A DNA stretch of 56,265 bases. It comes from Nanobdellota archaeon (lineage in GTDB: Archaea; Nanobdellota; Nanobdellia; Parvarchaeales; Parvarchaeaceae). A program made the translations under genes and the position numbers. Shown here in pieces: positions 1 through 56,265 of the stretch (the first letter of the stretch is position 1; each line of letters opens with the position of its first letter). The stretch covers positions 1 to 56,265 of the forward strand of contig JAJYWD010000004.1 in the NCBI GenBank assembly GCA_021791655.1, in the 5' to 3' direction. Under the pieces are notes generated by a model. It saw only the letters and a list, made by a program, of their open reading frames with translations, did no database searches and had not been told where the DNA came from.

Positions 1-2
1 CC

Positions 3-872
3 GTCTTCCCCTCATACAAGGGATACCCAGGAGATTATCTCATCCTCCCCGACCAGTCCCACGATTTCATCCTCACCAATGCCTGTCCCAACGGCACGGG
101 GCACTTCTCATCCACGGTGACCGTGTCGTACACCGAAGTCGGTCAGGTGTTCCCGGGGCCCTATCAGTCAACAGGGACGATATCGGGGAGTTCAGTCACC
201 CAATGGCCGCTGTACATGTCTTCGCTGGTCGGCTACTGGCCCTTTGATGAGGGCAGCGGGACTACGGCGAATGATCTGAGCGGGAGCGGAAACACCGGTA
301 CACTAGTTAATAGTCCGACATGGGAAAGTGCGGCCAACTGTAAATTTGGATCCTGTCTAAATTTTAATGGCGTTAACCAATATGTTCAAACGAATGGGCC
401 AGTCTTTAGCGGAACTCCTTCTTCATTTACTATGATTATGTGGTTTAAGAGAACTGGTGCAGCTGCTGCTTATGGGTATGTCCCAATCGCAACCAAAAGC
501 GATACTAGTTTTATTCTTGAGGTAGAACGTGGCGGTGATCAACTTTTCTATACAACATATGGTTGTGTACCAGATGTGCCATTGCCAAATATAGGCTCAA
601 CAAATGTCTCAGACGGGGATTGGCATGAAATCGGAATAGAGTATATCGGTGGAAAGATGTATCCTATTCTAGACGGGCAACTTGGAACGGGTGTTTCTAC
701 TTCTATTTGTTCGGTTTCTGGTAGCGATACCTTCGCATTTGGTGCACAGCCGTCGCAATCTCTGTATTCCGGTGAAAATGAACAAGATATCCGCTACTAT
801 AGCGGCACTGCCCTCTCTGCTTCAGCGATAGCAGCGCTCTACCAGTCTTCCGTGCCGGACTTCGAACACTGA
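3..872 (+). CDS. LamG/ConA-like surface protein, 5' truncated by window edge (C-terminal part of class III signal-peptide family protein)
   Basis: Frame is open from nt 3 (VFPSYKGYPGDYLILPDQSHDFILTNACPNGTGHFSSTVTVSYTEVGQVFPGPYQSTGTISG...). It continues into a LamG-like domain (LVGYWPFDEGSGTTANDLSGSGNTGTL) and ends ...AIAALYQSSVPDFEH*. Confidence 0.8.
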   Translation, partial: VFPSYKGYPGDYLILPDQSHDFILTNACPNGTGHFSSTVTVSYTEVGQVFPGPYQSTGTISGSSVTQWPLYMSSLVGYWPFDEGSGTTANDLSGSGNTGTLVNSPTWESAANCKFGSCLNFNGVNQYVQTNGPVFSGTPSSFTMIMWFKRTGAAAAYGYVPIATKSDTSFILEVERGGDQLFYTTYGCVPDVPLPNIGSTNVSDGDWHEIGIEYIGGKMYPILDGQLGTGVSTSICSVSGSDTFAFGAQPSQSLYSGENEQDIRYYSGTALSASAIAALYQSSVPDFEH

Positions 873-944
873 TTGCACTGGATTTAAATTTCTTCACTGT
901 AACAGATTTAAAGACTTTAATAAACCGCCGTCAACCTCTATAGT

Positions 945-1952
945 ATGCCGCTGCCGTTCGAAGGAAAGACACATGAAGTGATCTCTGTTCGTGAAGAGAC
1001 CACGGATGAAAAATATGGCGTATACCCGGAGAAGCGGACTATAGAGCAGAAGATACCCTATGGGTTCGTGCTTCTCGACAAGGCGGCTGGCATGCGGTCT
1101 AAATCCGCAGCAAACGTCGCAAAACGGCTGCTCTCCGTGTTAGGCGTTAACAAGGTCGGCTATTCAGGGACTTTAGAATAATGAAGAAATCCCGGAGTCA
1201 CTGGCCTTTTACCGCTAGCCTTGAACAACGCAAACAAAGCCATTTCTATGCTCTTATTGGGCGGAAAGGAATACGTGGCCTTAATGCACCTGCACAAGGA
1301 AGTAGGCAATGACGAACTAACAACTGCCATTTCGAAGTTCGAGGGGAAAATAACCCAATTGCCGCCGGTTAGGTCCAACGTGAAGAGAGAATACCGGCAG
1401 AGAGAAGTGTACGCGCTTGATATCCTGGAAGTCTCCGGTAAAGACGTTTTACTGCGCGCAGAGGTCGAGTCCGGAACGTACATAAGGAAGTTAGTGCATG
1501 ATATAGGTGAGAGCCTCAAAGTCGGAGCGCATATGTCTGAACTTAGACGCACCAAAGTCGCAAATCTGACCGAAAAGGACAACCTTGTGACATTGCAGGA
1601 CATAGAAGACGCCACCTACTACCGAACAGAAGAGCACAACGACAAGTTTTTGTCATATGTCCTACAGAACATGGAAAAGGCGATAGATTTCATGCCTAAG
1701 GTTTGGGTCTCGGACTTTGCGGTTGATAGCATTTCCCACGGTTCGCCCCTTGCCGTGCCAGGGATGGTGAAAATTAACGACTTTGAGAAAGGAGAAATGA
1801 TATTTTTGTCTACGCTAAAGGGTGAGCTTATAGCTTTGGGTAGAGCGCTCGAGTCTTCTCAAGAAGCAATAAAAATGCACAAGGGGATAATAGTAAAGAC
1901 GGATAGCGTGATAATGCCAATCGGGACTTATCCGCGCTACATCAAATCTTAA
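945..1952 (+). CDS. cbf5: Cbf5/TruB-family tRNA/rRNA pseudouridine synthase, interrupted by 12 nt containing TAA TGA in the catalytic motif
   Basis: IPYGFVLLDKAAGMRSKSAANVAKRLL...GYSGTLE-*-*-RNPGVTGLLPLALNNANKAI...GKITQLPPVRSNVKREYRQREVY...ESGTYIRKLVHDIG, then a PUA-like C-terminus. Both halves are in the same reading frame. Confidence 0.85.
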
Positions 1953-1953
1953 A

Positions 1954-2042
1954 GGGGTGGTAATATAGCTTGGTCAGTATGCCAGACTAGGGTGCCCATC
2001 ATAGAACTCTGGTAATCCTGGGTTCAAATCCCAGCCACCCCG
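1954..2042 (+). tRNA. tRNA-like gene with a 21-nt anticodon loop (probable about 14-nt intron or degenerate); anticodon unresolved
   Basis: Acceptor GGGGTGG/CCACCCC, D-arm ATAT..GTAT, anticodon stem CCAGA/TCTGG, T-arm CTGGG-TTCAAAT-CCCAG, discriminator G. The loop CTAGGGTGCCCATCATAGAAC is 14 nt too long. Confidence 0.7.
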
Positions 2043-2289
2043 GTTTTTGTTATAATCGTCTGCTTCTTTGGATATTTTATGTATGGCCGTGCTACAAAAG
2101 CCTTCAAATAAAAAATTAGTAGTAGTGATATGACAAAAAAGAAACCCTACATTAACGATAAGATACAAACGTACGAGATGCGATATGCGCACGGTGCCGA
2201 TCTGGCACAAATCATCAGATTAAGCAAGATTGCTTGGTCAGCGTGCTACAGCAAATGAAAGGGCGCTTATGTGGTAACACAGCGCCGAG

Positions 2290-2399
2290 TAATGAATGCA
2301 CCGCTACTGTAGAGGACCTTCGCATTTACAACACCGCTCTTTCCGCCCCAGCGATAGCAGCGCTTCACCGATTTTCCGTGCCGGACTTCGAACATTAGA
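2290..2399 (+). pseudogene. C-terminal fragment of LamG surface protein
   Basis: TVEDLRIYNTALSAPAIAALHRFSVPDFEH* matches the tail of the 3..872 gene (YYSGTALSASAIAALYQSSVPDFEH*). No upstream gene body. Confidence 0.7.
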
Positions 2400-2479
2400 A
2401 AATAGCACCTACTGGTTAAGGCTACGCTTTTAAACGGCAATGGGGATAATTATTGTATCGGCGAATCTTTTGCCCATCT

Positions 2480-4180
2480 ATGAGAGCACTGTTTAAAAAC
2501 GCGTTGATAGCGACGATTGCGATAATCATAATAGTTATAGTGTCCACTCTTTTCGACTTGAAGGGCACGCTTATGTCTCTCGCGAGGACAAACCCAGTGT
2601 ACCTGCTTTTCGACGTGGCGGCGTTCGTGCTTTCCGTCACTCTGAAGATGCTTCCATGGACGTACCTAATAAGGAAGACGAAATTGAAGTTGGGTTTCTT
2701 TTACAATCTTCTGTTATTATACTCATTTCTAGGCTTCCAGGCCATCCCCACCGGCATGGGTGGGATAGTGCCCCTGAGATACCTAGAGAAGTTCAGGAAG
2801 AATTCAAGTCTTTTCTCCCCTGGGATAGCCTTGTCTCTGATACTTACTGGGTTCGTAGGTCTTGCCATACTCGCCTTGGTCACGTCGATTATCATCTCCT
2901 CGTACGTAGTCTATACAATAACGATACTCGCTGTGACATACATCATAAGTTCCCTTTTCGGGAGCAATCTCTTCCTTTCACGGCTGTTCTCGCTGTTCAA
3001 GCACACAAAGGTAGGCTTCCTGAAAAACGTTAAAAAATACACGCAGACCCTGATTAAGACGAGGGCGTTCTTATCGCAGAAAGACATAATAATAGAAACT
3101 TTCCTTTTCCTGCCCTCGCTGATCACTGAAAGCGCGATAATGTACTTTACTCTTCTAGCGTTCGGCCATGGCCTCCTTTTCGTGGACGTATTGTTCATAT
3201 TTGCCATTTCCAACATAATTGGCTCGATGTCATTGGCTCCTATGGGTTTGGGGGCGATGGATTTATCGTCTATCGCACTTCTACTGCTTTATGGAGTGCC
3301 GGGCATAGTGGCTGCTTCGACCATGGTAATCTTCCGCTTCTTCAATTTTATCCTGCTTATCTTCCTAGGATACGGTGCTTTCTCCATACTGGAGAACCTG
3401 AAGCCCGAGAGGCTCGACTTCGTCTCTGAGGGAGGCAAAAGCCCTTTACTTAACAAAAAGGGGGGCGGTCCGTTGATTTCCGTGGTGATTCCTACGTTCA
3501 ATGAGGGTAAGTACCTCGGAAACATGCTGAAATCGCTGAAAGACCAGACGTATAAGAACTACGAGATCATAGTCGCTGATGGGGATTCGAAGGACAATAC
3601 AAGGGACATAGCGAGGAAATACGGCTGCAGGGTGATAAACGTCAGGAAAAGGGGAATATCCCTCGGGAAGAACGAAGGAATGAAGCTTGCCAAAGGCAAG
3701 ATTGTAGGGTTTTTGGATGCGGACTTGGTACTGCCCCCAACGCTTTTCAAGGCGGTCGTAAACACGTTCATTCGTAATGGAAAAGTTGTCGGAGTCCAGC
3801 CCGTGCATGCCATCGACAAAAAGGAGATACCAAAGAAGGCGCTTTTGAGAATGAGGTTTTTGTGCTGGTTCATAAACACCAACACAAAGTTCAGCTTCGC
3901 CATAGGAAAAGCGGCAGCATCAGCGTGCGTTTTTGTCAGGGCTGATGCACTCAAGAAAGCGGGCGATTTTCTGGAGCACTTAGATGTACTAGAGGACCTG
4001 AACTTGTATTCCAAAATCGCCAAGTATGGCAAGTTCAAGACGACAAAACCGGCTGTCAGAATCTCATACCGACGCTTTCTGAAAAACGGCGCATTTAGTA
4101 CTATGCTAATCTACGCAAGGCACATGTTTCATGCCCTGGCGTCGAAAAAGGTAAAACAGGCGTATGAGCCGGTAAGGTGA
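2480..4180 (+). CDS. Flippase-like (lysylphosphatidylglycerol synthase TM/UPF0104-type) domain fused to family 2 glycosyltransferase
   Basis: N-terminal multi-TM region with FQAIPTGMGGIVPLRY. C-terminal GT2 (PLISVVIPTFNEGKYLGNMLKSLKDQTYKNYEIIVADGDSKDNTRDIA...FLDADL). The ORF opens at 2453 (TTG); ATG at 2480 is preferred. Confidence 0.8.
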   Translation: MRALFKNALIATIAIIIIVIVSTLFDLKGTLMSLARTNPVYLLFDVAAFVLSVTLKMLPWTYLIRKTKLKLGFFYNLLLLYSFLGFQAIPTGMGGIVPLRYLEKFRKNSSLFSPGIALSLILTGFVGLAILALVTSIIISSYVVYTITILAVTYIISSLFGSNLFLSRLFSLFKHTKVGFLKNVKKYTQTLIKTRAFLSQKDIIIETFLFLPSLITESAIMYFTLLAFGHGLLFVDVLFIFAISNIIGSMSLAPMGLGAMDLSSIALLLLYGVPGIVAASTMVIFRFFNFILLIFLGYGAFSILENLKPERLDFVSEGGKSPLLNKKGGGPLISVVIPTFNEGKYLGNMLKSLKDQTYKNYEIIVADGDSKDNTRDIARKYGCRVINVRKRGISLGKNEGMKLAKGKIVGFLDADLVLPPTLFKAVVNTFIRNGKVVGVQPVHAIDKKEIPKKALLRMRFLCWFINTNTKFSFAIGKAAASACVFVRADALKKAGDFLEHLDVLEDLNLYSKIAKYGKFKTTKPAVRISYRRFLKNGAFSTMLIYARHMFHALASKKVKQAYEPVR

Positions 4181-5094
4181 AAAATATGGACCATACTGAA
4201 AGCAGCGAAATGTGGAAGCAGTTGCACTCCGGTGAACATATATTTATAAGGTCGTTGCAGAACCTCGGCTTGAACGTTCATGTCAGGAAAGCCGACACGG
4301 AACGCAGCGACGAGAGCGGTAGGGTGTATATAAGAGAAAAGGTGACATCCAACAAAATCTTTCTCGCACTAGAAGAGACGAATCATATAATAAACGCAGA
4401 TCTTACCGTGTCCGAGGAGAGTTTCAATGGCTTGGACGCAGCCGTGAAGAAATTCCCTAAGTTGCGATATAATGACCAGAGGATAGAGCCGAAAGATACC
4501 GTGAGGGTGGTGAGAATGGGCGAGTTCGACTTTTCCGCCTGCAAGCATCTTCACGTCAAGAACACAAAAGAAATAGTAATGTTTATGGTGACTGGCTTTT
4601 CGTATCTGCACGGAGAGACCGAAGTCCGCTTTCTGGCAGGCGAACCTGCTATAAGCCACTGCATCAAGCTGCTCTCTAGCGTAATCAAGACCGCTTATGA
4701 CAATAATTTTCAGCCGGAAATCCTAGGCGAAAGGTTCGAGAAATTAAAATCTCTGTGTTCCGAGTCCGACGGACGCGCCGAGTCGCTGTTTAACTCGCTA
4801 CTGGAAAGTAAAGGAAACGGAGTGGTGAAATTGAAGGAATTCAGCGTAAACAATCCTGCGAGATCACTGCACAAGTTTCTGGGCGTCCACAAGGCTGGCT
4901 ATCTGATATTATTGTCCGAAAAGCAGATACTGGGGCTAAGGGGTGTAGCTTCTAGCGAAAACCTATCCGTCATCGGAAAGGAACTGAAAGACGAGGAGAC
5001 GTTCATAGGCGATTTCTCGGAGGATCACATAATGGGCAAGGTAACTGATTATAAAAAGGCTGCAGAAATTCTCGATAAATATGGCAGAAAGTGA
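4177..5094 (+). CDS. AlaX-like / AlaRS editing-domain (SAD) related protein
   Basis: LHSGEHIF (HxxxH) and ACKHLHV (CxxxH) match the Zn motif spacing of the AlaRS/ThrRS second additional domain. Confidence 0.65.
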   Translation: MKNMDHTESSEMWKQLHSGEHIFIRSLQNLGLNVHVRKADTERSDESGRVYIREKVTSNKIFLALEETNHIINADLTVSEESFNGLDAAVKKFPKLRYNDQRIEPKDTVRVVRMGEFDFSACKHLHVKNTKEIVMFMVTGFSYLHGETEVRFLAGEPAISHCIKLLSSVIKTAYDNNFQPEILGERFEKLKSLCSESDGRAESLFNSLLESKGNGVVKLKEFSVNNPARSLHKFLGVHKAGYLILLSEKQILGLRGVASSENLSVIGKELKDEETFIGDFSEDHIMGKVTDYKKAAEILDKYGRK

Positions 5095-5659
5095 GCAGCT
5101 AGTTTCCATATCTTCTAAGGTAGTCGTGTGTACGCTGTGCGGCCTGTCGAAGTCCAGAACACACGCAGTACCCGGGGAGGGTGGCGACAATTCTAAGTTG
5201 TTAATCCTCGGTGAGGCCCCGGGAAGGTACGAAGACGCTTCTGGCAGACCATTCGTCGGAATGGCAGGCAAATTTCTGGACAAGTATCTCGAGGCAGCGG
5301 GAATAAGGAGGGAAGACGCATTCGTTACCAACGTAGTGAAATGCCGGCCGCCGAAGAATCGCAAGCCTAAAGACTTCGAGATTAAAGCGTGCAGGCCTTA
5401 TCTTTTAGGACAGATAAGATCTATAAGTCCAAGTCTAATTTTAGCGCTAGGCAAAACCGCTTGCGAAGGTCTTGACATCGATGTGGATAAACTTCTACAG
5501 ATAACAGGCAAAATAATGAAGATAAAATTTGGAGGAGAAGATTTTACCGTGCTAGCGGCATTCCATCCATCTTTTCCTATGCGCTTCAAATCGAAACGCG
5601 ACAGATTCCTAGCCGATTTGAAGGCAGCAAAAGCTTATCTGGACAGCGTTCAAAGTTGA
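5081..5659 (+). CDS. Type-4 (Fe-S) uracil-DNA glycosylase
   Basis: CTLCGLSKSRTHAVPGEGG...LLILGEAPGRYEDASGRPFVGMAGKFLDKYLEAAGI...VTNVVKCRPPKNRKP; AAFHPSF motif. Confidence 0.9.
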   Translation: MAESEQLVSISSKVVVCTLCGLSKSRTHAVPGEGGDNSKLLILGEAPGRYEDASGRPFVGMAGKFLDKYLEAAGIRREDAFVTNVVKCRPPKNRKPKDFEIKACRPYLLGQIRSISPSLILALGKTACEGLDIDVDKLLQITGKIMKIKFGGEDFTVLAAFHPSFPMRFKSKRDRFLADLKAAKAYLDSVQS

Positions 5660-5844
5660 AATGTTAAAGTAACTTGTGTTTTTGTATATTTTCTGTCAGA
5701 AATATTCAATTTTTACGCGAAAATCACCAAAATTGTTGCCAACGTTTATATGTGATGGGCTTCTTATAGGAGTATGTGCTATGAACGCTGGATTTTTCAG
5801 TCCATGCGTAAGCGCTAAGTCGAAAGAAATGGGGGTATAAAAAC

Positions 5845-6027
5845 ATGAAAGCAAAGTTTGCCTGCAAGGATATTGGGTTGGCGTGTGAATTCGTCGCAGA
5901 AGCACCCAGCAGAGAGGAGCTGATGCCAAAGATATCGGAACACGCAAAGGCGGCTCACGCGATGGAGACCATCCCTGACGACGCCAAGGCGAAAATTGAC
6001 GCAGCAATAATGAAAGAGGAAGAGTAA
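5845..6027 (+). CDS. DUF1059-like small protein
   Basis: MKAKFACKDIGLACEFVAEAPSREELMPKISEHAKAAHAM.. typical DUF1059 layout. Confidence 0.75.
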   Translation: MKAKFACKDIGLACEFVAEAPSREELMPKISEHAKAAHAMETIPDDAKAKIDAAIMKEEE

Positions 6028-6060
6028 TCTCTCTTCCCTTTTTAGTTATTGTCTGTGACA

Positions 6061-6365
6061 TCCCGGGATACCCAGGAGATTATCTCATCCTCCCCGACCA
6101 GTCCCACGATTTCATCCTCGCGAACGCGTGCCCAAACGGCACGGGGCACTTCTCATCCACGGTGACCGTGTCATACACCGAAGTCGGTCAGGTGTTCCCA
6201 TGGCGCAGCAATATACTAAGTGGCAATTCTTATGCTATAGGACAATATTATAGTACTCACTATTTTAACGACTCCATAACCCAAGTTGAATATTGGAACA
6301 CAACTCTCTCCACCCCAGCGGTAGCCGTGCTTTACCAGTCTTCCGCGTCGAATTTTGAGCATTTA
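6061..6365 (+). pseudogene. 5'-truncated, internally deleted LamG surface-protein fragment
   Basis: nt 6065-6200 are nearly identical to nt 23-155. It then jumps to a LamG tail (YWNTTLSTPAVAVLYQSSASNFEH) with the LamG core missing. Confidence 0.8.
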
Positions 6366-6453
6366 ACAACAGCAGCCAATATCGCATGCGTCTCCTGCAT
6401 TCGCCGTGTGTCTAATATATTTATTAATACGCAGACAAGGATTATTCGGTTAT

Positions 6454-7890
6454 ATGTGCGCAGAAAAGATAAAGTACAAGAAGGAAGAGAATATAATAGA
6501 GTGGTACAACACTGTATTGACCTCTGCAGAGGTGGCCGACTTTTCTTCTGTAAAGGGTTTCACGGTCTACAGACCCTACGGTTACAGAATGTGGGAAATC
6601 CTGCGGGATGCGCTCGATTACGACTTTAAAGCAGAGGGCGTGCAGAACTCTTATTTTCCGCTTCTCATACCTGAGAAACTTCTCAAAAAAGAGAAGGAGC
6701 ATGTGGAAGGGTTCGCTCCTGAAGTTGCATGGGTGACCAAGGGTGGGAATGCCGAACTTGAAGAGAAGCTTGCAATAAGACCGACTTCGGAAACTATAAT
6801 GTATGAGAGCTACTCCAAGTGGATAAAGAGTTACAGGGATCTCCCGCTGCTTCTTAACCAATGGAATACCGTCGTAAGGTGGGAGATAAAGGATACTAGG
6901 TTGTTTTTGCGCGGAAAGGAAGTGCTCTGGCAGGAGGGTCACTGCGCGTTCGCCACAAACGAAGAAGCAGAGCGAAACGCAGAAAAAATGATAAGGGTAT
7001 ACGCAAAAATCGTTAGGGAGGTACTAGCCGTCCCCTCTTTGGTGGGCATGAAGAGCGAATCCGAAAGGTTTGCCGGTGCGGTTAAGTCTTATACGATAGA
7101 GACATTCATGCCGAATAATTATGCACTACAGTGCGGGACGTCGCACAATCTGGGGCAGAACTTCTCTAAGTCTTTTGACATAAAATTCCTCGATGAGAAA
7201 AATGAGTGGCACCACGTTTTCCAGACGTCTTGGGGGCTTTCGATGCGTGCGCTCGGCGCCATGTTCATGCTCTATGGCGACGACAGGGGGCTGGTTTTGC
7301 CGCCGAATGTTGCTCCTACCCAGGTCGTCATAGTGCCTATACTCGGAAAGAACGATGAAGAAATATTGAAAGTATCTGCAAAGATAGTCGAAGAGTTAAA
7401 GAAAGAAGGACTAAGAGTACTATTGGACGATCGTACGAACTATACCGCCGGTTGGAAGTTTAATGAGTATGAGCTGAAAGGTGTGCCCGTGCGCATAGAC
7501 GTAGGACAGAAAGAAGTGGCTAGTGGTGAGATAAAATTGAAAATACGATTTACGTCGAGCTCTGAAATAGTATCACTGGAGAGACTCAAGGAAGTAAAAG
7601 CTGTATTGAACCGTGTACAGAAAGACATGCTTGAGAGCTCAGAGCGAAGACTCGCCCGCGTAATAAAAGAAGAGAGAGACAAAGAGTCTTTCATAACAAA
7701 CGTATCATCCGCTGCCGAAATTGCTAAAGTCGCCTGGTGCGGCAGAAAAGAGTGCGAGGCTGGGATAAAAGAGAAAACAAAGGCCGTTTCACGCGCTATC
7801 TCAATCGAGGGAGAGAAACTTATAGACAAGAAGTGCATTTTCTGCGGCAGAGATGCCGTGTGCGATGCATATTTCTCCCAATCATACTAA
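6454..7890 (+). CDS. proS: Prolyl-tRNA synthetase (archaeal/eukaryotic type)
   Basis: YGYRMWEILRDALDYDFKAEGVQNSYFPLLIPEKLL...LAIRPTSETIMYESYSKWIKSYRDLPLLLNQWNTVVRWE; C-terminal Zn cysteines. Confidence 0.93.
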   Translation: MCAEKIKYKKEENIIEWYNTVLTSAEVADFSSVKGFTVYRPYGYRMWEILRDALDYDFKAEGVQNSYFPLLIPEKLLKKEKEHVEGFAPEVAWVTKGGNAELEEKLAIRPTSETIMYESYSKWIKSYRDLPLLLNQWNTVVRWEIKDTRLFLRGKEVLWQEGHCAFATNEEAERNAEKMIRVYAKIVREVLAVPSLVGMKSESERFAGAVKSYTIETFMPNNYALQCGTSHNLGQNFSKSFDIKFLDEKNEWHHVFQTSWGLSMRALGAMFMLYGDDRGLVLPPNVAPTQVVIVPILGKNDEEILKVSAKIVEELKKEGLRVLLDDRTNYTAGWKFNEYELKGVPVRIDVGQKEVASGEIKLKIRFTSSSEIVSLERLKEVKAVLNRVQKDMLESSERRLARVIKEERDKESFITNVSSAAEIAKVAWCGRKECEAGIKEKTKAVSRAISIEGEKLIDKKCIFCGRDAVCDAYFSQSY

Positions 7891-8385
7891 ATGGATTCTG
7901 TAAAATATTACGATTCTATAGCCAATAGCTACGAAGCGCTGTACAGGCGCGAGCAGGAAGCGAAAATACGCACGGCTATTTCGTTGGTCAAACCGCGCAA
8001 CAGCGATAGGATACTGGATGTAGGCGCCGGCAGTGGTATCACTGAGGAGATGTTGCCAGGATTTCATATAACCGCGCTAGAGCCGTCAAATCTGATCGAT
8101 TTACTCGTAAGAAAAGCCAAAAAGGGAGTTACTCCAGTGAAAGAAGAATTTCTTGGTTGGGACTCGAAAGGGGCTTTCGATGTGATATTCTGCATAACCG
8201 TGCTGCAGGACCTGAAAGAGAACGACAGAGATCAGTTTTTGAGGAAAATATTTGACATCTGCAAACCAGGCGGTAAGATAGCAATATCGGTACTGACGAG
8301 GTCTGGAATAAAATTAGACTATCGGAACCCACTTATTGTTAGGGAAGTGGAAAATGACGTGCTGTATATTTTCAAGAAGGCGTAG
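7891..8385 (+). CDS. Class I SAM-dependent methyltransferase
   Basis: RILDVGAGSGITEEML; FDVIFCITVLQDL; CKPGGKIAISV. Confidence 0.8.
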   Translation: MDSVKYYDSIANSYEALYRREQEAKIRTAISLVKPRNSDRILDVGAGSGITEEMLPGFHITALEPSNLIDLLVRKAKKGVTPVKEEFLGWDSKGAFDVIFCITVLQDLKENDRDQFLRKIFDICKPGGKIAISVLTRSGIKLDYRNPLIVREVENDVLYIFKKA

Positions 8386-8465
8386 GTGTGTTTTTAAGCC
8401 GTGAAAAGCTTATATTCTTTAGAGAGAATATCTATCTATAAAAATAACGTAAGAAAGAGGTTTTT

Positions 8466-8738
8466 ATGGCAGGTCCTACAAAAGGTGAAAAGGTTGATGC
8501 AAAGGTGATAATAGGCAAAACGGTCGTTGGTAAGAGCGGCAAGAAGATAGGCGTTGTGTCAGATTTGGTCTACGAAGTAAGGACTGGGGAGTTAGTATTC
8601 CTCTCTATAAAAATGCCATCCGCATACGCTAAGTCATTCCAGTTCGAGAAGGATGACAACGGAAACGATGAGATACCCTTCAACTCTATAGTGTCGATAG
8701 GCGATTTTGTCGTGGTTGCCGAAGAAGATATAATATAA
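8466..8738 (+). CDS. PRC-barrel domain protein
   Basis: GKTVVGKSGKKIGVVSDLVYEVRTGELVFLSIK... Confidence 0.7.
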   Translation: MAGPTKGEKVDAKVIIGKTVVGKSGKKIGVVSDLVYEVRTGELVFLSIKMPSAYAKSFQFEKDDNGNDEIPFNSIVSIGDFVVVAEEDII

Positions 8739-8757
8739 ATAATAACCCTAGGAATAA

Positions 8758-8973
8758 TCAGGCGGAGTTTTCTATTATAAATGCTTCTATCTTCTTTCTC
8801 TTGGCAAGCTGAGTTATAAAACCTGCGATTTTGTTCCTCATCCTTTTATCTGTCTTTATAAGAGAATCTAACTCCTTCTTATTGTTTTCATAATCGGCGC
8901 TGAACTTATCCTTGTACTCTTTAAGCACATCTATCGTGACCTTCCTTACGGTCTTTCCTCTTACCCTTCCCAT
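8758..8973 (-). CDS. rps17e: 30S ribosomal protein eS17
   Basis: MGRVRGKTVRKVTIDVLKEYKDKFSADYENNKKELDSL..SKRMRNKIAGF pattern of S17e. Confidence 0.88.
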   Translation of the reverse strand: MGRVRGKTVRKVTIDVLKEYKDKFSADYENNKKELDSLIKTDKRMRNKIAGFITQLAKRKKIEAFIIENSA

Positions 8974-9038
8974 CCACTATTAGACTTTAATGTAACTATT
9001 TAAAGTTTTTTATTTGTCAAGAGGTTCAGAAATATGAT

Positions 9039-9110
9039 GCCTCGGTGGCTCAGTGGTAAAGCGTTTCCTTGGTAAGGAAAAGAGCGCGAGTCCGATCCTC
9101 GCCCGAGGCT
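9039..9110 (+). tRNA. tRNA-Thr(GGT), with C at position 55
   Basis: GCCTCGG/CCGAGGC acceptor; anticodon arm TTTCC-TTGGTAA-GGAAA; T-arm GCGAG-TCCGATC-CTCGC. Confidence 0.88.
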
Positions 9111-9255
9111 TTTAAATCCAGTAGAGACAAAAGTGCCAAATCATTGACTTATCACCAAATGTTTATTGCTGTACTCGGCAGGTATTTATACTAAACAAAT
9201 AAATTTATCCCGTTACCGCTGAATATTTAAGTGCCAACGTTAAAAAAGTTATAAT

Positions 9256-10176
9256 ATGTCCAGCATTTTTACAATATTTGGTATAACATTTTCCGGCTTT
9301 TTATCTGGTCTTGTATTATCATTCGTGCTAGGGCTGCTTCATGGCGTGACACCAGACGAGCACACCTGGCCGATAACGTTTTCGTATGCGGTTGGCAGTT
9401 ACAGTACTCGGGCTGGTGCAGAAGCCGGACTAGTTTTTTCGCTTGGGTTTACGATCGAAAGGGCCGTCCTCTCCGAAATTTTCTATATCATCTTATCAGC
9501 TTCTTTGGGGGGGGTCGCCTCGTTTTTGCAATCTGCACTATTCTTCGGCATCGTCTACGTTTTTGTCGGATTCGCCATGGCGTTTGCAGGCTATTACATA
9601 AAATATGGTAATTGGTATCCACATATAGAACTGGATCGCTTGGTGAATCTACTAAATAAGGGGTCTAAACACGAATCTACAGATTTTTACAAAAAGAAAG
9701 TGCCGATAAAAATGGCGATAGTGCACGGATTAATCGCAGGTTTCGGCATGGGTGCCTTTGCCTTTATACTATTCTTTACAGTTGTGCCATCGATGCCAAA
9801 CGTGTATGTGGGTTTCCTGCCAGGTGCTTTGTTTGGAGTGGGCACTATGATCGCCCAGATAGGATTTGGTGCGGTTTTCGGAAAATGGATAACCAGCGTA
9901 AAAAGAATAAACAAGCGTGGATTGGAATTCGTAGCCAGGTACATATCTTCGTCTATTCTTTTATATGGCGGAATAATTTTTGTGATAGCTGGCCTTGCCG
10001 TGGTGATGTTTCCTCCGCTTTTGTCCTTTGGTATAGCTACCGGGGTGCGTGTACCAAATTTAGACTATATCGATATCGGGTTCATTTTGGTGGTAATCGT
10101 CGTAGTGGCGCTGGGTGTTATATCCTATTTAAAGGCAATAAGTATAGCATCTAAAAAATTTAGGGTCCCTGACTGA
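9256..10176 (+). CDS. NicO/UreH-like membrane transport protein (metal transporter-like)
   Basis: LGLLHGVTPDEHTWPITFSYAVGSYSTRAGAEAGLVFSLGF; multiple TM segments. Confidence 0.55.
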   Translation: MSSIFTIFGITFSGFLSGLVLSFVLGLLHGVTPDEHTWPITFSYAVGSYSTRAGAEAGLVFSLGFTIERAVLSEIFYIILSASLGGVASFLQSALFFGIVYVFVGFAMAFAGYYIKYGNWYPHIELDRLVNLLNKGSKHESTDFYKKKVPIKMAIVHGLIAGFGMGAFAFILFFTVVPSMPNVYVGFLPGALFGVGTMIAQIGFGAVFGKWITSVKRINKRGLEFVARYISSSILLYGGIIFVIAGLAVVMFPPLLSFGIATGVRVPNLDYIDIGFILVVIVVVALGVISYLKAISIASKKFRVPD

Positions 10177-10189
10177 AAACCGGTGCGTA

Positions 10190-11947
10190 TCACAATCTTA
10201 TTTTTTCTATTCTGCATTTTCCTGGTGGAAGCAATTTGTCTATTTCAGTGGCATCTATCTGTATAAAATAGCGTTCCGCGATCTTCTTAGTTATATCCTT
10301 TATTACAGTGTTTCTGTCCCGTCTACCCGGTCTTATCAGTATGTATTTTTCGCCCGCCCTATATGGGGTGGAGTATGCGTCATATCCGTTATCAGAAAAA
10401 CTGAAGTTTATGAAAATCGCCAAAGGCGCGTTTTTCACGTAGTCCCTATTCCCTTCTATGAAGAATGCACCCTTCTTCAAGGACTCTCCAGATGGGGGCG
10501 TGCTGGTAACCTGTTTGGGTAGGACGAAGTACACATCTGTATTGGATTCACCTGCCTTCCACGCCGAAGAATAAGACGCTGCAAAGGTTGCCACTTCATT
10601 CTTCATTTCATCATCGAGCGTTTCCGTCCCTTTTACGAGACAAAAAGGACTTCCAAATACGTCTGCGTGCGCTATCAAATCGCCGTTCTCAGCGTGCTTT
10701 TTTATAAGAGCCTCGTTTTGATAGGTATCCCGCCCCGCTACGACAAGCCTCCCGCTCGTTGTGAAGAACCATCTATACTTGGAATACCATGCGTCGGTCT
10801 GCTTCTTCTCCAATCTTCTCAGCGTTTTATGAGCCGCGCCGGACTTGGACTTTATCTCCCTTTTTACCCTTTTGATTTTGGTGTAATATTCGGCTATGTT
10901 CTGGTTCAGGTCCTTGGTGATATCGAGTTCAATGTCATTTCCCGTCGCGAATACAAGTTTCTTACCTTGTAGAGTCCAGCCTAGTTGCTTTAGAGTGACT
11001 AATCTTTCATCCAGCGGCAGGTTTGAATCCTTGCTTATTCTGATGACGTTTTCGATATCTAGATATTTGTCGTTCAAGAATTTTGAGACGATTTCGTATC
11101 TCTTAACAAGTTCCCCCAGAAGCGCAACTTTCTTGTCGCTCTTAGTCTCAATTTTCTGGGTTTCCTGCGAGTATAAAGAATTCAGGGCTGTTGCTATGCT
11201 GTCGAAATACTTTTTATCACCGCCGATGTGTGTCATTTCACAGGAGAAGAAACCGTATTGATTTATTACGTTTGGCCTTTTCTCTCTTATGATCTCAGTA
11301 AGTCTTTTATAAAGCTCATCTGACATTTCTGCGTTTAATTCGCTCATCTTTGCTGTCTTTTCTACTTTCGCCCTGAAGCACACTTCCTCCGCGTAGTTTC
11401 CCCCGAGAAGCAGATCTACTGCGAGCGCCTTGACCACATTTTCTCTTTTTGAATTGAGTAGGAGGTTCTTGAATGATGATGGCGAGAGCGCGAAAATGTC
11501 TGGTCCTGGCGCTGGATAAGAATACTTTTCCCCAGAGGCGACTCTCCTGGAGCCGTATTTCCTGGTGAAAAGCGACATAAGTATGTTGCTGTCCTCTGTA
11601 AGCACGATGTTGCCGTTCGAGAAAAGCTCGGCTATGAGCTTTGTTCCATCGAAGGAAAATTCGACAATCCTATCGGAGCCGTGCATTTGTATCTGTATCC
11701 TTCTGCCTGATAGCTGCTTTTTGACAAATAGCGTGAACGGAAAATCAACAGTGTCCTCTGGTTTCTCATTATGAAGCAGAATAGCTTCTCCTGGGATTAT
11801 TTCTAGCCAGTACTCTTTATGCGCGAATATTAGTAGGTAAAATTCGTTCTTTCTGCTCTTTATATTCCTAACTACGCCGCCATCGAGGAAAGAGAGCTCG
11901 TCGACAAATTTCCTCAAGTCGAGGAAATTTAGCGGTGTCCTCCGCAT
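10190..11947 (-). CDS. rqcH: RqcH/NEMF family ribosome quality control protein
   Basis: N-terminal NFACT-N-like domain, coiled coil, C-terminal NFACT-R-like (KYRWFFTTSGRLVVAGRDTYQNEALIKKHAENGDLIAHADVFGSPFCLVKG). Confidence 0.85.
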   Translation of the reverse strand: MRRTPLNFLDLRKFVDELSFLDGGVVRNIKSRKNEFYLLIFAHKEYWLEIIPGEAILLHNEKPEDTVDFPFTLFVKKQLSGRRIQIQMHGSDRIVEFSFDGTKLIAELFSNGNIVLTEDSNILMSLFTRKYGSRRVASGEKYSYPAPGPDIFALSPSSFKNLLLNSKRENVVKALAVDLLLGGNYAEEVCFRAKVEKTAKMSELNAEMSDELYKRLTEIIREKRPNVINQYGFFSCEMTHIGGDKKYFDSIATALNSLYSQETQKIETKSDKKVALLGELVKRYEIVSKFLNDKYLDIENVIRISKDSNLPLDERLVTLKQLGWTLQGKKLVFATGNDIELDITKDLNQNIAEYYTKIKRVKREIKSKSGAAHKTLRRLEKKQTDAWYSKYRWFFTTSGRLVVAGRDTYQNEALIKKHAENGDLIAHADVFGSPFCLVKGTETLDDEMKNEVATFAASYSSAWKAGESNTDVYFVLPKQVTSTPPSGESLKKGAFFIEGNRDYVKNAPLAIFINFSFSDNGYDAYSTPYRAGEKYILIRPGRRDRNTVIKDITKKIAERYFIQIDATEIDKLLPPGKCRIEKIRL

Positions 11948-11951
11948 AAAC

Positions 11952-12419
11952 TCACGCGAAGTGTGACTGCAGTGTGGTCTTTAGGTTTTGTATATCGTTT
12001 TCAAACGCGGTCTTCCTTTGGGTCAGTACGTCCTGGTTCATCTTGTCGTATATCGGCCTTATCAGTTTCGGCAATCCTGACGTCCATTTGTCCATATAAT
12101 CAAGAATTATGTCCGACACGATAGTAACGGAAACCGTACCAGTCTTAACTTTGACTTGCTTTCCATTCTGCACGGCTGCGGACTCGGTAAGTCCGCGGTA
12201 GTTTATCCTTATAGCCATCTTGTACGCCATATAATCGTCTATTAGTCTCTTTGCGTTCCAGTCTATCGTGTAATTCCCGCCCGCGAACTGCACAAAGGAT
12301 GTTTCCACAGCCTTGTAGCCCAATCCCTTAAGGGCGTCCCTGAAGAAATTATAGAACTTTTGATCATCGAGTACTCCCTCGTACTGGACGGTCGTAGTAC
12401 CCATAGGTATAGTTTCCAT
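11952..12419 (-). CDS. Conserved hypothetical protein
   Basis: 155 aa ORF, well-positioned start, between rqcH and the GPT-like gene. Confidence 0.6.
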   Translation of the reverse strand: METIPMGTTTVQYEGVLDDQKFYNFFRDALKGLGYKAVETSFVQFAGGNYTIDWNAKRLIDDYMAYKMAIRINYRGLTESAAVQNGKQVKVKTGTVSVTIVSDIILDYMDKWTSGLPKLIRPIYDKMNQDVLTQRKTAFENDIQNLKTTLQSHFA

Positions 12420-12514
12420 GCTATTTACACCTGCTCCTATTAATTATTGATTAGTTTGGTTTATAACCGTTAATCATGCCCATCCGGCGGTGAACAATCA
12501 CGTGGTATTATAAG

Positions 12515-13549
12515 CTACCATAGATATGCAAGCGCGAAGGCAGAAAAGAGTACTTCCACACCGGTTAGTAGCAGAGCTATCTGCCACTCGTTTAGTCGGC
12601 CAGTTTTCATGAAAATGTGGGTCCAGGAATATATCTTTTCGTGGGGAGAGCGCAGAGTACCGTCTTTCTGTATAAGACCCCACGAATTTGCATGGAAGCG
12701 CTTTCTGGCCTTAAGCAAGAATTCTATTAGCCAGGGTATTACTATTATGGCGCCGAGCACCTGCGCGCCGCTGGTCAGTACGGCAGCGGCAAATCCGCCA
12801 CCAATCAAGTAGGTAAGGCTGTCACCCGGCAGTATCTTCGCTGGGTACTTGCCATAGTAAAGGTAAGCCGCCAGCGCCGCCACGAAGATTGTCGATGTCG
12901 CAAAACTCGTATATTCCTGTATGTGATAAGTAAATACGGATAACGCCCCAAAAGCCACCAACCCCATCTGTGCAGATATGCCGTTAAGCCCCTCAAGCAT
13001 ATTGAAGGCGTTCGCCGAAAATACAATAGCCAGTGGTACTAATACAAATGCATACAGAAACTGGTTGAGGTAGATATATCCTATGTGTGGCAATAGCAGG
13101 ACCTGCGGACCGAAATTTATGGTCAAGAGTGGAAGTGCGGCTATCAGTGTCAATAGCGGTTTTTGCCACTGTTTTATGCCACCGTTAAAAAGCTTATAGT
13201 TACTCACTATCTTCCTGATATCCGCTCTCGAAGTTCTCACCGCGCTTCCGGACACATCGTCTACAAAACCTATAAAGGCTATCGAAAGGGCTGTTAACAG
13301 TGTTATAACAAGTATTTCTGCGTTTATGCCCACACCAATGTAGTTCTGTGCCAGCGTCAGAGCCAGCAGGCCCACGAAGATGCCGATCATCATGACTATC
13401 CCTCCGCTGGTAGGCAATATGGGCCTGTTTTTCTTGTTTATGTCCTGCGACACCAAACCCAGGCTTATGAGCAGGGGTTTTACAAGAAAGCCGCTCAGGA
13501 AAGTCGCTATGAACGTCGCTATCGCAGCTATCAAAAGTTCGACAAGCAT
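12515..13549 (-). CDS. MraY/Alg7-like UDP-GlcNAc-1-phosphate transferase family (GT4)
   Basis: RPILPTSGGIVMMIGI, FIGFVDDVSG, NAFNMLEGLNGISA, KILPGDSLTYLIGG motifs. Confidence 0.82.
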   Translation of the reverse strand: MLVELLIAAIATFIATFLSGFLVKPLLISLGLVSQDINKKNRPILPTSGGIVMMIGIFVGLLALTLAQNYIGVGINAEILVITLLTALSIAFIGFVDDVSGSAVRTSRADIRKIVSNYKLFNGGIKQWQKPLLTLIAALPLLTINFGPQVLLLPHIGYIYLNQFLYAFVLVPLAIVFSANAFNMLEGLNGISAQMGLVAFGALSVFTYHIQEYTSFATSTIFVAALAAYLYYGKYPAKILPGDSLTYLIGGGFAAAVLTSGAQVLGAIIVIPWLIEFLLKARKRFHANSWGLIQKDGTLRSPHEKIYSWTHIFMKTGRLNEWQIALLLTGVEVLFSAFALAYLW

Positions 13550-13610
13550 AACTTTATTTGCCTGTAGTCTATTAAAGACTTTAATCCTTCCAAAATTAAA
13601 CTATGTACAT

Positions 13611-13683
13611 AGCCCTGTTGTGTAGCGGTCAAGCACGCGGGCCTTTGGAGCCTGAAACCCCGGTTCGAATCCGGGCAGGGCTA
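13611..13683 (+). tRNA. tRNA-Gln(TTG)
   Basis: AGCCCTG/CAGGGCT acceptor; anticodon arm CGGGC-CTTTGGA-GCCTG; T-arm CCCGG-TTCGAAT-CCGGG. Confidence 0.9.
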
Positions 13684-14471
13684 AATTTGGTAAGGGATAA
13701 TGCCATCTTTGGGAAATGGCACTAATTATTGGTAATTTATCACGCAAAAGTATAAAAACTTAGGTGATGTAAAAATACTGCGTATTGGACAATTGAGGTC
13801 TGTTATTACAACACGCATTTTTATTATTATTTGCCATAGTATTTACCAGGTTATTTTTCATAAGTTAGCAGCACTACTTCCGATTATACAACATTAGCGA
13901 GCTTAAGAACCGGCACCGTTGCATTTACAACTCTATTCTTATTTGTTGTATAGTGTATGAATATTTTGCCCACTTTATTACAAGGATAGCCTTCTTTATA
14001 GCGTACCTTTTCATTTAAAATAAGCTGTAATGTATCAAGGAGATAGTACTTTAATTATGGTTAATATTTACAAAAAATTCTCGGTCACCTTAATTCTAGG
14101 GGCATTGTGGGCATAACTTTTATGGCGATATACTGCTTTGTTACTATCGCATATGTAAATTATGTGGGCAAATAGTAAATAAATGGGAGATATAGAGAAA
14201 CTAAACTGTCCATTTTTCAATGGGTTTCCGACTAGGAGTCTCTTATACTTAGTAGTAAATCTTACTATCATAAATCTGCTAGTATTACATTGGCTCAAAG
14301 GCTTATATTAAGCGCCGTTCTTCCTGTAATTATAATTTAAATATAAGTGTTGGCAGCAGTTATAGCGTTCTGGGCATCGATTTACAAATTTTAAAAATTA
14401 TAGTCTGAACATTTTTAGAACCGGGGCTATGCACCGATATACTTATATATTGATAGCGGTATAATATTTAA

Positions 14472-15629
14472 GTGTCTACATCAAAAAGATCAATATTAAT
14501 CGTAGTGGTTGTTGTAGTAATCGTTATAATAATTTTCTTCTTAATGCAGATAATAAACCCTTCATTTTTAAATTATTTTATATCTCTTCCAAGTAGTACG
14601 ACGCCACCAAGGATTACGACTACCGTAGCGCCTTCCATAATCGCCAACATCTCCGTAGGGAAATCTCCAAACTACGCGACTTACGACCCGAGCAATAATT
14701 ATGTATATGTTATGAATGCACTGTCCGGCACAGTCTCAGTGTTAAGCGGTACCTCCGTAATCGCCAACGTCACGATAGGCGGTCAACCAAGCTTTGCAAT
14801 CTATAACCCCAGCAATAATTATGTATATGTCACAAATGGACGGTATATGGTCTCTGTACTAAGCGGCACTTCCATAATCGCCAACATTTCCGTAGGGCAC
14901 ATCCCAAACTCTGCTACTTATGATCCTATCAATAAATACATATATGTCCCGAATTTGTTGTCCAATACGGTCTCAGTAATAAACGGCACTTCTGTGATTG
15001 CCACCATCCCAGTAGGGAACGCGCCGTACGGTCCGGTCTATGACACTGTAAACGGATATATTTATCTAATAAATCAAAAGGATGACACGGTCTCAGTAAT
15101 AAACGGCACTTCTGTGATTGCCACCATCCCAGTAGGAGCTAGTCCAAGTTCCGCTGCTTATGACCCAAACAATGGGTATGTGTATGTCACAAACGCTGGC
15201 TCTAGCGCGGCTTTTGGTACCGTCTATATATTAAATGGTACTTCTGTAATTGCCAATGTCACGGCGCCAGACGGCAGCCTACCCTCCCTTGTAATCTATA
15301 ACTCTCACAATCACTATGTATACGTCGCGAATTTTAACTATGAAACTGTCCCCACCATCATCTCAGTGTTCAAAGGTACATCTGTAATCGCCAACGTCAC
15401 AGTAGGGACGGGGTTGGTTTCCATAACTTACGATGCTAGTAACGGTTACATATATATCCCGAATAGCCTGTCCAACACGATATCAGTGTTAAGCGGCACC
15501 TCTTTAATTGACAACATTAACTTAGCGGATTCAATGTATTCACTTTATAACCCTAGCAACGGTTATTTATATGTAACTACATACTCCTACTCCTCAGAGG
15601 TAGGCACAGTCGCTGTGCTAAGGGTATAG
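14472..15629 (+). CDS. Membrane-anchored YncE-like beta-propeller (NHL/YVTN repeat) protein
   Basis: GTG start, N-terminal TM. Repeats of about 41 aa: GTSVIANVTVGG.PS.AIYNPSNNYVYVTN...TVSVL. Confidence 0.8.
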   Translation: MSTSKRSILIVVVVVVIVIIIFFLMQIINPSFLNYFISLPSSTTPPRITTTVAPSIIANISVGKSPNYATYDPSNNYVYVMNALSGTVSVLSGTSVIANVTIGGQPSFAIYNPSNNYVYVTNGRYMVSVLSGTSIIANISVGHIPNSATYDPINKYIYVPNLLSNTVSVINGTSVIATIPVGNAPYGPVYDTVNGYIYLINQKDDTVSVINGTSVIATIPVGASPSSAAYDPNNGYVYVTNAGSSAAFGTVYILNGTSVIANVTAPDGSLPSLVIYNSHNHYVYVANFNYETVPTIISVFKGTSVIANVTVGTGLVSITYDASNGYIYIPNSLSNTISVLSGTSLIDNINLADSMYSLYNPSNGYLYVTTYSYSSEVGTVAVLRV

Positions 15630-15868
15630 ATAAGACTGTCTAGCTGCAGGATCTCACTGATTCCAAATATCTTAAGATTTAAAATTAGTCCAATATCTCG
15701 GATATCGCATTATCCCGCTAAATTAGATAAGTGTTATACAGGTACTTGAAGAGAAGCGGCTTAAGAAATCAGATTTTATAGTCACTGAGAACAAGGTAAA
15801 CAACCGTACTATCCACTCGCTGAATATAACGAATTTTAAAATTTAAATTTCCGCCAATTTTAATTGAC

Positions 15869-16361
15869 TCAATCAGCTGTCGATTTTATTATTTGGGTTT
15901 TTGCATTCTCTGCGCTAGTAAAAAGCAGCGCTTTTATTACTAATTTTTTAGCTGTTTCTATATTATTTTTCTGGTCATCTACAAAAAGACATTCATTTGC
16001 TGATAAAAGATTTTCCCCAAGTAATTTTTCGAAGGCTAGCCCGTCAGGTTTCACGAAACCACTCTGCTAGAAATAATATACTTTTTTGGATAGTTTCTAA
16101 AAAATTCGAAGTCCGTTTTATAATAATCTGCGCGCTCAGCGAGATTATTCGAAAGGATAAAAAATTTTATATAATCTAGTTTAAGTTTTACAGCGAATTC
16201 TATCATTTCCTGTGCCGGTTTCTCCGACTGAACTAGAAATCGAAGAGATCTCCCTTACTAAGATTTAATTTCCAATCCTTTAGATGGGGTATCCAGTAAC
16301 TAAAGGCGTCGCCGGCGTCCGGTTTTCTAACTATAATCATTATTTGTTTTAGCGCCGCCAT
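15869..16361 (-). pseudogene. HAD-superfamily hydrolase pseudogene
   Basis: Minus strand reads MAALKQIMIIVRKPDAGDAFSYWIPHLKDWKLNLSKGDLFDF* | EKPAQEMIEFAVKLKLDYIKFFILSNNLAERADYY...FFRNYPKKYI | GFVKPDGLAFEKLLGENLLSANECLFVDDQKNNIETAKKL. The HAD motifs are split over frames. Confidence 0.75.
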
Positions 16362-16494
16362 GAATTTATCTTGCTGTATCCCAAATCAGATATATATTCA
16401 CACACATTCACACACTTATCATAGTATCCGATATCAAAGGACCGTACGACCGTATCCGGTCAACTTATAAAAACACAGCCGTCTTCGGTATTGT

Positions 16495-18204
16495 ATGAAT
16501 CGTATATATTACGGACAGACAGACAGAAAAATTCTACTAATCAATTCTAAACACTCACAATCCGCCCTCGAGTACATGATGACCTACGGCTGGGCCATCC
16601 TTATCATAGTGATAGTCGCTGCATTGCTTTATTCGCTCGGCATTTTCAATCCGGCCTCTTCCGTAACGGCCGTAGTTGTTACCGGTTTAAGCGGGTTAGG
16701 TGCCCCGCAGGCGGTCTGTCTTCCCAACGGCGTTATGTTGTTACAGTTAGGAAACAGTGTGGGCAGGGTTATAGAGATAACTAGGATAAACGCCATTACA
16801 CAACAAGAGATAACGCAGACTACAACACCGGAAGAAGCGGTACAACCGTCATATTCGCGCGTTTTCTTTATACCTTCCATTTGCCCTCTGCATACAGGAG
16901 AACGTTTTTCTCTGAATGTGGTAGTTACCTACACGGAACCTGGGCAAGTGTTTCCTGGGCCGTACACGTCTTCTGGGACTGTATATGGTGCGGTGGCAGC
17001 TTCAAATCAGAGCACTGTGACCTTCGTTGAAAGTGGCTTACCATATCTGTATCCATGGGCAGTGATTTATAACGGAATAAAATATTTATCCACTAGCCAG
17101 AATATAACAGCCCCTCTTTCGTCATCAGGCAACTCTTCCCTGTTGTTTTCTGTCAGCCCTATTCTGAATAGTAGCGGCATATACAATATAAATCTAACAC
17201 CTTCTCCCGCTTCTGGAAGAGTTGACAGTTACGTTGTTGATGTAACTTTTTCTGGTACTGCGCAGCAGAATACAATTTATGTACCAGGTGAGTTTTCTGG
17301 TGCGGTGTACGCCATAAATACTACTTCATATGCCGTTACTTACATAAAGTTTGGCGGGCATTACAGTGTCATAAATGGGACTCGATACTATCCTAGCTTT
17401 CCGCACGGCGCTGGCATAAGCCCAAATGGAGCGCTAGTTTATGTCGGGAATCGCACAGATTCGGATCTTTTAGTAATAAATACCGCAACAAATTCAAACG
17501 TGTCGTTTTCGACAGTGCCGGGTATAAGTTCTCCCCTGTACACATATGTGCCACCAAGTGGAAACACTGTTTACGAGGCAGGTGGAAGTTATATGGAGGA
17601 AGTTTCACTATCTACAAACACCTTGACTAATACCATATCAGGTTTCTGCAGTGCACACGACTTTAGTGTAATGTCTAACGGTAACGGATATGTGGCTTAT
17701 GTACCGAACGTGGGATGCAGTTCTGTTTCCGTTGTCAATCTGACATCAAATACTATAGTAACGACTGTGACCGGATTCCGGTGCCCGCAGAGCATTGCCA
17801 TTACGCCGAATGGGAAATATGCGTATGTCGTAAACCGAGGCTGCGTCGCTGGCAGTGGTATACTATCTAACGTGTCAGTGTTGTCAACATCTACGAACAA
17901 AATAATAGATGTTATACCTGTAGAGTATGGCCCGACGTTCATCGTGATTCCGTCTAATGGTCCTGCTGGCGGAAAGTACGGCTATGTTACTAACTATGGC
18001 AATAATACCGTTTCTGTGATACAACTCTCGAGCAATAGCGTAATATCTAATATCCCCGTGTGCGGAGCTCCGCATAGAGAGCAGTTTTCCGAGGATGGAA
18101 AGACGCTGTATGTCACGTGCCGTAGCGGATACGTTGACGTTATAAATACAGCCACCAACAGCGTTATAGAAACTATAGCTCTGCCTTATTACTACGGCGG
18201 ATAA
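16495..18204 (+). CDS. Class III signal-peptide/pilin-like N-terminus fused to YVTN beta-propeller
   Basis: HSQSALEYMMTYGWAILIIVIVAALLYSLGIFNP; YTEPGQVFPGPYTSSGTVYG; C-terminal propeller repeats (YAYVVNRGC, YGYVTNYGNNTVSVIQLSSNSVISNIPV). Confidence 0.82.
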   Translation: MNRIYYGQTDRKILLINSKHSQSALEYMMTYGWAILIIVIVAALLYSLGIFNPASSVTAVVVTGLSGLGAPQAVCLPNGVMLLQLGNSVGRVIEITRINAITQQEITQTTTPEEAVQPSYSRVFFIPSICPLHTGERFSLNVVVTYTEPGQVFPGPYTSSGTVYGAVAASNQSTVTFVESGLPYLYPWAVIYNGIKYLSTSQNITAPLSSSGNSSLLFSVSPILNSSGIYNINLTPSPASGRVDSYVVDVTFSGTAQQNTIYVPGEFSGAVYAINTTSYAVTYIKFGGHYSVINGTRYYPSFPHGAGISPNGALVYVGNRTDSDLLVINTATNSNVSFSTVPGISSPLYTYVPPSGNTVYEAGGSYMEEVSLSTNTLTNTISGFCSAHDFSVMSNGNGYVAYVPNVGCSSVSVVNLTSNTIVTTVTGFRCPQSIAITPNGKYAYVVNRGCVAGSGILSNVSVLSTSTNKIIDVIPVEYGPTFIVIPSNGPAGGKYGYVTNYGNNTVSVIQLSSNSVISNIPVCGAPHREQFSEDGKTLYVTCRSGYVDVINTATNSVIETIALPYYYGG

Positions 18205-19224
18205 TCAGCTATATTTTAAGGAACTCGCAGCTCTTGCTCCATTGTCGCCCTGCACAACGAAACTATATACGTCAGGAGAAAGGGGCGTTAAGACTATCTT
18301 TCCTCCTCTAAATGCAAACTCTCCATTGAACTTTAAAGTTATATTCCTTTCTGCAGATAGCACATAACCAGAGATAAGGTTGCTGCTGGAATTTACCATA
18401 TACATGGTCCCATTTTCTGATACTACGAAACTTATCACCCCTAAGTTATTTGGGCCGAGTCTAGACCCGCCACCACCGCCGGACCCATTTCCTGGCCCTT
18501 GGCCCAAATTATTTCCCGCTGAGAACGGTGCACCGGACAGAAACACATATTTTAGTGTTGCTGGATAACTAGATACGTCTCTGACCGTTATCGAAATGCT
18601 TTGTTGACCATTTGCGACACCAAATGAACCATTTACTATGTAAAGTTTAGGCGTTAGCGATTCAAGTGCTAACGACTGCTCATTAGAAAGTCTTTGTATT
18701 TTTGATGTTGTATTAAGCGCATAGTTTGTCAATGCCGCGACTGCTGATGGTTCAAAGTAAAAATCTGTAGAGTTCTGGGTAAATATAGGTATTAGCGATG
18801 GCGATAAGCTTATTAGAATTGCGTTTCCAGCCCCACCGGAAACATTGACGGAGATATCTTTTTCGAATAATGTTGTAACATTCATACCTAATATATTGGT
18901 TTCTACCCCAGATACCCAGATAATAACTTCGCGGACATCAGCCGCTGACGAAACTGGAAATTCTGTTAATACCTCTGTTTTGTTTATTAGCGTTGCCATG
19001 TCGATTTTTCCGCCATAACTAGAATTAAACCAGTGCGGATGTGCGCCGTTCATGCTAATACTAACGCCGCTGTAATACAAAGTCAAATTCTGCAGGTTAG
19101 TGGGTAGGTTAGACGGATCCGTTATTACAACCGCCACATTTGTATGCGTATTTAATATAAAAATATAAACGAGGATTACAATTGCAATCGCGGCTACCCC
19201 GATGTATATATACTTTATGTTCAT
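18205..19224 (-). CDS. Secreted/anchored DUF4382-like protein
   Basis: N-terminal TM; VVITDPSNLPTNLQNLTLYYSGVSISM.. DUF4382-like; glycine-rich insert. Confidence 0.55.
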   Translation of the reverse strand: MNIKYIYIGVAAIAIVILVYIFILNTHTNVAVVITDPSNLPTNLQNLTLYYSGVSISMNGAHPHWFNSSYGGKIDMATLINKTEVLTEFPVSSAADVREVIIWVSGVETNILGMNVTTLFEKDISVNVSGGAGNAILISLSPSLIPIFTQNSTDFYFEPSAVAALTNYALNTTSKIQRLSNEQSLALESLTPKLYIVNGSFGVANGQQSISITVRDVSSYPATLKYVFLSGAPFSAGNNLGQGPGNGSGGGGGSRLGPNNLGVISFVVSENGTMYMVNSSSNLISGYVLSAERNITLKFNGEFAFRGGKIVLTPLSPDVYSFVVQGDNGARAASSLKYS

Positions 19225-19347
19225 AATCTTACAAAAAACAATATACGTTTAAAAGCGTTGTTTCTCTGCATACCAACATTTTATGATAAACCGGATTTAG
19301 TCTCCACACGCGAAAGGCTTAAAAACTATGAGCTTCGTGATTAGTGA

Positions 19348-19863
19348 ATGGTAAAGTTGAGAGCTGCGAGTGCTTACAGAAAGTTTAAGATCCCATACAC
19401 TAGAAAATCTAAGTACAAGAGCAAAAATTATGTTAAAGTCGCACAAAGCTCCGTTATAACGCAGTATACCTCTGGTAATCTCTCACACAAGTTTGGCAAG
19501 AAGATCTTGGTGCTGTCTACTAGAAACATCCAATTGAGGGAGAATGCGATAGAATCTGCGAGGGTGGTAGCTAATAAGTATCTCACCGATAATATCGGCG
19601 ATCAGAACTTCCGGCTGCAGGTTGTACCTTATCCACACCACGTGCTTAGAGAACACAAGCTTGCTACTGGCGCAGGGGCTGATAGATTCTCATCCGGTAT
19701 GCAAAAGTCTTTTGGTAAGCCAGCGGGATTTGCCGCTAGAGTACTAGCCGGCAGCAGAATATTTGAAATCCACCTTGAAAACGACAACGTAGAAAATGGT
19801 AAAGTTGCAGCTGATAAAATAAGCAAGAAACTCGGCATCAACACGCGGTCCGTCGTGCTCTGA
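19348..19863 (+). CDS. rpl10e: 50S ribosomal protein uL16 (L10e)
   Basis: VPYPHHVLREHKLATGAGADRFSSGMQKSFGKPAGFAARV. Confidence 0.9.
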   Translation: MVKLRAASAYRKFKIPYTRKSKYKSKNYVKVAQSSVITQYTSGNLSHKFGKKILVLSTRNIQLRENAIESARVVANKYLTDNIGDQNFRLQVVPYPHHVLREHKLATGAGADRFSSGMQKSFGKPAGFAARVLAGSRIFEIHLENDNVENGKVAADKISKKLGINTRSVVL

Positions 19864-19871
19864 TACATAAA

Positions 19872-20393
19872 TCAAAAGAAGTCTTCTTCGTTCTTTTCTT
19901 TCTCATTTACGTACCTGAACAGTACAAACAGTAAGGAGGAAAGTCTGTTGAGATATTTTAGGACTACGTCATTTTTTATCCCCGCCGCTACGGCTTCCCT
20001 TTCCGCCCTTCTTGCAACGGCTCTGCATACATTTATGGAAGTCGAACTTATGCTACCGTTTGGATAGACAAATCTTTTTATGTCCTTTATAAATTTGCCG
20101 TAGTCATCTGTCTTGCCCTCTAGGAACGAAACGTCGCTCTCTGCCAGACGCTTAAGCGCCAGCTTGCCGGCGGCTTCATAAGCTACTTCCGAACTTATAG
20201 TGTACACCGCAAGTTCGATGTTTTTGAGAAGTCCTTTTATCTCTTCGTAAGTGCATGCGCTTTCCGCCAATCCCAGAAAGGCGCTAAGTTCGTCGAGCGT
20301 GCCTATAGCATTTACGATTGGCTCGCTTTTTTTGTGTTTCTTCTCGAAAGTGAATGTGTAACCTTTGTCGCCAATGCCAGAGTAGTACTTCAT
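19872..20393 (-). CDS. PduO-type ATP:cob(I)alamin adenosyltransferase
   Basis: YSGIGDKGYTFTF...IGTLDELSAFLGLA...VCRAVARRAEREAV...YLNRLSSLLFVLFRYVN. Confidence 0.85.
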   Translation of the reverse strand: MKYYSGIGDKGYTFTFEKKHKKSEPIVNAIGTLDELSAFLGLAESACTYEEIKGLLKNIELAVYTISSEVAYEAAGKLALKRLAESDVSFLEGKTDDYGKFIKDIKRFVYPNGSISSTSINVCRAVARRAEREAVAAGIKNDVVLKYLNRLSSLLFVLFRYVNEKEKNEEDFF

Positions 20394-20746
20394 TGGTCCT
20401 CTTCGCCCTTTTCCTCAGCGGGGTTTTTCAGCAAATAATACTTGGCTTTTCTCCTTATTGTGTCCAGATACACCCTGAACATATCGTAAGAGAGGTGGTA
20501 TACGACGGCTTTTCCCCGCCTTTCTGAGACAAGGATTTTACCGAACATCGGTGACACCAGGTTGTAAAAATGCTTTTTCCCCTTCTGCGAATTAAGGTCG
20601 ATGTTTAAGAACTGTGCCAGCTCCTCCCTGCCCACTTCATTTTTATCCCTTATGAAGTTTATTATCTTCTGGCCATCGGCATGTAGCTTCATGCTTTTCG
20701 GGTGGTTCCCGTAGATTAACTGTAATAAATCGTCCATAACAAGCAA
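20390..20746 (-). CDS. Winged-helix-like DNA-binding protein
   Basis: NEVGREELAQFLNIDLNSQKGKKHFYNLVSPMFGKILVSERRGKAVVYHLS. Confidence 0.6.
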   Translation of the reverse strand: MLVMDDLLQLIYGNHPKSMKLHADGQKIINFIRDKNEVGREELAQFLNIDLNSQKGKKHFYNLVSPMFGKILVSERRGKAVVYHLSYDMFRVYLDTIRRKAKYYLLKNPAEEKGEEDQ

Positions 20747-20785
20747 GATAATAAGTTACGTTCTAATAAGCTTATCTTGGTTTCG

Positions 20786-22216
20786 TTATTTTTGTACCTG
20801 TAATCTTAGAGCTAGGGCTTCTGCGTGTGCAGTAAGTGCACGCAGGTACTCCGCACCGGACCATATCAGGTCCTGTATCGGTTTCCCGCCGTTGTTTTTG
20901 AGCAGATTGTCAGGATCGGGATTTAGCAGAGCCGCGTCTATGCTCTCCTGTTCCGGTATTGAGAAATCGTTTTTCGAAAGCAAGTTGTCCTCTATGTATT
21001 TTATTATCTTCCCGGATTTTTCAAGCTCGCCCCTCTTAGCATAGTAATAAGCGAATTCCGCTCCTAAAAGTGGCCATGGTGCCCCCCCAAAGTACGTATC
21101 ATTTTTGAAGCGTTTCGGTATCAATCTGTACTGCTCTTCTTTGTCGAGCCTGAACATGTCCTCTTCCAGTTTCCTTATTGTGTTGTTTTCTATCGTTTCT
21201 CCGGTATCGTGTCCAAACAATGAAAATATGAAGATCTGCCCGCTCTCAACCTCTTTCAACGGCTCCGAAGCAAAGATTATCTTACCATTTACGTCGACTG
21301 CCTTCTCCTCTTTTGCTCTGTACAATACACCGTCCCTTATGAAAAGTTGCTTCATGAATGCCTGCGGTCCCCCCGGATAACTTTTTTCTATTTCTTCCCT
21401 TATTGCTGTTTCATCGAGTTCTGCATCCGTCGCCTTTGCTATGTTTATCGCAGAGTTTATTCCCGCAGCTATCGCAGCAACATCATACGAGTGCAATTTT
21501 GTATTTTCTATCTCCCATGCATTCGAGCACGGGCTCTTATATGTCTTTATCATGTACCTTATGAATTTAGTGGCGTTGGTTTTTAAGAACTCAAGTTGTT
21601 GCTCTATACCAGCCTTCCCGAATTCTTTTAAATGCCTCTCTGTGGCCAGTAATAGTAATGGCAGAGAATCATACTGTCTAAGCCAGCTGTCCTTTGAATC
21701 CTCGGTGTCGTCTGTGTGGTGTAGCTCCTCTACTGAGAAATAACCACGATCCTTTCCATATCTTGCCGGTATATGATTTCTAAGTTTTTTGAAGTTCTCA
21801 TCGCGGATATCGGTTGCCAATCCCATCTCTAGGTTTTGCATCTTGGCGCCTACGACCGACCACATGAATTTTATAAGTCTAGTGGATGAACCCCTCGCCG
21901 TTTCATAAAGGTCTATTCTGTCTGGCATGTATTTGCTCACGAATCTTGCTGTGTCGGTCATGGATATCGATGTCATGGACGAATCCCTGAACCATGCAGC
22001 GGAATACCAAGTGTACGTTGGTGAGGCCTTCATGAACCCCTCTTCGTCTATCTTTTTATCAATGTGGCAGAGGACACCCTCTAGGACTTTGGCGTGTTCG
22101 CCAGCCAAGAATTCTGTGCTGTTTTCTATGATATTTTCTAAATCGAGTTTTTGGTTTTTGTTTAATACAGCTTGCCCCGCGATAATAGGTTCCCGGAAAG
22201 GCACTGTTTCAGCCAT
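20786..22216 (-). CDS. GH15 glucoamylase-like protein
   Basis: TYTWYSAAWFRDSSMTSISMTDTARF; SPCSNAWEIENTKLHSYDVAAIAAGINSAI; PWPLLGAEFAYYYAKRGE. Confidence 0.78.
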   Translation of the reverse strand: MAETVPFREPIIAGQAVLNKNQKLDLENIIENSTEFLAGEHAKVLEGVLCHIDKKIDEEGFMKASPTYTWYSAAWFRDSSMTSISMTDTARFVSKYMPDRIDLYETARGSSTRLIKFMWSVVGAKMQNLEMGLATDIRDENFKKLRNHIPARYGKDRGYFSVEELHHTDDTEDSKDSWLRQYDSLPLLLLATERHLKEFGKAGIEQQLEFLKTNATKFIRYMIKTYKSPCSNAWEIENTKLHSYDVAAIAAGINSAINIAKATDAELDETAIREEIEKSYPGGPQAFMKQLFIRDGVLYRAKEEKAVDVNGKIIFASEPLKEVESGQIFIFSLFGHDTGETIENNTIRKLEEDMFRLDKEEQYRLIPKRFKNDTYFGGAPWPLLGAEFAYYYAKRGELEKSGKIIKYIEDNLLSKNDFSIPEQESIDAALLNPDPDNLLKNNGGKPIQDLIWSGAEYLRALTAHAEALALRLQVQK

Positions 22217-22308
22217 ATGATTACTAGAGTTAATGTCCTATATAACCCTTACACTTTGTCGGTCACAGCGCGCCTATTTATAACATAATATTTACAATAT
22301 ATACCATA

Positions 22309-22923
22309 ATGGGCATTACCGATTTGGGCAGTATCGTAAAGAATAGCTTTGTCATACTTTTTAGTGACAGCTTGATATTCGTGGTCGCTGTCATATACAC
22401 TGCAATAATCGATGTGGTCTCCTTCTTCGTTTCCCCGTCTACGGCAATCCAATTCACAGTTTTCTATATTTTGCCGATTTCGTTCTACGCAGTGCTTTCA
22501 ATCTTGTTGGCTACATACGTGGAAGGCGTGATTATTCTGAGAGTATACAAGGGTCGAAAAGCCCGTTTCGTCGATATCTCCAAACTTGTTATAAACCGCT
22601 ACCCCGCATTGTTGGCAACAAATATCCTTGCGTCAATAATTGTGTTTCTAGGGACAATTGCGTTTGTAATACCTGGTGTGTACCTCTTTGTGAAACTGTT
22701 TCTAGCCCCGGTGGCCGTACTAATCGACGGTGACAATCCTATAGACGCCCTACGCAAGAGCTGGGCTCTCACCAATAAAAAATGGTGGGATATCTTTGCC
22801 ATAGTCCTGGTAATGGGGTTGATACTTGGATTGATAAGCTTCATTCCGTACGTTTCCGCGTTCATAGCGTCTGCCTTTATCATTACTATGTTTTACGTCT
22901 TTAGGGCTGCAAAGAGAAAATAA
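22309..22923 (+). CDS. Multi-TM membrane protein
   Basis: Several hydrophobic segments; DNPIDALRKSWALTNKKWWDIFAIVLV resembles YciC-like/GDPD-membrane domains. Confidence 0.55.
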   Translation: MGITDLGSIVKNSFVILFSDSLIFVVAVIYTAIIDVVSFFVSPSTAIQFTVFYILPISFYAVLSILLATYVEGVIILRVYKGRKARFVDISKLVINRYPALLATNILASIIVFLGTIAFVIPGVYLFVKLFLAPVAVLIDGDNPIDALRKSWALTNKKWWDIFAIVLVMGLILGLISFIPYVSAFIASAFIITMFYVFRAAKRK

Positions 22924-22926
22924 GAA

Positions 22927-23397
22927 TTATCTGCTCTTTCTGTGCTTTCTGATTCTTTTAAGTTCTAGTACAGATACTATGAATATTATGAATATAGACG
23001 CATGGCCGATCGTGCAGGCCTCGCAAATTTTGCCAACCAAGAATATCTCGGTGTAAATCAGATACAGCGCAACGCCCGAGAGTGCAAGTCCCCCTCCTGC
23101 CAAGGTGGAAATTATATACTTTCTTAGTTTCGCATCTGAACTTGATGCATAGATTATAGAAAGCACCAGAGCCGCCGAAAACAGGGCGATGCCATAATAA
23201 TACAAGCTTACACCGAAAAGCTTTGAGTACACGCTCTCAAGCACGGGCGTGCAGTTTACGTACGAAGTTATTGCTGGACACGCGCTTCTGTAGCCCGCAG
23301 AGACAACGTCTGCGAGCCCCATTGCAATGAGACCGACCAGCGAGAAGATGATGTTTATCTTGGCATACAGACTTATCACTTGTGTGCGCATAATCAC
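22927..23397 (-). CDS. VKOR (vitamin K epoxide reductase) family protein
   Basis: SVYSKLFGVSLYYYGIALF; ICEACTIGHASIF (CxxC) in a multi-TM protein. Confidence 0.8.
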   Translation of the reverse strand: MIMRTQVISLYAKINIIFSLVGLIAMGLADVVSAGYRSACPAITSYVNCTPVLESVYSKLFGVSLYYYGIALFSAALVLSIIYASSSDAKLRKYIISTLAGGGLALSGVALYLIYTEIFLVGKICEACTIGHASIFIIFIVSVLELKRIRKHRKSR

Positions 23398-23927
23398 ATT
23401 TTTTTATTTATAGTCGACACTAATATTTTAAGGGCGTTATCAATTTCCGGTATTTTCTTGGCGCCTGTGCACACAATCTTTCCGGTGCCGAACAGTAGAA
23501 ATGTTATCCTAGAATTGACAAGCTTATAGACCAGTCCCGGGAATTGCTCCGGATTGTACTCAGTTTCGTCGACGCTATAAGCTATCTTGTTCAGGTCTAG
23601 CGGCTTGTTTAGATTGCCACTCGCTACTATATTCTGTATCTCTATTTTCCAGCCAGGTTTTACGTTCACGCCTATCTTTCTCAGTTCCTTCAGAAGCCTG
23701 TCCATTGCGTTGAGTATGTCTTCTTTGGACCGGCCGCCAGTGCAGACGAGCTTTCCGCTGCCGAATACTAAGAAAGTTACATGCAGATCGGGTATTCTGA
23801 AGACCAGTCCCGGGAATTGCTCCGGATCATATTGGGTGTTTGCTAGTCTTTTTAGTTTTTTTAGTGGCACCTGCACCTTTAGCGAAATGCTGGCTACTAT
23901 GTTTTCTACTTTATAGAGCTTTGCCAT
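23394..23927 (-). CDS. tbp: TATA-box binding protein
   Basis: Two TBP repeats: QYDPEQFPGLVFRI..FGSGKLVCTGGRS and EYNPEQFPGLVYKL..FGTGKIVCTGAKK. Confidence 0.96.
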   Translation of the reverse strand: MAKLYKVENIVASISLKVQVPLKKLKRLANTQYDPEQFPGLVFRIPDLHVTFLVFGSGKLVCTGGRSKEDILNAMDRLLKELRKIGVNVKPGWKIEIQNIVASGNLNKPLDLNKIAYSVDETEYNPEQFPGLVYKLVNSRITFLLFGTGKIVCTGAKKIPEIDNALKILVSTINKKM

Positions 23928-23992
23928 AATACAAGTAATAATACTAACTATAAATACCCCTATTTAAACGTTCATCGCGAGCGCACCAGCGC

Positions 23993-26900
23993 TCACCGAA
24001 ATATCGATAACACGACATTTTTGTTGCCTATTTTCAGGTCCTGCGTCTTCATCAGGCTCCCACTTTTCGAAAGCGAGCTGTTGGTTTTGTCCTTTACATA
24101 ATTTGCGATTTCCTTTATCTCTGGCGCATCAAGTCGTCCATCTATTGCTATCTCCACGTTTATCTTGTCTTCTCTGGAGAGCCCAAACTCCTTTCTCGCA
24201 TTCTGGATTGCGTGAACTATCTCGCGCTGTAGCCAAAGCGACATTATGCTATCGTCTGCTGATGTGTCTAGTGCTATTTGTGTCTGGTCCCCGCTTACGA
24301 CTTCCACGCCGCTGCTTTTTGCCTTTATGTTGAGGTCACTGCTGAGGAGGCTATATTTTTTGTCGTCTACAACTAATTCTATTACGGATCCAGCGTGTCT
24401 CAGTATCGTTTCCTTTGTAAGTTCTATAAACTTGCTAGTTATGCTCGTAAGTTCCTGGGGAGAGTGCTTCTTTCTCAGGGCTTCGAAGTTAAGACCTATG
24501 TCGAACGCATTTTCATCGAAGCGATACTCAATGCTGGCTGCGTTGACAAGCTTTTTCAGCACATCCTCGCAAATATCTTCCTTTTTGACGGATAGGAGGC
24601 TTATCTTCTTTAGCGGCCTTCTCAGCGGGAGTTTCAGTTTATCTCGTGCCGAAAGGACATCTTGGACAATCTTCGTAGTCCTGTCCATGTTCTTCTCCAG
24701 ACCCGCGTTTATTATGTCCTCTCTCGTGCTGGGGAAGTCAGAGAGCAGTGTACTGCCTTTTTTGCCGATGGCTTTCCAAGTATCCTCCGCTATGAACGGC
24801 GTGAATATTGAAAGCACCGCTAGCATTTCCTCTAACACGGCGTAAAACGTTACAAAAGCGCCCTCATCTAGGTCATCAAATATTCTGTCCTTTACGAGCT
24901 TCACGTACAACCTGCTGAAGTCGTTTATGACGAATTCCATTAGTGTATTGGCTGCTACGTCGGGTCTGAAGTGCTCCAGTGCTGAATCTACCGCTTTCTT
25001 GGTCGTGTTCCACTTGGAAAGCATCCAGATGTCCTCGGTCTTGAAACCCTTTGCTTTTATTGTATTTGGCCTTTTGAAAAATACTTTTGATGATTGAAAC
25101 AGCTTACCTAAATTATAGACCGTGTTAAGGGATTTTGTCTCATCCGTTAGCCCCTTGAGCGAGAATATAACTTCATCCTCAAGTTTGTGCCTTACCAGAG
25201 CCATCCTAAGTGCGTCCCTGCTGTAGCCCTCCTTTATCAATTGGCTGGGCGGTTTGTAATTACTCTCACTCTTCGAGAGCTTCCTTCCATCCTCGCCCAC
25301 AACAAACCTGTGCATCAACACATCTTTGTAAATCGCCTTGCCCCAGAAAAGGAACCCTATGACGAGGAGCGAGTAGAACCAGCCCCTTATCTGGTCGTTT
25401 CCCTCGCATATAAAATCTACCGGCAGGAGAGCGGCCATTCTACCCTTGTCCTCTATGCTAGCAAATGAGGCGGAGCCGGAATCTATCCATACATCTATTA
25501 CATCCTTTACTCTGCGCATCACCCCCCCGCATTTTTCACACTTTATCTCGATCTTGTCCAGTGTCCCCTTATGTAAGTCTGCTACGGTCTTCTTATTACT
25601 CCTTTGCAGCAGTTCGGTCTTGCTGCCAACAACGGTTATTTCCTTGCAGGTCTCGCATTGCCAGATCGGCAAGGGGGTGTTCCAGTATCGCTGTCTCGAT
25701 ATCACCCAGTCCTGGCTATTGGACAGCCACGCTTCGAACATCTTCCTTGCGCCTTCCGGCGTCCAATTCACTCCGTTCAACAGGCCTGCTAGCTCTTTTC
25801 TTATCTTGCTTACGCTTATGAACCATTGGTCACTTGCCCGCATTATTAGTGGTGTTTTGCATCGCCAGCAGTGTGGGTAGTTGTGTAGTACCTTACCTGC
25901 AGCTACGAGATCCCCCCTTTCTTCGAGGAAATCTATTATCTCTGTATTGGCTTCGGATACGTTTTTTCCGTTCAGCCATCCGGCACTTTCATCATAGGTT
26001 CCGTCTTCCTTTACTGGCGATAGCAGCGGTAGGCCATTCTCTATGCCTATCTTGTAGTCAGATTCTCCGTGTCCGGGTGCAACGTGCACCAGTCCGGTGC
26101 CTTCATCGATTTCAACGAATGGGACGCCCTCTTCAGATGTAAATCTGCTGCCGTCTATTATCTTAAACATCTTAGCCGCGTTTTCTTTTACCTGAGGAAT
26201 ATCAGAAAACAAAGGTTTGTATCTAAGCCCGAGCAGATCCTTTCCATCCAATTCTTTTTCGATTATGTACTTTACGGAAACTTCGTCTAGCACTTTTTCT
26301 CTGTCCTTTGCGATTATTACAGTTTTTCTGTCTATCTTCAGTTCATAGTACTTGAACGAGCTGTTCACGGCAACAGCTTCATTTGATGGTAGGGTCCATG
26401 GTGTGGTCGTCCATATCAGCAGGTTCCTGCCGTCCTCTAGTTCAAATAAGACATATATCGACGGATCCTCCTTTTCGTAATATTTGTCCCGTATTTCGTA
26501 ATTTGACATCGGGGTGCCGCATCTGGTGCAGAACCACGTGGTTTTGAAACCTCTGTACAATAACCCCATCTCATAGGCCTTTTTTATCGTTCCCCACTCA
26601 GAGTCGATGAAATGGTTTTCGTACGTTTTGTATGGGGGGTTGTAAAACCAGATTAGGCCGTAGTCCGTTATTATACTGGTGTTCAGTTTTATGTACTCTT
26701 CAACGTAATTTTTGCACTCTTCTACGAACTTTTCCTCGCCCACTGTTAACAGCTCTTTCTTGTTCTTTATGCCCAGCTTTTTTTCTACCGCTACCTCTAT
26801 TGGGAGGCCGTGCGTGTCCCAGCCTGGCTGCATTTTTACCTCGAATCCTTTCATTAGTCTATGTCGCAGTATTATATCCTTGAGAAACAAATTTAGAAGG

Positions 26901-27061
26901 GTTCCCTCGTGTATTTCATTGGTTACAAACGGAGGCCCGTCAAGGAAATAGAACTTACTGCCACCTCGGTTCTTTTCGTTAAGTTCTTTTATAACATCCT
27001 TCTTTTTCCAGCTCTCTAGTATCTTCCTCTCCGTTTCTGCGCTCTTGTAAAAGTCAGCCAT
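23993..27061 (-). CDS. ileS: Isoleucyl-tRNA synthetase
   Basis: FYFLDGPPFVTNEIHEGTLLN; PGWDTHGLPIEVAVEK; GEDGRKLSKSESNYKPP. Confidence 0.95.
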   Translation of the reverse strand: MADFYKSAETERKILESWKKKDVIKELNEKNRGGSKFYFLDGPPFVTNEIHEGTLLNLFLKDIILRHRLMKGFEVKMQPGWDTHGLPIEVAVEKKLGIKNKKELLTVGEEKFVEECKNYVEEYIKLNTSIITDYGLIWFYNPPYKTYENHFIDSEWGTIKKAYEMGLLYRGFKTTWFCTRCGTPMSNYEIRDKYYEKEDPSIYVLFELEDGRNLLIWTTTPWTLPSNEAVAVNSSFKYYELKIDRKTVIIAKDREKVLDEVSVKYIIEKELDGKDLLGLRYKPLFSDIPQVKENAAKMFKIIDGSRFTSEEGVPFVEIDEGTGLVHVAPGHGESDYKIGIENGLPLLSPVKEDGTYDESAGWLNGKNVSEANTEIIDFLEERGDLVAAGKVLHNYPHCWRCKTPLIMRASDQWFISVSKIRKELAGLLNGVNWTPEGARKMFEAWLSNSQDWVISRQRYWNTPLPIWQCETCKEITVVGSKTELLQRSNKKTVADLHKGTLDKIEIKCEKCGGVMRRVKDVIDVWIDSGSASFASIEDKGRMAALLPVDFICEGNDQIRGWFYSLLVIGFLFWGKAIYKDVLMHRFVVGEDGRKLSKSESNYKPPSQLIKEGYSRDALRMALVRHKLEDEVIFSLKGLTDETKSLNTVYNLGKLFQSSKVFFKRPNTIKAKGFKTEDIWMLSKWNTTKKAVDSALEHFRPDVAANTLMEFVINDFSRLYVKLVKDRIFDDLDEGAFVTFYAVLEEMLAVLSIFTPFIAEDTWKAIGKKGSTLLSDFPSTREDIINAGLEKNMDRTTKIVQDVLSARDKLKLPLRRPLKKISLLSVKKEDICEDVLKKLVNAASIEYRFDENAFDIGLNFEALRKKHSPQELTSITSKFIELTKETILRHAGSVIELVVDDKKYSLLSSDLNIKAKSSGVEVVSGDQTQIALDTSADDSIMSLWLQREIVHAIQNARKEFGLSREDKINVEIAIDGRLDAPEIKEIANYVKDKTNSSLSKSGSLMKTQDLKIGNKNVVLSIFR

Positions 27062-27110
27062 AACTAATGCCCTTTCAAAAATTATCTTAAGTACTATACA
27101 CCAATAAAGA

Positions 27111-28007
27111 TTATAAGGTTTTAAGCGCTTCGGCTATGTCCTTTGAGATATCCACTACTTTAACGCGGTCATTTGGGATGGTGTTACTGCTTATCACCTG
27201 CTCTATTCCAGCATTTTTTATACTCTCGTAGCAACCCTTCACCATGAGTGGATGTACAACGCAGGCAATGACTGCCTTTGCGCCGAGCCCGTGCACTGTC
27301 CTAGCAGCTAGCGCGAGCGTTTTTCCAGTGCTAACAACGTCGTCAATCAGCACAACATCCCTACCTTTGAGCTTTATGTGTGGTATGTCCTTTAACCGAA
27401 TTTCGCCCGTGTTCTTATCCCTGAATTTGTCAAGGTGTAAAGTTTCCATGCCCGTGGCTTTGGCGAAAGTTTCTGTTTTCTCTATTGCACCCTCATCGGG
27501 AGCAACCGCTATCGGATTCTTTAATCCCCGCGGTAGTGCCTTTGCCAGTCTCTTTATCGGTTCTATGCTTATGTGCTCTCCGTGGAACATTTTTATCGCT
27601 TTCTCATTGTGCGGCGTGACCGTAATTAGGACATCAGCACCGTTTGTGTGCATCGCCTCTAATATTACTTTTATGCTCAAAGCCTCGCCATCCAAGAATC
27701 TCTCGTTTTGTCTCCCATATGCGAAGTACGGGACTATGGAGATAATCCTCTTAGGTCCTTGATTTTTTATCGCCTCAAGCATCAGTAGCAGTTCGATGAT
27801 GTGTTTTTCCTGTGGCGGATATGTTGACTGCACGAGGATCACGTCCTTTCCCTCTAGTTTTGACGGTGCCCTTATGTAAGATTCGCCATCTGGGAATACC
27901 CTGCTCGAGACTTTTTCTAGTTTTATGTTTATTATTTTCGAGAGTTCCTCGTCTATGCCGTTTGTCGCGGTGCCTCCAATTATGACACTATCGGTTTGGC
28001 TTTGCAT
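27111..28007 (-). CDS. prs: Ribose-phosphate pyrophosphokinase
   Basis: FPDGESYIR; YFAYGRQNERFLDGEALS; RDVVLIDDVVSTGKTLALAA. Confidence 0.93.
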   Translation of the reverse strand: MQSQTDSVIIGGTATNGIDEELSKIINIKLEKVSSRVFPDGESYIRAPSKLEGKDVILVQSTYPPQEKHIIELLLMLEAIKNQGPKRIISIVPYFAYGRQNERFLDGEALSIKVILEAMHTNGADVLITVTPHNEKAIKMFHGEHISIEPIKRLAKALPRGLKNPIAVAPDEGAIEKTETFAKATGMETLHLDKFRDKNTGEIRLKDIPHIKLKGRDVVLIDDVVSTGKTLALAARTVHGLGAKAVIACVVHPLMVKGCYESIKNAGIEQVISSNTIPNDRVKVVDISKDIAEALKTL

Positions 28008-28012
28008 AGCAA

Positions 28013-30619
28013 TCAGTCGTGAGACAGCAGAAAGTCCCCCTTGTCTTCTACCACCTTGTGCTCTTTCGTAAGCAACGCTCTTATGTTATCACTTTTAGGG
28101 TACCCTACGCTTATGCTCTTGCCGCTTATCACTACAGCCCTCTCCCCGGGTGCCTTTTGGGCGTTTTTTAGTACCTTTATCATTACGCCGGCGTTTTCCA
28201 CATCGGTGCGCAGTGCTATGGGATCTTTTTGATCGGACTTTATTATATTATAATATAGCCTTTCTTCCTCCGCGCGTTCATACAGTTCCCTGTATCTTTT
28301 GTAGTCAGAGAAGAACCTGTTGGCAGTTTTGTATATCTCTTCGTATTTTACGCCCCACAATCTGCTCAAGCTTCTGGCTGTCTCATCCAGGCTCTGGACA
28401 TAAGCTATCGCTGGCCTGTATGCTGCAAATTCTAGTCTCACCACCCCATCCTGTATTCTCTCGCTCTTCATTATTTTTATCAAGCCCACCTGTCCCGTTC
28501 TGTTGCAGTGCAGTCCGCCGCAGGCTTCCGCATCATAAGACCCTATTTTTACAATCCTTATGTTAGCACTCGGTGCGGTTCCGCCCTGATAGATATTCAT
28601 CCCGTATCTGCTTTCCGCTTCTGTGCGGCCCATCACTTCAGACGAGATTTCCATATCCGAGGCAACCACATCGTTTGCTAACCTCTCTATAGCTAGTAAC
28701 TGCTCGTCCGACAGTTTGTCATAGTACGTTATATCAAGCCTTGCCGAGTCCACATCCTTCTCCGCCCCTGCCTGGTTTACAAATTCGCCAAGAATTTTTT
28801 TCGCTGCCCTGTTTATTATATGTGTAGCGGTGTGGTGGCGCCTTAGTAACTCTCTCCTTTCCGAGTCTATCTTTAGCTTTACCGTATCCCCGATGCCCTT
28901 TTTAATTTCGCTATCCAAAAAGTGCACTATCACGCCATCGTATATCCTGACGTCATTTACTTTTACGCTATCGATATAGCCGCCATCAGGCTTCTGTCCA
29001 CCCATTTCGGGATAAAATATGGTCTTGTTTAGTATTATTCTGTGAGCGTCCAATTTCTTTACCATTTTCGCGCTGGTTTCCAGAAGACCCTCATTGTAGA
29101 AGAGCTTTTCTGTTTCCTTTATGTTTGTGGTGTCGACGCCTATGCCGGGTCCCCTTGGCGTGCGTCGTCTGTTTATTTCTTCCAATTCTTCCGGTGGCAG
29201 TTTGATCTCGGCCCCCATTTCCTCCGCTTTAGCCTTTATTTCCTCCCTTGTTATGCCGTGTGATTCGTACAGAGTTCTGATTTTATCATTGCTTATCGCG
29301 CCCCCCTCTACCAAGGATGATAAAAGTTTACTGTTCCTCTGTTTGAACTCGGAATAACGCCCCGTTTCTTTATCCATGACCCCGTTTATATCGTAATCGT
29401 TAAGCTCCCTAAACCACCCACCGAATTCCCGTTTATGTTCTTCGATAAGTTCGTTCAGATCCACGCCGAGTTCGTTCCTCTCAATCAGATTAAGCGATCT
29501 CCTTATCAGTCTCCTGATGTTGTATCCGCCGCCAACGTTGCTAGGGAGTGCGCCGTCGTGTACGCTAACCAGGATAGTTCTTGCATGGTCCGCCACCGAA
29601 TAGACGGCCTGCATACGCCTTAAGATCTTAGCGACCGCATCCTCTTTTGCATTTAGTTTACCCGCGATTTCTTTTATAACGCTGCTAAGCGGCACCGAAT
29701 TGAAATCCGTTCGCCCTGTTAATCTGTATATAGATTTTATCTGCTCTTCTTTATAGTCGATACCCGCCTTGTTTTTTATCAATTCTATAACTCTTGGGAA
29801 AGCAGCCTCATACACGGTTGGCGTGCCGCCGCTTAACCACGCCCAGCGCTCTAAGCCCGCACCCATGTCTATTGTTTTTGTGGGTAGGTCTTTCATGCCG
29901 TTTGCTTCCAGTTTGTACCGCATGTAAACCTGATTTCCAAGTTCCAATCCACCAGCGAAGAATTCGAGGGAATTCCCGGCGTAGCCCGCGCCCACCCAAG
30001 CGTCTTCAACGTACGTCAGTTCGTCCTGCTTTATGTACAGCCCGTCGATCAACCAGGTGTTTATGTACTTTATAGCCTCATCTGCGAAGTATGTTTTCTT
30101 TTTTTTCGTATTGAACGCAGCTTCCTCTGCCATTATGAAACTAGTAAGGTGTCTGCCACTCAAGCCAATATTTTCTATGTCATTGAAGCGCAGGCAAATC
30201 TGCGGTATTACGAGCGGATTCGCTGGAGGCTCCGCTTCACCATTTATTACATATGGGGCGAAATCGTCTATGGCTGCCTCAACGAAGAAAATGTCGTCCC
30301 GCCATCTCGCCACCACGGGGTAGCGTTTTATCTCTTTATGCCCGAATTTAGAAAATACTTTGCTGAACCTTGTCCATATCTCTTGGTATCTCATCTTGCT
30401 AGCGCTTATGCGCTTATATAGAAAAGAGTAGTCGCCAGTGCACTCAACGTCGCCGCACGTGTCCCTTTTGTTCACGCTCCAGAAATTCTTCTTGCAGACA
30501 GAACACATATATCGGTTATAGCCCATTGCGGTTAGCGATTCGAACGGTACGAATTTCCTTGGAGTCTTCCTTATGCTGGTGATTATCGACTGTTTTAGCC
30601 CATCGGAATTCATATGCAT
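28013..30619 (-). CDS. alaS: Alanyl-tRNA synthetase (archaeal)
   Basis: RPRKFVPF-like N-terminus, MGAGLERWAWLSGGTPTVYEA, RHHTATHIINRA, ACGGLHCNRTGQVG. Confidence 0.95.
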   Translation of the reverse strand: MHMNSDGLKQSIITSIRKTPRKFVPFESLTAMGYNRYMCSVCKKNFWSVNKRDTCGDVECTGDYSFLYKRISASKMRYQEIWTRFSKVFSKFGHKEIKRYPVVARWRDDIFFVEAAIDDFAPYVINGEAEPPANPLVIPQICLRFNDIENIGLSGRHLTSFIMAEEAAFNTKKKKTYFADEAIKYINTWLIDGLYIKQDELTYVEDAWVGAGYAGNSLEFFAGGLELGNQVYMRYKLEANGMKDLPTKTIDMGAGLERWAWLSGGTPTVYEAAFPRVIELIKNKAGIDYKEEQIKSIYRLTGRTDFNSVPLSSVIKEIAGKLNAKEDAVAKILRRMQAVYSVADHARTILVSVHDGALPSNVGGGYNIRRLIRRSLNLIERNELGVDLNELIEEHKREFGGWFRELNDYDINGVMDKETGRYSEFKQRNSKLLSSLVEGGAISNDKIRTLYESHGITREEIKAKAEEMGAEIKLPPEELEEINRRRTPRGPGIGVDTTNIKETEKLFYNEGLLETSAKMVKKLDAHRIILNKTIFYPEMGGQKPDGGYIDSVKVNDVRIYDGVIVHFLDSEIKKGIGDTVKLKIDSERRELLRRHHTATHIINRAAKKILGEFVNQAGAEKDVDSARLDITYYDKLSDEQLLAIERLANDVVASDMEISSEVMGRTEAESRYGMNIYQGGTAPSANIRIVKIGSYDAEACGGLHCNRTGQVGLIKIMKSERIQDGVVRLEFAAYRPAIAYVQSLDETARSLSRLWGVKYEEIYKTANRFFSDYKRYRELYERAEEERLYYNIIKSDQKDPIALRTDVENAGVMIKVLKNAQKAPGERAVVISGKSISVGYPKSDNIRALLTKEHKVVEDKGDFLLSHD

Positions 30620-30884
30620 TTTAATAAAGCGACAATATTGTGATTATTCCCTCGGATTTAAATCTGCATTGTTGGCAGTAACGTACTATATAGCATTCTC
30701 ATTGCGATTATGTGAGTCGATGGATATTTAACGTCTTGGAGAATGCAAACTCTGCTTGCAGTTTCTCGAACCTTCAGCGGTTCCAGACGCCATGCAATCA
30801 AGTGTGCTTGATTGCTTAAGTTCGAAATCCTGTACTAATCCATTTGGTGCTCACGTTTTTATTTTGGTGATTACTTTATTTTTC

Positions 30885-31811
30885 ATGTCTCGTATATCTT
30901 TTATAGGCATAGGAAGAATAGGACAGACAATCGCTTACGCTGTTTTGACCAGCGGCTTTGCGGACGAAGTAGTTCTTTACGACCGAGATGCGGAAAAAAC
31001 GGATAAGTTTAAGCAAGAGCTTCTTCATGCATTAGCCACTCTGGAAGTAAAAACCAAGATTATCACAACTTCTTCACTCGGGGCTGTGGATAATTCTGAT
31101 GTGGTGGTCATAAGCGCGGGCATACCGCGTAAGCCGGGCGATGATAGGAGGGACTTATTTAAGAGGAACGCTTCCTTGATGAAAGAATTTGCCGAGAGCC
31201 TACCAAAAACTAATCCAAATGCGAAGTACGTTATGGTATCGAACCCAGTGGACATGATGGCTTCGGTGTTTATGAAATTTTCTGGCAAGTTCATAATAAG
31301 CAGCGGCACGCAGGTAGAAACAATGAGAATGCGCTCGTTCATAGCGGAAAAATTGGGCATACCAGTGACTAAGGTTGACGGCTTTGTTGCTGGGGAACAT
31401 GGCGATGCAGCAGCGTTTTTGTGGGACACCGTCACAATAGACGGCATTGAATTTGACAAGATGGCCAATGACAAACTGAGCAGGACTGAAGTTGAGAAGT
31501 ATGTTAAAGAAGTGGCCGCTCAGATAATAGCCGTCATAGGGTCTACTACGTGGGGGCCGGCAACAGTAATAAAAGACATAGTAAAAGCCATAATCACGAA
31601 CGAAAATCGGGTCATGAGCGTTGCGGTACCAGTGAAATATGACGATGAGACAATACACATAGGCATCCCGACAGTCATAGGCAATGAGATAGGCCCGTCC
31701 ATAGAGCATTCGCTTTCAGAAGAAGACGTGGCAAAGTTGGAGAATGCAAAGAAAGAGGTATACGCCGCTTACAAACAATTGCTAGACGATTTCCTGGCCA
31801 GCACCAAATGA
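30885..31811 (+). CDS. Malate/lactate dehydrogenase
   Basis: ISFIGIGRIGQTIAYAVLTSGFADEVVLYD; ISAGIPRKPGDDRRDLFKRN; VDGFVAGEHGDAAAFLWD. ATG at 30885 preferred over the ORF start at 30756. Confidence 0.9.
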   Translation: MSRISFIGIGRIGQTIAYAVLTSGFADEVVLYDRDAEKTDKFKQELLHALATLEVKTKIITTSSLGAVDNSDVVVISAGIPRKPGDDRRDLFKRNASLMKEFAESLPKTNPNAKYVMVSNPVDMMASVFMKFSGKFIISSGTQVETMRMRSFIAEKLGIPVTKVDGFVAGEHGDAAAFLWDTVTIDGIEFDKMANDKLSRTEVEKYVKEVAAQIIAVIGSTTWGPATVIKDIVKAIITNENRVMSVAVPVKYDDETIHIGIPTVIGNEIGPSIEHSLSEEDVAKLENAKKEVYAAYKQLLDDFLASTK

Positions 31812-32447
31812 CATTTCTTCCAGAAAACCCTGTACGGTCCTTTGAACGCTCTTGCTGACTTCCTCTTCCGGCTTATCCCCGTTTATTACTCTGAAATTAA
31901 AGGCCTTAGAAAGCTCCAGATACTTGTCTCTTACGGCTTTAAGCACGGATTCCCTTTCGAAGAGTTCCGCTTCTTTCCTGTTGTGGTTTATTCTATGCAA
32001 CGCTACTTCCGCCGGTATATCTATATACAGTGTCAAATCCGGTATCCTGAAGTACTTAAGGATATCATAAAGCATCTCTTTCTTTACGCCGGAAGAAGTG
32101 CCGTAAGCAATTGTAGAAAACATGTAGCGGTCTGATATCACTATCTCGTTGTTAGCGAGGTGCGGTTCTACTTCCCGGTCTATATGGTCTGCGCGGTCGG
32201 CCCAGAACAGCAATTGCAGCGCTCTCTGTGACACTACCTTCTCCTTCCTTAACACGCTTCTTATGAATAATCCCGCATCACCGGAAGACGGCTCCTTTGT
32301 GCTGTAAACTGTATACCCTCTGTCGCACAGGTACCTCTCTAAGTTCTTCATTATAGTCGTCTTGCCGCTGCCGTCTATCCCTTCTAAAACTATGAAAAGG
32401 CCTTTTTCGTTGGGTTTTTCTCTTTTTGGTGCGCTGTCGTCTTGCAT
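31782..32447 (-). CDS. tmk: Thymidylate kinase
   Basis: GLFIVLEGIDGSGKTTIMKNLERYL...STKEPSSGDAG...LQLLFWADRADHI. Confidence 0.92.
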   Translation of the reverse strand: MQDDSAPKREKPNEKGLFIVLEGIDGSGKTTIMKNLERYLCDRGYTVYSTKEPSSGDAGLFIRSVLRKEKVVSQRALQLLFWADRADHIDREVEPHLANNEIVISDRYMFSTIAYGTSSGVKKEMLYDILKYFRIPDLTLYIDIPAEVALHRINHNRKEAELFERESVLKAVRDKYLELSKAFNFRVINGDKPEEEVSKSVQRTVQGFLEEMSFGAGQEIV

Positions 32448-32581
32448 GTTTAAATTTAATTAGCCGCGTTAATAAACTTTACTACCTTTTATAGTGTTTT
32501 TGGCGTCCCAGATTGCATTTTCTTTTTTGTAACACAGTGCGTATCCGTAAGTGCAATATACTAAAAACGTCACATCACCGT

Positions 32582-32818
32582 ATGGAACGCAATGACGAAC
32601 TTGTACTATAGTTTCATGACATAAGAAAAGAAGACACTCCGCTCGCGGGGCGGGTCTGCTAACTTAAGTGAGATCATCGGTGCCACAAAAGCGCCGGTAC
32701 CGAATGGATTTTCCATGACTGCGCACGCGTTCAACGATTTCATTAAGATGAATAACCTGGAAAGTAAGATAAACGACGTCCTAAAATGCATAAATGAGGA
32801 GAACAGCAAGCAATTAGT
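32582..32818 (+). pseudogene. N-terminal remnant of phosphoenolpyruvate synthase
   Basis: MERNDELVL*FHDIRKEDTPLAG / (frameshift) GGSANLSEIIGATKAPVPNGFSMTAHAFNDFIKMNNLESKINDVLKCINEENSK matches the PpsA N-terminus with a nonsense codon and a frameshift. Confidence 0.78.
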
Positions 32819-32845
32819 CTGTGCCGGACTTAGAACACTGAATAA
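32819..32845 (+). pseudogene. Minimal 3' tail fragment of LamG surface gene
   Basis: agtctgtgccggacttagaacactga versus agtcttccgtgccggacttcgaacactga at 843-872. Confidence 0.5.
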
Positions 32846-32846
32846 T

Positions 32847-33143
32847 CTATCCCTTGTTTTGCATCTCTTGTATTTGGGCTGTCAGTGAATCGATTGTTTT
32901 ATCTATTGATTTTAGTCTTATCTCAAGTATCTGTATCCTGTCCCTTAGGCTTTCGGCTATTTCCTTCTTGTCCTTGCTCATAAGTATCTGACCCACAAGT
33001 TCGTACAATTTCTCCCCCTCTGGCACTTTGTCTACCTCTTCAAGCGTGTGTTTGGTTTCATTGTACTGCAGTTGTAGGGTCTGTTTCTGGGTAGTGCTGA
33101 CCTGCAATTGTTGCCTGAGTTTCTCAAAGTCCTCCTCGTTCAT
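32847..33143 (-). CDS. pfdB: Prefoldin beta subunit
   Basis: 98 aa coiled-coil with beta-subunit pattern (TLEEVDKVPEGEKLYELVGQILM). Confidence 0.85.
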   Translation of the reverse strand: MNEEDFEKLRQQLQVSTTQKQTLQLQYNETKHTLEEVDKVPEGEKLYELVGQILMSKDKKEIAESLRDRIQILEIRLKSIDKTIDSLTAQIQEMQNKG

Positions 33144-33370
33144 AATGAATTCATCTCACTGAACAGCTTTATACTGTTCATACAAGTATTAACTATCGAG
33201 CGGGCTATATTAATACTCTTAGATTTTACTTGTATTCGAAGGGTACCTTTATCTATGGAGACCTTGGTTTCGACTTCGTCGTCCTTTGCTGCTATGTCAG
33301 AAAGCCCCGCGAGTGCGGATTCCGAAAAGTCCTTATCTCCCTCGAGTTTTATGTCAACTGTGAGAATCAT
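33140..33370 (-). CDS. Pcc1-like (KEOPS subunit) small protein
   Basis: 76 aa; LRIQVKSKSINIARSIVNTCMNSIKLFSEM resembles Pcc1/CTAG family. Adjacent to the prefoldin and rpo12 genes. Confidence 0.5.
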   Translation of the reverse strand: MILTVDIKLEGDKDFSESALAGLSDIAAKDDEVETKVSIDKGTLRIQVKSKSINIARSIVNTCMNSIKLFSEMNSL

Positions 33371-33511
33371 CTAAACAGCCTTTACGTGCCGACCGCCCTC
33401 TGGACGCTTTTTCATGAGTATCCTACCGCCGCAGTATTGGCACCTGATAGTTTCTTCTACTTCCTTTGACTCTATCGTAGCACTGCAGTAGAAACAAGTG
33501 TATTTAGCCAT
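33371..33511 (-). CDS. rpo12: DNA-directed RNA polymerase subunit Rpo12/RpoP (46 aa)
   Basis: Manual translation: MAKYTCFYCSATIESKEVEETIRCQYCGGRILMKKRPEGGRHVKAV*. Below ORF-track cutoff. Confidence 0.85.
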   Translation of the reverse strand: MAKYTCFYCSATIESKEVEETIRCQYCGGRILMKKRPEGGRHVKAV

Positions 33512-33512
33512 A

Positions 33513-33710
33513 TTACCTTATACTTGACACAGACAGCGAATAAGCATTATCGGCAATCTTGAGACCGCACTTTTTACAAATCCAAATGCCACTGCTAGCC
33601 CTCCTTATTGATAAGCGTTTGCATCTGGGGCATTTATACTTTTTGCTCCTCATTTCCTTTATAAGATCTAGGTCTTTCCTTACGCTTACGCCGTATCTTA
33701 CCGTGCGCAT
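33513..33710 (-). CDS. rpl37ae: 50S ribosomal protein eL43 (L37Ae)
   Basis: TVRYGVSVRKDLDLIKEMRSKKYKCPRCKRLSIRRASSGIWICKKCG. Confidence 0.88.
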   Translation of the reverse strand: MRTVRYGVSVRKDLDLIKEMRSKKYKCPRCKRLSIRRASSGIWICKKCGLKIADNAYSLSVSSIR

Positions 33711-33755
33711 AATCCAACCTTTAAGTCCTTATCATATTTAAGCGTTTTTTGCATG

Positions 33756-33946
33756 TTTATAAAGTGTGAGCGGGAAAACCCACGCCATTCAGGGGTGGGA
33801 TGAGAGCAAACACAGAAAATGGAAAACATAAATAGCAGAAGTGGTAAAATAACAACATGTTGACAGCGTACAAGTTCAGGTCGTATCCGAACGAGGAGCA
33901 GAAAGAGACGCTCTCATGTGGAGACGTCACACCTTTGTTTTCATAA
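33756..33946 (+). mobile_element. Internally deleted IS200/IS605-type TnpB element remnant
   Basis: TTATAAAGTGTGAGCGGGAAAACCCACGCCATTCAGGGGTGGG hairpin, then a 29-aa ORF MLTAYKFRSYPNEEQKETLSCGDVTPLFS* beginning like TnpB (YKFRxYPNxEQ). Confidence 0.65.
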
Positions 33947-33952
33947 TAAAGT

Positions 33953-34903
33953 ATGCAAAAATTTATTATACTTGCCGTTGTAGTCGCCCTAGTTTCCGTA
34001 CTTCCAGTGCATGCGTTTAACTATACCGGCACTTATTCTGCCATAAATGTGACGAACGTAATAGTGCCACAACTGTACGGTAATTCTACGATAGACGTAA
34101 CGTATAATTTTTCAGTGTTAAACGCGCCGGCTACTGTTTACGTGCCGATACCCGGAAATGCGTACAATATACAGTTTTATGCAAACGGGGTACAGACCCC
34201 GATTAGGGAGACGACGACAGGCAATCATACACTAGTAGCCATAAGTGGCATAAACGTGCAGCAGCCGCTTACTCTCTCGTTCTCTTATAAAACAGACATA
34301 CCTTCCAGTGGAAACATTTTTAACTACACCTTCAATTTTACCGTCTTCAGCTTCATAAGCGCACTGAATGTAAACACGATCCTGCCACAGGATTCTTTTC
34401 TGCCGTCGGGATGTAACCCCAGTTGTAAGTTCTATCAAGATCGGGGCGCCATAACCGTATCGTGGCGGTCTTTTAATCAGTCGTACAGCCCTTCACAAGA
34501 TTATTCCTTCGTTGTTCCGTTCCACGTTTCTTATTCTTGGACATCGTCATCAGCGTCTCAAGGGCTGCTCGGTGTCCCTTACTACATACTAGCGATAATC
34601 GCCGCTGTTGTGATAATAACGGTATTGTCAGTTCTTCTCTTCCATAGAAGACCCGCAGTCCGTGCAGACCGGCCGAAAACAGCGCCACATAAAAGGTCCA
34701 GTCCTTTCCTTTCCCTCCTGAACACGGATGAAAAGAAACTATTGTCCTTCATAAGATTCGACAAATTCAGGACACAAGGGGAAGTCATGAAAGAGACTGG
34801 CTTTTCGAAGTCAAAAGTGAGCAAGATAGTTTCCAAACTTATGCGTTACAGGCTGATAAAAGTGATGTACGATGGCAGAGTAAATAAGCTCAAAAGAAAG
34901 TGA
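33953..34903 (+). CDS. Membrane-anchored protein with extracytoplasmic domain and cytoplasmic winged-helix
   Basis: Signal peptide, TM (YYILAIIAAVVIITVLSVLLF), C-terminal wHTH (TQGEVMKETGFSKSKVSKIVSKLMRYRLIK). Confidence 0.75.
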   Translation: MQKFIILAVVVALVSVLPVHAFNYTGTYSAINVTNVIVPQLYGNSTIDVTYNFSVLNAPATVYVPIPGNAYNIQFYANGVQTPIRETTTGNHTLVAISGINVQQPLTLSFSYKTDIPSSGNIFNYTFNFTVFSFISALNVNTILPQDSFLPSGCNPSCKFYQDRGAITVSWRSFNQSYSPSQDYSFVVPFHVSYSWTSSSASQGLLGVPYYILAIIAAVVIITVLSVLLFHRRPAVRADRPKTAPHKRSSPFLSLLNTDEKKLLSFIRFDKFRTQGEVMKETGFSKSKVSKIVSKLMRYRLIKVMYDGRVNKLKRK

Positions 34904-35250
34904 ATATGCTAAACAAGCTCAAGGGCTACAGAATAGAGCGGAAAATACGGTTGCTGCTTGAAAAGGGCGGCTGGGAAGTCGTTAGGTCTGGCGGCAGCCT
35001 TGGCATTTATGATTTAATTGCATTCAGAGATGGGAAATGTCTGTTTTTTCAAGTAAAGTCAACGAAGAAGAACAAATTCTACTATTCTGGTTATTCGAAA
35101 GCTAGGTTCGTAGGATTTCCTTTCCTTTTGGTGGTAGATTTTGGGAGAAACGTGATAAGGGTAATGGAACCCAGCCACATCGTAGACAGATCTGCGGGCC
35201 TCGACATACATGATTTTCTGCATAATCTGCGTGGAAACAGTTTCCAATAG
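34900..35250 (+). CDS. Hjc-like archaeal Holliday junction resolvase
   Basis: RKIRLLLEKGGWEVVRSGGSLGIYDLIAFRDGKCLFFQVKSTKKNKFYY. Confidence 0.75.
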   Translation: MNMLNKLKGYRIERKIRLLLEKGGWEVVRSGGSLGIYDLIAFRDGKCLFFQVKSTKKNKFYYSGYSKARFVGFPFLLVVDFGRNVIRVMEPSHIVDRSAGLDIHDFLHNLRGNSFQ

Positions 35251-35299
35251 TTTCTCAGGATACTTTTAATAGACACATCTTTAAAGATTTATTATAATT

Positions 35300-35346
35300 A
35301 GATTATTGAGCTTGAGTGTAACTCGGACCTCATCGCTCAATAATCT
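35300..35346. repeat. 12-bp perfect inverted repeat with 23-nt spacer (hairpin)
   Basis: AGATTATTGAGC ... GCTCAATAATCT. Confidence 0.8.
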
Positions 35347-35379
35347 ATTTATTTTTATAATCTCCTTTGTTTTCTTTAC

Positions 35380-35553
35380 TTACAACAAGGCTTTAGCAGC
35401 GGCTACCGCCGCTATTATTATTACTCCCAGAAATATGACTATTTTCGGTTTTATCGTTATTTTGCTCTTGTACTCCGAATAATACTGAACTAGCCCACCG
35501 AATGAGTTGGGCATTGTAGACTGTCCATGTTTTCCATTTAATCCCCATTTCAT
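35380..35553 (-). CDS. Sec61-beta/SecG preprotein translocase subunit (57 aa)
   Basis: Manual translation: MKWGLNGKHGQSTMPNSFGGLVQYYSEYKSKITIKPKIVIFLGVIIIAAVAAAKALL*. Confidence 0.75.
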   Translation of the reverse strand: MKWGLNGKHGQSTMPNSFGGLVQYYSEYKSKITIKPKIVIFLGVIIIAAVAAAKALL

Positions 35554-35567
35554 ATTCAAATCTTTAA

Positions 35568-36104
35568 TTATGCTTTATTATTAAACTTTTCTACGTGTAG
35601 TATCTCCTTGAGTTGCGGTACTGACATATCATACTGCCGTTGCTCTGTACTGGCATACCCTATAGGTATAATGCCCCGGATTATATACTCTTTTGGTATA
35701 CCCAATAGATCCTTTATCTGATCCTGGTCCGGGTTCGCTATCCAGGCGGTACCGAGGCCAAGCTCTCCGCACAACAAGAATAAGTTCTCTATAGCCATAG
35801 CAGCGTTTTCCGCGCACAAAAATCCGGCGTCTTCCTCGCCAAATACTGCTGATATCTTCCTGGGATCGCAAACCGTAACCACAAAAATCGGTGCACTGTC
35901 TATTTTTGGCGTTAGCGCAGCCCTGCTTATCGCAGTTTTCATTTCTTTGTCGCTTACCACGATAAATTCGTATTCGTGTATGCTCCCAGCTGCGGGTGCA
36001 AGCCTGGCTGCGTCTAGAACCTTTATTATTATTGCATCGTCAACGCCCTTGTTTGAAAATGCGTAGGTGGTTTTCCTGTCCTTTATAATCTCGTACACGC
36101 CCAT
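35568..36104 (-). CDS. Nitroreductase family protein
   Basis: AARLAPAAGSIHEYEFIVVSD; AAMAIENLFLLCGELGLGTAWI; IIRGIIPIGYA. Confidence 0.85.
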   Translation of the reverse strand: MGVYEIIKDRKTTYAFSNKGVDDAIIIKVLDAARLAPAAGSIHEYEFIVVSDKEMKTAISRAALTPKIDSAPIFVVTVCDPRKISAVFGEEDAGFLCAENAAMAIENLFLLCGELGLGTAWIANPDQDQIKDLLGIPKEYIIRGIIPIGYASTEQRQYDMSVPQLKEILHVEKFNNKA

Positions 36105-36158
36105 AGCAACTATTAGAATTAGTCACCTTATATTCTTTTGATGCATTTTTATTTGAAA

Positions 36159-36242
36159 TGGACCGGGAGGGATTTGAACCCTCAGCCTCCGCCATTTTCG
36201 ATATCTTGCGAAAGCGGCGTCATGCCGTTAGACCACCGGCCC
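36159..36242 (-). tRNA. tRNA-Ala(CGC) with a 12-nt intron (36195-36206)
   Basis: GGGCCGG/CCGGTCC acceptor with G3:U70; CCGCT-TTCGCA[AGATATCGAAAA]T-GGCGG; T-arm GAGGG-TTCAAAT-CCCTC. Confidence 0.85.
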
Positions 36243-36357
36243 CTGCACTAAAGAAACACAAAGCTCAAATTTAAACAATGAAAAGACGTGGAATCATTGC
36301 ACAAATAGCGTTTTACTGACACAATGCAGATACATTTAAAACGTATGAAGTATGTTC

Positions 36358-36425
36358 TTATAAAGTGTGAGCGGGAAAGCCCATGGATCCATTCATGGGG
36401 GATGTCACCTTGCTCTCGTTTTGAG
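36358..36425 (+). mobile_element. Second minimal remnant of the same TnpB-type element
   Basis: TTATAAAGTGTGAGCGGGAAAGCCCATGgatccattCATGGG repeats the 33756 end with a hairpin in the same place; followed by GATGTCACC..TTTTGA (DVTLLSF*). Confidence 0.5.
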
Positions 36426-36446
36426 TTAATGGCTTAATTTTGGTAT

Positions 36447-36896
36447 ATGGCAAGAGATTCGTTATACGGGCGCTTATCTGATGAGATTCTGCTTTATATC
36501 TTTTTGGGTTTCGTGCTAGCGGTTGGAGCGGCCAGATTATTCGTTCTGCTGTCTAACGGGGTGAACTTTGCGCTGGACGGAATATATATACACCACCTTT
36601 TCTTCGGTTTGGGTATAGTGATGTTAAGCGGAATCCTGTCATTTGTCCTGTACGACGCTAAAAATAAGGAGCTTTATAATAAATACCGCAAGTTTCTCGC
36701 CGGATTTTTCGGTTTCGGCGCAGGTCTTATAACCGACGAAGCCAGCCTCTTGGTGACGGTTGGCCAGACGTATACGCTGCCAAATTATTACAGTAGTATA
36801 AATTTCTATTCGGAATTGTCGGTAGTCGTAATACTGTTTATAGCCCTATTACTAAGAGAAGTCATGCGCGTGCGTTCTATTAGACAGTTAAGATAA
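36447..36896 (+). CDS. Multi-TM membrane protein
   Basis: 149 aa, hydrophobic segments; IHHLFFGLGIVMLSGILSFVLYD. Confidence 0.6.
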   Translation: MARDSLYGRLSDEILLYIFLGFVLAVGAARLFVLLSNGVNFALDGIYIHHLFFGLGIVMLSGILSFVLYDAKNKELYNKYRKFLAGFFGFGAGLITDEASLLVTVGQTYTLPNYYSSINFYSELSVVVILFIALLLREVMRVRSIRQLR

Positions 36897-36929
36897 GTTT
36901 AAATGCTAAGGTTATCGTAATAACAAGAT

Positions 36930-37340
36930 ATGATAATAGACGGAGACGGCGCGGTGTTGGGTAGGCTTGCTTCTCAGGCTGCAAAAGCCGCACTGGAAGG
37001 GGAGAATGTAAACGTAATAAATGCGGAGAAAATAGTGATAGTCGGGGACAGGAACGTGATAATCAAGAAATACATGGGGAGAATAGAACTTGGGACGATG
37101 TCAAAAGGCCCGTTCATACATAGGACCGTCGAAGGCATAGTGAAAAGAGCTATCAGAGGCATGTTAAAGCGAAAGAGCGTGAGGGGTATGGATGCTCTAC
37201 GCCATGTAAAAGTCTTCAGGGGCATGCCGCCAGATTTAAACGATAACGAGAAAATCAGTGTGTCACATTTCCGTACGGATAAGCCCGTGCACAGGATGTC
37301 GATTGGCGACCTTTCGAACGTGATAAAATACCAAGGTTGA
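36930..37340 (+). CDS. rpl13: 50S ribosomal protein uL13
   Basis: MIIDGDGAVLGRLASQAAKAALEGENVNVINAEKIVIVGDRNVIIKKY; RGMLKRKSVRGMDAL. Confidence 0.93.
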   Translation: MIIDGDGAVLGRLASQAAKAALEGENVNVINAEKIVIVGDRNVIIKKYMGRIELGTMSKGPFIHRTVEGIVKRAIRGMLKRKSVRGMDALRHVKVFRGMPPDLNDNEKISVSHFRTDKPVHRMSIGDLSNVIKYQG

Positions 37341-37738
37341 TTATGAAGAAGAATTATTCGGTAGTGTCCAAAAGGAAATCAACAGTGGCTACCGGCGTCA
37401 TAAAAGAAGGCAACGGTGCAATATATGTAAACAGCAAGCTGTTGTCGTCCTTTTCCAATAAACTATTCCGACTGATTGCTATGGAATCGTTGGCTATCTC
37501 GGGAGGTCTAGACAAAAAGTATAATATTTACATAAAAGTGAGCGGCGGGGGAGGGATGTCAAGGTCACAAGCAATAAGGGCGGTAATAGCTAAGGCGCTG
37601 TCACACAAAGAGAAGAGCCTAAAGAAGAAGTTCTTAGAATACGACCGAACGCTGTTAGTGGACGACAAAAGGAAGACCGAGCCGCAAAAGCCATACCGCA
37701 GCGCAGCCCGTGCACGTAAACAGACTAGTTATCGTTGA
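37337..37738 (+). CDS. rps9: 30S ribosomal protein uS9
   Basis: SKRKSTVATGVIKEGNGAIYVN...VSGGGGMSRSQAIRAVIAKAL...RKTEPQKPYRSAARARKQTSYR. Confidence 0.93.
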   Translation: MIMKKNYSVVSKRKSTVATGVIKEGNGAIYVNSKLLSSFSNKLFRLIAMESLAISGGLDKKYNIYIKVSGGGGMSRSQAIRAVIAKALSHKEKSLKKKFLEYDRTLLVDDKRKTEPQKPYRSAARARKQTSYR

Positions 37739-37821
37739 AGAGCCTTTCAATTTATATGTCAGTAAACATGTAATGCGTTTCTCACACAATGCTATAAATC
37801 ATCCCTCCATAAATCCTCTGT

Positions 37822-37902
37822 ATGGCAGGCAGCCGCGGATCGCGATCCGCTCTCAGTAAAAGGAAACGTATTAAACCGAGAGAGTACATAGTGATGGTAT
37901 GA
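37822..37902 (+). CDS. Putative 26-aa basic leader peptide overlapping the next start codon
   Basis: MAGSRGSRSALSKRKRIKPREYIVMV*. TGA overlaps ATG of the pilin-like gene at 37899 (ATGA). Confidence 0.3.
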   Translation: MAGSRGSRSALSKRKRIKPREYIVMV

Positions 37903-38900
37903 AGCCGGGGTCCTCCGTATATATTACAGACAGAAAAATTCTAGCAGACAAAAAATCCCAATCCGCCCTCGAGTACATGATGACCTACGGCTGGGCCATA
38001 CTCATCATAGTCATAGTCGCAGCCGTCCTCTACAGCCTGGGTATATTCAACCCCACCTCCTTCGTAGCCACCGAATCAGTCAGCGGATTCGCAGGATTAG
38101 GCAGCATACAGGCGCAGTGCTCTGCCGGGGGTTTAGAAATGAGCATAGGCAATGCAGTCGGGTCTTTGATAAATATAACGGATGTAAACGTCACCCTGAA
38201 CGGGCAGACGTACATAAACCAGATTTTCCCCGATTATTCCTCGTATCCGAGCGCGTATCTCATCTCCCCCGATCAGGAGAGTTCATTCATACTGAGAAAT
38301 GCATGTCCTAATTCAACCGGAAGGTTTTCAGAGACCGTGACGCTCGCGTATAAAGAGCCGGGCCAAGTATTCCCGGGACCTTATCAATCCACCGGCACCA
38401 TATCCGGCAATTCTGTACGCCAGTACGGAAGCCAGGATCTTATAATCGTTCCAGATTACCTAGGCACTGATAATGGTTCAGGCGGTTGGAGCGACAATCA
38501 GTATGGTTCCTGCCTAGTACAAACGGTAATCCCCGCCTCAAATGGGTTTTTGGGCTCTAAAGTAGAGAGCTTCATTGGACCCGCTTCATGTGGATCTAAC
38601 GGTGGAGGTGGTAATCGTGCATGGGCTATATCTGGAGTACAAACCGCACAATTTGAGAATACTACTCCTCCAACCACCTATCTGATTTCGTTCTATTACC
38701 GTTCTAACGTTTCTATCTGCGTTAACGATCGTGATATGTGTATCAAATCAATACCAGCCAATACAGGCAATGCAGAATATGTCCAGGTTCCTTACACTCC
38801 TACATCAAGTTACCACCCAGGTGGCGATGATTTATTGCTTTATAGTGGCGTCGCCAGTTGGTTCCAGGTCAATCGACTACAAATACTGACCAGTGGATGA
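37899..38900 (+). CDS. Class III signal-peptide (pilin-like) surface protein
   Basis: KSQSALEYMMTYGWAILIIVIVAAVLYSLGIFNP; YKEPGQVFPGPYQSTGTISGNSVRQ linker; unique C-terminal domain. Confidence 0.8.
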   Translation: MKPGSSVYITDRKILADKKSQSALEYMMTYGWAILIIVIVAAVLYSLGIFNPTSFVATESVSGFAGLGSIQAQCSAGGLEMSIGNAVGSLINITDVNVTLNGQTYINQIFPDYSSYPSAYLISPDQESSFILRNACPNSTGRFSETVTLAYKEPGQVFPGPYQSTGTISGNSVRQYGSQDLIIVPDYLGTDNGSGGWSDNQYGSCLVQTVIPASNGFLGSKVESFIGPASCGSNGGGGNRAWAISGVQTAQFENTTPPTTYLISFYYRSNVSICVNDRDMCIKSIPANTGNAEYVQVPYTPTSSYHPGGDDLLLYSGVASWFQVNRLQILTSG

Positions 38901-38992
38901 TAAGCTACCGACGACTTTACGCTAGGCTAGTCAAAGCATGCACATTCTAGTATAAGCATTAAATTTTAAAGTTACAATATAATTAAAGATGC

Positions 38993-39245
38993 ATGATTAT
39001 AGACGGCTTTCTTCTTCTTGCGGTAATGTTGGCGGCCGCTGGTGTCCTTTTTGTGTCTGCTTAGTGATAGAACGGGTTTTAGTGGCCCTAAAAGCAAAGA
39101 CAGAGGGCATGGCGCGGCGCCGGTAGAGAGCGTGAGAGGACGATAATGTCCACAAGGACGTGGGGTTCGAGTATTATTATGCGCTTATTTTCGTTCTCAT
39201 AGAGGCTCTATTCATTCTGCTTTTGCCGTGGGCCCAAAAACCAGA
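38993..39245 (+). pseudogene. NuoA-like (complex I subunit A) pseudogene
   Basis: Three frames in succession: MIIDGFLLLAVMLAAAGVLFVSA* / RTGFSGPKSKDRGHGAAPVESVRGR* / KDVGFEYYYALIFVLIEALFILLLPWAQK, in NuoA order (TM1, loop, acidic TM2). Confidence 0.6.
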
Positions 39246-39388
39246 AAGCACTGGGGCTGCCCATCTTTATGTGGGTGGCCACTCGACGGCAATGCAAATG
39301 ACTACGCGGAAACGGTAATAACGGCGTTGCATCCAACGTGCAGTGGACGTCCCCTTAAGATTTTTAATCCTGAAGTCTTTACTAACTA

Positions 39389-39844
39389 ATGGCAAAGTCA
39401 CAATCCGCCCTGGAATATCTTGTAACGTACGGCTGGGCGATACTCCTGATAGTGGCAGCGATAGCGATACTTTATGCGCTGGGATTTTTCAATCCGTCAA
39501 GCTCCATCTACAAGACCACGGTGATATCCGGATTTTCCGGCGTAAAAGTAGCCTCCGCATTTGCGAATTCATCCATTTTCCAGTTCGATGTACTGAACGA
39601 GGCGGGTGTTTCGGTTTCTCTGATAAATTCTACTCTTACGATAGACAGGCAGAATTACACGTCAATAACGTGCACGGACATGTACATTTCAAACGGCCAG
39701 AACTCCCCATGCAGCCTGTCCATAGCTCTTGGGAACGGGACGGAGGTGAACGCAGCGCTGTACATTTTTTACCAGGTCCCGATAACGGATAACTCGTTCA
39801 GGACGCTGGAATCCGTTGGAAGGCTGACCGTTCCTGTCTCGTAA
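39389..39844 (+). CDS. Class III signal-peptide small pilin-like protein
   Basis: KSQSALEYLVTYGWAILLIVAAIAILYALGFFNPSSS. Confidence 0.8.
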   Translation: MAKSQSALEYLVTYGWAILLIVAAIAILYALGFFNPSSSIYKTTVISGFSGVKVASAFANSSIFQFDVLNEAGVSVSLINSTLTIDRQNYTSITCTDMYISNGQNSPCSLSIALGNGTEVNAALYIFYQVPITDNSFRTLESVGRLTVPVS

Positions 39845-39857
39845 TCTATACTTATTT

Positions 39858-40973
39858 ATGGTCAGGTCTGCGAAAAGTGTTATGGGGCAATCGATTCCTC
39901 GTGATAAAAAGTCCCAGTCAGCCTTGGAATACATGATGACCTATGGGTGGGCCATCATGATAATAGTCATAGTTGTAGCTGTCCTCTACAGCCTTGGGAT
40001 TTTCAACCCATCTTCGTCAGTCCCTAGCACGACGGTCGTAGGTTTCGGCGGGTTAAACGGCATTACGGGAGAGTGCCTGAGCAACTCCGGCCTGGTAATG
40101 CAGGTTGGCAACATAGAGACTTACAACATAAATATAACGGCCGTCAATTACACCATAAATACCGGCAGTTACAGCATATCTCCCAATAGCAAAACATCGG
40201 AGATAACTCCCGATGGCACTACCTTCCTGATTCTTCCGAGCGCGTGCCCCGCAGCCGGCGACCGCTTCAGCGTTTATGTGTCTATAACTTACATTGCCAT
40301 CGGCGAACCGCTGGCGACGCCAACCACGACTTCGGGCACCATAAGCGGCACGGCTATAAGTCAAAAATACGTCGGGAGTTTTGACGGGTCGACTTCTTAC
40401 ATACAAATAAACAATATCAATCTCGGAAACACAATAACAGTAAGCTTTTGGGCGAAGGGTTCGAATTATGACGGTAGAATACCGTTCTCTGTCGACAGCA
40501 ACTTATACGGGACTTTGGGACCGGATGTATATTTTGCATGCGGCATGATAAACTGGAATAAAGGAAATGGCTGTGTTAACAATTTCTCAAGCAGTTCTTA
40601 TCCCAATTCAAACTGGCATAACTTTGTTGTAGTAGACTCGTATTCTGGGAGTTCTGCTAAGTTATACGTTGATGGTAAGTATGTCGGGTCTGCCGCTTCT
40701 TACTTAGACCCAACTTCGACCAATCGCTTTATAAGAATAGGTGCATACGCTGCCGGCGGTTATTATTTTCCGGGTGACATGGCGGGAGTAACCGTTTACT
40801 CTGTCGCATTGTCAAGTTCGCAGATTTCTACTGTATATAGCGGAGGGTTCGGCGGAGCACCGGTGTTGGATGCGGGTCTCGTGGGTTGGTGGCCGTTGAA
40901 TGATAACGCTCTTGATTACAGCGGGATCGGTAACACGGGCGTGGCCACGGACGTAAGCTGGGTCGCCACGTAA
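39858..40973 (+). CDS. Class III signal-peptide LamG surface protein
   Basis: KSQSALEYMMTYGWAIMIIVIVVAVLYSLGIFNPSSS; LamG-like YVGSFDGSTSYIQINNINLGNTITVSFWAKG...WHNFVVVDSYSGSSAKLYVDGKYVG. Confidence 0.85.
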   Translation: MVRSAKSVMGQSIPRDKKSQSALEYMMTYGWAIMIIVIVVAVLYSLGIFNPSSSVPSTTVVGFGGLNGITGECLSNSGLVMQVGNIETYNINITAVNYTINTGSYSISPNSKTSEITPDGTTFLILPSACPAAGDRFSVYVSITYIAIGEPLATPTTTSGTISGTAISQKYVGSFDGSTSYIQINNINLGNTITVSFWAKGSNYDGRIPFSVDSNLYGTLGPDVYFACGMINWNKGNGCVNNFSSSSYPNSNWHNFVVVDSYSGSSAKLYVDGKYVGSAASYLDPTSTNRFIRIGAYAAGGYYFPGDMAGVTVYSVALSSSQISTVYSGGFGGAPVLDAGLVGWWPLNDNALDYSGIGNTGVATDVSWVAT

Positions 40974-41132
40974 ATAAATATCTAGACCCGTATTAGGCGC
41001 CACTTACCCAGCGAAATATCATAACTGGTTTATTAAAAATTTTCACCTGCGCTTCAAGTAGCGAAAAATACTAAATTCCAAAGTAAAGATTTAAATAAGC
41101 CGATTATTCATAGAACCTTTATCGATGTTTTT

Positions 41133-43331
41133 ATGGGACAAGAACTTGCCGGCGGTAGGATCACCCTTGACCAATTTCTGGAGAACGATGAGTGGTGGGA
41201 GCACAACTTCAAGGACACGTCCCAATTGCCCCTTGCATTCCTGCGTAGCCAGTCAGATCGGGCTGCAGACGTACTATTCGAATATGACCCTTACAATAAG
41301 GTGGTGGGGCACGAAAAAGAGAAGGCGGCATCTAGAGCGGCGATTAACGGCGTAATAAAAACATACCAATACATAAGAAAGCGCTGGAAGGAACTGAGCG
41401 ATGCCGGCTTTAAGGAGAACGATCCTCCGGGAAATTGTATAATAGACATCATTCGCGAAGAGGTGCCGCCCATGCCGATGTTCATAAGGATAGGCGATTA
41501 CGGCAGCAGTAAGTCCCTGCAGCAAAAGTGCGAGGAAGAGTTTCTTTTTTCTGAGAGGAAAAAATACGGATTGACTGGATATGACTATATAACGAGGCCG
41601 GACAAGGAGTCCCCGTTAAAGTTCGTGCTTGAACAGAAATCTGCCCCTCTCGGTCAGGAGGAAGTCGCTAAACATTTCGAAAAGAAAGCTAGGCGCTCTG
41701 CTATAAAGAAAGGACTGAAGCTTGCTACCATACTCGGTGCGGCCGGAGCGATGACAGCAGCGTTCGTAGATTTCATAGTTCAGTGGTGGAGCATAGCGCA
41801 GTTTTTCGGTTATGACGCCCTGGAATGGGTGGTGGGTAACCTGATGGGCGAATTACCGTACGTTGAGAGCACGGTAGTGATAGCCGGCATTCCTGCCGGT
41901 TTGGCGCTTGCTAACAGTTTCCTGCACAAGAACGAAAGCAAGGACCCGAGCTTATTGTCTACCGGTAACGAGATGACCACGCCGTACGTCGGTCACGAGA
42001 CGGTCGGCAACCTGAGGGGGGAATACATGTACAATCTAGACGTCTCGCCACAGTTCAAGTTGAAGTTGGGCGATATACTAAAAGCTAATGAAAAGATCTT
42101 CGTGATAGAAAACTTGCACTCTCTTCCTGGCGACGTGCAAAAGAATCTCTCTCAGATAATAGAAGAGAAAACTCTGGACGTGGCCGATTTGCCGAGGGAG
42201 TACAGAAAATTCGTATACACGCTAATATCAGCCAGCATAAACACGGAGAAGTTGCCCCTGATAATAGAATCACTGCAGAACAGGATAAATTACGCGGACA
42301 TCCAGCACGTTATGAACGACATAACTAGGGACGAAGAAGTGGTTTATGAACTGCCGGATACCAAGACATCTATAGCGATAGATACTGGCGGAGGGACCAA
42401 GAGAAACCTCAAGAATGAGAGGCATCTGGCGTTGCTGTTGGCCGATATAGTTGATCGCGTCGGTGGAAGACCGTGGAGCAAGGACGCATATGGGGAATTC
42501 GTTGATTACTGTTCAAGGCTTGCCGATAGCTCTAATGAGTTGCACATAAGCAGGCGCGTAATACGACTGCCAAAGAAAGCTGAAGAGTTTGCGGAGATGG
42601 AGCACAGCCCTTACGTTAAGCCGCAACACGTACTAATGGCGGAGAAGGAATCCAAATCGATTACTCAGTTGGTAATGAGCAAGAAGCTACAGGATTATAC
42701 TATCGAACAGAACGTCTCTCTTAGTGGCGATGCAAAGATCGGTAGGGTCAACGTGCTTTTGAGTTATCACGACGATTTGCTTAAGGGTATGGAGCAGGGC
42801 ACGCCTAAAGAAATCTATGACTACATACAGACGGAAGACTATGTGGGATATGTGGTGCCAATAAATGCATTAGCAAAGCGTGTCAGAGGAAAAGGATCCA
42901 AGCTTGAGATAATAACTAAAGACAAGACGATTGACAGAGAGAACCTTAAGAACTCTCTAAGAGCCTTATTCCTGAGAGAGAATGTCGATCTTGACAAATA
43001 CCAGATATTCGTTTCTGTCCCCTCACTGAAAGACGACGAAGCGATTCTTGGCGGCGCTTACTCCGCGGTTCGTTCCGCCGTAAGTGGCAAGCCGATCAGG
43101 CAGGACGTTTGTCTGGCCGTAAAGCTTTCAGAGACCGGCGATATAACGTCTTTGCCGAGACTGAACTCTCGACTGTTTTATTTGTCGGGAGCGCCGAAAG
43201 TGATAGTATCAACTCACGATATGAAAAGCAAGGTTGAAGATCCAAGCGGGAGATCTTTGTACAAAGACATAAGTTTCAAACCTACCCAGTCACTCAAGGA
43301 ACTTAACGAATACATTGAGGGAACCATATGA
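41133..43331 (+). CDS. Divergent LonB-like AAA+ membrane protein with substituted protease catalytic residues (pseudo-LonB)
   Basis: LonB order: degraded Walker A GDYGSSKS, TM insertion, TPYVGHETVGNLRGEYMYNLD, degraded Walker B KIFVIENLHSLPGDVQKNLSQIIEEK, protease-domain KDDEAILGGAYSAVRSAVSGKPIRQDVCLAVKLSETGDI. Confidence 0.7.
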   Translation: MGQELAGGRITLDQFLENDEWWEHNFKDTSQLPLAFLRSQSDRAADVLFEYDPYNKVVGHEKEKAASRAAINGVIKTYQYIRKRWKELSDAGFKENDPPGNCIIDIIREEVPPMPMFIRIGDYGSSKSLQQKCEEEFLFSERKKYGLTGYDYITRPDKESPLKFVLEQKSAPLGQEEVAKHFEKKARRSAIKKGLKLATILGAAGAMTAAFVDFIVQWWSIAQFFGYDALEWVVGNLMGELPYVESTVVIAGIPAGLALANSFLHKNESKDPSLLSTGNEMTTPYVGHETVGNLRGEYMYNLDVSPQFKLKLGDILKANEKIFVIENLHSLPGDVQKNLSQIIEEKTLDVADLPREYRKFVYTLISASINTEKLPLIIESLQNRINYADIQHVMNDITRDEEVVYELPDTKTSIAIDTGGGTKRNLKNERHLALLLADIVDRVGGRPWSKDAYGEFVDYCSRLADSSNELHISRRVIRLPKKAEEFAEMEHSPYVKPQHVLMAEKESKSITQLVMSKKLQDYTIEQNVSLSGDAKIGRVNVLLSYHDDLLKGMEQGTPKEIYDYIQTEDYVGYVVPINALAKRVRGKGSKLEIITKDKTIDRENLKNSLRALFLRENVDLDKYQIFVSVPSLKDDEAILGGAYSAVRSAVSGKPIRQDVCLAVKLSETGDITSLPRLNSRLFYLSGAPKVIVSTHDMKSKVEDPSGRSLYKDISFKPTQSLKELNEYIEGTI

Positions 43332-45238
43332 CAGACGACCAGAATCAGTCTGACGCCGAAACGGCTTACAAAAGCGCGGGAAAGGGTTTAGACCTGGGCG
43401 GTCTGCTATACCTTGAGTTGGACTCTAAACGACTAAGTCGCGCCCTTCGCTCTATTTATAGGGACGGGGAGAGACTTGGGAATCTGGCGGGATTTGCAGT
43501 AAACGCACCCTTGCCCGGCGCCGCATCAATAATAAATCACGCGTTGCCGGAGAAAATCATCGGCGGCAGCAGCTGGGTGTGGAATTCATCAATATTCAAC
43601 AACAGCGGTCTGGAAGCCGAATTGCACGAATATTCCCACGCACTCACGAATAACATACTTTTTGATCCCACCCTCCATCAGAATGTCCAGGTGTACGTAA
43701 ATAATGTACTTAGTAATACCACTGTCCCGATAGGCAGCGTGCCTTATTCTCAGCTAGGTCTACCCCCGGCAGTCTGGAGCGTGACTAACAGCATGTGGGA
43801 AAATTTCGCGAGCGAATTTCACAGCTCTGGATTATTCAAGGCGTTGTTGGACCTTCTAGATGGTAAAGACACGCAGGTCCTTCCAGGTTCTACCAATGCG
43901 ATAGGCGAGTTCCAGTTCTTCAGCCCAGATAAGCTTGTGTGCAACGGCATGATTGTACCGGTACAACAGGGCCAGCAAATAGTGCCACAACCGATAATAG
44001 ACCCAAGCTCTTGCGTGCTTCATACGCAGACCCACGCGCTCGGCTCCGTACTTGGGGAATTCAATGACAATATGCTGGTCTTCGCAGGCGGGACCATGGG
44101 AGAAATGATATTCCTTGGCCTTACTCCCTATCTTATCGGTAGGATGGTGAAAAAGAAGTCGCCTTTCGCCGGAGGCTTCGCACAGATGTTCTCGTTCGGA
44201 TCTTACATGAACGCGGTTTTCTATCCTGTCAACAGTGCTATAGACTGGACCAGAGGAAATACTTCGTACGGTGGCGACTGGCAGGCGATAATGCAGTATA
44301 CTGGTGTAAACCCGTGGCTGCTTGCGGGCACTGTTGCCGCAATTTATCCGACTGCGGTATTGGGATTATACCTCAGGGATAAGCGCAACAGGGAAGCGGA
44401 AGCCAGGAAGGGGGCGCTGGAACGACTGCTGTCTACTGATATGGTGGCAGTAGAAAAAGTGGACAAGCTCATAGCCAATTATGGCTCAGAAATACCGCGA
44501 AAAGCAATAAATCTCCCGAAAATAGGCAGACTAGAAATGAGCGAGCTACCTTTGGTAGACAAAGTGCTCAAGTTGCGTAGTAGCAAGAAAAAAGACAGCT
44601 TGTCGCGTTACAAAATATCCGGATACGGCAGCCTCGAGGAGAGCAAGTCTGCCCTGATGGAACAACTGGAAGCCGCCGAGACCGTAGTGCAGAAGATAAA
44701 GATAAAGAGAGAAATCAGAAAACTCAAGAAGGTAAGAAAGTCAGTACTTGACCACGTTTTAATGGATGAAGACTTGGGCGCAGCAGCTGACAGAGAGGCT
44801 AAAGTCTATGGCGTGTTATCAGACGGATACTTGGATTTCAAATACGACCCGGATGGATTCTCTAGAAATTTGGAGGACAAGCTAAATGCCCAAAAAGTCA
44901 ACATGCTGTCAAAACTTGTTTCGTACGTTACAAAAGGCAGGATCGGCGCGGAAAGAGAGCAGCCAGAACCGTTCACAGTGGATCAGGAAGGTTTGAGAGA
45001 TAGACTATCTGAATATTACGAAAATCCAAATCAACCGGGCCTTTCCGTGATTTATGGTGGGGGCGCAAAGAGGGCTCTTGCCGGCCCGGAACTAGACAGG
45101 CCAGAAAAGCTGCGCAGACTTAGCACTCTTCAGAGCCTGCTTTTGTGCGTTACTGACAATGCCGAGGCCGCTTCGCTGAAAAAAGAAGTAAATTCCTTAA
45201 GAAAGGATTTGGGCTTAGAAAACATATCCTTGTCTTAG
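43328..45238 (+). CDS. Membrane protein with HExxH motif (putative zinc metalloprotease), overlaps pseudo-LonB
   Basis: AELHEYSHALTNNI (HExxH); several TM segments; long charged C-terminal region; ATGA overlap at 43328-43331. Confidence 0.55.
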   Translation: MTDDQNQSDAETAYKSAGKGLDLGGLLYLELDSKRLSRALRSIYRDGERLGNLAGFAVNAPLPGAASIINHALPEKIIGGSSWVWNSSIFNNSGLEAELHEYSHALTNNILFDPTLHQNVQVYVNNVLSNTTVPIGSVPYSQLGLPPAVWSVTNSMWENFASEFHSSGLFKALLDLLDGKDTQVLPGSTNAIGEFQFFSPDKLVCNGMIVPVQQGQQIVPQPIIDPSSCVLHTQTHALGSVLGEFNDNMLVFAGGTMGEMIFLGLTPYLIGRMVKKKSPFAGGFAQMFSFGSYMNAVFYPVNSAIDWTRGNTSYGGDWQAIMQYTGVNPWLLAGTVAAIYPTAVLGLYLRDKRNREAEARKGALERLLSTDMVAVEKVDKLIANYGSEIPRKAINLPKIGRLEMSELPLVDKVLKLRSSKKKDSLSRYKISGYGSLEESKSALMEQLEAAETVVQKIKIKREIRKLKKVRKSVLDHVLMDEDLGAAADREAKVYGVLSDGYLDFKYDPDGFSRNLEDKLNAQKVNMLSKLVSYVTKGRIGAEREQPEPFTVDQEGLRDRLSEYYENPNQPGLSVIYGGGAKRALAGPELDRPEKLRRLSTLQSLLLCVTDNAEAASLKKEVNSLRKDLGLENISLS

Positions 45239-45274
45239 ATTACAGGCGCAATTCCGTTTCTCTCAGAAAGAAAA

Positions 45275-45346
45275 TGGACCCGGAGGGATTTGCACCCTCA
45301 CCGTCACGAGCTTCAGTCGTGTGCCCTCCTGTTGGGCGACGGGTCC
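45275..45346 (-). tRNA. tRNA-Phe(GAA), with G at position 55
   Basis: GGACCCG/CGGGTCC acceptor; D-stem GCCC/GGGC; anticodon arm CACGA-CTGAAGC-TCGTG; T-arm GAGGG-TGCAAAT-CCCTC. Confidence 0.9.
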
Positions 45347-45387
45347 GCAGATTAATCTATAACTATCAAGCCATTTATTAATATTCC

Positions 45388-46428
45388 TTACTTAGTCGCC
45401 AGAACTATCCTGCAGAACTGGTTGTTTATGGACGAACAGTCGCTCTCTGTAAATGTAAGGTAAACGTTCAGGAGCCTGAACGATATGCCGCTCAGCAAGC
45501 CCAAGAGCAGCGAACATCTTTTTTCCTCCAAATCATCAGCATAAAGAGCATTAAAACTGTCATAAATGTCCAGCTCTTTTAGTGTCCCGTCCTCGTTTTT
45601 GGTAGAATTTATTTTCCCTGCTCCTATCATAGGTGACAGTGCCTCGAAATCGGATAGGCCGTATTTTTCATTCAGCGCGTTCATGTCGTACATGGCGTAG
45701 TGCTTTGCTATCTGGAACCCCGTCTCCCTCTCTATCCCGTAAACGCCCGGCCCTATCAGCCGTCTAAGCTTGCTGAAAAGATATGGAAACAGAACAGCCG
45801 GTATTATCTCGGAGTCCAGTCCATTTAGTTTCACTATGCTGCCTATCCTTGTCAGCTCTATGTTTTCCGTATTTTCTTGCTTGGTGTATGCGCTCTCCGA
45901 CTCGATGTATGTGAACTGTTGCTTTTCCTCCAGTATCTTTACCGAGAACTGATCAATGTCAGAATTGCCTACGCTCTTGCACCTCACTTCGTCCGCCTTC
46001 GCGTCCCTTTTGTACGCCATCCTATACATCGCTTCCAGAAGGCCGTCTGCCTGAAAGCAGGAATTTACCGATTTAAGTTCGTTCAGGCCGGAATTGAATC
46101 CATTTTCAAGGTTGACTAACTGCGATGCTGTGTCTTTCGATACTATTCGGATCCTTCCAAGGCCCATATCGTTTATAAGGTATGATATCTCCTCGAATAC
46201 TCTGTCCTCGCCGCCCTGCCTTAGGCTCTTGTTTTTCTTCAAATCGCTGAAAAAAGAGTAAAACGCCGTCGCTATTGCCTCCTCAAGTATGGTTTTCGTG
46301 GCGAGACCGAGTATCTTGCTTATACTGTTTTGTATGATTTCCAGGCTGCCCCTTTTCAATATCAGCACGCGCAGACCGTTCAAAAGGTAAATACCCTGCG
46401 TGTTGTCATATGACAAGCGTGTGTCCAT
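45388..46428 (-). CDS. Hypothetical protein with two V4R-like halves
   Basis: First half ...CFQADGLLEAMYRMAYKRDAKADEVRCKSVGNSDIDQFSVKI. Second half ...CSLLLGLLSGISFRLLNVYLTFTESDCSSINNQFCRIVL. Confidence 0.5.
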   Translation of the reverse strand: MDTRLSYDNTQGIYLLNGLRVLILKRGSLEIIQNSISKILGLATKTILEEAIATAFYSFFSDLKKNKSLRQGGEDRVFEEISYLINDMGLGRIRIVSKDTASQLVNLENGFNSGLNELKSVNSCFQADGLLEAMYRMAYKRDAKADEVRCKSVGNSDIDQFSVKILEEKQQFTYIESESAYTKQENTENIELTRIGSIVKLNGLDSEIIPAVLFPYLFSKLRRLIGPGVYGIERETGFQIAKHYAMYDMNALNEKYGLSDFEALSPMIGAGKINSTKNEDGTLKELDIYDSFNALYADDLEEKRCSLLLGLLSGISFRLLNVYLTFTESDCSSINNQFCRIVLATK

Positions 46429-46578
46429 CTATTAGGATTCAAGTGCAGATTTATTAATCTTCTTGGCTAGCGTCCTTCCATGGCGCTCAAGATGTTGTTA
46501 ATATCCGCAGTTTATTGTAGTTTACTTTTAAATATGAGGGATGCTAAAATTAGGTAAAGCCCGTGGAGAATAATTTGT

Positions 46579-47448
46579 ATGTCCAATGAAGTAAAAGACG
46601 GTACTAACCCGCATTTCAAGATAAGGCTGGTAAATATAGTATACATTGCTATCGCGATAGTCGTTGTAATCGGCGTAGTTGTGTATGTCCTTTCCACGGC
46701 ATCGGGAGGCACTGTCTCCGTAGGAAATGGTTGGACGTACATAAAGGGCGAATCCGTCCTCTCTTCGGACGGAAAGGTCGATTTCTATTCTATGGGCCTG
46801 CAATACTGCGAATACTGCGCGGTTGAGAACTACGCCATCTTCGAGGCCCTAAGCAACTTCGGGGACTGGACGTATTACGGAAAGCCAATAAACCTCTCAT
46901 CTATAGACCCGCTTAACGCTTCGTCCCAGCCGCATGACAACGCAATTCTGTATCAGGCTGAAGAAGGGGACTGGACGCTTTACCTTCTGAACCCGCACCT
47001 TTCATACTATTCCCAGTACGTAAATTTCACACTGACCGAATTGAGCTATAACAACGGCTCAAACTTTATGAGTCCTACAATGGGTGAGGCGCCCTACGTC
47101 TCTAAGTATAATCCGGATATAGCTAGCCCATTCTCGGTGGTCGGTGGCAATTTCTTTGAAATCGGTGCCGTAGACAGCCTTGTGTCGAGCGGCGTCCCGA
47201 TACTTTTCAATGAGTCTGATGTTACGGGCTATAGGTATGGTGCCCCGATATTCGGCGGGTATCCCCCAGCGTACATATTCTCGCAGCTCAAGCAACCCTC
47301 CTCGGTAATAGCAAATGGCATAAACACGGAAGCCGCTTATATCTCTGCGGTCCTTTGTTATGATCTCGCGTTATCTGGTAAATCCACGATGCCGCCCGTG
47401 TGTTCGTCGTCTGATGTGCAGGGTTTGGGTATAAGCAGTAAAGTATAA
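46579..47448 (+). CDS. DUF929-like membrane-anchored thioredoxin-fold protein
   Basis: N-terminal TM; DFYSMGLQYCEYCAVENYAIFEALSNFGDW (CxxC). Confidence 0.75.
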   Translation: MSNEVKDGTNPHFKIRLVNIVYIAIAIVVVIGVVVYVLSTASGGTVSVGNGWTYIKGESVLSSDGKVDFYSMGLQYCEYCAVENYAIFEALSNFGDWTYYGKPINLSSIDPLNASSQPHDNAILYQAEEGDWTLYLLNPHLSYYSQYVNFTLTELSYNNGSNFMSPTMGEAPYVSKYNPDIASPFSVVGGNFFEIGAVDSLVSSGVPILFNESDVTGYRYGAPIFGGYPPAYIFSQLKQPSSVIANGINTEAAYISAVLCYDLALSGKSTMPPVCSSSDVQGLGISSKV

Positions 47449-47544
47449 CGCTTTAAGCACCGCCTAAAATGAAAGTATTTAAATCAGTTTATTTCATGGT
47501 ATAACATTAAACTAGAGTTTGCGCTAAATAACAAGCAAATAACC

Positions 47545-47946
47545 ATGTCCGATTTAGAGAAAGCGACTGATAACGTTTCGAGAGATCTTTTCAACGCAGA
47601 GACAAAACACATTTATCTTCATACGAGCGCGCGTAGCTTCGATACGCTAGGGACAGTGTTTGCGCAGTTAGTCGGAGAAGAAATTAAGATTTGCGGCAGA
47701 TATAGCACTATTGCTTCTGTTGAAGCCACGACTAGTGTATGCCAAGAGGTACCAGTTAGTTACTACGACAAACATAAAACTACCGAAGATGCGTGGAAAG
47801 GATTTGAAGCTAGCAAGAAAGATACCTCTATCCGCAGTCTCGAATTGAATCTACCATTTTATAACCGTAATAAGTGGCATGCAATCATCAGAGCATTTGC
47901 CAAAGAATTCGGCGTTACCATAAGCGTGTACTGCCCGCCGTTCTAA
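47545..47946 (+). CDS. Hypothetical protein
   Basis: 133 aa ORF. Confidence 0.5.
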   Translation: MSDLEKATDNVSRDLFNAETKHIYLHTSARSFDTLGTVFAQLVGEEIKICGRYSTIASVEATTSVCQEVPVSYYDKHKTTEDAWKGFEASKKDTSIRSLELNLPFYNRNKWHAIIRAFAKEFGVTISVYCPPF

Positions 47947-48065
47947 TAGCGCTGTACACCAAGTTAAGTTTCAACCGAACCAATGTATCGCAGTCTTATC
48001 CAATTTTTGTACAAGAAACGGCTTTCCTAAAGCTTAAATATTATTACTATCCTATAGAGGTGAAT

Positions 48066-48539
48066 ATGACAAGATTAGATTTGCTTCTGGATAAACTGGT
48101 GCCACGAAGGAAGTCAAAGGTGGAAGACAGAGAGACCTTCAAAATAAGTCTCGATAATTTTGATGTTGGTGTGGTAGATATACTAAATCTCAAGGGCAAA
48201 GGGTATGCTGTGAGGTTTACGGACCTTGGGCACCCAAAAGACAATATAAACGTGTGCTACAAGAAAGGCGAGCCAAAGGAAGCGTGCGGTTATTGGAGCT
48301 TTGAGAGCACGCTGTCGGACGCCTTATTGACCGCGGAAGCAAAGTGGAAAGAATACTTTGCGCCATCCGATGTAAATCCGTTCACAGACATAACCGAGGA
48401 CGAGGTAATCCGAAAGCACATAGACCGGATCACATTCTCCAGCAAAAAGGCATACCTTGATGTCGCACACGATAACACCAAATCTATGGACGTGTACTTA
48501 AGTAGCGTGGAAGAGCGGGTCTTAAAAGCGCAAGGGTGA
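48066..48539 (+). CDS. Hypothetical protein
   Basis: MTRLDLLLDKLVPRRKSKVEDRETFKISLDNFDVGVVDILNL...; ATG at 48066 preferred over ORF-track start 47874. Confidence 0.55.
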   Translation: MTRLDLLLDKLVPRRKSKVEDRETFKISLDNFDVGVVDILNLKGKGYAVRFTDLGHPKDNINVCYKKGEPKEACGYWSFESTLSDALLTAEAKWKEYFAPSDVNPFTDITEDEVIRKHIDRITFSSKKAYLDVAHDNTKSMDVYLSSVEERVLKAQG

Positions 48540-48837
48540 ACTTTGTACTGCTCTAGCACCAGAAGTCTTCCTAAGCCAATAGCATGAAAACAACAAGAAC
48601 TTCAGGCATCCACAATTTCTGCCGTCGTACCAGATAACTTTAAGGCAGGTGCGTCTGGCAATGTGCGGGATCGCTAAATCCATCCTGCCGTAATCTACTT
48701 TCTGTTTTTCCTGCTCCTCATGTATCTTCTTATATAAAACGCGCTTAGCGGTACCAAATTTATAGCTGCCAAGGTTGCAATTATAAATACTTAACTTCTT
48801 CTCCCCTTTGTGGGTTCTTAATCATACGATTAAATAG

Positions 48838-50550
48838 ATGGAAATTTTAAGTCTGCATATGGAGGAGGACACAGAAATCAAGAAAATAGCCCTCAAGAAC
48901 GCCATGGAGCACGGCGGCAGGGCGGAAGACGGTGCGATTCTTTCTAAGGTTATAGGTGCCGACAAGTCGGTTTTGAAGGATTTGAAGACGCTGCGTGCAA
49001 AAGTAAAAGAAATGGTGAATTACGTCAATGGTTTATCGGATGCGCAGCGAGCGGAAGAAGCAGAAGAACTGGGGGTAAACATTGCAACCTCCGCCAAGGC
49101 GGAACCCAAGGCCGAATTAAAAGATCTGCCCAATGTGAAGGGGAAAGTCGTTCTAAGACTGCCGCCCGAGCCGTCCGGCTTTATGCATCTCGGGCACGCC
49201 ATATCTGGGATGATAAACTTTCTGTACAAGGAGAAGTACAACGGTAAACTCTGGCTCAGATTCGAGGATACGAACCCGGTGCGGGGATATCAGAATTTTA
49301 TAGACGACTTCAAGAGCGGTTATTCATGGCTGGGCATAAAATGGGACGAAGAAAAGTTCATAACCGATGACATGATAAAAATTTACGACTATGCGGAGAA
49401 ACTTCTAAAAGAAGGCAAGCTATACGCGTGCTCCTGTCCCGAAGAAGATATTAAAAAGAACCGAGCCGGCGGCACCCAGTGCGCGTGTAGGAATCGCCCC
49501 GTGGACGAGAATCTTGAGCTGTTTGATTTGGCAAAGCGCGGGAAAAAAGAGCCGAAGAGTATGGTGATAAGGCTTGTCGGTGACATGAAGAGCAACAATT
49601 ACAGGTTCAGGGACCCGAACATGTTCAGGATTGTTCGGACCGATTACAAGCCGTTCCATCTGTGGCCGACTTACTATTTTGCAAACGTGGTTGAGGACTA
49701 CCTGTGCGGCGTTACCCACATACTTCGTTCAAATGAATTCGATCCCTTTGTGCAGTCCTATCTTAGGAAGCTGCTTGAATTTTACGAACCGATCACGGTA
49801 CAGTTCTCGCGCTATAATTTCAAGGGAGTCCCTTTTTCAAAGCGTGTGCAGCGTCGTCTTATAAGCGAAGGCAAGATAAAGGATTATAACGATTTACGCC
49901 TGCCCACCATAAAGGCGATAAGGAGGCGTGGCATACAGCCGGAAGCGATAAAAGAATTCACACTGCGCGTCGGATACTCGGGGAGCAAGCACGAGTATAC
50001 ATGGGACTTGCTGTTAACTCTCAACAGACGTCTTATAGACGAAAGGGCAAGGCGCATGTTTTTCGTACCGGATCCGATAAGGCTGGAAGTGTCGGGTCCT
50101 AATCCCGGCGAGGTGCGTTTGCTTAACCACCCCTCCTCGGACCGGGGTAGCAGGATATTGAAGGTAAGTAATGTGTTTTTCGTCGATAGAAACGACTTTT
50201 CTGAGATAAACGGGGGTGACATCATTCGTCTTAAAGATCTGTTTTCCATAAAAGTGAATAAAAAAGAGGATAATGCACTGAAAGCAGAAGTGTACTCCGA
50301 AAAGCGTGTAGGCGCTGAGAAAATAATACAGTGGGTTTCATCCGATAATACTACCATCAAGGTGCAGGTAATCGGTGAATTGCTTAATCCTGACAAAACA
50401 TTCAATGAGAACAGTCTTATGGTAAAGGAAGGCTTTGCAGAAAAGACAGTGGAACTTTTGAATGAAGGAGACATAATACAGTTCGAGAGATTTGGCTTTT
50501 GTAGGCTGGACAATAAGGCTGGCATGGAGTTCATTTTTATAAGTCGCTAA
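48838..50550 (+). CDS. gltX: Glutamyl-tRNA synthetase (archaeal type)
   Basis: VVLRLPPEPSGFMHLGHAISGMINFLYKEKYNGKLWLRFEDTNP; FSRYNFKGVPFSKR. Confidence 0.93.
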   Translation: MEILSLHMEEDTEIKKIALKNAMEHGGRAEDGAILSKVIGADKSVLKDLKTLRAKVKEMVNYVNGLSDAQRAEEAEELGVNIATSAKAEPKAELKDLPNVKGKVVLRLPPEPSGFMHLGHAISGMINFLYKEKYNGKLWLRFEDTNPVRGYQNFIDDFKSGYSWLGIKWDEEKFITDDMIKIYDYAEKLLKEGKLYACSCPEEDIKKNRAGGTQCACRNRPVDENLELFDLAKRGKKEPKSMVIRLVGDMKSNNYRFRDPNMFRIVRTDYKPFHLWPTYYFANVVEDYLCGVTHILRSNEFDPFVQSYLRKLLEFYEPITVQFSRYNFKGVPFSKRVQRRLISEGKIKDYNDLRLPTIKAIRRRGIQPEAIKEFTLRVGYSGSKHEYTWDLLLTLNRRLIDERARRMFFVPDPIRLEVSGPNPGEVRLLNHPSSDRGSRILKVSNVFFVDRNDFSEINGGDIIRLKDLFSIKVNKKEDNALKAEVYSEKRVGAEKIIQWVSSDNTTIKVQVIGELLNPDKTFNENSLMVKEGFAEKTVELLNEGDIIQFERFGFCRLDNKAGMEFIFISR

Positions 50551-50590
50551 GCCTTTGATGAAGTAATTCGAAAATACGCTATTATCTAAT

Positions 50591-50806
50591 TTATATAACG
50601 ATTTGATTCTGGTCTGCCCACTCAAGGAGCTTTATGAGATCACCAAGTTTGTACTTGCGGGCCTCGTCCGGTATGCTTTCCAGTATCCTGTCGAGCCCAG
50701 GTATATAGCCCCTTATCGCGCTTGGCACTACGGCGTACGCTTTGACTAGTGACGTAAGTATGACTTCAGCATCCTGCGGAGATATATCGGTTCCTGCAAA
50801 TCCCAT
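50591..50806 (-). CDS. UPF0147-like small protein
   Basis: VPSAIRGYIPGLDRILESIPDEARKYKLGDLIKLLEWADQNQ. Confidence 0.6.
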   Translation of the reverse strand: MGFAGTDISPQDAEVILTSLVKAYAVVPSAIRGYIPGLDRILESIPDEARKYKLGDLIKLLEWADQNQIVI

Positions 50807-50817
50807 AATACACGTGG

Positions 50818-51042
50818 TCAGTAGTACTTATAATACTTGCCCATTTTCGATGCTAGGACACCAATTCCAAAAACCACCAGACCCACCGCAATCAGTATAA
50901 CCGATATTATAAATGGGTCGATTGAAACAGCTCCGTACGCAGAAGATATATTATTGCTAAGGTACGGCACATCCAAACTCAGCACGGGTATTACGCCCAA
51001 AGCCACTATTATAAGTCCGATTACAACCAACAGCTTTATCAT
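50818..51042 (-). CDS. Small two-TM membrane protein
   Basis: 74 aa with two hydrophobic segments. Confidence 0.5.
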   Translation of the reverse strand: MIKLLVVIGLIIVALGVIPVLSLDVPYLSNNISSAYGAVSIDPFIISVILIAVGLVVFGIGVLASKMGKYYKYY

Positions 51043-51111
51043 ATTATTTATTATCCGTATCCTAATTTAACCTTTCTTTACCCTTTTATAAGAGGCGTAT
51101 CATTATTTGTT

Positions 51112-51618
51112 ATGTTCAAAAAGAAATGCTCGTTCTGCGATCAGGAAATCGACAAATCGTGGAATTATTGTCCCAAGTGTGGCGCAATGCTTAAACCCGG
51201 AATGCAGCCCAATGCGCAGGACATAAATAAGATCATGCAAAAAGTCATACCGTCTCTTATGGGCAGCATACTGGGCGGTGGTATGAACACCATTTTCGGC
51301 GGAGGAAACACGGGTTTCGGCGGCCCAAGAAGAAGCAATGAAAAGGCGTTTAATGAGGCAGCACCGAAGGTCGACGAAGTTATGGAACCCGAAGACTTAG
51401 TTTCTATAAGTGGCGGGGTTATAACGCATGCGATTCATCTGCCAGGCGTGAAATCAAGAGACGATGTGACCGTGAGGAAACTTGGCAGCTCGATAGAGAT
51501 AAGGGCTCTCGCTGGTAAAAGACTGTACATGAAAATAATAAACAGAGAAAGCGGAGAGAATGTAATGTCAGAAGATTTTAATGACGGAGATTTGGTTATA
51601 ACATTAAAGAAAAAATAA
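51112..51618 (+). CDS. Zinc-ribbon plus Hsp20/CS-like domain protein
   Basis: CSFCDQEIDKSWNYCPKCGAMLKPG; C-terminal THAIHLPGVKSRDDVTVRKLGSSIEIRALAGKRLYMKII. Confidence 0.65.
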   Translation: MFKKKCSFCDQEIDKSWNYCPKCGAMLKPGMQPNAQDINKIMQKVIPSLMGSILGGGMNTIFGGGNTGFGGPRRSNEKAFNEAAPKVDEVMEPEDLVSISGGVITHAIHLPGVKSRDDVTVRKLGSSIEIRALAGKRLYMKIINRESGENVMSEDFNDGDLVITLKKK

Positions 51619-51666
51619 ACAAGAAAAATTAAAATAAAAGAAATAAAAAGTGGTTTATCTCAGTTT

Positions 51667-51807
51667 TTACTCGCCGTCGCCAGTGTCTTCTTCGTCGCTA
51701 AGGTCTTCGTCCTCTTCGAATTCGTCGTCATTCTCTCCTACGCCCTCTCCCTCTTCGAGGTTGTCGTCGTCCTCAGCCTTTTCCTTTTTCAAAGCCTTTT
51801 TCGCCAT
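51667..51807 (-). CDS. Small highly acidic protein
   Basis: MAKKALKKEKAEDDDNLEEGEGVGENDDEFEEDEDLSDEEDTGDGE*. Confidence 0.55.
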   Translation of the reverse strand: MAKKALKKEKAEDDDNLEEGEGVGENDDEFEEDEDLSDEEDTGDGE

Positions 51808-51957
51808 ATTTTCACCTGGATGTACGCACATGTGTTTTTTTACGCGCGTGCATCTTATCCTTAAGAAGAGTTGTGCCATTTATAAAGCTTTTGCACGCTT
51901 TGCCGTTGCGACGTGCGTTTATAATCTATATATTATATATTATACAAAGGATTTTGT

Positions 51958-52260
51958 ATGCTATCGAAGCACAACAAATACGCGTTCATTGAGGATTACC
52001 GCGCCCTCGCCCAGCTGTCAGAGGCCTCCTTTGACACCGACAAGCGACTATCCGACAGGTATGCATACATAGCAAAGAAGATTTTCCTGTCCCAGCGGTT
52101 AAATCTGAGAAAAAATGAAAAGGCTTTAATATGCAAGAAGTGCAATAAGATACTTATACCCGGAAAAAGCTGCAGTGTACGCATCGAAAGGGGTTCGGTA
52201 AAGCGTATATGCCTTAATTGTGGGTCGGATAAGAATACTGTGTATGGTAAGAGCATTTGA
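51958..52260 (+). CDS. rnp4: RNase P protein component Rpp21/Rnp4
   Basis: AYIAKKIFLSQRLNLRKNEKALICKKCNKILIPGKSCSVRIERGSVKRICLNCG. Confidence 0.8.
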   Translation: MLSKHNKYAFIEDYRALAQLSEASFDTDKRLSDRYAYIAKKIFLSQRLNLRKNEKALICKKCNKILIPGKSCSVRIERGSVKRICLNCGSDKNTVYGKSI

Positions 52261-52675
52261 CGTCGATCAGGACAAGCTGGTTCACGCTTTGGCAAAAGAG
52301 CTTAAGGATTCTAAGATACTAGTGGCCGTGCCGTGGGCTAAATTCGTGAAGACTGGCGTTTCCAGGGACCGTCCACCGGCTACGGACGCTTGGTGGTATG
52401 ACAGGGGGGCCAGCATTTTGAGGCACTTTTATACCGACAACAAACCGATGGGGGTCGGCCGTTTGCGCAGGGTTTACGGGGACAAGGAAAAGAACAGGTA
52501 CAGTGGCAGACATTTTAAGCCGGCCGGCGGTGCTGCAATAAGAAAAATACTGCAGCAGCTGGAGAACGGCGCCCTTATCAAGAAGATAAAAGTGGAGAAC
52601 CATTTTGGCAGGCGGATAACCCCGAAGGGGGTTTCATTCGTCGATAATGCCGCTAAAAAACTCGGTAACATATGA
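52244..52675 (+). CDS. rps19e: 30S ribosomal protein eS19
   Basis: WAKFVKTGVSRDRPPATDAWWYDRGASILRHFYTDNKPMGVGRLRRVYG. Confidence 0.92.
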   Translation: MVRAFDVDQDKLVHALAKELKDSKILVAVPWAKFVKTGVSRDRPPATDAWWYDRGASILRHFYTDNKPMGVGRLRRVYGDKEKNRYSGRHFKPAGGAAIRKILQQLENGALIKKIKVENHFGRRITPKGVSFVDNAAKKLGNI

Positions 52676-52977
52676 GCATGCAATTTGATCAGATGCCATC
52701 GGATGAGATGGAGCAAAGAAAAAGGTTCGAAAAGGCACGTCAGGAGATACTCGTCAAATACCTCACCAAGGAAGCGAGAGAGCGATTGGCCACACTGAGG
52801 TACGCCCATCCAGATCTTGCAGTTTCGGTGGAAAGCATGATAATACAATCCGCAGTAGCGAATCAAATAAAAGGCGTTATAGACGACAAAAAGCTGAAAG
52901 AGCTGCTCACCGCCATAAACGAAAGCAAGAACGAGAGCAGAGTGAACATAAAGAGGGATACGAATGAGCCGCAATAA
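52672..52977 (+). CDS. PDCD5-like DNA-binding protein
   Basis: ILVKYLTKEARERLATLRYAHPDLAVSVESMIIQ. Confidence 0.85.
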   Translation: MSMQFDQMPSDEMEQRKRFEKARQEILVKYLTKEARERLATLRYAHPDLAVSVESMIIQSAVANQIKGVIDDKKLKELLTAINESKNESRVNIKRDTNEPQ

Positions 52978-53110
52978 GTCCGCCTTCAATAAGAGGGCAC
53001 TGATAAAAAGGGCGAGAAGGAGCAGCAGGCCGCCGGTTTTTGCGCAACTCAGGAAATACGGCACCAGACGAATAGATAGGTCTAGGCTTAACAGGAACGT
53101 GGGCAGGTAA
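52964..53110 (+). CDS. rpl39e: 50S ribosomal protein eL39
   Basis: Manual translation: MSRNKSAFNKRALIKRARRSSRPPVFAQLRKYGTRRIDRSRLNRNVGR*. Confidence 0.88.
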   Translation: MSRNKSAFNKRALIKRARRSSRPPVFAQLRKYGTRRIDRSRLNRNVGR

Positions 53111-53111
53111 T

Positions 53112-53375
53112 ATGGCTGAGCAGAGAATAATGACAATAGGTCTAAGGGGTGCGCTGGAAAAGGGCCCCAGATACAAGAGAGCGGCGTACGCATCCAAGTT
53201 TGTTAGGAGTTTTGTTAAAAAGCACATGAAAGCAAAGGACGTGCGCATCGAAACTGCTGTAAATGACATGCTGTTTAAGAATGGTATGAAGAATCCACCG
53301 TCTAAGATAAGAGTGTCATGTTCGAAGGACGACAAGAACGTCGTAAGGGTGAGTATTGTAAAGGTTACGGGGTAG
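53112..53375 (+). CDS. rpl31e: 50S ribosomal protein eL31
   Basis: GLRGALEKGPRYKRAAYASKFVRSFVKKHMKAKDVRIETAVNDMLFKNGMKNPPSKIRV. Confidence 0.9.
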   Translation: MAEQRIMTIGLRGALEKGPRYKRAAYASKFVRSFVKKHMKAKDVRIETAVNDMLFKNGMKNPPSKIRVSCSKDDKNVVRVSIVKVTG

Positions 53376-53382
53376 GCAAAAC

Positions 53383-53823
53383 ATGCAGAACAACACGACC
53401 GGAGACGAGGAGGACTTGAGCAGGAAACTTTTAGAACTCGAATACATAAGACGAGAACTCGAAAATTACATAGGCGCCCTCGGTTCTCTGCAGATCGCGC
53501 AGGAATCTTTTGGTACGGCCCTGGTCGGGATGGATAAGCTCGGTGCATCCGGGAAGGAAATCCTGGTGCCGTACGGTCAAGACATCTTTTTCCCCGGGAC
53601 CATAACAGACACTGCTAATGCATTTATCGGGCTGGGAAACAACGTATTCCGTAAGCTTCCGGCAAGCGAAATAAAGGGGAAACTCAAAAAAGACTTGGAG
53701 GCAGTGACTTCCAACATCGAGAGAACCGCAGAAGTGATAAACAAGTTACAGGAACAGGGTAAAAGTATAGAAGAAGAAACGAATATAATTTACGAACGCT
53801 ATAGAAATGAAATGAAGCAGTAG
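53383..53823 (+). CDS. pfdA: Prefoldin alpha subunit
   Basis: Coiled-coil; LVPYGQDIFFPGTITDTANAFIGLGNNVF; downstream of eL31 and before ftsY, as is common in archaea. Confidence 0.8.
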   Translation: MQNNTTGDEEDLSRKLLELEYIRRELENYIGALGSLQIAQESFGTALVGMDKLGASGKEILVPYGQDIFFPGTITDTANAFIGLGNNVFRKLPASEIKGKLKKDLEAVTSNIERTAEVINKLQEQGKSIEEETNIIYERYRNEMKQ

Positions 53824-53897
53824 TTCCTGAAACTTTGGGTGTGCAAAGGCTACCACTTTCAATAAATAAGTGTTAGGCTACTGCAGAGTGAAATGAT

Positions 53898-54899
53898 ATG
53901 TTCGATGCGATAAGGAAAAAACTGAAAGATTCACTGACAACTCTACAGCAAACTTTTTCAAAGGTTGACAGATTAGAAAAAGAAGCAAAGGCAATAAGGC
54001 TGGAGGAAAGGCAGCCGGAGGAAGAGCGTGAGGAAGGGGTAAAGAGCCGCTCGCTTCTGAGACATAAGATCACAGAGAACGAAATATCTCGCGTTTACGG
54101 CATCATAAGTGACGCCATGCTGGAAAACGGTGTAGCTGCTTCGGTCTTGGAAGAAATCCATAAGGATCTTTTGATAAAGCTTCACGGGACCGAGGTGCCG
54201 GTTCTAGGCGTAAATAAAGCCATAGACATTGCTATCAGGGATTCGATTTTGTCGATATTGATAGAAGAACCAAAAGATAAATTGTTGGAGAAGATTAAGT
54301 CGAAAAAACCATATGTTATCCTTTTCATTGGGGTAAATGGCGCAGGCAAGACTACTACAATCGCTAAGGTCGCGAAATTCCTTATCGACAAAGGTCTCAA
54401 GCCGGTGGCAGCAGCCGGAGATACTTTCAGGGCAGCATCTATAGAGCAGCTGGAAATCCACTGCAGAAAACTCGGTATGGATATTGTCAAAAGCAAATAC
54501 GGTGCAGACCCGGCATCTGTCGCGTTCGATGCGATTAGCCACGCGAAGAAATCTAACTTAGATGTGGTCTTGATAGATACGGCCGGCAGGAGCGACATTA
54601 ACAAGAATCTAATAGAAGAACTAAAGAAACTTAAAAAAGTAAGCAAGCCAGACCTTACCATATTCGTGGGCGATGCGCTTACCGGGGCTGATGCTGTGAA
54701 CCAGGCGAAGATATTCGATGGCGACATCGGAATAGACGGGACAATCCTTTCGAAATCGGATGTGGATAAGAAGGGCGGCGCGGTGCTCTCAATTTCTTAC
54801 ATGACCAAAAAACCAATAATCTTTCTGGGTACAGGCCAGGGGTACGACGATCTTATCCCCTTCGATAAAAAGAAGACTGTAGAATTTATCCTTCCTTGA
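53898..54899 (+). CDS. ftsY: SRP receptor FtsY
   Basis: VILFIGVNGAGKTTTIAKVAKFLIDKGLKPVAAAGDTFRAASIEQLE; VVLIDTAGRSDINKNLIEELKKL; FVGDALTGADAV. Confidence 0.95.
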   Translation: MFDAIRKKLKDSLTTLQQTFSKVDRLEKEAKAIRLEERQPEEEREEGVKSRSLLRHKITENEISRVYGIISDAMLENGVAASVLEEIHKDLLIKLHGTEVPVLGVNKAIDIAIRDSILSILIEEPKDKLLEKIKSKKPYVILFIGVNGAGKTTTIAKVAKFLIDKGLKPVAAAGDTFRAASIEQLEIHCRKLGMDIVKSKYGADPASVAFDAISHAKKSNLDVVLIDTAGRSDINKNLIEELKKLKKVSKPDLTIFVGDALTGADAVNQAKIFDGDIGIDGTILSKSDVDKKGGAVLSISYMTKKPIIFLGTGQGYDDLIPFDKKKTVEFILP

Positions 54900-54921
54900 G
54901 GCAATCAATCTAGAATGTCCA

Positions 54922-55257
54922 TCACGGTAACTGGTACGAAATAGAATACGTGTCGCCGGATATGACAATTGCACTCGTACTGCTGAAATTATACTGCGGG
55001 AAGTAGGTGGAGCCAAAAATGCCAACTACGTCGGAAAAAAAGGCCGATGCGCCGCCGGTTGCACCCGAACCCTTTAGTGCCGTATACTGTTTTAGCAGGT
55101 TTTGGGATGTCCCGAGAGCAGCAGACGATGCGGTTTGTATGGCGTTGATGTTGGCATTGGTCACAAGGTTCGCATACTCAAAGTTGAACAATTCCAGAAC
55201 AGCCAATACCACCAACAGCAAAAAGAACAGCGTTACAAATTGTCCCTTTGCGTCCAT
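54922..55257 (-). CDS. Small secreted/membrane-anchored protein (pilin-like N-terminus)
   Basis: MDAKGQFVTLFFLLLVVLAVLELFNFEYANLVTNANINAIQ. Confidence 0.5.
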   Translation of the reverse strand: MDAKGQFVTLFFLLLVVLAVLELFNFEYANLVTNANINAIQTASSAALGTSQNLLKQYTALKGSGATGGASAFFSDVVGIFGSTYFPQYNFSSTSAIVISGDTYSISYQLP

Positions 55258-55321
55258 AGAATTTATAGTGATGCCAGAATTTATAAGTGGCGACTGAATA
55301 CTAATCTTAGCGTTTAATAAT

Positions 55322-56265
55322 ATGAGCGAAGAAAATACCGATCAAATAAACATGTTCAAAGAGCTTCTGTCCGACGGCAGTACGGACTCCATAAAGGAGT
55401 TCAACATTAAAAAGAGGATATTGACTGCGAAGTTACATCTCGATGTAGCACCCAAGAACAGTGAGATAATGGCTACGCTGTCCGAAGACGAGAGGGCCAC
55501 GTTCGGTCGCTTGCTAAGGTCAAAACCCATCAGAAACCTGTCCGGCGTGTCGGTTGTTACAGTCATGACAAAACCCTTCCCTTGTCCGCACGGAGTGTGT
55601 GTTTTCTGTCCAGGAGGCCCGCGTTACGGCACACCACAAAGTTATACCGGAAAAGAGCCAGCGGCGCGAAGGGCGTCTAGGAACCACTATGACCCGTACA
55701 GACAAGTCAGCGCAAGGCTGAAACATTACACATATCTCGGTTATCCGCCGGATAAAATTGAATTAATAGTGATAGGCGGAACCTTTACGACGCTACCTAA
55801 GGATTATATGCGTGCGTTTGTGACTGAACTTTATCGCGCACTTAACGACTTTCCAAGTTTTAATCAGCGAAAAGCCACGGGTACGTTGCAGGAGGAGAAA
55901 AATGAAAACGAACGCGCGAAAGCCAGATGCGTAGCCTTTGCTGTCGAGACAAAACCTGAGCGGTGCAAGGAAGAAGACATAAAGCTTTTGCTGGAACTCG
56001 GGGTCACAAGGGTAGAGATTGGCGTCCAGAGCCTTTTTGATGATGTCCTTAAATTCGCTAACAGGGGACACGATGTCAAGGACGTTGTCCAGGCCACGTC
56101 TTCTCTCAGACAAAACGGTTACAAGACGGGCTACCACATAATGCTCAATCTCCCGAAATCCGACATAGACCGGGATAAGGAGACCATCCGTAGAGTTTAT
56201 GAGGACGAAGACTTCATGCCAGATTCCCTGAAGATTTATCCAACGCTCGTGCTTGCGGGCACCGG
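55322..56265 (+). CDS. elp3: Elp3-type radical SAM/acetyltransferase, truncated by window end
   Basis: VMTKPFPCPHGVCVFCPGGPRYGTPQSYTGKEPAARRASRNHYDPYRQVSARLKHY; GGTFTTLPKDY; VEIGVQSL. Confidence 0.92.
   Translation, partial: MSEENTDQINMFKELLSDGSTDSIKEFNIKKRILTAKLHLDVAPKNSEIMATLSEDERATFGRLLRSKPIRNLSGVSVVTVMTKPFPCPHGVCVFCPGGPRYGTPQSYTGKEPAARRASRNHYDPYRQVSARLKHYTYLGYPPDKIELIVIGGTFTTLPKDYMRAFVTELYRALNDFPSFNQRKATGTLQEEKNENERAKARCVAFAVETKPERCKEEDIKLLLELGVTRVEIGVQSLFDDVLKFANRGHDVKDVVQATSSLRQNGYKTGYHIMLNLPKSDIDRDKETIRRVYEDEDFMPDSLKIYPTLVLAGT

Follow-up and report, generated by a model that had tools for sequence, protein, structure and literature searches.

The window, the 56,265-nt stretch of archaeal DNA analysed here, carries a gene that likely encodes a pseudoenzyme derived from archaeal LonB, hereafter pseudo-LonB. 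This assignment is well supported by catalytic residues that are replaced consistently across 11 members, the nine members tested forming one clade; the absence of catalysis itself is inferred from sequence. Our main reading, to which we give a probability of roughly 0.55, is that pseudo-LonB is a maintained LonB paralogue that has lost both protease activity and ATP turnover and would act as an ATP-locked membrane ring through a tail-docked partner, a mechanism that we infer. The gene and its upstream element are as follows:

41133-43331, + strand: pseudo-LonB gene; intact open reading frame of 732 aa with an ATG start; matches LonB profiles and has 10 relatives in 384 genomes of the class.
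41090-41097, + strand: archaeal TATA-box-like element, TTTAAATA, ~35 nt 5′ of the pseudo-LonB start codon; read by eye, with no test of function.

The homology of pseudo-LonB to LonB is real but remote, with ~21% identity. A Pfam search with the protein alone returned only a sub-threshold match to LonB_AAA-LID, and the NCBIfam LonB model TIGR00764 matched at E 5e-9 with 35.2 bits, short of its curated cut-off of 516.6. The LonB structure 3k1j was matched at E 1.4e-4 from the single sequence and at E 3e-14 with the family profile. In a profile-profile comparison with the canonical LonBs of the same class, 586 columns aligned at E 2.4e-25 with collinear domains. Pseudo-LonB meets the LonB membership feature of an AAA+ module, a membrane segment inserted between the two Walker motifs, and a C-terminal Lon domain, in that order. 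These are preceded by a long, family-specific N-terminal extension of ~110 residues. The insertion is present by hydropathy, with values lower than in canonical LonB:

41712-41924, + strand: pseudo-LonB membrane insertion, located between the Walker motifs; hydropathy shows two hydrophobic stretches, aa 194-212 and aa 246-264; position aligned with the LonB insertion.

Structure prediction added little. A full-length AlphaFold model, built from two sequences, reached a pLDDT of 35 and was discarded, leaving no full-length structure. In a model of the Lon domain, residues 40-117 alone were usable (pLDDT about 60-79), and a fold search with this part returned the Lon-like domain of RadA as the best match, which we treat as supporting evidence only, given the low confidence of the model.

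We called active-site residues from a joint alignment of the 11 pseudo-LonB members with 28 LonB or LonB-like sequences. At the former protease site, the alignment gives:

43032-43043, + strand: former nucleophile site Asp634-Asp635-Glu636-Ala637 (canonical Glu-Gly-Asp-Ser), beginning the helix at aa 635-651 of the domain model.
43170-43172, + strand: Arg680, replacing the catalytic Lys; Arg in 11/11 members, with no gap between it and IRQD.

LonB protease activity requires the Ser of [E/D]GDSA[S/T] and a Lys, and pseudo-LonB fails this requirement at both positions. The catalytic Ser position is Ala637 in the window protein, and the acid before it is retained as Glu636; the residue at this preceding column is acidic in 10 of the 11 members. 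The nucleophile column itself holds Ala in the window protein and in the copies from genomes G024, G012, G020, G006 and G228, Ser in G027 and G032, and Thr in G004, G013 and G347. Where Ser is present it is never paired with Lys, as G027 and G032 have Arg at the Lys column. hhalign places the catalytic Ser one residue earlier, at Glu636; we prefer Ala637 because the shifted placement needs a gap within a helix that is continuous (635-651) in the Lon-domain model, and there is no Ser at either position. An ion pair between Glu/Asp636 and Arg680 could possibly substitute for the Ser-Lys dyad, an inference on our part. Asn678, Arg680, Ser693, Asp696 and Lys700 are invariant across the eight same-genus members.

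The ATPase site has been altered selectively:

41493-41516, + strand: Walker A GDYGSSKS, aa 121-128; Lys127 and Ser/Thr128 invariant in the joint alignment.
42102-42113, + strand: Walker B, changed from canonical FIDE to VIEN at aa 324-327; by joint alignment, nine members have Glu-Asn and G347 has Glu-Gln.
42240-42242, + strand: sensor-1 Asn370; by joint alignment, in 9/10 members; function by homology.
42282-42284, + strand: Arg384 in the arginine-finger column; by joint alignment, in 10/10; function by homology.
42552-42554, + strand: sensor-2 Arg474; by joint alignment, in 10/10; function by homology.

The P-loop Lys and Ser/Thr are retained in all nine members that cover Walker A. Three of the nine have a textbook P-loop (GPYAGGKT, GPHAGGKT and GDYGSGKS), and in the other six the Gly preceding the Lys is replaced by Ser or Thr. 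The one exception at sensor 1 is the split G032 copy, in which this column is disrupted and cannot be aligned. The sequences thus show selective replacement of hydrolysis residues, and not general degradation, with the Walker B acid pair alone consistently changed. LonB requires hydrolysis-competent Walker A and Walker B motifs; pseudo-LonB fails this with a largely retained Walker A and a Glu-Asn or Glu-Gln Walker B, a judgement that rests on sequence only, with no assay. By analogy, the Glu-Gln or Glu-Asn pair would be nature's equivalent of the E-to-Q substitution with which laboratories trap ATP. In PspF, the Walker B substitution E108Q leaves <1% of ATPase activity, tightens ATP binding about 30-fold and produces constitutive hexamers (PMC4132715). 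We note that ATP binding by pseudo-LonB may be lost as well, because the change of Asp to Glu together with Glu to Asn differs from a single Glu-to-Gln substitution.

The initial annotation of this gene had proposed a LonB domain order that includes the membrane insertion and PIRQDV, a catalytic Ser changed to Ala, the Lys of ATPKIEAA changed to Arg in LNSRLFY, and degraded ATPase motifs (Walker A GDYGSSKS, Walker B VIEN). The domain order held, on the collinear profile columns and the hydropathy, and the LonB similarity was recovered in all three profile-based comparisons above (TIGR00764, 3k1j and profile-profile). Both dyad replacements held, the loss of Ser under either alignment, and both Walker sequences were confirmed. 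The claim of degraded motifs held only in part: the Walker B pair is replaced, Walker A is not clearly degraded, and the arginine finger and sensors are retained.

Pseudo-LonB is followed without a gap by a second gene on the same strand:

43328-43331, + strand: ATGA overlap, the partner start lying within the pseudo-LonB stop.
43328-45238, + strand: partner gene of the window, 636 aa, with a body unlike that of the usual ~240-aa partner.
45092-45235, + strand: C-terminal tail of the window partner, sharing homology with the usual-partner tail (46 columns aligned by hhalign at E 4.9e-6; profile E 2.3e-4).
43625-43639, + strand: HEYSH, aa 100-104 of the window partner, a possible zinc-metallopeptidase motif; 0.006 HExxH motifs expected from composition.

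In nine carriers, the gene directly 3′ of pseudo-LonB on the same strand belongs to one homologous family of ~240 aa, and the junctions overlap by up to 14 bases or leave a gap of at most 1 base. A profile of this usual partner finds it in 10 of the 384 class genomes, all ten of which carry pseudo-LonB, with the two genes invariably adjacent; no partner was found among the 384 in a genome without pseudo-LonB. The one carrier of the 11 that lacks the partner is G032, where the next gene encodes a PDZ-containing M50 peptidase (E 7.6e-25). Across pairs of carriers, the distance between pseudo-LonBs tracks that between their partners (r 0.96, 21 non-independent pairs; r 0.68 over the 10 pairs that include a canonical LonB distance), and the distances of canonical LonB correlate with neither.

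In the window genome, the tail of the 636-aa protein is the sole match to the usual-partner profile. We considered that this protein might be an ordinary partner with insertions and rejected this, since the alignment is limited to the tail. No homologues of its body were found in 96 relatives. Membrane M50-like peptidases are resembled by its GGT...GGDW arrangement together with HEYSH; no Pfam, NCBIfam or PDB match supports a metallopeptidase, and the hydrophobic segments of the partner are weak by hydropathy.

The family is sparsely distributed. Carriers number 11 of the 384 genomes of the class and come from three families, eight being in the genus of the window and the others being G032, G228 and G347; a phylum-wide genome sample yielded no carrier beyond these 11. 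A search of 96 close genomes found same-genus orthologues, at 38-61% identity, in 7 of the 27 other genomes, one of them truncated by a contig edge. The gene was not found in 20 of the 28 genus genomes, several of which are incomplete. The G228 and G347 copies are both truncated by contig ends, and a scan of the genome contigs returned a single locus, a gene already found. Nine of the 11 members could be placed in a tree, where they are monophyletic and separate from the 28 LonB and LonB-like sequences (UFBoot 99). One member is interrupted:

L040:7193-10602, - strand: split pseudo-LonB of G032, in two overlapping frames; a frameshift and an assembly error are both possible.

As the G032 copy is split and has no partner, the gene appears capable of decay. 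Elsewhere it is kept open: the eight same-genus frames span 718-825 aa and diverge down to 34% identity with the same replaced motifs. Between pairs at 34-80% identity (most at 34-61%), pN is 0.12-0.47 and pS is saturated at 0.75-0.88. Because dS is saturated in almost every pair, only a qualitative bound can be placed on dN/dS; the sole pair with a computable ratio gives 0.18. Pseudo-LonB dN is about 2-5.5x the canonical LonB value for the same genome pairs, and the constraint on pseudo-LonB is real but weaker than that on LonB. Given that relatives share the changes and nearly always the partner adjacency, we consider the gene probably a working "dead enzyme", not a decaying one. The initial annotation's view of a long, clean and maintained frame is therefore supported; its suggestion of a membrane adaptor, regulator or decoy remains a proposal only, and the linked partner, which it had missed, is added here.

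A canonical LonB is encoded elsewhere in the window genome (G000:C15), with GTGKS, FIDE, GDSAS and the catalytic Lys, and one is detected in nine of the 11 carriers. None was found in carrier G024 (84% complete), and carrier G347 (72% complete) has just a divergent LonB-like protein. Within the genus, no canonical LonB was found in G016 (100% complete) or G024, only a distant Lon-domain protein, so LonB is possibly dispensable in this genus.

The surrounding genes are housekeeping, PADLOC found no defence match for the locus, and a phage library search gave nothing beyond one match at E 0.16, which we disregarded. At 37899-40973 (+ strand) lie three consecutive genes whose products carry N-terminal QSALEYxxTYGWAI, an archaeal class III (pilin-like) signal peptide motif; one has a LamG/ConA-like domain (E 1.2e-19), and a relative of these genes is also found upstream of pseudo-LonB in G024. 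In G347 and G228 (L063:2062-3177 and L064:1217-2284, + strand), the partner is followed by a third gene of ~360 aa and then by a glutamyl-tRNA-synthetase-like gene; a Glu/Gln-type tRNA synthetase lies a few genes downstream in the window, at 48838-50550. From translations, without a profile, we read a proteasome alpha subunit-like gene within ~6 kb of pseudo-LonB in three genomes, at loci L036, L039 and L040, with an aldehyde-dehydrogenase-like gene between the two in L036 and L039.

Compared to archaeal LonB (MEROPS S16.005; TonLonB 3k1j; TIGR00764), pseudo-LonB shares the AAA+ module with its membrane insertion, the LID, the C-terminal Lon domain and PIRQDV. It differs in the lost dyad, the change of Walker B from DE to EN or EQ, the N-terminal extension, a shorter loop linking Walker B to sensor 1, and the linked partner gene. 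In RadA/Sms and ComM, the Lon fold serves as a ring scaffold and not as a protease (PMC11612176); unlike pseudo-LonB, RadA and ComM have functioning ATPases, act on DNA and lack the LonB membrane insertion. MtaLonC binds nucleotide without ATPase activity and is hexameric (PMC3391209). LonC is, however, an active protease with no membrane segment, whereas pseudo-LonB appears to lose both activities and keeps the sensor residues; pseudo-LonB also fails the definition of LonC (an active Ser-Lys dyad with the ATPase motifs missing), having lost the dyad and retained most ATPase motifs. BrxL of BREX combines an AAA+ module with a C-terminal Lon-like domain in which no protease site is conserved (PMC10164562) but differs from pseudo-LonB in being an active, DNA-binding ATPase of a defence operon. 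Pseudo-proteases such as iRhoms are known best from eukaryotes. We found no description of a doubly inactive LonB in the mostly open-access literature that we searched. As none of these relatives is a membrane LonB that has lost both activities, we class pseudo-LonB not as a LonB protease by membership but as a LonB-derived pseudoenzyme.

In the mechanism that we propose, pseudo-LonB would bind ATP tightly without hydrolyzing it and form a stable membrane ring by means of the LonB insertion. The C-terminal tail of the partner is predicted to dock onto this ring, which may serve as a scaffold or holdase that places the partner body against membrane clients, in the window possibly with a metallopeptidase-like body. 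Each step is inferred; ATP binding, oligomerization and the contact between ring and tail are untested. A bolder version, which we regard as no more than possible, is that small-genome archaea have a two-component membrane system not described before, in which an ATP-trapped, protease-dead LonB ring delivers its output through an interchangeable partner, plugged in by its short, conserved C-terminal tail. At least one species would then have swapped the partner body, perhaps for a membrane metallopeptidase.

One rival, which we hold to be unlikely, is a regulatory or dominant-negative subunit that enters canonical LonB rings and, acting as a decoy or holding substrate, slows them down or diverts them. 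The co-occurrence of canonical LonB, in the window genome and in most carriers, the common domain plan and the retained assembly residues speak for it. Against it, the low identity to LonB and the long N-terminal extension disfavour mixed rings, G024 has no detected LonB and G347 only the divergent protein, pseudo-LonB distances do not follow those of LonB, and pseudo-LonB has a linked partner of its own.

We also doubt that pseudo-LonB is a re-tooled enzyme with another catalysis, for example from a shifted site at Ser693/Asp696/Lys700, or with slow ATP hydrolysis via Glu326. The five residues invariant within the genus and the Ser that persists at the nucleophile column in G027 and G032 favour this; however, in those Ser-bearing members the Lys column holds Arg, the Ser693 motif falls beyond the Lon catalytic helix, and no structure brings the residues together. 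Decay of a LonB duplicate into a pseudogene, which the elevated dN, the split G032 copy and the failure to find the gene in most genus genomes (several incomplete) might suggest, is very unlikely and is contradicted by the present data, namely eight open frames down to 34% identity with the same motif replacements, an invariant Arg680 and gapless partner linkage.

The main reading, a maintained and catalytically inactive LonB paralogue that works through its partner, lends itself to direct testing, since the partner, the partner's tail and the altered residues have each been pinned down. If it is true, pseudo-LonB would be a natural Walker B trap, of the kind that laboratories engineer deliberately, and cells holding <1 Mb of DNA would have turned an AAA+ protease into a scaffold at the membrane.

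What the first reader, a model, noticed from the sequence alone, without database searches (positions are those of the whole stretch)
43328..45238. HExxH membrane protein translationally coupled to pseudo-LonB: candidate two-component proteolytic system
The start overlaps the pseudo-LonB stop (ATGA). The protein has HEYSH in a membrane context, a later GGDWQ segment that could supply a third ligand, and a roughly 260-aa charged cytosolic tail. A dead AAA+/Lon scaffold coupled to a membrane metalloprotease would be a split unfoldase/protease arrangement analogous in logic to FtsH. I know of no described equivalent.
Basis: inference. Interest (0 to 1): 0.85.

Follow-up and report, generated by a model that had tools for sequence, protein, structure and literature searches.

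The report
Dead-LonB partner with swapped outer domain
A catalytically dead relative of the archaeal protease LonB is nearly always encoded next to a small membrane protein, and in this one archaeon that partner has kept only its docking tail and gained an outward-facing domain with a possible metalloprotease motif, which probably cannot work as the proposed FtsH-like unfoldase-protease machine.

Summary
The ORFs, the ATGA overlap and HEYSH are real. Gene A (41133-43331) is a degenerate LonB paralogue. In all 9 full-length copies Walker B DE has become EN and the Lon catalytic Lys has become Arg, while 20 genuine LonBs, including this genome's own, are intact. The gene pair is conserved: all 8 other full-length A genes, and a fragment in another family of the phylum, are followed at once by a membrane-protein gene B. 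However, B elsewhere is a 235-264-aa protein without HExxH. The window's 636-aa B shares with it only the last ~45 residues (22 bits; best of 2000 shuffles 6.6). HEYSH lies in a 173-aa segment with 4 Lys and no Arg, like pilin ectodomains here and unlike any cytosolic segment tested. It is predicted to face outside, whereas LonB AAA+/protease domains face the cytoplasm, which argues against a split FtsH-like machine. A's own transmembrane segment has diverged specifically in the window lineage. Best reading: a conserved pseudo-LonB/membrane-adaptor complex whose adaptor ectodomain was replaced here. Whether the new domain is a protease is open: no homologues were found and structure prediction failed.

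The parts
41133..43331 (+). Gene A: pseudo-LonB, 732 aa (N-terminal region, degenerate AAA+ with two inserted transmembrane helices, degenerate Lon domain)
   Evidence: TIGR00764 LonB E 5e-9, PDB 3k1j LonB E 3e-14 from the family profile, orthologues in 7 other genomes of the genus
41493..41516 (+). Walker A of A: GDYGSSKS; Lys127 invariant in the family, the Gly before Lys is Ser here
   Evidence: alignment with 20 LonBs
41658..41918 (+). Transmembrane segment of A (aa 176-262), unusually diverged in the window lineage
   Evidence: 20/42 clade-invariant columns kept vs 329/417 elsewhere, Fisher p 3e-5; hydropathy
42108..42113 (+). Walker B of A: Asp-Glu replaced by Glu326-Asn327
   Evidence: EN in 9/9 A proteins, DE in 20/20 LonBs
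43032..43040 (+). Position of the Lon catalytic Ser: GDS replaced by DDE (aa 634-636)
43170..43172 (+). Position of the Lon catalytic Lys, replaced by Arg680
   Evidence: Arg in 9/9 A proteins, Lys in 20/20 LonBs
43328..45238 (+). Gene B of the window: 636-aa membrane partner, start overlapping the A stop (ATGA)
43478..43540 (+). B candidate helix TM1 (aa 51-71), weak
   Evidence: hydropathy and charge
43553..44071 (+). B predicted extracytoplasmic domain (aa 76-248): 4 Lys, 0 Arg in 173 aa
   Evidence: fewer K+R than any of 3897 windows of cytosolic genes (minimum 12)
43625..43639 (+). HEYSH (aa 100-104)
43799..43819 (+). ENFASEF (aa 158-164), candidate third metal ligand Glu158/Glu162 of a gluzincin
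   Evidence: ligand role inferred
44072..44140 (+). B helix TM2 (aa 249-271), followed by the basic stretch KKK
44165..44236 (+). B helix TM3 (aa 280-303)
44270..44284 (+). GGDWQ (aa 315-319), predicted on the extracytoplasmic side
44312..44377 (+). B helix TM4 (aa 329-350)
44378..45235 (+). B cytosolic charged tail (aa 351-636)
   Evidence: K+R 18.5%
45095..45229 (+). Conserved C-terminal docking tail of B (aa 590-634), homologous to the C-terminal helical hairpin of canonical B
   Evidence: HMM, HHalign and shuffles; whole-genome search E 6.4e-4 at this place; helical hairpin in the canonical B model, pLDDT about 75-88

Best explanation
A and B form a two-gene accessory membrane complex. A, a LonB paralogue that has lost ATP hydrolysis and proteolysis, is the cytosolic/membrane scaffold, presumably a LonB-like ring. 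B is a membrane adaptor held by its conserved C-terminal helical hairpin and by helix-helix contacts in the membrane. In the window lineage the membrane/outer part of B was replaced or rebuilt into a (probably four-helix) protein with a ~173-aa outward-facing domain, the docking tail was kept, and the membrane segment of A changed with it. The complex most likely tethers or senses envelope proteins and presents them to, or withholds them from, the genuine LonB. HEYSH may make the new ectodomain a surface metallopeptidase scaffolded by A, but A does not feed it substrates as an unfoldase. Shown by sequence: pair conservation, loss of the catalytic residues, tail homology, lineage-specific HExxH. 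Inferred: topology, ring formation, docking, function.
For: Pair: A and B adjacent in all 8 other full-length loci and in the G362 fragment; in 96 whole genomes no confident B without A; gene neighbourhoods otherwise differ between species, so the unit is self-contained. A dead. Tail homology: 15.5 bits as a domain, 22.1 for the tail alone, maximum of 2000 shuffles 6.6; it is also the best hit of the canonical-B profile in the whole own genome. Derived state: the window's A nests beside three species with canonical B, 84/99 support. Co-change of A's membrane segment. Outward ectodomain. A genuine LonB is still present in the same genome.
Against: No direct evidence of an A-B complex, a ring or any activity. 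G032 has a split A without B. Only one species carries the HExxH form, so its domain cannot be tested for conservation. Topology rests on charge and hydropathy; the AF2 model of the N-terminal 400 aa is unusable (pLDDT 33). Faster divergence of A's membrane segment is also seen more weakly in G020 (p 0.02).
Confidence: 0.6

Rival explanations
1. One reading: A is a dead AAA+/Lon scaffold and B a membrane metalloprotease that together form a split FtsH-like unfoldase/protease.
For: Overlapping genes and a conserved pair; HEYSH with candidate third ligands.
Against: HExxH absent from all nine other partners; HEYSH predicted extracytoplasmic while LonB domains are cytosolic; A lacks the Walker B Glu.
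Confidence: 0.05
2. B of the window is an active extracytoplasmic gluzincin-type metallopeptidase (HEYSH plus Glu158 or Glu162) that processes surface proteins, with A only anchoring or clustering it.
For: HEYSH followed 54 residues later by ENFASEF; E.FA.[ED] occurs once in 44,404 residues of the compared ORFs; ectodomain-like composition; pilin-like genes lie directly upstream.
Against: No family or PDB match, no homologues, the ENFASEF pattern was chosen after seeing it, no usable structure.
Confidence: 0.25
3. A is a regulatory pseudo-subunit that co-assembles with genuine LonB (mixed rings) and B tunes this; the HEYSH in the window's B is a chance motif in a sensor domain.
For: LonB is present in the same genome, and A retains the Walker A Lys, the sensor-1 Asn and the Arg of the ESLxNR motif; canonical B has no HExxH.
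Against: No evidence of contact with LonB; A has diverged strongly from LonB (long branch).
Confidence: 0.3

Closest known systems
Archaeal LonB (MEROPS S16, TIGR00764; e.g. PDB 3k1j)
   Same: Gene A has the same order AAA+ / inserted two-helix membrane segment / LID / Lon domain, and matches by profile
   Different: Walker B DE->EN and Lon Lys->Arg in every full-length member, catalytic Ser lost; paired with B; an accessory paralogue beside intact LonB
LonC, Lon-like proteases without ATPase activity (PMC3391209)
   Same: Lon-family protein that lost canonical AAA+ motifs and ATPase function
   Different: LonC keeps an active protease domain and has no membrane helices; A has lost both functions and keeps LonB-type membrane helices
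FtsH (AAA+/M41) and its HflKC regulators (own knowledge)
   Same: Logic of a membrane AAA+ assembly with a membrane partner
   Different: FtsH has AAA+ and zinc protease on the same cytosolic side in one chain; here HEYSH is predicted outside and A is dead
Membrane metallopeptidases: M50 site-2 protease, M48 HtpX; soluble gluzincins with HExxH...E (own knowledge)
   Same: HExxH, a membrane-anchored chain and possible downstream acidic ligands
   Different: No profile match; HEYSH is not in a hydrophobic helix; third ligand unproven

Membership tests
LonB protease | LonB-type AAA+ and Lon domains with membrane helices inserted in the AAA+ module | tested here: met
   Profile matches, though far below NCBIfam's curated cut-off; two hydrophobic helices at aa 195-215 and 244-264
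LonB protease | Walker B Asp-Glu for ATP hydrolysis | tested here: not met
   EN in 9/9
LonB protease | Ser-Lys catalytic dyad | tested here: not met
   Lys->Arg in 9/9; Ser not retained in the window's A
FtsH (AAA+/M41) | Active AAA+ fused to a HExxH protease on the cytosolic side | tested here: not met
   Separate genes, Walker B lost, HEYSH predicted extracytoplasmic, no Pfam or NCBIfam match
M50 site-2 protease | HExxH inside a transmembrane helix plus a downstream NxxPxxxxDG-type motif | tested here: not met
   HEYSH segment not hydrophobic; no Pfam match, also with the loop excised
Gluzincin metallopeptidase | HExxH plus a downstream Glu ligand in a zincin fold | tested here: inconclusive
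   HEYSH and ENFASEF present; fold not obtainable, pLDDT 33
Canonical B partner family (defined here) | Gene directly 3' of pseudo-LonB | tested here: met
Canonical B partner family (defined here) | C-terminal helical hairpin with conserved Asn, Arg and Gly | tested here: met
Canonical B partner family (defined here) | Two-helix membrane core with NxxPxGxLP and RAPxSY-like motifs | tested here: not met
   No detectable match outside the tail

The most novel reading that the evidence does not exclude
A conserved archaeal pseudo-LonB acts as a docking platform for interchangeable membrane partners, recognised by a short C-terminal hairpin; in this lineage it has captured an outward-facing metallopeptidase domain, giving a protease assembly that spans the membrane with a dead AAA+ ring inside and a zinc protease outside.
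Probability: 0.15. Interest if true: 0.8.

Novelty: new variant of a known kind. Interest (0 to 1): 0.5.

Why it matters
A double-dead LonB paralogue that is maintained, almost always paired with a dedicated membrane partner, and compatible with a change of that partner's outer domain while the docking tail stays, would be a new example of a pseudo-enzyme turned scaffold in archaea, in a lineage with very small genomes. It offers a short, testable docking element and a clear prediction about which side of the membrane each part is on.

Tried and rejected
Searched for relatives of the window's B in 95 near genomes, 382 phylum genomes, GTDB contigs, viral contigs, phages and plasmids: none. The weak phylum hits (E above 0.003) are short; the one inside the genus (G016, L040) was read and has no HExxH. 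Pfam, NCBIfam, PHROGs, PADLOC and PDB sequence searches gave nothing for B. AF2 of B 1-400 without an alignment was unusable. The canonical B model (pLDDT 67) has no convincing fold match. Recent horizontal transfer of B was considered and is not supported by codon usage, which equals that of native genes. Misassembly is unlikely because A, the ATGA junction and the homologous tail are in one continuous stretch and frame. A viral origin of the A-B pair: no viral contig matches. Two paper searches for a described pseudo-LonB in these archaea gave nothing relevant.

Full report
Observation. The window carries gene A (41133-43331, 732 aa) and gene B (43328-45238, 636 aa) overlapping as ATGA. B has HEYSH at aa 100-104, ENFASEF at 158-164, GGDWQ at 315-319 and a charged tail from aa 351. 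The ORF is coding: codon usage matches native genes in both halves and drops in the shifted frames. HExxH by itself is expected about 0.01 times in a protein of this length and is present in 5 of 156 ORFs of the compared loci, so it is suggestive only.

Gene A is a dead LonB. It matches LonB profiles weakly (TIGR00764 E 5e-9, far below the curated cut-off), and the family profile finds the LonB structure 3k1j (E 3e-14). Aligned with 20 genuine LonBs of the phylum, including this genome's own, all nine A proteins keep the Walker A Lys but have Walker B DE changed to EN and the Lon catalytic Lys changed to Arg. The catalytic Ser is not consistently retained: in the computed alignment only G004 has Ser at that column, and a gap-free reading by eye would leave Ser only in G027 and its near-duplicate L057. 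A should therefore neither hydrolyse ATP well nor cleave peptides; residual ATP binding is possible (inference).

The pair is conserved, the HExxH is not. A occurs in 8 of 28 genomes of the genus held here, in one further near-identical record (L057), as a split gene in G032 and as a contig-edge fragment in G362 of another family. In every full-length case, and in G362, the next gene overlaps or abuts A's stop and encodes a 235-264-aa protein with two predicted helices. The B-family profile finds G362's partner at 57 bits and finds no confident B without A in 96 genomes. None of these nine partners has HExxH. Flanking genes differ between most species, so the two genes travel as a unit; G032's split A has no B beside it.

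The window's B is a partner of the same slot with a different body. The canonical B profile matches only aa 590-634 of the window's B (15.5 bits; the tail alone 22.1 bits against a maximum of 6.6 in 2000 shuffles; HHalign agrees). Searching the whole own genome with the same profile puts this tail first (E 6.4e-4). The invariant Asn, Arg and Gly of the tail are kept. In the canonical B model the tail is a helical hairpin, the best-predicted part of the chain. No match exists for the rest. The tree of A places the window beside G020, G024 and G012 (84/99), inside a set in which all others have canonical B, so the HExxH form is most simply derived.

Scaffold and partner may have changed together. 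Among columns where the three sister species agree, the window's A matches in 20 of 42 within its membrane segment (aa 176-262) and in 329 of 417 elsewhere (Fisher p 3e-5). The same test is not significant for G024 or G012 and is weak for G020 (p 0.02). This is what replacement of the membrane part of B would predict if A and B touch in the membrane.

Topology. The segment aa 76-248 of B, which holds HEYSH, has 4 Lys and no Arg (2.3% K+R). Pilin-like ectodomains in this window have 3.2-3.5% K+R, two cytosolic enzymes 15-17%, and none of 3897 windows of the same length in cytosolic-type genes has fewer than 12 K+R. With KKK after TM2 and a basic tail after TM4, the predicted order is in / TM1 / HEYSH domain out / TM2 / in / TM3 / GGDWQ out / TM4 / tail in. 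TM1 is weak; without it the HEYSH domain would still be outside. LonB ATPase and protease domains face the cytoplasm (PMC4343526). HEYSH and A are thus on opposite sides, which disfavours an FtsH-like unfoldase feeding a protease.

Is the new domain a protease? HEYSH followed 54 residues later by ENFASEF resembles the layout of gluzincins (HExxH...E, own knowledge); E.FA.[ED] occurs once in 44,404 residues of the compared ORFs. But the pattern was chosen after seeing it, there are no homologues to test, no profile match, and the single-sequence AF2 model is meaningless (pLDDT 33). I give about 0.25-0.3 to a working peptidase.

Verdict. The conserved finding is the pseudo-LonB/membrane-partner pair with a docking tail; the HExxH is a one-lineage modification of the partner.

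Noticed in passing
L011/L051 (G032), 9603-11602 (-) of L051: In G032 the pseudo-LonB is split into two overlapping ORFs, has no B partner, and the next gene on the same strand is an M50-like site-2 protease (HEIGH).
   Followed up: partly
L047, L050, L051: In three species (G006, G013, G032) the pseudo-LonB lies within roughly 2-6 kb of a proteasome-subunit-like gene, perhaps an ancestral location.
   Followed up: no
window 16495-18204, 37899-38900, 39389-39844, 39858-40973: Several pilin-like genes with a shared N-terminus (SQSALEYMMTYGWAILIIVIV-like) and divergent ectodomains; three lie directly upstream of gene A.
   Followed up: no
window 36159-36242 (-): ARAGORN calls a tRNA with a four-base anticodon (agat), probably a false positive or an unusual tRNA.
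   Followed up: no
window 14472-15629: Predicted surface protein of repeated NGTSVIA...YVTN beta-propeller-like units.
   Followed up: no
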